Source of the DNA: an uncultured Alphaproteobacteria bacterium
GTDB lineage: Bacteria; Pseudomonadota; Alphaproteobacteria; Reyranellales; Reyranellaceae
Direction: 5' to 3'
Assembly: GCA_903929895.1 (NCBI GenBank)
Contig: CAIYWM010000498.1
Location: 1 to 16,154 of the forward strand
DNA length: 16,154 nucleotides
In this document: piece by piece, positions 1 through 16,154 of the stretch
How the letters are laid out: each line of letters begins with the position of its first letter
Numbering within the stretch: the stretch's first letter is position 1
Notes under the pieces: generated by a model
Databases searched by the model: none
Told to the model about the DNA's origin: nothing
What the model saw: only the letters and a program-made list of their open reading frames with translations
Position numbers and translations under genes: made by a program

Positions 1-124
1 CGAACAGCTCGACGCCCTCGCCCCGCACGATGTGCAGGGGCGTATTGTAGAAGAGGGGCGCGCCGGCGCCGAAGGCGCGGTCGCGACGTGCTGCCAGGGA
101 TTCAGCCGGTGTCGTCGCGTTCAT
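1..124 (-). CDS. Class III aminotransferase, N-terminal fragment (runs off the window)
   Basis: Only the first 41 residues are present; the gene continues past the left edge. It begins MNATTPAESLAARR and contains GAGAPLFYNTPLHIVRGEGV. This is the usual opening of PLP-dependent class III (omega) aminotransferases of the 'aspartate aminotransferase family' label, in which an LFY...PL.IVRGEGV segment precedes the YLD..NNV region. The PLP lysine and substrate residues lie outside the window, so the amino donor cannot be guessed. The ATG follows a GGACGG-type ribosome site that overlaps the stop region of the acyl-CoA dehydrogenase gene. Only 10 bases separate the two genes, so they are probably cotranscribed. 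The family call rests on a short stretch but a characteristic one. Confidence 0.72.
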   Translation of the reverse strand, partial: MNATTPAESLAARRDRAFGAGAPLFYNTPLHIVRGEGVELF

Positions 125-134
125 GGTATCCGTC

Positions 135-1334
135 CTACATCTTCCCCGAGACAATGCGCGCGCCCAGCGCCCAGCGATGGACCTCGGACGGGCCGTCGTA
201 GATGCGGAAGGCGCGGGAGTCGCGGAAGAAGCGCTCGACCACCGTGTCGCGGGTGATGCCGAGCCCACCCAGGATCTGCATGCAGCGGTCGGCGACGCGG
301 AAATAGGCCTCCGAGCAGATCACCTTGGACATCGAGCTTTCGTTCGAGGCGCGCTCGCCCTGGTCGAGCAGCCAGGCGGTATGCCAGATCGACAGCCGCG
401 CCTGGTTCATGTCCATCAGATTGTCGGCCAGCATGAACGACACGCCCTGGTGCTCGCCCAGCGTCTTGCCGAAGGCGACGCGGTGGCGCGCATAGTCGGT
501 GGCGATGTCCTGGGCGCGCATCGCCGCACCGAGCCAGCGCATGCAGTGGCTGAGGCGGGCGGGGGCGAGGCGGACCTGGGCGTAGCGGAAGCCCTTGCCG
601 ATCTCGCCCAGCACGGCGTCGGCCGGCAGGCGCAGGTTCTTGATCTCGATCACGCCATGGCCGCCGGTGAAGCTCGAATCCATCGTGTCGAGCGTGCGTT
701 CGAGGCGGATGGCGGGATCGGGCAGGTCGGCCAGGAACATGGTGGCATGCCCGTCCATCGGGCCGCCCTCGTTCTTGGCCATGATGATGGCGCAGCCCGC
801 GCCCTCGGCGCCGGTGATCAGCCACTTGCGGCCGTTGATCACCCACTCGTTGCCTTCGAGGCGCGCGGTGGTCGTCATCAGGCTGGGGTCGGAGCCGGCG
901 CCGCCGGGCTCGGTCATGCAGAAGATCGAGCGGATCTGGCCCGTCGCCATGCGCTTCAGGAAGTGCTCGCGCTGGTCGGGCCGGGCCACGACGTCGAGCA
1001 GGTGGATGTTGCCCTCGTCGGGCGAGGCGCAATGGATGGCCGTCGGCCCCAGGATCGAATAGCCCGCCGCCTCGAAGACATGGGCGCGGCCGACCTGGCT
1101 CAGCGCCTGGCCGCCATATTCCTTCGGCACCTGCGGCGCGAACACGCCAGCGGCCTTCGCCAGCTCGTTCATCTCGATCCGCAACTCGTCGGTCGGCCCG
1201 TGCGCCGTCCAGCGCGGATCGGTCTCGTAGGGGATGATCTTGTCCTTGATGAACTCCTTCACCCGGGCGGCGAGGTCGGTGATCGCCGCCGGCGGCGTGA
1301 AATTGAGGTCGTCGATCTTCTGCTTGGCCGTCAC
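135..1334 (-). CDS. Acyl-CoA dehydrogenase family protein (ACAD10/11-like)
   Basis: A 399-residue FAD flavoprotein predicted to form the alpha-beta double bond of an acyl-CoA thioester and pass electrons to ETF. I place the start at the GTG at 1334, eight bases after GGGAGAG. The frame stays open to 1415, but that extension is Arg/Pro-rich and lies in the divergent promoter region. The N-terminal helical domain spans about 1-135. The flavin-binding segment is MTEPGGAGSD (140-149), the beta domain about 140-245, and the C-terminal helical domain holds QILGGLGITRD (353-363) and RIYDGPSEVHR (377-387). Asp380 stands where medium-chain dehydrogenases have the catalytic Glu of Y-E-G. As I recall, the ACAD10/11 clade also has Asp there. 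Full length. Substrate unknown; the partner aminotransferase suggests an amino-acid-like or branched acid pathway, which is inference only. Confidence 0.9.
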   Translation of the reverse strand: MTAKQKIDDLNFTPPAAITDLAARVKEFIKDKIIPYETDPRWTAHGPTDELRIEMNELAKAAGVFAPQVPKEYGGQALSQVGRAHVFEAAGYSILGPTAIHCASPDEGNIHLLDVVARPDQREHFLKRMATGQIRSIFCMTEPGGAGSDPSLMTTTARLEGNEWVINGRKWLITGAEGAGCAIIMAKNEGGPMDGHATMFLADLPDPAIRLERTLDTMDSSFTGGHGVIEIKNLRLPADAVLGEIGKGFRYAQVRLAPARLSHCMRWLGAAMRAQDIATDYARHRVAFGKTLGEHQGVSFMLADNLMDMNQARLSIWHTAWLLDQGERASNESSMSKVICSEAYFRVADRCMQILGGLGITRDTVVERFFRDSRAFRIYDGPSEVHRWALGARIVSGKM

Positions 1335-1426
1335 GAAACTCTCCCGCGTTTGCGGCCGGAACCTAGCACGGGTCGCGGCGGGCGGCGTGCTTGAGCGTCG
1401 CAGAGCAATATGCAACCTTGGCGTGC

Positions 1427-1454
1427 TTTACTATTTTCATATACGTTCTTTAAT
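1427..1454 (+). promoter_or_regulatory. Candidate sigma-70 promoter of the comM-like gene
   Basis: TTTACT (1427-1432) and TTTAAT (1449-1454) are separated by 16 bases inside the only AT-rich patch of the 148-base divergent gap. They match the -35 and -10 consensus at 4 of 6 and 5 of 6 positions. Transcription would start near 1461, leaving a leader of about 22 bases with a GGGAG ribosome site before the ATG at 1483. I could not find an equally good promoter for the divergent acyl-CoA dehydrogenase. Confidence 0.4.
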
Positions 1455-1482
1455 TGTTCCCGGTACAGGACGGGAGCGGGAC

Positions 1483-3105
1483 ATGCAGGCGACGGTTCGG
1501 ACGGTGGCGTTCCAGGGCATCGATGTCCTGCCGGTGGACGTGCAGGTGCTGGTGGCGCCCGGCACCATCGCCTTCGCGGTGGTCGGGCTGGCCGACAAGG
1601 CGGTGGGCGAGAGCCGCGAGCGGGTGCGGGCTTGCTTCCGGGCGCTGGGGCTGGCCCTCCCGCCGCAGCGCATCACGGTGAACCTCTCCCCGGCCGACCT
1701 GGCCAAGGAGGGCAGCCACTACGACCTGCCGATCGCGCTGGGTCTGCTGGCGGCGTTGGGCGTGCTGCCGCGCGAGAGCGTCGAGGGCTTCGTGGTGCTT
1801 GGGGAACTGGCCCTCGACGGCTCGCTCTGCCGCGTGCCGGGCGTCCTGCCGGCGGCGATCGCCGCCCAGGCGGCGGGGCGCGGCGTGATCTGCCCGGCGG
1901 TGTGCGGGGGCGAGGCCGCGTGGGGTGGCTTCGACTCCCTCGCGGAGACCGACCGGCCGCCGATCATCGCCGCGCCTTCGCTGCTGGCGCTGATCAACCA
2001 TCTGCGCGGCCAGCAGACCCTGCCGGCGCCCGAGGCGCTGATGGCCGACGACCGCGCGACCTATCCCGACCTCAGCGAGATCAAGGGCCAGGAGAGCGCC
2101 AAACGCGTGCTCGAAATCGCGGCGGCGGGCGGACATAACCTGCTGATGATCGGGCCGCCGGGCTCGGGCAAGTCGATGCTGGCCGCGCGCCTGCCCGGCC
2201 TGCTGCCGCCGCTCGACCCGGAAGAGGCGCTGGAAGCCTCGATGGTGCGCTCGCTGGCCGGCGACCTGGGCGAGGGGCGCCTCAGCCGCCGCCGCACCTT
2301 CCGAGACCCGCACCATTCGGCGACCCTGCAGGCGCTGATCGGCGGTGGCGCGCGACCCAAGCCCGGGGAGGTGTCGCTCGCCCACCACGGCGTGCTGTTC
2401 CTCGACGAGCTGCCGGAGTTCAACCGGGCGACGCTCGAAGCCCTGCGCCAGCCGCTGGAGAGCGGCCGCGTGACGGTGGCGCGCGCCAACGCGCACGTCA
2501 CCTATCCGGCACGCTTTCAGCTCGTCGCCGCGATGAACCCCTGCCGCTGCGGCCATCTCATGGATCCGACCCGCGCCTGCGCCCGCGGCCCGCGCTGCGG
2601 TGCCGACTACCAGGCCAAGCTGTCGGGCCCGCTGCTCGACCGCATCGACCTCACCATCGATGTGCCCGCCGTCGCCGCCGCCGATCTCGCGCTGCCGCCG
2701 CCGGCCGAAACCTCGGCCGACATCGCCGCCCGCGTCGCCGCGGCCCGCACCGTCCAGCGCGAGCGGCTGGCCGCACTCGATGCCAAGGGAAAACTGACGG
2801 CCGTCGAAGCCGACCCGGCCGCCGGCCTGCTGGCCGATCGCGTCCGCAACTGGTCGAAGCCCCGGTGTAACGCCGACACCGACGGCGCCCTGCTGGCTGC
2901 CATTGCCGAACCGGACGCCGAGGGCCGCGCGCTGCTCGCCCGCGCCGCCGAACGCCTCGGCCTCTCCGCCCGCGCCTGGCACCGCACGCTCAGGGTCGCG
3001 CGCACCCTGGCCGACCTCGACGGCTCCGACGCGGTGCGCCGGCTGCACATTGCCGAGGCGCTGAGCTATCGCCGCCCACAGACGCGCTCGATGCTCGCGG
3101 CGTGA
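1483..3105 (+). CDS. comM: ComM/YifB family AAA+ helicase (Mg-chelatase-like)
   Basis: A 540-residue protein of the YifB/ComM family. In naturally competent bacteria ComM is a hexameric helicase that drives branch migration while incoming single-stranded DNA recombines; the old name 'Mg chelatase' reflects only AAA+ homology. The N-terminal ChlI-like domain (about 1-200) has the VVGLADKAVGESRERVRA signature. Walker A is GPPGSGKS (224-231) and Walker B is VLFLDE (304-309). A four-cysteine element (C354, C356, C366, C372) follows MNPC and is typical of the family. GPLLDRIDLTIDVPAV follows, and the C-terminal helical lid ends with EALSYR. The frame is open upstream to 1234, but family N-termini start like MQATVRTVAFQGID, and GGGAG precedes the ATG at 1483. 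Its stop lies three bases from the convergent neighbour's stop. The gene occurs widely in non-competent bacteria too, so it does not prove competence. Confidence 0.95.
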   Translation: MQATVRTVAFQGIDVLPVDVQVLVAPGTIAFAVVGLADKAVGESRERVRACFRALGLALPPQRITVNLSPADLAKEGSHYDLPIALGLLAALGVLPRESVEGFVVLGELALDGSLCRVPGVLPAAIAAQAAGRGVICPAVCGGEAAWGGFDSLAETDRPPIIAAPSLLALINHLRGQQTLPAPEALMADDRATYPDLSEIKGQESAKRVLEIAAAGGHNLLMIGPPGSGKSMLAARLPGLLPPLDPEEALEASMVRSLAGDLGEGRLSRRRTFRDPHHSATLQALIGGGARPKPGEVSLAHHGVLFLDELPEFNRATLEALRQPLESGRVTVARANAHVTYPARFQLVAAMNPCRCGHLMDPTRACARGPRCGADYQAKLSGPLLDRIDLTIDVPAVAAADLALPPPAETSADIAARVAAARTVQRERLAALDAKGKLTAVEADPAAGLLADRVRNWSKPRCNADTDGALLAAIAEPDAEGRALLARAAERLGLSARAWHRTLRVARTLADLDGSDAVRRLHIAEALSYRRPQTRSMLAA

Positions 3106-3108
3106 CCT

Positions 3109-3891
3109 TCAGTGGTGCCGCTTCTCCATCAGGACGATCGTCCGCCGCAGCGAGTCCGAATCCAATGCGGTCTGGCCCTTGAAGGGCTGGTCCATGATGA
3201 ACACGAAGCCGATGAAGGCGCCCAGCACGGCCATCTGGGCCGAGAGTACATAGGCGCGGAAGGCGCTGCGTCCCAGGGTGCTGGTGATGAACAGCAGCAT
3301 CAGGACGGCGAAGAGGATGACCTGCCAGTAGCGCTCGGGCAGGGCGACCGTGACGGCATTGAGCCTTGCGTCACGCGACTCGGCGATCGAGTCGAAGGAG
3401 CCCAGGATCTCGGAATAGATCGTCGTCTGACGGGCGGACCGCGGCTCGATCTCGAGGATGCCGCGCGACAGGGACGCGAAGGCGAGGCGCACCTTGTCGC
3501 TGGTCTCGCCGCGCAGCATCGCCGGCCATTCATCGGCGACGATCGCCTTCGCGTAGGTCAGCAGGTGGACCCGGAGTTCCGCGACCGAGTCATCGCCATA
3601 GCGGTTGAGAAGCCGGTCGAGGCGGTTGATCTGCGATGCCTCGGCCGCCAGCAGCGAGTCGACCTTGCGGAAATTGCTCTCCGCCTCGACCAGGGTGAAG
3701 GCCAGCACCAGGCTCGTCATGGTGAACAAGGTGGCCTGCATGCGCAGGACGAAGTCGTTGTTCTCGTTGCTGGTCCGCAGGTAGGGCAGCCGGTGCACCA
3801 GCGACGGCAAAGCGAGGATCGCCCCGACCATCGCGAGTGCGCCGGCCGCCAGGATAAGGACCTCGGGAAGCGAATAGAGCCAGTCGATCAT
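3109..3891 (-). CDS. DUF4239-type (bestrophin-like) membrane protein
   Basis: A 260-residue inner-membrane protein of no established function. Predicted membrane segments lie at about 10-31, 50-69, 188-206 and 213-233. They flank a polar, helical central region (about 70-185) with the FTLVEAESNF...EASQINRLDRLL pattern. The late DQPFKGQ motif (234-240) and the FVGFV-like last membrane segment are hallmarks I associate with DUF4239 proteins, sometimes described as bestrophin-like and possibly channel-related. The ATG at 3891 has no obvious Shine-Dalgarno sequence within 15 bases, which is unusual here, yet no other in-frame start would keep the first membrane segment. It is convergent with comM (3-base gap) and divergent from the small membrane protein at 4029, so it is probably monocistronic. 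Confidence 0.8.
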   Translation of the reverse strand: MIDWLYSLPEVLILAAGALAMVGAILALPSLVHRLPYLRTSNENNDFVLRMQATLFTMTSLVLAFTLVEAESNFRKVDSLLAAEASQINRLDRLLNRYGDDSVAELRVHLLTYAKAIVADEWPAMLRGETSDKVRLAFASLSRGILEIEPRSARQTTIYSEILGSFDSIAESRDARLNAVTVALPERYWQVILFAVLMLLFITSTLGRSAFRAYVLSAQMAVLGAFIGFVFIMDQPFKGQTALDSDSLRRTIVLMEKRHH

Positions 3892-3946
3892 GGTCTTGTT
3901 CTAGCGAGGAGAGGCTTCATTATCGAGTCGATGACGCCGGCCGAGA

Positions 3947-3976
3947 TTGATCCTAGCCCGGCCGATCGACTAGGGT
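3947..3976 (+). promoter_or_regulatory. Candidate promoter of the small membrane protein at 4029
   Basis: TTGATC (3947-3952) and CTAGGG/TAGGGT (3970-3976) are spaced 17-18 bases apart. Many alphaproteobacterial housekeeping promoters have this TTGA-N17-CTAGGG form. The start would fall near 3983, about 45 bases ahead of the ATG. The call is by eye only. Confidence 0.4.
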
Positions 3977-4028
3977 CGCATCGCTGCGGCCGCGCCTGGT
4001 CGAGGCAACCGGAAGAAGAGAGTTTGCG

Positions 4029-4520
4029 ATGGTGCGTCTGTTGATGCGTGTTCTTCTGTCACAGTATGCAATTGGCCTGATTTCCTTGCTGATCTGCATC
4101 CCGATGGTCATCACATTGACTGAAATCCCCAAGTCGTTGTGGTTGAAGCCTGACATCCACGAAGAGATGGAAATCGTCACCGGCATCGGCATCATCATGA
4201 TCGGTTGGGGCGTCCTCCTCGAGGAACGCAAGACGCTGCGTGAGATCTTCGGTCTGCTGGGCACTCCGGACGAGGCCTGGCAGGAACTGATCGATCACAA
4301 GTGCCACAACTACGGCGTCGGCCAGCTCTCCATCGGCCTGATTGCCGAGATCTGCATCGAGCTGATCAAGATCCCCAACACCATTATCTACACCGGCGAA
4401 GTCGACGACTACCTCGTCGCCGCCGGCCTCTTCTTCGTGGGCGTGGGCGCGCTCCTGCTCGTCCGTCACGTCCTTGTCATGTTCTTCTTTCTGCCGCGGT
4501 CGGCCGTCGCGACGCACTGA
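4029..4520 (+). CDS. Small multi-pass membrane protein of unknown function
   Basis: A 163-residue protein I do not recognise. Hydrophobic segments lie at about 12-32, 47-64, 99-118 and 126-155. A short charged loop (EERKTLREIFGL, about 65-76) sits between the second and third, followed by DHKCHNYG (89-96). The profile suggests a four-helix inner-membrane protein with no catalytic motif. The ATG follows AAGAAGAGAG at suitable spacing. Local GC is lower at the 5' end of this gene than in its neighbours, which may only reflect hydrophobic codons. It is divergent from the DUF4239 gene and ends 10 bases from the stop of the convergent FAD oxidoreductase gene. The gene is well formed; its function is unknown. 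Confidence 0.75.
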   Translation: MVRLLMRVLLSQYAIGLISLLICIPMVITLTEIPKSLWLKPDIHEEMEIVTGIGIIMIGWGVLLEERKTLREIFGLLGTPDEAWQELIDHKCHNYGVGQLSIGLIAEICIELIKIPNTIIYTGEVDDYLVAAGLFFVGVGALLLVRHVLVMFFFLPRSAVATH

Positions 4521-4530
4521 CATCCCGCCG

Positions 4531-6123
4531 TCACGGATCGATCAGCACGCCCGGGTTCATCATCCCCTTGGGGTCCAGTTCGCGCTTGGCGCCACGCAGC
4601 GCCCGCGCGAACAGCTCTGGCCGTTGCTTGTCGTAGAACGGCCGATGGAAGCGGCCGACGGCGTGATGGTGTGTGGTCGTACCGCCATGTTCCACGGTCG
4701 CCGCCGTGCAGGTCGACAGGACTTCCATGAACTGCGCCAGCGCGTCCTTCTTCGGGTCGAACAGGCCGCCGAAGGTGAAATAGAGACAGGGACCGTCGGG
4801 ATAGACGTGGGTGAAGCGGCAGGTGACGGTGCCGTCGCGGCCCGTCACCGCCTTGATCGTGTCCCGGGCGATCTTCGTGATCTTCGTGTGGAAGTCGCGG
4901 GTGCGCTCCCAGGTCATCGAGGTCTCGAAGGTCGAGGAGAGGATGCCGCGCGCCACCGCATGCTCGCCATAGTGCGGCGCACGGATGAACTTGTTGCGCC
5001 AGGCGCCGGCGGCGCCCGAGCGGTGCGCATTCTCGTCGTCGTCGCTGTGGTCCGCGACGCCGCCGTGGGCGGCGCAGATCTCCAGCGCGCGCTTCATCCA
5101 GGCGTCGAGCGGATGGTCGGGCGATTCGAAGGCCAGCACCAGCACGGCCTCCTCGTTGCTCCACGGGATTCCGGGCAGCGCCTCGCGCGCCTCGAGCAGG
5201 CGGCAGTTGGCGGGATAGAGCCCGGCCTGTGTGATGTCGCGCACCGCGTCGGCGCCGGTATGGAAGTCGCGGAAGCGCACGCTGGCGGAGGCGCGGAAGG
5301 TTGGCTTCTTGCGCAGCCGCACCCAGGCTTCGGTGATGATGCCTAAAATGCCCTCGGAGCCGATGAACATCCGGTCGGGGCTGGGGCCGGCGCCTGAGCC
5401 GGGCAGGCGGCGCGTCTCCAGCGTGCCTTCGGGCGTCACGACCCGCGTGCTCTCCACGAAATCGTCGATGTGGGTGTAGAGCGTGGCGTAATGGCCGCCC
5501 GAGCGCGTGGCGATCCAGCCGCCGAGGGTCGAGCAGCGATAGGCCTGCATGTAGTGGCGCATCGTGAACGGCGTGTCGCGCAGCGCGTCCTCGATCGCCG
5601 GCCCGTAGATGCCGCCCTGGATGCGTGCGGCCTGGCTCACCGCATCGACCTCCAGCACCTTGTCCATGTGGCGCGTCGAGATCGTCACGACCTTGTCGAA
5701 CGCGGCCGAAGGCTCGATGCCCTTCACCACCGACGAGCCGCCGCCATAGGGGATCGCCTTGGCGCCGATGCGGTCGCACCAGTCGAGGACCTTCACGATG
5801 TCCTCTTCGCTTTCCGGGAAAGCCACCGCGTCGGGTGGGTTGGGCACCGAGCGCATGAACATGCGCAGCGTGTCGAAGCCCGCCTTGCCGTAGCTGTGCT
5901 CGAGCCGCGTCAGGTGATCGGTGCGCACCATCGCCTGCAGCGCCGAGGGGACGTCGACGCGGCTCTTGCGCAGCACGATCTCGTCGGCCTTCGGCGGGGC
6001 CTTCACGTCGAAGCCGGAGAGCCCGTAGCGTTGGGCGATCTCGGCCTCCCAGGGCCTGATCTCGTCTTGGGTCAGGTCCTCGTCAGCGTAACCCCAGGCA
6101 TAGAACTTCTTCTGCCGCCGCAT
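4531..6123 (-). CDS. FAD-binding oxidoreductase of the VAO/AGPS type
   Basis: A 530-residue flavoprotein of the vanillyl-alcohol-oxidase fold, closest by motif to alkyl-dihydroxyacetonephosphate synthase (AGPS). It opens with KKFYAWGYADED, like the WGW/WGY start of AGPS. It has the FAD loop PYGGGSSVVKGIEP (125-138), STLGGWIATRSGG (198-210) and GSEGILGIITEAWVRL (255-270). CLYFTFGG (446-453) carries the active-site Tyr region, HHHAVGR (485-491) gives the AGPS histidine triad, and the end reads DPKGMMNPGVL. The stretch after TRSGG (HYATLYTHIDD) differs from the MKKN.YGNIED I remember in bacterial AGPS-like enzymes, so the substrate may differ. No DHAP acyltransferase is nearby, so ether-lipid synthesis is not supported; a 2-hydroxyacid oxidase role is equally possible. 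The ATG at 6123 follows GGAGGAAAC. Last gene of the run that starts with HIT. Confidence 0.88.
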   Translation of the reverse strand: MRRQKKFYAWGYADEDLTQDEIRPWEAEIAQRYGLSGFDVKAPPKADEIVLRKSRVDVPSALQAMVRTDHLTRLEHSYGKAGFDTLRMFMRSVPNPPDAVAFPESEEDIVKVLDWCDRIGAKAIPYGGGSSVVKGIEPSAAFDKVVTISTRHMDKVLEVDAVSQAARIQGGIYGPAIEDALRDTPFTMRHYMQAYRCSTLGGWIATRSGGHYATLYTHIDDFVESTRVVTPEGTLETRRLPGSGAGPSPDRMFIGSEGILGIITEAWVRLRKKPTFRASASVRFRDFHTGADAVRDITQAGLYPANCRLLEAREALPGIPWSNEEAVLVLAFESPDHPLDAWMKRALEICAAHGGVADHSDDDENAHRSGAAGAWRNKFIRAPHYGEHAVARGILSSTFETSMTWERTRDFHTKITKIARDTIKAVTGRDGTVTCRFTHVYPDGPCLYFTFGGLFDPKKDALAQFMEVLSTCTAATVEHGGTTTHHHAVGRFHRPFYDKQRPELFARALRGAKRELDPKGMMNPGVLIDP

Positions 6124-6150
6124 GTTTCCTCCGACCGTTTTTTCATTTGT

Positions 6151-7017
6151 TCAGGCCGCGAAGGCGATCGGCTTCGTCGTCCCCTTGATCTGCGTGCGAT
6201 GCATGATGCGACGCGCCGATTTGTCGAACGGATCGCGGCGATGCATGGTCGAGCGATTGTCCCACATCACGAGATCGCCCACCTTCCAGGCATGCTGGTA
6301 GATGAAGCGTGGCTGGGTGACGTGCGCCCACAGCTCTTCCAGCAGCGCGTCGGATTCGGCCCGCGTATAGCCCTCGACAAAGGAATTGCGGCGGCGGCCG
6401 AGATAGAGCGTGGCGCGGCCGTTGACCGGGTGGCGCAGGATCGCCGGATGCCAGGCGCCAGGCGCAACCATCGGATCGTCGGTCGGCGTCACGCCCTTGC
6501 GGAGGAAGCCGCCGGAATTGTAGGTGCCGTCGTGCTTCACGCGCCGGCCCTCGATCCTGGCGCGCAGGCTCGCGGGCAGGGCGTCGCACGCCGCCTGCAT
6601 GCTGGTGAACCAGGTGTTGCCGCCGGTCGGCGGGATTTCCAGCGAGTAGAGCATCGAGGCGTCGGGCGGCACATCGAGATAGCTCATGTCGGTGTGCCAG
6701 ACCGCTTCGCCGTCGCCCAGCGCGCCGATCGGGTCGCCCTTGGTGTCGAGCACGTTCGACACGACATAGATGTCGGGATAGCCCGGCGGGCTGATGCGGC
6801 CGCGCTCCTGGTTGGGCGGCGGGTCGAGTTCGCCGAAGCGGCGGCTGAAGGCCAGCAGATGGTCGTCGCTGAGCTGCTGCCCGCGCAACAGGATCATCGA
6901 ATGCGCGTACCAGGCGCGCTCGATCGCGGCGAACTCCTCCTCACTGAAGTTGCGCAGATCGACGCCGAGAATTTCCGCCCCGACCGAATCGGTCACCGGC
7001 CGCACTGTCACGCTCAT
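6151..7017 (-). CDS. TauD/TfdA family Fe(II)/2-oxoglutarate-dependent dioxygenase
   Basis: A 288-residue non-heme iron oxygenase that would hydroxylate an unknown substrate while decarboxylating 2-oxoglutarate to succinate. The iron facial triad is visible as H108-T-D110 (WHTDMSY) and H259 (DNRSTMHRR). R270 lies 11 residues after the distal His, as expected for the Arg that holds 2-oxoglutarate, and R274 matches the second conserved Arg of TauD. The N-terminus VRPVTDSVGAEILGVDL is classic for TauD/TfdA. The start is the ATG at 7017 with GGAGGCG eight bases upstream; the frame is open to 7095, but that would overlap the hydrolase gene. The gap to the next gene, the FAD oxidoreductase, is 27 bases. 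Taurine is not implied: the family also acts on aryloxy acids, alkyl sulfates and carnitine-like compounds. Confidence 0.92.
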   Translation of the reverse strand: MSVTVRPVTDSVGAEILGVDLRNFSEEEFAAIERAWYAHSMILLRGQQLSDDHLLAFSRRFGELDPPPNQERGRISPPGYPDIYVVSNVLDTKGDPIGALGDGEAVWHTDMSYLDVPPDASMLYSLEIPPTGGNTWFTSMQAACDALPASLRARIEGRRVKHDGTYNSGGFLRKGVTPTDDPMVAPGAWHPAILRHPVNGRATLYLGRRRNSFVEGYTRAESDALLEELWAHVTQPRFIYQHAWKVGDLVMWDNRSTMHRRDPFDKSARRIMHRTQIKGTTKPIAFAA

Positions 7018-7067
7018 GTCATCGCCTCCGTCTCTCGCCGCGATGATCGGCCGACCGCGAGTGTCGA

Positions 7068-8108
7068 TCAAGCGCCGAGCGCCGGGACCAGCCACTTCAA
7101 CAGGGCCGCGGCGACCGCGGGCGAGAGCGGCCCGGCGAACCCCGGATCGAGCGGACCCGTCACGGTTTTGAGATTGTGGCTGACCTGCGGGATCACCACG
7201 GCCTCGCCGGACACGCCGCGGTCCCGCAGCGCGTCGATCAGCGGCTGCACGTCCTCCATCGGGACCACCTGCCGATCGGCGCCGCCCTGCAGGAGAAGAC
7301 AGGGCGTGCGGCTGTCGGCGAGCACGGACGCGGGATCGAAGGACAGAAGCTTCTGCAGGAACGGGCCAGCATAGAGCGGGAACAGGAGCTGCAGCTCGGG
7401 CGGCAGGTTGTTGGGCACGCGGCCGGTCTCGAGGATGGCGGCGATGGCGCGATCGGCCGGCAGGCGCAACGCCGGCGACGCGTCACGCGCGATCTGCGCG
7501 CGCAGGATTGCCTCGAGCCGGCGGCCTGGCGTGGCGGCCAGCACCAGTGCGTGCAGCTTCTTCGCGGCCAGCGACCGGCTTGCCGCGAGCGCCAGCAAGC
7601 CGCCCTCGCTGTGGCCCAGCAATGCCGTGGCGTAGGACTTGATCTCGTCGTGGCGCAGCAGCTCGGCATGGGCAGCCTCGACGTCGCCCACGAAATTGTC
7701 CCAGGCGAAGAAGGCTTCCTGCTCTTCCAGCGAACCGCGCGGCCGCGGCGTCGACTGGCCGATGCCGCGCTTGTCGTAGCGCAGCGAGGCGATGCCGTTG
7801 CGCGCCAGCAGCTCGGCGATGTCCTTCAGCAGGTCGATGCGCTCCGGCGCCAGCGGATTGTTGCCGTCTCGGTCGGTCGGTCCGCTGCCGGCGACCAGCA
7901 CGATGCCCGGCACGTACTGGATCTCGCTGAATAACGGCATCAGCAAAGTGCCGGCCAGGGTGACGCCGTCGCCGCGTCCGGCGAAGCGCACCGGGCGCTC
8001 CTTGGTCCTGCCCTTCGCGTACCACCCGCTCTCGGTCGGCGACCGCTGCGCCCATGCGGTCGCGGGCGCGAGCGCGCCGGCCGCCAGCACGGCGCGGCGG
8101 CGGATCAA
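7068..8108 (-). CDS. Exported alpha/beta-hydrolase (serine esterase-like)
   Basis: A 346-residue hydrolase that probably acts outside the cytoplasm. The first 20 residues (three Arg, hydrophobic core, AWA-Q cleavage site) form a signal peptide; RRR could make it a weak Tat signal, though only two-Arg-like. The catalytic triad is Ser167 in GHSEGG (165-170), Asp278 in GGADRQV and His311 in VSHNLK. GSGPTDRDGNN (74-84) is the oxyanion region seen in YfhR/FrsA-like and 'alpha/beta hydrolase fold' esterases, and YDKRGIGQS (111-119) follows. The start is TTG at 8108, overlapping the HIT stop as TTGA, with AAGG five bases upstream. The next candidate, a GTG, would lose the arginines. Its place between HIT and the dioxygenase suggests cotranscription, but the substrate is unknown. 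Confidence 0.88.
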   Translation of the reverse strand: MIRRRAVLAAGALAPATAWAQRSPTESGWYAKGRTKERPVRFAGRGDGVTLAGTLLMPLFSEIQYVPGIVLVAGSGPTDRDGNNPLAPERIDLLKDIAELLARNGIASLRYDKRGIGQSTPRPRGSLEEQEAFFAWDNFVGDVEAAHAELLRHDEIKSYATALLGHSEGGLLALAASRSLAAKKLHALVLAATPGRRLEAILRAQIARDASPALRLPADRAIAAILETGRVPNNLPPELQLLFPLYAGPFLQKLLSFDPASVLADSRTPCLLLQGGADRQVVPMEDVQPLIDALRDRGVSGEAVVIPQVSHNLKTVTGPLDPGFAGPLSPAVAAALLKWLVPALGA

Positions 8109-8512
8109 CCGGCCTTGTCCGGGCTGGGCATGCTGCCCATCGCATGGCTCATGGTGCGGCCGCCGAAGATATGGACATGGAAGTGAAACACCAGCTGGCC
8201 GCCATTGGGTCCGTGATTGGCCACGAGGCGATAGCCCTCGGGATCGAGGCCGAGGTCGTGCGCGACCTTCGACACGGCGCGCCAGAAGCCGACGATCATC
8301 TCGGGCGGTGCCTTGGCGCCGAAATCGGCCTGGCTGATATATTCGCCCTTCGGGATCACCAGCACATGCACGGGCGCCAGCGGTGCGATGTCGTGGAATG
8401 CCAGCGCGAAGTCGTCTTCGTACACTTTCTTGCAGGGCAGCTCGCCGCGCAGGATGCGGGCGAAGACGTTGGTGCGGTCATAGGCGGCGGTCATGGGGGC
8501 ATCGACGGACAT
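8105..8512 (-). CDS. HIT family (histidine triad) nucleotide-binding protein
   Basis: A 135-residue Hint-type purine nucleotide phosphoramidase or hydrolase, cytoplasmic. The histidine triad reads H110-F-H112-V-H114 followed by IFGGR, with the NHGPNGGQLVFH run before it (99-110). The front half has FARILRGELPCKKVYEDD and the VHVLVIPK strand, as in Hint/HinT proteins, which are usually 110-140 residues. Three in-frame ATGs exist. I chose the one at 8512 because CGGAG lies seven bases ahead; the ATG at 8539 sits inside the putative promoter, and the one at 8494 lacks a ribosome site. It heads the run with the hydrolase, which starts inside its stop codon. Function is recognised at family level only. 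Confidence 0.93.
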   Translation of the reverse strand: MSVDAPMTAAYDRTNVFARILRGELPCKKVYEDDFALAFHDIAPLAPVHVLVIPKGEYISQADFGAKAPPEMIVGFWRAVSKVAHDLGLDPEGYRLVANHGPNGGQLVFHFHVHIFGGRTMSHAMGSMPSPDKAG

Positions 8513-8535
8513 GGCAGGCTCCGGGAGAGGCGGTG

Positions 8536-8575
8536 ACATCCCCTATATAGGTAAGCTTCGCGTATGGGCGGAACT
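8536..8575 (-). promoter_or_regulatory. Possible promoter of the HIT-hydrolase-dioxygenase-oxidoreductase run
   Basis: The minus strand carries CTATATAG (8542-8549) in otherwise GC-rich DNA, a plausible -10 box about 30 bases ahead of the HIT ATG at 8512. No convincing -35 is seen at the right distance, so confidence is low. The placement supports the ATG at 8512 over the one at 8539. Confidence 0.3.
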
Positions 8576-8605
8576 CGAAAGGGACGTCGGCCCGCGCGTC
8601 GGGAC

Positions 8606-9304
8606 TCAACCCTTCAGTAGCCTGGGCCGGCCCGGTGCTTCAGCGGCGGCAGGCCGGTCTCGGGAGCGCAGGACGCCGACGAGTATGTCGCGTGCCTCGT
8701 CGATCCTGGCGGCGAGATAGGGCGAACCGCCGGCATCGGGATCCGCGCCGCGCATCAGGCGACGATGCGCGGTATGGATGCTGGTGAGATCGGCGCCCTC
8801 GGAAAGACCGAGAACCTCGAGCGCCTCTTTCCGGGACATGCCGCCATCGTCATCATGATCGGCAGGCGGAGATATGTGCCGTTGCGCTGAAGCAATCGGC
8901 CCGGCGTGCTGGAGATAGGCTTCGAGAAGAGCGGCCGCGCGCTGCAGCGCACGCGGATCGGGAGGCGCAGGATCCCGCCAGACCGGCGGCATTTCAAAAG
9001 GCTGCGGCTTTCTTCGAAACTGCGCGAAAGCAGCCCGCAGTGGAACGAGAATCGCCCGCCATTTCAGGAACGTCGGCACGAGGATCATCGCGGCGCCCAG
9101 CAGCATCGCGCCGGCGTACTGCTCCCGCATGATCATCATCACGAGAAGGGGAATGGCCACGATCACGAGAAGCAGCGCCATCCATCGTAGCGTGCGCACC
9201 ATCGTCTTGGGGTCGGAATGGAGAAACCAGTCGAGGAACTTCGCCGCCGTGGCGAGCACGGAGAGGCCGAGCACGATGGCGCTGATGATGACGGCGTAGT
9301 CCAT
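8606..9304 (-). CDS. Membrane-anchored J-domain (Tim14-like) protein with degenerate HPD
   Basis: A 232-residue protein with membrane segments at about 4-24, 41-58 and 63-80, a Pro-rich linker, and a C-terminal J-like domain (about 156-210). That domain reads MSRKEALEVLGL...AHRRLMRGADPDAGGSPYLAARIDEARD. This is the arrangement of alphaproteobacterial relatives of mitochondrial Tim14/Pam18, J-proteins that recruit an Hsp70 to the inner membrane. In those proteins the loop reads HPD..GGS. Here it is D188-P189-D190, so the His normally essential for stimulating DnaK ATPase is absent, although helix II, helix III and GGS are intact. The ATG at 9304 follows AAGGAG at eight bases. It is divergent from the copper enzyme operon and 93 bases before HIT. 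It may have lost cochaperone activity or act as a regulatory decoy; that part is inference. Confidence 0.82.
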   Translation of the reverse strand: MDYAVIISAIVLGLSVLATAAKFLDWFLHSDPKTMVRTLRWMALLLVIVAIPLLVMMIMREQYAGAMLLGAAMILVPTFLKWRAILVPLRAAFAQFRRKPQPFEMPPVWRDPAPPDPRALQRAAALLEAYLQHAGPIASAQRHISPPADHDDDGGMSRKEALEVLGLSEGADLTSIHTAHRRLMRGADPDAGGSPYLAARIDEARDILVGVLRSRDRPAAAEAPGRPRLLKG

Positions 9305-9437
9305 CGAAGAACTCCTTCGTGGCGAAGCCTACTCGCAATGCGGGACGAAATCAGCGACCTCGACTGCAAATTGCGAATGCGTTTTCGAGAAAGTCGTGCT
9401 TAGACTTCGCCCACTTGCAAAGAGGGGAGTGCAGCCG
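9305..9437. promoter_or_regulatory. Divergent intergenic region between J-protein and copper-enzyme operon
   Basis: These 133 bases must hold the promoters of both divergent genes. On the plus strand, TAGACT (9401-9406) matches the -10 consensus at four of six positions and would start a transcript about 25 bases before the ATG at 9438. I see no good -35 for it, which would be compatible with an activator-dependent promoter. Imperfect symmetry is present (CTCGA at 9359-9363 against TCGAG at 9385-9389), but I cannot identify a known metal-responsive operator. Confidence 0.3.
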
Positions 9438-11273
9438 ATGACTGAGCCCACCCGAGAAACACCGACCGCCACGGTTTCTCCCGATGCAGCCGTCCCGCCC
9501 CTCATCGCCCCGCTCGAACATGGTACGGAATCGAACCTGCCGCCCGCCAAGACTTCGATCGACGAATTCCTGAAGCGCAACGAAGAGGTCCTCGCGAAGG
9601 ACCGCGAGGAGTTCCAGGCCTATCTCGTCGCCAAGCACGAGCAGGCGACTCGCAAGGCCCGCGAAGAGGCGGCCATGCCGAAGGTCAAGACGAAGGTGAG
9701 CCGGCGCACGATGCTGAACGTCGCCGTCGGCACCGCGGCCGCCGCCGAGGTCGCCGTGCTGGGCTACAGCGCGATGAACGGCGGCTCGTCTTCGGACAAC
9801 GGAATCATCCGCGCGGCCGGCAACGGCGCGCAGCAATCGCCGATCACCCGCGAAGTCGTCGACTCGCGCGCCGACATCCGGGGCCAGAGCCTCGGCAACT
9901 GGGTGGCGCTGCTGCCGACCAAGATGGGCGGCGGCACCTACGCGATCGATCTGAACTCGAATCGCGTGCTGGGCTCAATCTGGTACTGGAACTACGGCGA
10001 CTACAATCCGATCAGCCATCATCTCTGCGCCTTCCCGAGTTCCGATCCCACGCACGGCTTCGAATTCGTGAACTCGACGCAGGGCGGCCAGAACTCGCTG
10101 ATCTACGGCATCCCGACCAACGTGACGGCGGAGAACGTGCCGGGCGGCACCAACATCTATCGCGTGCGCTACGACGGCACGCAGATGCAGATGATCGAGA
10201 ACGTGTCCGAGACGACCGGGCTCGGCCTCGGCGTGCACGTCACCGTCAATCCGAAGGACGCCCAGTCCTACTTCGTGACCGACGGGCAGAAAGACATCGC
10301 CGCCTGTTTCGATCGCACCACCTCGAAGGTGAAGGCGGCGCTGCGCTTCGACTGGACGCCGAATGTCCCTCAGCTGCGCGAGGCCTGGATCAAGGGCGGC
10401 ACGCTCACCATCAAGAAGATCTATCCCGACGAGAAGACCGGCCTCTACAATCTCCGCGGCACCAAGGGCAACAAGATCGACTGGGAAATGGTGCCCATGG
10501 GCGAGCTGTTCGTCGAGGAAGGCTCGCTGCCCGGCGAGGCGCCGCTGACGCTGACCGGCGCCGACGGCACGGTCTGGCATCCCGAAGGCCGCTGGGCGGC
10601 GACGGTCGTGCGCCTGTGCGGCGGCATCTGCATCCTCGATCCCGAGAAGAACTTCGAGCCGGCCGCCTTCCTGCAGTTCAACAAGGATTCGCAGGACCAG
10701 TACAAGGTCGAGCAGATCGACAAGGACACCTGGCAGGTCGTGTTCGACAAGATCCACTCGCCGGGACACGAGATCGGCTTCTCGCCCGACGGCAAGTTCC
10801 TCGTGATGATGAACAACCTGCGGGAAAACAACTGCTCGATCTTCTCCTGCAGCGATCCGGATCCGACCAAGTGGCGCAAGATCGCGCATGTCGAGGATCC
10901 GCTGTGGCGCGGCAAGTATCCGAACCCGTTCCACATGGTGTTCTCGATGGACAGCTCGAAGCTCTATCTGTCCATCCTGCATCCGTCGCCTGCCTATAGC
11001 GGCATCATGGTGATCGATACCAAGACCTGGACCATCAAGAAGGAGATCCAGGGCATCGGGCCCGACCTGCAGACGCCGGCCATTACCTACGACGGCAAAT
11101 ACGTGCTGACGCCGTTCAGCGGCTTCCAGCGCCAGTCGACCGGCATCTCTGTCATCGATACGTCCACAGACACGCTGATCGGCATCCTGCCGAGCAACGG
11201 CGGACATCATGACTGCGTGATCATCCCGACCAAGCTGGAGCACATGAAGCACACGCGCTCCTGCACGCTTTGA
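9438..11273 (+). CDS. Tat-exported copper beta-propeller oxidoreductase, thiocyanate dehydrogenase-like (CuA-less NosZ relative)
   Basis: A 611-residue predicted periplasmic enzyme. Residues 1-87 form a long charged leader before the Tat motif SRRTML (88-93) and a hydrophobic stretch. The rest reads as a seven-bladed propeller related to the N-terminal domain of nitrous oxide reductase (GDYNPISHH, and HDCVIIP near the end, like NosZ EPHDC). The protein ends there: no cupredoxin domain and no CuA CxxxCxxxH motif, so it is not a nitrous oxide reductase. Candidate copper ligands are H194/H195, H267, D376, H444, H499 and H590/H591; K162, K343, E350 and F498 are also in place. Their spacing matches, within a few residues, what I recall for Thioalkalivibrio thiocyanate dehydrogenase (K103, H135, H206, K281, E288, D314, H381, F436, H437, H528). 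The position equivalent to H482 is Q545. The ATG follows GGGGAG; an in-frame ATG at 9396 lacks a site. First gene of a four-gene operon. The true substrate is unproven. Confidence 0.75.
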   Translation: MTEPTRETPTATVSPDAAVPPLIAPLEHGTESNLPPAKTSIDEFLKRNEEVLAKDREEFQAYLVAKHEQATRKAREEAAMPKVKTKVSRRTMLNVAVGTAAAAEVAVLGYSAMNGGSSSDNGIIRAAGNGAQQSPITREVVDSRADIRGQSLGNWVALLPTKMGGGTYAIDLNSNRVLGSIWYWNYGDYNPISHHLCAFPSSDPTHGFEFVNSTQGGQNSLIYGIPTNVTAENVPGGTNIYRVRYDGTQMQMIENVSETTGLGLGVHVTVNPKDAQSYFVTDGQKDIAACFDRTTSKVKAALRFDWTPNVPQLREAWIKGGTLTIKKIYPDEKTGLYNLRGTKGNKIDWEMVPMGELFVEEGSLPGEAPLTLTGADGTVWHPEGRWAATVVRLCGGICILDPEKNFEPAAFLQFNKDSQDQYKVEQIDKDTWQVVFDKIHSPGHEIGFSPDGKFLVMMNNLRENNCSIFSCSDPDPTKWRKIAHVEDPLWRGKYPNPFHMVFSMDSSKLYLSILHPSPAYSGIMVIDTKTWTIKKEIQGIGPDLQTPAITYDGKYVLTPFSGFQRQSTGISVIDTSTDTLIGILPSNGGHHDCVIIPTKLEHMKHTRSCTL

Positions 11274-12481
11274 GGCTGCTCGCCAGTCTGGCGCTGCAGA
11301 ATCTCGGGCGCCGCAAGGCGCGCAGCCTCCTGCTGATCATGGCCGTGGCGGTGGCCAGCGGGGTCGTCTTTACCGGCGCGACCTTGATGCGCAGCATCGA
11401 CAGCAGCATGGCGGTGGGCTTCACCCGGCTGGGCGCCGACATGATGGCGGTGCCCGAAGGCGCGCTCACCAACATCACCGCGGCGCTGCTCACCGTCGAG
11501 CCCACCGACCTCGTGCTCGACCAGGACCTGTTTGCCAAGGCCGGCCTCGCCAGCGTGAGCCGCGCCGCGCCGCAGAAGATCGCCCGGGTCGAGCACTCGG
11601 GAATCGGCAACCATCACGATTCGGTAGATCTCATCGGCTTCGATCCCGCGCTCGACTTCACGGTGCGACCCTGGCTGGTCGAGAAGATCAACCGCGACAT
11701 GAGGCCGGGCGACGTCATCCTGGGGGCGGCGCGGGCCGCGCCCCTGGGCTCCGAGCTGCTGATCTTCGGCAAGCCGCACACGGTCTATGGAAGGCTGGGA
11801 AAGACCGGTGTCGGCACGCATGAGCGCGGCGTCTTCATGACCTTCGACACGCTCGAAGCCCTGGCCGGTTCGGTGCACGGCCATGGCGGCGGTCCGCCCG
11901 CCGTCCTGCAGAAGGGCAAGGTGAGCGGCTTCCTCGTCGAACTGGCGCCGGGCGCCACGCCGCTGCAGGCGCGCTTCGCCATCCTCTCGACCCTCAAAGG
12001 CGTCAAGGTCGTGACCGGCGATTCGACCATGAGCGGCATCCGCCAGGGGCTGGCGGCGCTGCTGAACGGCATCCTCGCGCTGATGGTGCTGATGTTTGCC
12101 AGCACCGCCCTGATGGTCAGCGTTCTCTTCTCGGCGATCGTCACCGAACGGCGTGGCGAGCTCGGCCTGCTCAAGGCGATCGGCGCCCGGCGCGGCCAGA
12201 TCGTGGGCATGATGGTCATCGAGGCGGTGATCGCCACCGGCGCCGGCGGCGTGCTGGGCGTCGCGCTGGGCGTCCTGGTGATGCGTCTCTACGAGCGTTC
12301 GCTGGTCTACTACCTCGAGAATATCGGCGTGCCCTTCGTCTGGCTCGACGGGCCGCAAATCGTGATCGTCGCGGTCGCGGCGGTCGTGATGGCCTCGATC
12401 ATCGGCGCCCTGGGCTCGCTCTATCCGGCCTGGCGCGCCAGCCGCCGCGATCCCTACGATCTCGTGCGCGGGGAGGGCTAG
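11270..12481 (+). CDS. MacB/FtsX-type ABC transporter permease
   Basis: A 403-residue inner-membrane permease with type VII (MacB/LolCE-like) topology: one helix at about 18-38, an extracytoplasmic domain at about 40-260, then three helices near 263-290, 312-340 and 362-386. ERRGELGLLKAIGA (293-306) is the conserved coupling segment of FtsX permeases, and YPAWRASRRDP (385-395) the usual end. This class does not normally pump through the membrane but couples ATP hydrolysis to movements in the periplasm. The outer domain has many His: H109, H115, H116, H170, H184, and H203-G-H205 before GGG. The TTG start overlaps the stop of the enzyme gene (TTGA). No clear ribosome site is present, so translation is probably coupled. 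Its ATPase follows after three bases. Role relative to the copper enzyme: inference from linkage. Confidence 0.88.
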   Translation: MRLLASLALQNLGRRKARSLLLIMAVAVASGVVFTGATLMRSIDSSMAVGFTRLGADMMAVPEGALTNITAALLTVEPTDLVLDQDLFAKAGLASVSRAAPQKIARVEHSGIGNHHDSVDLIGFDPALDFTVRPWLVEKINRDMRPGDVILGAARAAPLGSELLIFGKPHTVYGRLGKTGVGTHERGVFMTFDTLEALAGSVHGHGGGPPAVLQKGKVSGFLVELAPGATPLQARFAILSTLKGVKVVTGDSTMSGIRQGLAALLNGILALMVLMFASTALMVSVLFSAIVTERRGELGLLKAIGARRGQIVGMMVIEAVIATGAGGVLGVALGVLVMRLYERSLVYYLENIGVPFVWLDGPQIVIVAVAAVVMASIIGALGSLYPAWRASRRDPYDLVRGEG

Positions 12482-12484
12482 GCG

Positions 12485-13153
12485 ATGCTCACCTGCCGCG
12501 GCCTGGGCAAGGATTACGTCACCGAACGCGGCGAGGTGGCGGCGGTGGCCGGCATCGACCTCGAGATCGCGGCCGGCCGTTACGCCGCGATCATCGGGCG
12601 GTCGGGGTCGGGCAAGTCGTCCCTGATGGCGATGATCGGCGGTCTCAGCCGGCCCTCGCAGGGGGAGGTGACGGTGGATGGCACCGACATCTGGAGCCTG
12701 TCCGAGAACGCGCTGGCGGCGTTCCGCAACAAGCGCATCGGCTACGTCTTCCAGTTCGCGAGCCTGCTGCCCACGCTGCGCCTGGTCGACAATGTCGCGT
12801 TGCCGGCGATGCTGGGCGGCGGCGCCAGATCATCCGCAACCTATGCCCGGGCGGCGGCGCTGCTCGGCCAGATGGGGCTGGGCGACCATCTCGACGCCTA
12901 TCCGTCGGAGGTTTCTGCCGGCGAGCAGCGGCGGGCGGTGATCGCCCGCGCCCTGATCAACGAGCCGGCGCTGATCCTGGCCGACGAGCCGACGTCGGAC
13001 CTCGACGAGCAGACCGAGATCGAGATCATGGACGAGCTGCTGGCGGTCAACCGCGAGCGCGGCACGACCCTCATCCTGGTCACGCACAATCTGGCGCTGG
13101 CGGAACAGGCCGAGCAGATCGTCCACATCGCGCACGGCGCGCTCGTCACGTGA
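12485..13153 (+). CDS. ABC transporter ATP-binding protein (LolD/MacB type)
   Basis: A 222-residue ATPase, the usual length of LolD-like subunits, partner of the upstream FtsX-type permease. Walker A is GRSGSGKS (38-45), the Q-loop Gln is Q90 in YVFQFASLLPTL, Walker B is LILADEP with D167-E168 followed by the D-loop SDLD (171-174), and the switch His is H201. The signature reads VSAGE (143-147) where LSGGQ or LSGGE is usual; the Ser and second Gly are kept, so activity is likely preserved. The ATG at 12485 follows GGGGAGGGC. The stop overlaps the GTG start of the next gene (GTGA), a tight junction that ties it to the membrane protein downstream. Confidence 0.93.
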   Translation: MLTCRGLGKDYVTERGEVAAVAGIDLEIAAGRYAAIIGRSGSGKSSLMAMIGGLSRPSQGEVTVDGTDIWSLSENALAAFRNKRIGYVFQFASLLPTLRLVDNVALPAMLGGGARSSATYARAAALLGQMGLGDHLDAYPSEVSAGEQRRAVIARALINEPALILADEPTSDLDEQTEIEIMDELLAVNRERGTTLILVTHNLALAEQAEQIVHIAHGALVT

Positions 13154-13986
13154 GCGTTCCGTCTTCCGAGCAGGACAAGGATGCGCTGATCGCCGATCTG
13201 CGTCGCCAGCTCGGCGCCGCCCAGTCCGAAGTGCGCGTGCTGCGGCGGCGACTGGGGGCTGCAACGGCGGTCGAGACTCCGCAGGCGCAGGGCGGCCTGC
13301 TGAACGAGCTGCGCAAGGCTGCGCCGCGCAAGTCCGACGCGCCGGCCAGTGTGGCGGTAAAACTTGGCCGCCGCTTCGATCTCTGGCGCTCGCCGGTGCT
13401 GGTCGGGCTGGTCATGCTGCTGCTGACGGGCTTCGCGATCGATGCCGGTGTCGGCCTCTACCAGGCGCGCGCGCTGCGTGAGGCGCGGCAGGCCCGGCTG
13501 CTGCTCGAGAACACCGCGACGCGCTCGCTTTATGTCGAGCTGAAGGGGATTTCCTACGAGCCCGACGGCAAGTCGTACCGCATGACGCTGTTCCTGCAGA
13601 ACGTCAGCCCGGCGGGACCGCTCTACGTCATGCTGAACGCCGTCGCCGTCTACGTGCAGGCCGGCATGGTCTGGCAGCAGGTGCCGTCACGGCCGGTCGA
13701 GGGCGTGAGCTGGGGCGTCGTGAAGGTCGTGGATGGCTACACGTTCGACGTCCTCTTCGCACCCGACGTCCAGAATTGGGCCGAGCTGATCCCGGGCTAC
13801 ATGCATGTCCGCATCCAGTCGGACCTGCTGGTCAGCGAGAAGGCCCAGCCGGGTAACGACGTCGTCGAGCGGCGCACGCCCTACTATGTCTACCTGAAGC
13901 CGCACGGCGCCAATGACGAGGACATCAAGGCGCGCAGCAAGTCGAACCGCACGCCGCCGATCTTCATTCCGATGCCGCCGCATTGA
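13150..13986 (+). CDS. Single-pass membrane protein with coiled coil and periplasmic domain, unknown function
   Basis: A 278-residue protein I cannot assign to a named family. Residues 8-36 (ALIADLRRQLGAAQSEVRVL) have heptad character of a short cytoplasmic coiled coil. A basic linker follows, then one membrane helix at about 82-104. The C-terminal 170 residues would be periplasmic: a beta-rich pattern (YVELKGISYEP, YRMTLFLQNVSP, YVMLNAVAVYVQ, YTFDVLFAPD, YMHVRIQSDLLV), perhaps immunoglobulin- or FixG-like, with a Pro-rich tail. The single cytoplasmic-in orientation fits a linker between the ABC ATPase side and periplasmic enzyme. The GTG start overlaps the ATPase stop, so translation is likely coupled. 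It is the last gene of the operon. It may be a periplasmic adaptor for the transporter or the copper enzyme; this is inference from gene order. Confidence 0.75.
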   Translation: MSVPSSEQDKDALIADLRRQLGAAQSEVRVLRRRLGAATAVETPQAQGGLLNELRKAAPRKSDAPASVAVKLGRRFDLWRSPVLVGLVMLLLTGFAIDAGVGLYQARALREARQARLLLENTATRSLYVELKGISYEPDGKSYRMTLFLQNVSPAGPLYVMLNAVAVYVQAGMVWQQVPSRPVEGVSWGVVKVVDGYTFDVLFAPDVQNWAELIPGYMHVRIQSDLLVSEKAQPGNDVVERRTPYYVYLKPHGANDEDIKARSKSNRTPPIFIPMPPH

Positions 13987-14013
13987 GTGGGAAACGACGG
14001 AGCTACCGCCTCT

Positions 14014-14120
14014 TGTCATCGCGAGCGGGTAACCCCCGCTCTGGAGCGCACCGAAGGATCTAACGCCGCCAGGGAGTACTTCGGTCGTTCCGCCAGGTCC
14101 TTCGCTGCGCTCAGGACGAC
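14014..14120. repeat. Dispersed palindromic repeat (REP-like), possible bidirectional terminator
   Basis: Two inverted arms, GAGCGCACCGAAGGATCT (14044-14061) and the reverse complement of GAGCGCAGCGAAGGACCT (14095-14112), match at 16 of 18 bases around a 33-base spacer. Outward, the left side has TGTCATC and the right side reads as TGTCGTC on the other strand, matching the GTCATCCTGAGCGCAGCGAAGGA repeats I recognise from many alphaproteobacterial genomes. The left copy is interrupted by a second palindrome, GAGCGGG-TAACC-CCCGCTC (about 14027-14045). The element fills the gap between the convergent copper-enzyme operon and hisE. It could stop transcription from both sides, but I see no T-run. 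Confidence 0.7.
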
Positions 14121-14125
14121 AGGCG

Positions 14126-14497
14126 TTACCGCTTGCGTGACGCCTTCTCGGCGATGCCGGAGAGTCCTTCGCGACGGGCGAGCTCGTCCCACACCGACTG
14201 GGGCTTCACGCCGACGGCGGCCCACAAGGTGAGCAGGTGGTAGAGCATGTCGGCACTTTCGGCGATCAGCTTGGGCTTGTCGCCCTGGATGCCTTCGATC
14301 AGCGCCTCGACCGCTTCCTCGCCCAGCTTCTTCGCAATCTGCTGGCGGCCACGGCTGAACAGGCGGGCGGTGTAGGAGGTTTCCGGATCCGCGCCCTTGC
14401 GACTGTCGATCACCAGATACAGGCGATCAAGCACATGCTCGTCGATCGAGACGATGCTCGGCCGCTGCACTTTCTTGGCTTTTTTCTTCTTCGCCAT
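14126..14497 (-). CDS. hisE: Phosphoribosyl-ATP pyrophosphatase
   Basis: A 123-residue enzyme for the second step of histidine synthesis: hydrolysis of phosphoribosyl-ATP to phosphoribosyl-AMP and pyrophosphate in the cytoplasm. Family motifs are clear: [28 protein letters not shown] (about 45-72), containing the metal-binding KKLGEEA.E helix, then [14 protein letters not shown] and the ending [15 protein letters not shown] typical of alphaproteobacterial HisE. Before the core there is an extra basic leader, MAKKKKAKK. The ATG at 14497 has GGAG about ten bases upstream; the frame continues to 14692 into hisF but without HisE-like sequence. The 91-base gap from hisF is wider than that between hisA and hisF. 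A stand-alone HisE implies a separate hisI elsewhere. Confidence 0.95.
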
Positions 14498-14588
14498 CCG
14501 AGGGGAACTCCGTCGCCGCCCTGTGGGCGGGCGATCGAAAACTTCAATACGCCTCTTAGACGGGCGCCGTGAAGATTTTACGCCAAAA

Positions 14589-15362
14589 TCATGCGGCGCG
14601 CGAGATTTGTCGCACCGGAACGCCCGCGCGCGAGAGATGTTCCTTCGCCTGCGCGATGGTGAACTCGCCGAAATGGAAGATCGAGGCGGCAAGCACCGCC
14701 GAGGCGCCGCCTTTCGTCACGCCATCGACCAGATGATCGAGCGTGCCGACGCCACCCGAGGCCACGACCGGGACCGGCACCGCATCCGAAACGGCGCGCG
14801 TCAGGTCGAGATCGAAGCCCGATTTGGTGCCGTCGCGATCCATCGAGGTGAGCAGGATCTCGCCCGCGCCCGACTCCGCCATGCGGCGCGCCCAGTCGAT
14901 CGCATCGAGGCCGGTGCCCTTGCGGCCGCCATGGGTGAAGACTTCCCATTTGCCGGGACCGCTGCTGCGCGCGTCGATCGCCACCACGATGCACTGGTCG
15001 CCGTATTTCTCCGCCGCTTCGCGCACGAACTCGGGCCGCGCCACGGCCGCCGAGTTGATCGAGACCTTGTCGGCGCCGGCCAGCAGCAGGCGGCGGATAT
15101 CCTCGACCTGGCGCACGCCGCCGCCCACCGTGAGCGGCATGAAGCACTGCTCGGCCGTACGTCCGACGACGTCCAGGATGGTGTCGCGGTTCTCGTGGCT
15201 GGCCGTGATGTCGAGGAAGGTGAGCTCGTCGGCGCCGGCGGCGTCGTAAATGCGCGCCTGCTCGACCGGGTCGCCCGCATCGCGCAGGCCCACGAACTGC
15301 ACGCCCTTCACGACGCGGCCGTCCTTGACGTCGAGGCAGGGGATGATGCGGACCTTGAGCAT
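14589..15362 (-). CDS. hisF: Imidazole glycerol phosphate synthase cyclase subunit
   Basis: A 257-residue (beta/alpha)8 barrel that joins ammonia from HisH with PRFAR to give imidazole glycerol phosphate and AICAR. The catalytic acid and base are D11 ([14 protein letters not shown]) and D130 (VVAIDAR). [13 protein letters not shown] (78-90) and the phosphate-binding [10 protein letters not shown] complete the profile. Full family length. The ATG at 15362 comes four bases after the hisA stop, with AAGGGCGAG upstream, so it is coexpressed with hisA. Confidence 0.98.
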
Positions 15363-15366
15363 GGCG

Positions 15367-16095
15367 CTACTCGCCCTTCAGCACGCTGATCGCGTCGGGC
15401 ACCGTCACGCGACCGTCATAAAGCGCGCGGCCGACGATGGCGCCGACGATGCCGAACTCCTCGGTGGGCTTCAGTTCGCGCAGATCGTCGAGCGAGCTGA
15501 CGCCGCCCGAGGCGATGACCGGCGTGGTGAGATGTTGCGCCAGCGTGACCGTGGCATCGACGTTGACGCCGCCCATCGCGCCGTCGCGGTCGATGTCGGT
15601 GTAGATGATGGCCGAGACTCCGGCATCCTCGAAGCGCAGGGCGAGATCGAGCGCCCGCACCGTGCTCTGCTTGGTCCAGCCGTCGACTGCGACGATGCCC
15701 TCGCGGGCGTCGATGCCGACCGCGATCTGGCCGGGCCACTGCTTGCAGGCGGCTTTCACGAGGCCCGGCTCCTTGACTGCGATGGTGCCCAGGATCACCC
15801 GCTTCACGCCCGCCTCGAACCACTGCGCGATGCTCTCGATGGTGCGGATGCCGCCGCCGAGCTGGGTCGGCACCTCGACGTCCTTCAGGATGCTCTCGAC
15901 CGCCGCGCGGTTGACCGGATGGCCCTCGACCGCGCCGTTCAGGTCGACCAGATGCAGCCACTCGCAGCCGGCATTGGCAAAGGCCTTGGCCTGGGCGGCC
16001 GGGCTGTCGTTGAACACGGTGGCACGCTGCATGTCGCCGCGGAGAAGGCGCCCGCACTTGCCGTCCTTGAGGTCGATCGCGGGGAAAAGGATCAT
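15367..16095 (-). CDS. hisA: Phosphoribosylformimino-5-aminoimidazole carboxamide ribotide isomerase
   Basis: A 242-residue (beta/alpha)8 barrel that isomerises ProFAR to PRFAR, the substrate of HisF. Catalytic D8 ([11 protein letters not shown]) and D129 (VGIDAREG) are present, as are QLGGGIRT (78-85), [11 protein letters not shown] and ASGGVSS. One small oddity is Gly at position 15 (KCGRL), where most homologues have Val (KCVRL); the codon GGG differs from GTG by one base. The ATG at 16095 lacks a strong ribosome site (C-rich leader). hisF follows after four bases. Confidence 0.97.
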
Positions 16096-16154
16096 GGCGG
16101 CGGGGGTTTAGCGCGGGGGGGCCCGGGGCGCCACCCCGATCGGTCGCCGTCAGC
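16096..16154. other. Upstream edge of the his operon, no gene called
   Basis: These 59 bases precede hisA and are very GC-rich (runs of G and C). In this gene order hisH usually lies upstream, but I cannot identify its C-terminus in the bases available. TGA (minus strand, 16150-16152) or TAA (16108-16110) could be its stop. Confidence 0.4.

Follow-up and report, generated by a model that had tools for sequence, protein, structure and literature searches.

A co-inherited unit of a thiocyanate dehydrogenase-like enzyme and an FtsX-type ABC machine as a candidate system for copper-site maturation

Introduction

A thiocyanate dehydrogenase (TcDH)-like enzyme that is exported in folded form by the Tat pathway would, by analogy with TcDH itself, presumably need several coppers. 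This raises the question of how the metal reaches such a site. A precedent is NosDFY/NosL, in which an ABC ATPase, a permease and a periplasmic protein serve nitrous oxide reductase, a copper enzyme of the periplasm with a propeller fold. For TcDH, copper acquisition and insertion are said in PMC5744179 to remain to be determined.

The same question is posed by a stretch of 16,154 nucleotides (here called the window), which is contig C498 of an incomplete Reyranellaceae genome (84% complete, 6.85% contamination). In this window, a gene for a TcDH relative is followed directly by genes for an ABC permease, an ABC ATPase and a protein of 278 residues. We asked whether these genes belong together, and what the machine might do for the enzyme.

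Results

All four genes that the initial annotation had grouped into an operon at positions 9438 to 13986 were confirmed, together with their junctions, which are two 4-base overlaps (at the TTG and GTG starts) and, between them, one 3-base gap (Table 1). The loci closest to the window were found in Reyranella and in other Rhodospirillales MAGs.

Table 1. Features of the window discussed in the text, with positions counted from its first nucleotide
Feature	Position	Strand	Basis or remark
Divergent membrane J-domain-like protein, 232 aa	8606..9304	-	Paralog linked with those Reyranellaceae that carry the enzyme
TcDH-like seven-bladed propeller enzyme, 611 aa, Gln clade	9438..11273	+	PDB sequence match (8yu5, 8q9x, 5f75, others), Foldseek
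Predicted helical extension (residues 37-78) ahead of Tat signal, typical of alphaproteobacterial enzymes	9546..9671	+	AF2 helix 37-78
Tat (twin-arginine) signal, S88-R89-R90-T-M-L and following stretch	9699..9776	+	Translation
His194-His195, equivalent to TcDH H135-H136	10017..10022	+	TcDH alignment and residue list in the PMC6504805 Fig. 4 legend
Gln545 at the TcDH H482 position	11070..11072	+	Alignment; Gln in 66/66 loci reaching the site
FtsX-type ABC permease, 403 aa	11270..12481	+	Pfam FtsX, hydropathy; TTG start overlaps enzyme stop
ABC ATPase, 222 aa, LolD-like	12485..13153	+	Pfam ABC_tran, 5e-31; 3-base gap after permease
278-aa single-helix protein with predicted periplasmic beta domain, unnamed family	13150..13986	+	GTG start overlaps ATPase stop
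Invariant His219 of the 278-aa protein	13804..13806	+	Unchanged in 40 aligned sequences
Invariant C-terminal Met-Pro-Pro-His, residues 275-278	13972..13983	+	59/59 loci end in MPPH

A search of the PDB with the enzyme sequence matched solved TcDH structures over residues 151 to 610, covering the whole catalytic domain (E about 1e-148, 47-49% identity), and its AF2 model was placed on 8q9x by Foldseek with a TMt of 0.94, an rmsd of 1.6 and 49% identity. We take the S88-R89-R90-T-M-L stretch near its N terminus to be a Tat motif. NosZ, which had been named as the structural relative of this enzyme, appeared in the Foldseek list from rank 36 on, where it and cytochrome cd1 chains stood among many other propellers at 10-13% identity. 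The link to NosZ is thus one of fold only, and the putative client of the machine is TcDH-like.

The legend of Fig. 4 in PMC6504805 lists 13 active-site residues of Thioalkalivibrio paradoxus TcDH, whose roles are the binding of copper or of water and the shaping of the cavity. Our alignment placed their equivalents in the window enzyme at K162, H194, H195, Q215, H267, E350, D376, H444, H499, Q545, H591, D592 and R607. Twelve of the 13 are kept, the exception being H482, which is presumably a direct copper ligand of TcDH and which is replaced by Gln545. The description of a thiocyanate dehydrogenase-like copper enzyme in the initial annotation therefore holds for the fold and for these 12 residues, but it had missed the substitution.

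We compared 68 related loci that had been chosen by likeness to the window enzyme, a choice that favors the Gln type. In 66 of them the frame extends to the site, and all 66 have Gln there. In the other two, the frame is cut before the site (L046) or interrupted upstream of it by a stop codon, past which the tblastn match shows Gln (L060). Likewise, Gln was present in 120/120 of the best 120 of 655 homologous proteins. Rows of the His type came from separate searches: a His-enzyme query yielded 118 new proteins among the best 120 of 620 (74 with His, 43 with Gln and 1 short of the site), and four short, weak matches from a second source were left out of the His-type set. Another search for homologous proteins covered the best 120 of 498 matches. 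From 306/310 rows, 44 representatives were selected at 80% identity for a maximum-likelihood tree, in which the 16 Gln rows and the 28 His rows lay on opposite sides of one branch with support of 100/99. Both TcDH enzymes of solved structure fell on the His side, so that the window enzyme, while clearly a relative of TcDH, stands outside the clade of the proven ones. As judged from this tree, Gln at the H482 position is the mark of a clade that is split cleanly from the His enzymes.

With Gln in place of H482 in the whole clade, the plain name thiocyanate dehydrogenase is not justified for the enzyme. Thiocyanate is an unproven substrate of the clade, and candidate substrates of the window enzyme are thiocyanate or another small sulfur compound; the Gln-clade enzymes would probably contain copper. 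TcDH proper converts thiocyanate to cyanate and sulfur at a trinuclear copper site, and were cyanate formed here too, a cyanate lyase (PF02560) would be expected. No such gene was found in the window's own genome, at its 84% completeness, and it was present in 3/16 genomes searched, 14 of which carry the enzyme.

As a separate observation, the natural Gln is the same change that crystallographers have engineered on purpose: by their PDB titles, 6SJI is the H482Q mutant of the T. paradoxus enzyme, and 8YU5 and 8YU6 are the H447Q mutant of the P. methylotrophicum enzyme. Neither mutant name was found in our search of the open-licence literature.

With the window proteins as queries, the order enzyme-permease-ATPase-278-residue protein was observed in 59/68 loci, where the enzyme can be as little as 43% identical to that of the window. 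Such a recurrence is far from chance. The hosts include Reyranella, Chelatococcus, Ancylobacter, Methylocapsa and other Alphaproteobacteria and, beyond this class, Cyanobium, Synechococcus, Melainabacteria/Obscuribacterales, one planctomycete MAG and a few unnamed bacteria; the unit is also carried by a Methylocella tundrae plasmid. Five of the remaining nine loci stop at a contig edge, and the other four, all of the Methylococcaceae type (L058, L060, L062 and L063), have the enzyme without machine genes beside it.

Unbiased counts of co-occurrence came first from the family of the window. Among 75 Reyranellaceae genomes, the enzyme was found in 42, the 278-residue gene in 41 and both in 39. 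On one contig and strand we counted 39 enzyme/278-residue pairs, whose members are 1979 to 2494 bases apart; one genome holds two such pairs, and in another (G462) the two genes lie on different contigs. Four of the five mismatches are explained by contig ends, the contig ending inside the permease or ATPase gene in three genomes (G441, G459 and G466) and beginning inside the permease gene in the fourth (G444). The fifth (G445) is a remnant or an assembly fault, in which a damaged J-domain gene and the 278-residue gene remain, their matches separated by 267 bases; the three genes that otherwise lie in this interval were not detected at all.

Among 398 Pseudomonadota genomes, including the window's own, the enzyme and the 278-residue gene were found in the same 2. 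The 278-residue family was detected in 4 of 274 Hyphomicrobiales genomes: three with the enzyme nearby (G406, on which the sample was centered, G1148 and G1382), and one (G1199) with a broken C-terminal remnant and no enzyme within the 16 kb examined. G1382 shares its coordinates with G187, and a single genome has probably been drawn and counted twice here. In the cyanobacterial phylum, 2 of 292 genomes had the enzyme, the sample centre included. We conclude that the four-gene unit is real and co-inherited.

The expectation that the three downstream genes stay with the enzyme is thus borne out across several phyla, but not everywhere. A search of 15 whole genomes found the 278-residue family in 11, and the 4 in which it was not found anywhere are the enzyme-bearing Methylococcaceae-type genomes, two of them MAGs. 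In five gammaproteobacterial genomes with His at the site, the 278-residue gene was likewise not found, and tblastn over the stretch examined around the enzyme revealed neither this gene nor a permease or ATPase resembling those of the window. These five are the whole set of His-type contexts, one contig among them (L130) ends shortly after the enzyme, and the 15-genome search with the same alignment served as the positive control for the 278-residue gene. The initial annotation had named homologues regularly found without these genes as evidence against its proposal, and these two groups partly bear that out. Four genomes with a Gln enzyme and no machine speak against the machine being obligate for the Gln enzyme, and it is not always required.

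We then considered the nature of the machine. The permease has an FtsX domain (Pfam E 3.5e-17) and, by a simple hydropathy count, one N-terminal and three C-terminal helices. LolD was the best NCBIfam model for the ATPase (221.7 bits), and the permease weakly matched the ADOP, LolC/E and MacB models. The name "MacB-type ABC transporter" used in the initial annotation is therefore loose, although an FtsX-type permease and an ATPase are indeed present. Two known systems were compared. Against the models of the LolCDE lipoprotein-releasing system, both proteins score below the curated NCBIfam cut-offs (307.75 bits for the ATPase; 38.7 versus 362.45 bits for the permease). The same holds for the MacB macrolide exporter, with a cut-off of 966 bits: the ATPase reaches 179.4 and the permease 26.9 bits, and the two are separate genes rather than a single ATPase-permease chain. 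The window differs from both systems, moreover, in having the extra subunit that ends in MPPH.

For this subunit, the 278-residue protein of the window, no Pfam or NCBIfam match above cut-off was obtained. Its AF2 model (mean pLDDT 85.6) consists of a helix at residues 82-126 and strands over residues 127-274, and the simple hydropathy count likewise gave one helix. In 18/59 loci, its domain is fused with the ATPase into one reading frame. Our reading makes it a subunit of the machine, in which a membrane helix is followed by a predicted Ig-like domain in the periplasm and by a tail rich in proline, with MPPH as its last residues. Among 23 aligned permeases no His or Cys exceeded 80% conservation, and Met47 alone passed this threshold (19/23); this near-absence of conserved His, Cys and Met places the best candidates for metal ligands of the machine in the 278-residue protein.

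Could the tail be part of the active site itself? In such a shared catalytic complex, His278 would enter the propeller channel and replace the side chain lost at H482. The tail is invariant, and Gln is found here in every site-complete enzyme beside an MPPH gene. Nevertheless, we regard this explanation as very improbable, since the enzymes of the Methylococcaceae type also carry this Gln but lack an MPPH partner.

FtsX-type permeases generally transmit ATP-driven motion to periplasmic partners, and the machine here brings its own, a periplasmic domain that has an invariant Met and ends in His. An alternative that we consider unlikely is small-molecule transport, whereby the machine would export or clear a sulfur or cyanate-like product, or handle the substrate. 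Sulfur released in the periplasm must go somewhere; such permeases, however, are usually mechanical devices and not channels, and the invariant residues lie in the periplasmic MPPH subunit, a pattern that suits contact with a protein or a metal. The transport explanation draws further support from Thioalkalivibrio, where, according to the 2017 work of Berben and colleagues (PMC5328954, PMC5744179), two permease/ATPase pairs and hypothetical proteins lie behind TcDH in an operon induced on thiocyanate; copper transport was their first hypothesis, and the function was left open.

The Thioalkalivibrio operon and the window have in common Tat export of the enzyme and a TcDH-type gene with a one-plus-three-helix permease directly behind it, an ATPase, and a hypothetical protein whose single helix is N-terminal, whereas two permease/ATPase pairs, a second Tat protein, a two-component system and His482 are found in Thioalkalivibrio alone (PMC5328954, PMC5744179). 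Because these operons were already published in 2017, the pairing is not a first, and the proposal of a new type of copper-enzyme support system is not supported in the form in which it was made.

In a comparison of 26 loci, the divergent J-domain gene was the one neighbor, besides the four core genes, that recurred in more than 4. This fifth gene accompanies the unit in Alphaproteobacteria and was absent from the earlier four-gene description. A copy with E<1e-30 was found in 41/42 enzyme-bearing Reyranellaceae (the exception being G462) and in 0/33 others, 29 of which gave weaker J matches alone, mostly to a more distant paralog and confined to residues 125-219; fragments of the linked gene were found in the enzyme-free G445. 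The HPD site is covered by 43 copies, of which 27 have HPD, 15 DPD and 1 neither, the DPD copies forming the subclade of the window and including its own.

The J gene goes together with the helical extension of the enzyme, a region modeled with block pLDDT values of about 60-68 over residues 41-80. The extension motif was found in 43/69 loci, 42 of them with a J neighbor, so that both features were present in 42 loci and neither in 22. The 5 discordant loci are four with a J gene in which the motif is missed (L003, L014, L025 and L045, the last with a broken enzyme gene) and one, L009, with the motif and no J gene. The J gene was absent from 17/18 loci with the fused ATPase/278-residue form.

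These features could also fit a Lol-like role, in which the Tat signal would keep the enzyme anchored, its tail staying in the cytoplasm, while a LolD/LolC-like machine detaches it, places it or holds it in the membrane. The closeness of the ATPase to LolD would agree with this, as would the alphaproteobacterial combination of an extension before the Tat signal with a membrane J-domain partner. We nonetheless think it rather unlikely, given the fused-form loci without a J gene and the 22 loci lacking both gene and extension; furthermore, the Thioalkalivibrio TcDH is described as a soluble periplasmic protein in PMC6504805.

Discussion

Our tentative proposal, which we favor without being convinced of it, is that the unit comprises a Tat-exported TcDH-like copper oxidoreductase and an ABC machine of its own, akin to the FtsX/LolC/MacB systems, that would assemble or activate the metal site of the folded enzyme. 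We infer maturation to be the likeliest reading of the machine because the gene order is kept, the enzyme and the 278-residue protein occur together, the latter is fused to the ATPase in some loci, its MPPH ending is invariant, and 12 of the 13 active-site residues are retained.

According to this maturation model, the machine would spend cytoplasmic ATP on moving periplasmic domains. The 278-residue subunit presumably contacts the enzyme, and its MPPH ending would plausibly bind copper: the tail (Met275, His278, its carboxylate and perhaps His219) might carry or place copper, or open the propeller channel. The machine would thereby load or open the copper site of the folded, exported enzyme. 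In Alphaproteobacteria, the membrane J-domain protein and the helical extension may cooperate at an earlier stage, before or during export.

Such a system would be a functional parallel of NosL/NosDFY built of unrelated parts, with another class of permease and another client. A more specific version, an undescribed ATP-driven copper-site maturase (FtsX permease, ATPase and MPPH subunit) that serves a widespread Gln clade with a non-thiocyanate substrate and is the NosDFY/NosL counterpart, is possible but doubtful in our judgment. Other helpers are found elsewhere. The TcDH homolog of Thiohalobacter/Guyparkeria has the same active-site residues, and its locus, unlike the window, has Cus-type copper genes and a thioredoxin-like neighbor, as reported in PMC6504805. 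Methanethiol oxidase (SBP56/MtoX) is a periplasmic copper enzyme for a small sulfur compound whose neighbor SCO1/SenC is thought to aid maturation; according to PMC5739008, SCO1/SenC and MauG take the helper role there instead of an ABC unit.

Our searches of the open-licence literature, which omits most subscription papers, turned up no description of the Gln clade, of the MPPH subunit or of the fused form, and a search for Reyranella and thiocyanate gave no lead. Relative to the literature searched, the Gln clade, the MPPH subunit, the ATPase fusion and the taxonomic spread are new, while the pairing of enzyme and ABC genes was already known.

Several of the best 120 of 655 homologous proteins, all with Gln, bear the JGI name "thiocyanate desulfurase". 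Since proteins so named carry Gln at the H482 position, counts of thiocyanate degraders that rest on this name may be wrong. For the question of copper insertion, the Gln clade has the advantage that its small and well-conserved set of genes occurs in named strains, for example of Ancylobacter aquaticus and of Methylocella tundrae.

The J gene and related loci

The gene divergent from the operon encodes a membrane J-domain-like protein, and in the subclade of this paralog to which the window copy belongs, DPD replaces HPD. A Pfam search with the window protein returned a weak match to Pam16 (E 0.021).

Gene beside the operon in the window
Feature	Coordinates	Strand	Association
Membrane J-domain-like paralog (J gene)	8606-9304	-	Tied to enzyme-bearing Reyranellaceae

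A damaged J gene was also observed close to the MPPH gene (the 278-aa gene, whose product ends in Met-Pro-Pro-His) at a Reyranellaceae locus, L141 (G445:C226:1-2000), from which enzyme, permease and ATPase are absent; this locus is either a remnant or misassembled. At L146 (G1199, Hyphomicrobiales), a broken C-terminal fragment of the 278-aa gene retains the MPPH end, and no enzyme was found within the 16 kb fetched around it.

The Methylococcaceae-type Gln enzymes (L058, L060, L062 and L063; Gln at the position of TcDH H482) occur without permease, ATPase and MPPH genes, and a stop codon interrupts the enzyme frame in L060. Early-branching Gln enzymes (P0296, P0298, P0301 and P0323) carry Asp, not His, at the position of residue 381 of the window's enzyme; the UniRef name of P0323, from Tautonia, is methanethiol oxidase.

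A single Reyranella MAG contains two operon copies (L019 and L020). The entire operon is also carried by a 304-kb Methylocella tundrae plasmid (NZ_LR536451.1; L113), where it is annotated as hypothetical proteins and ABC genes.
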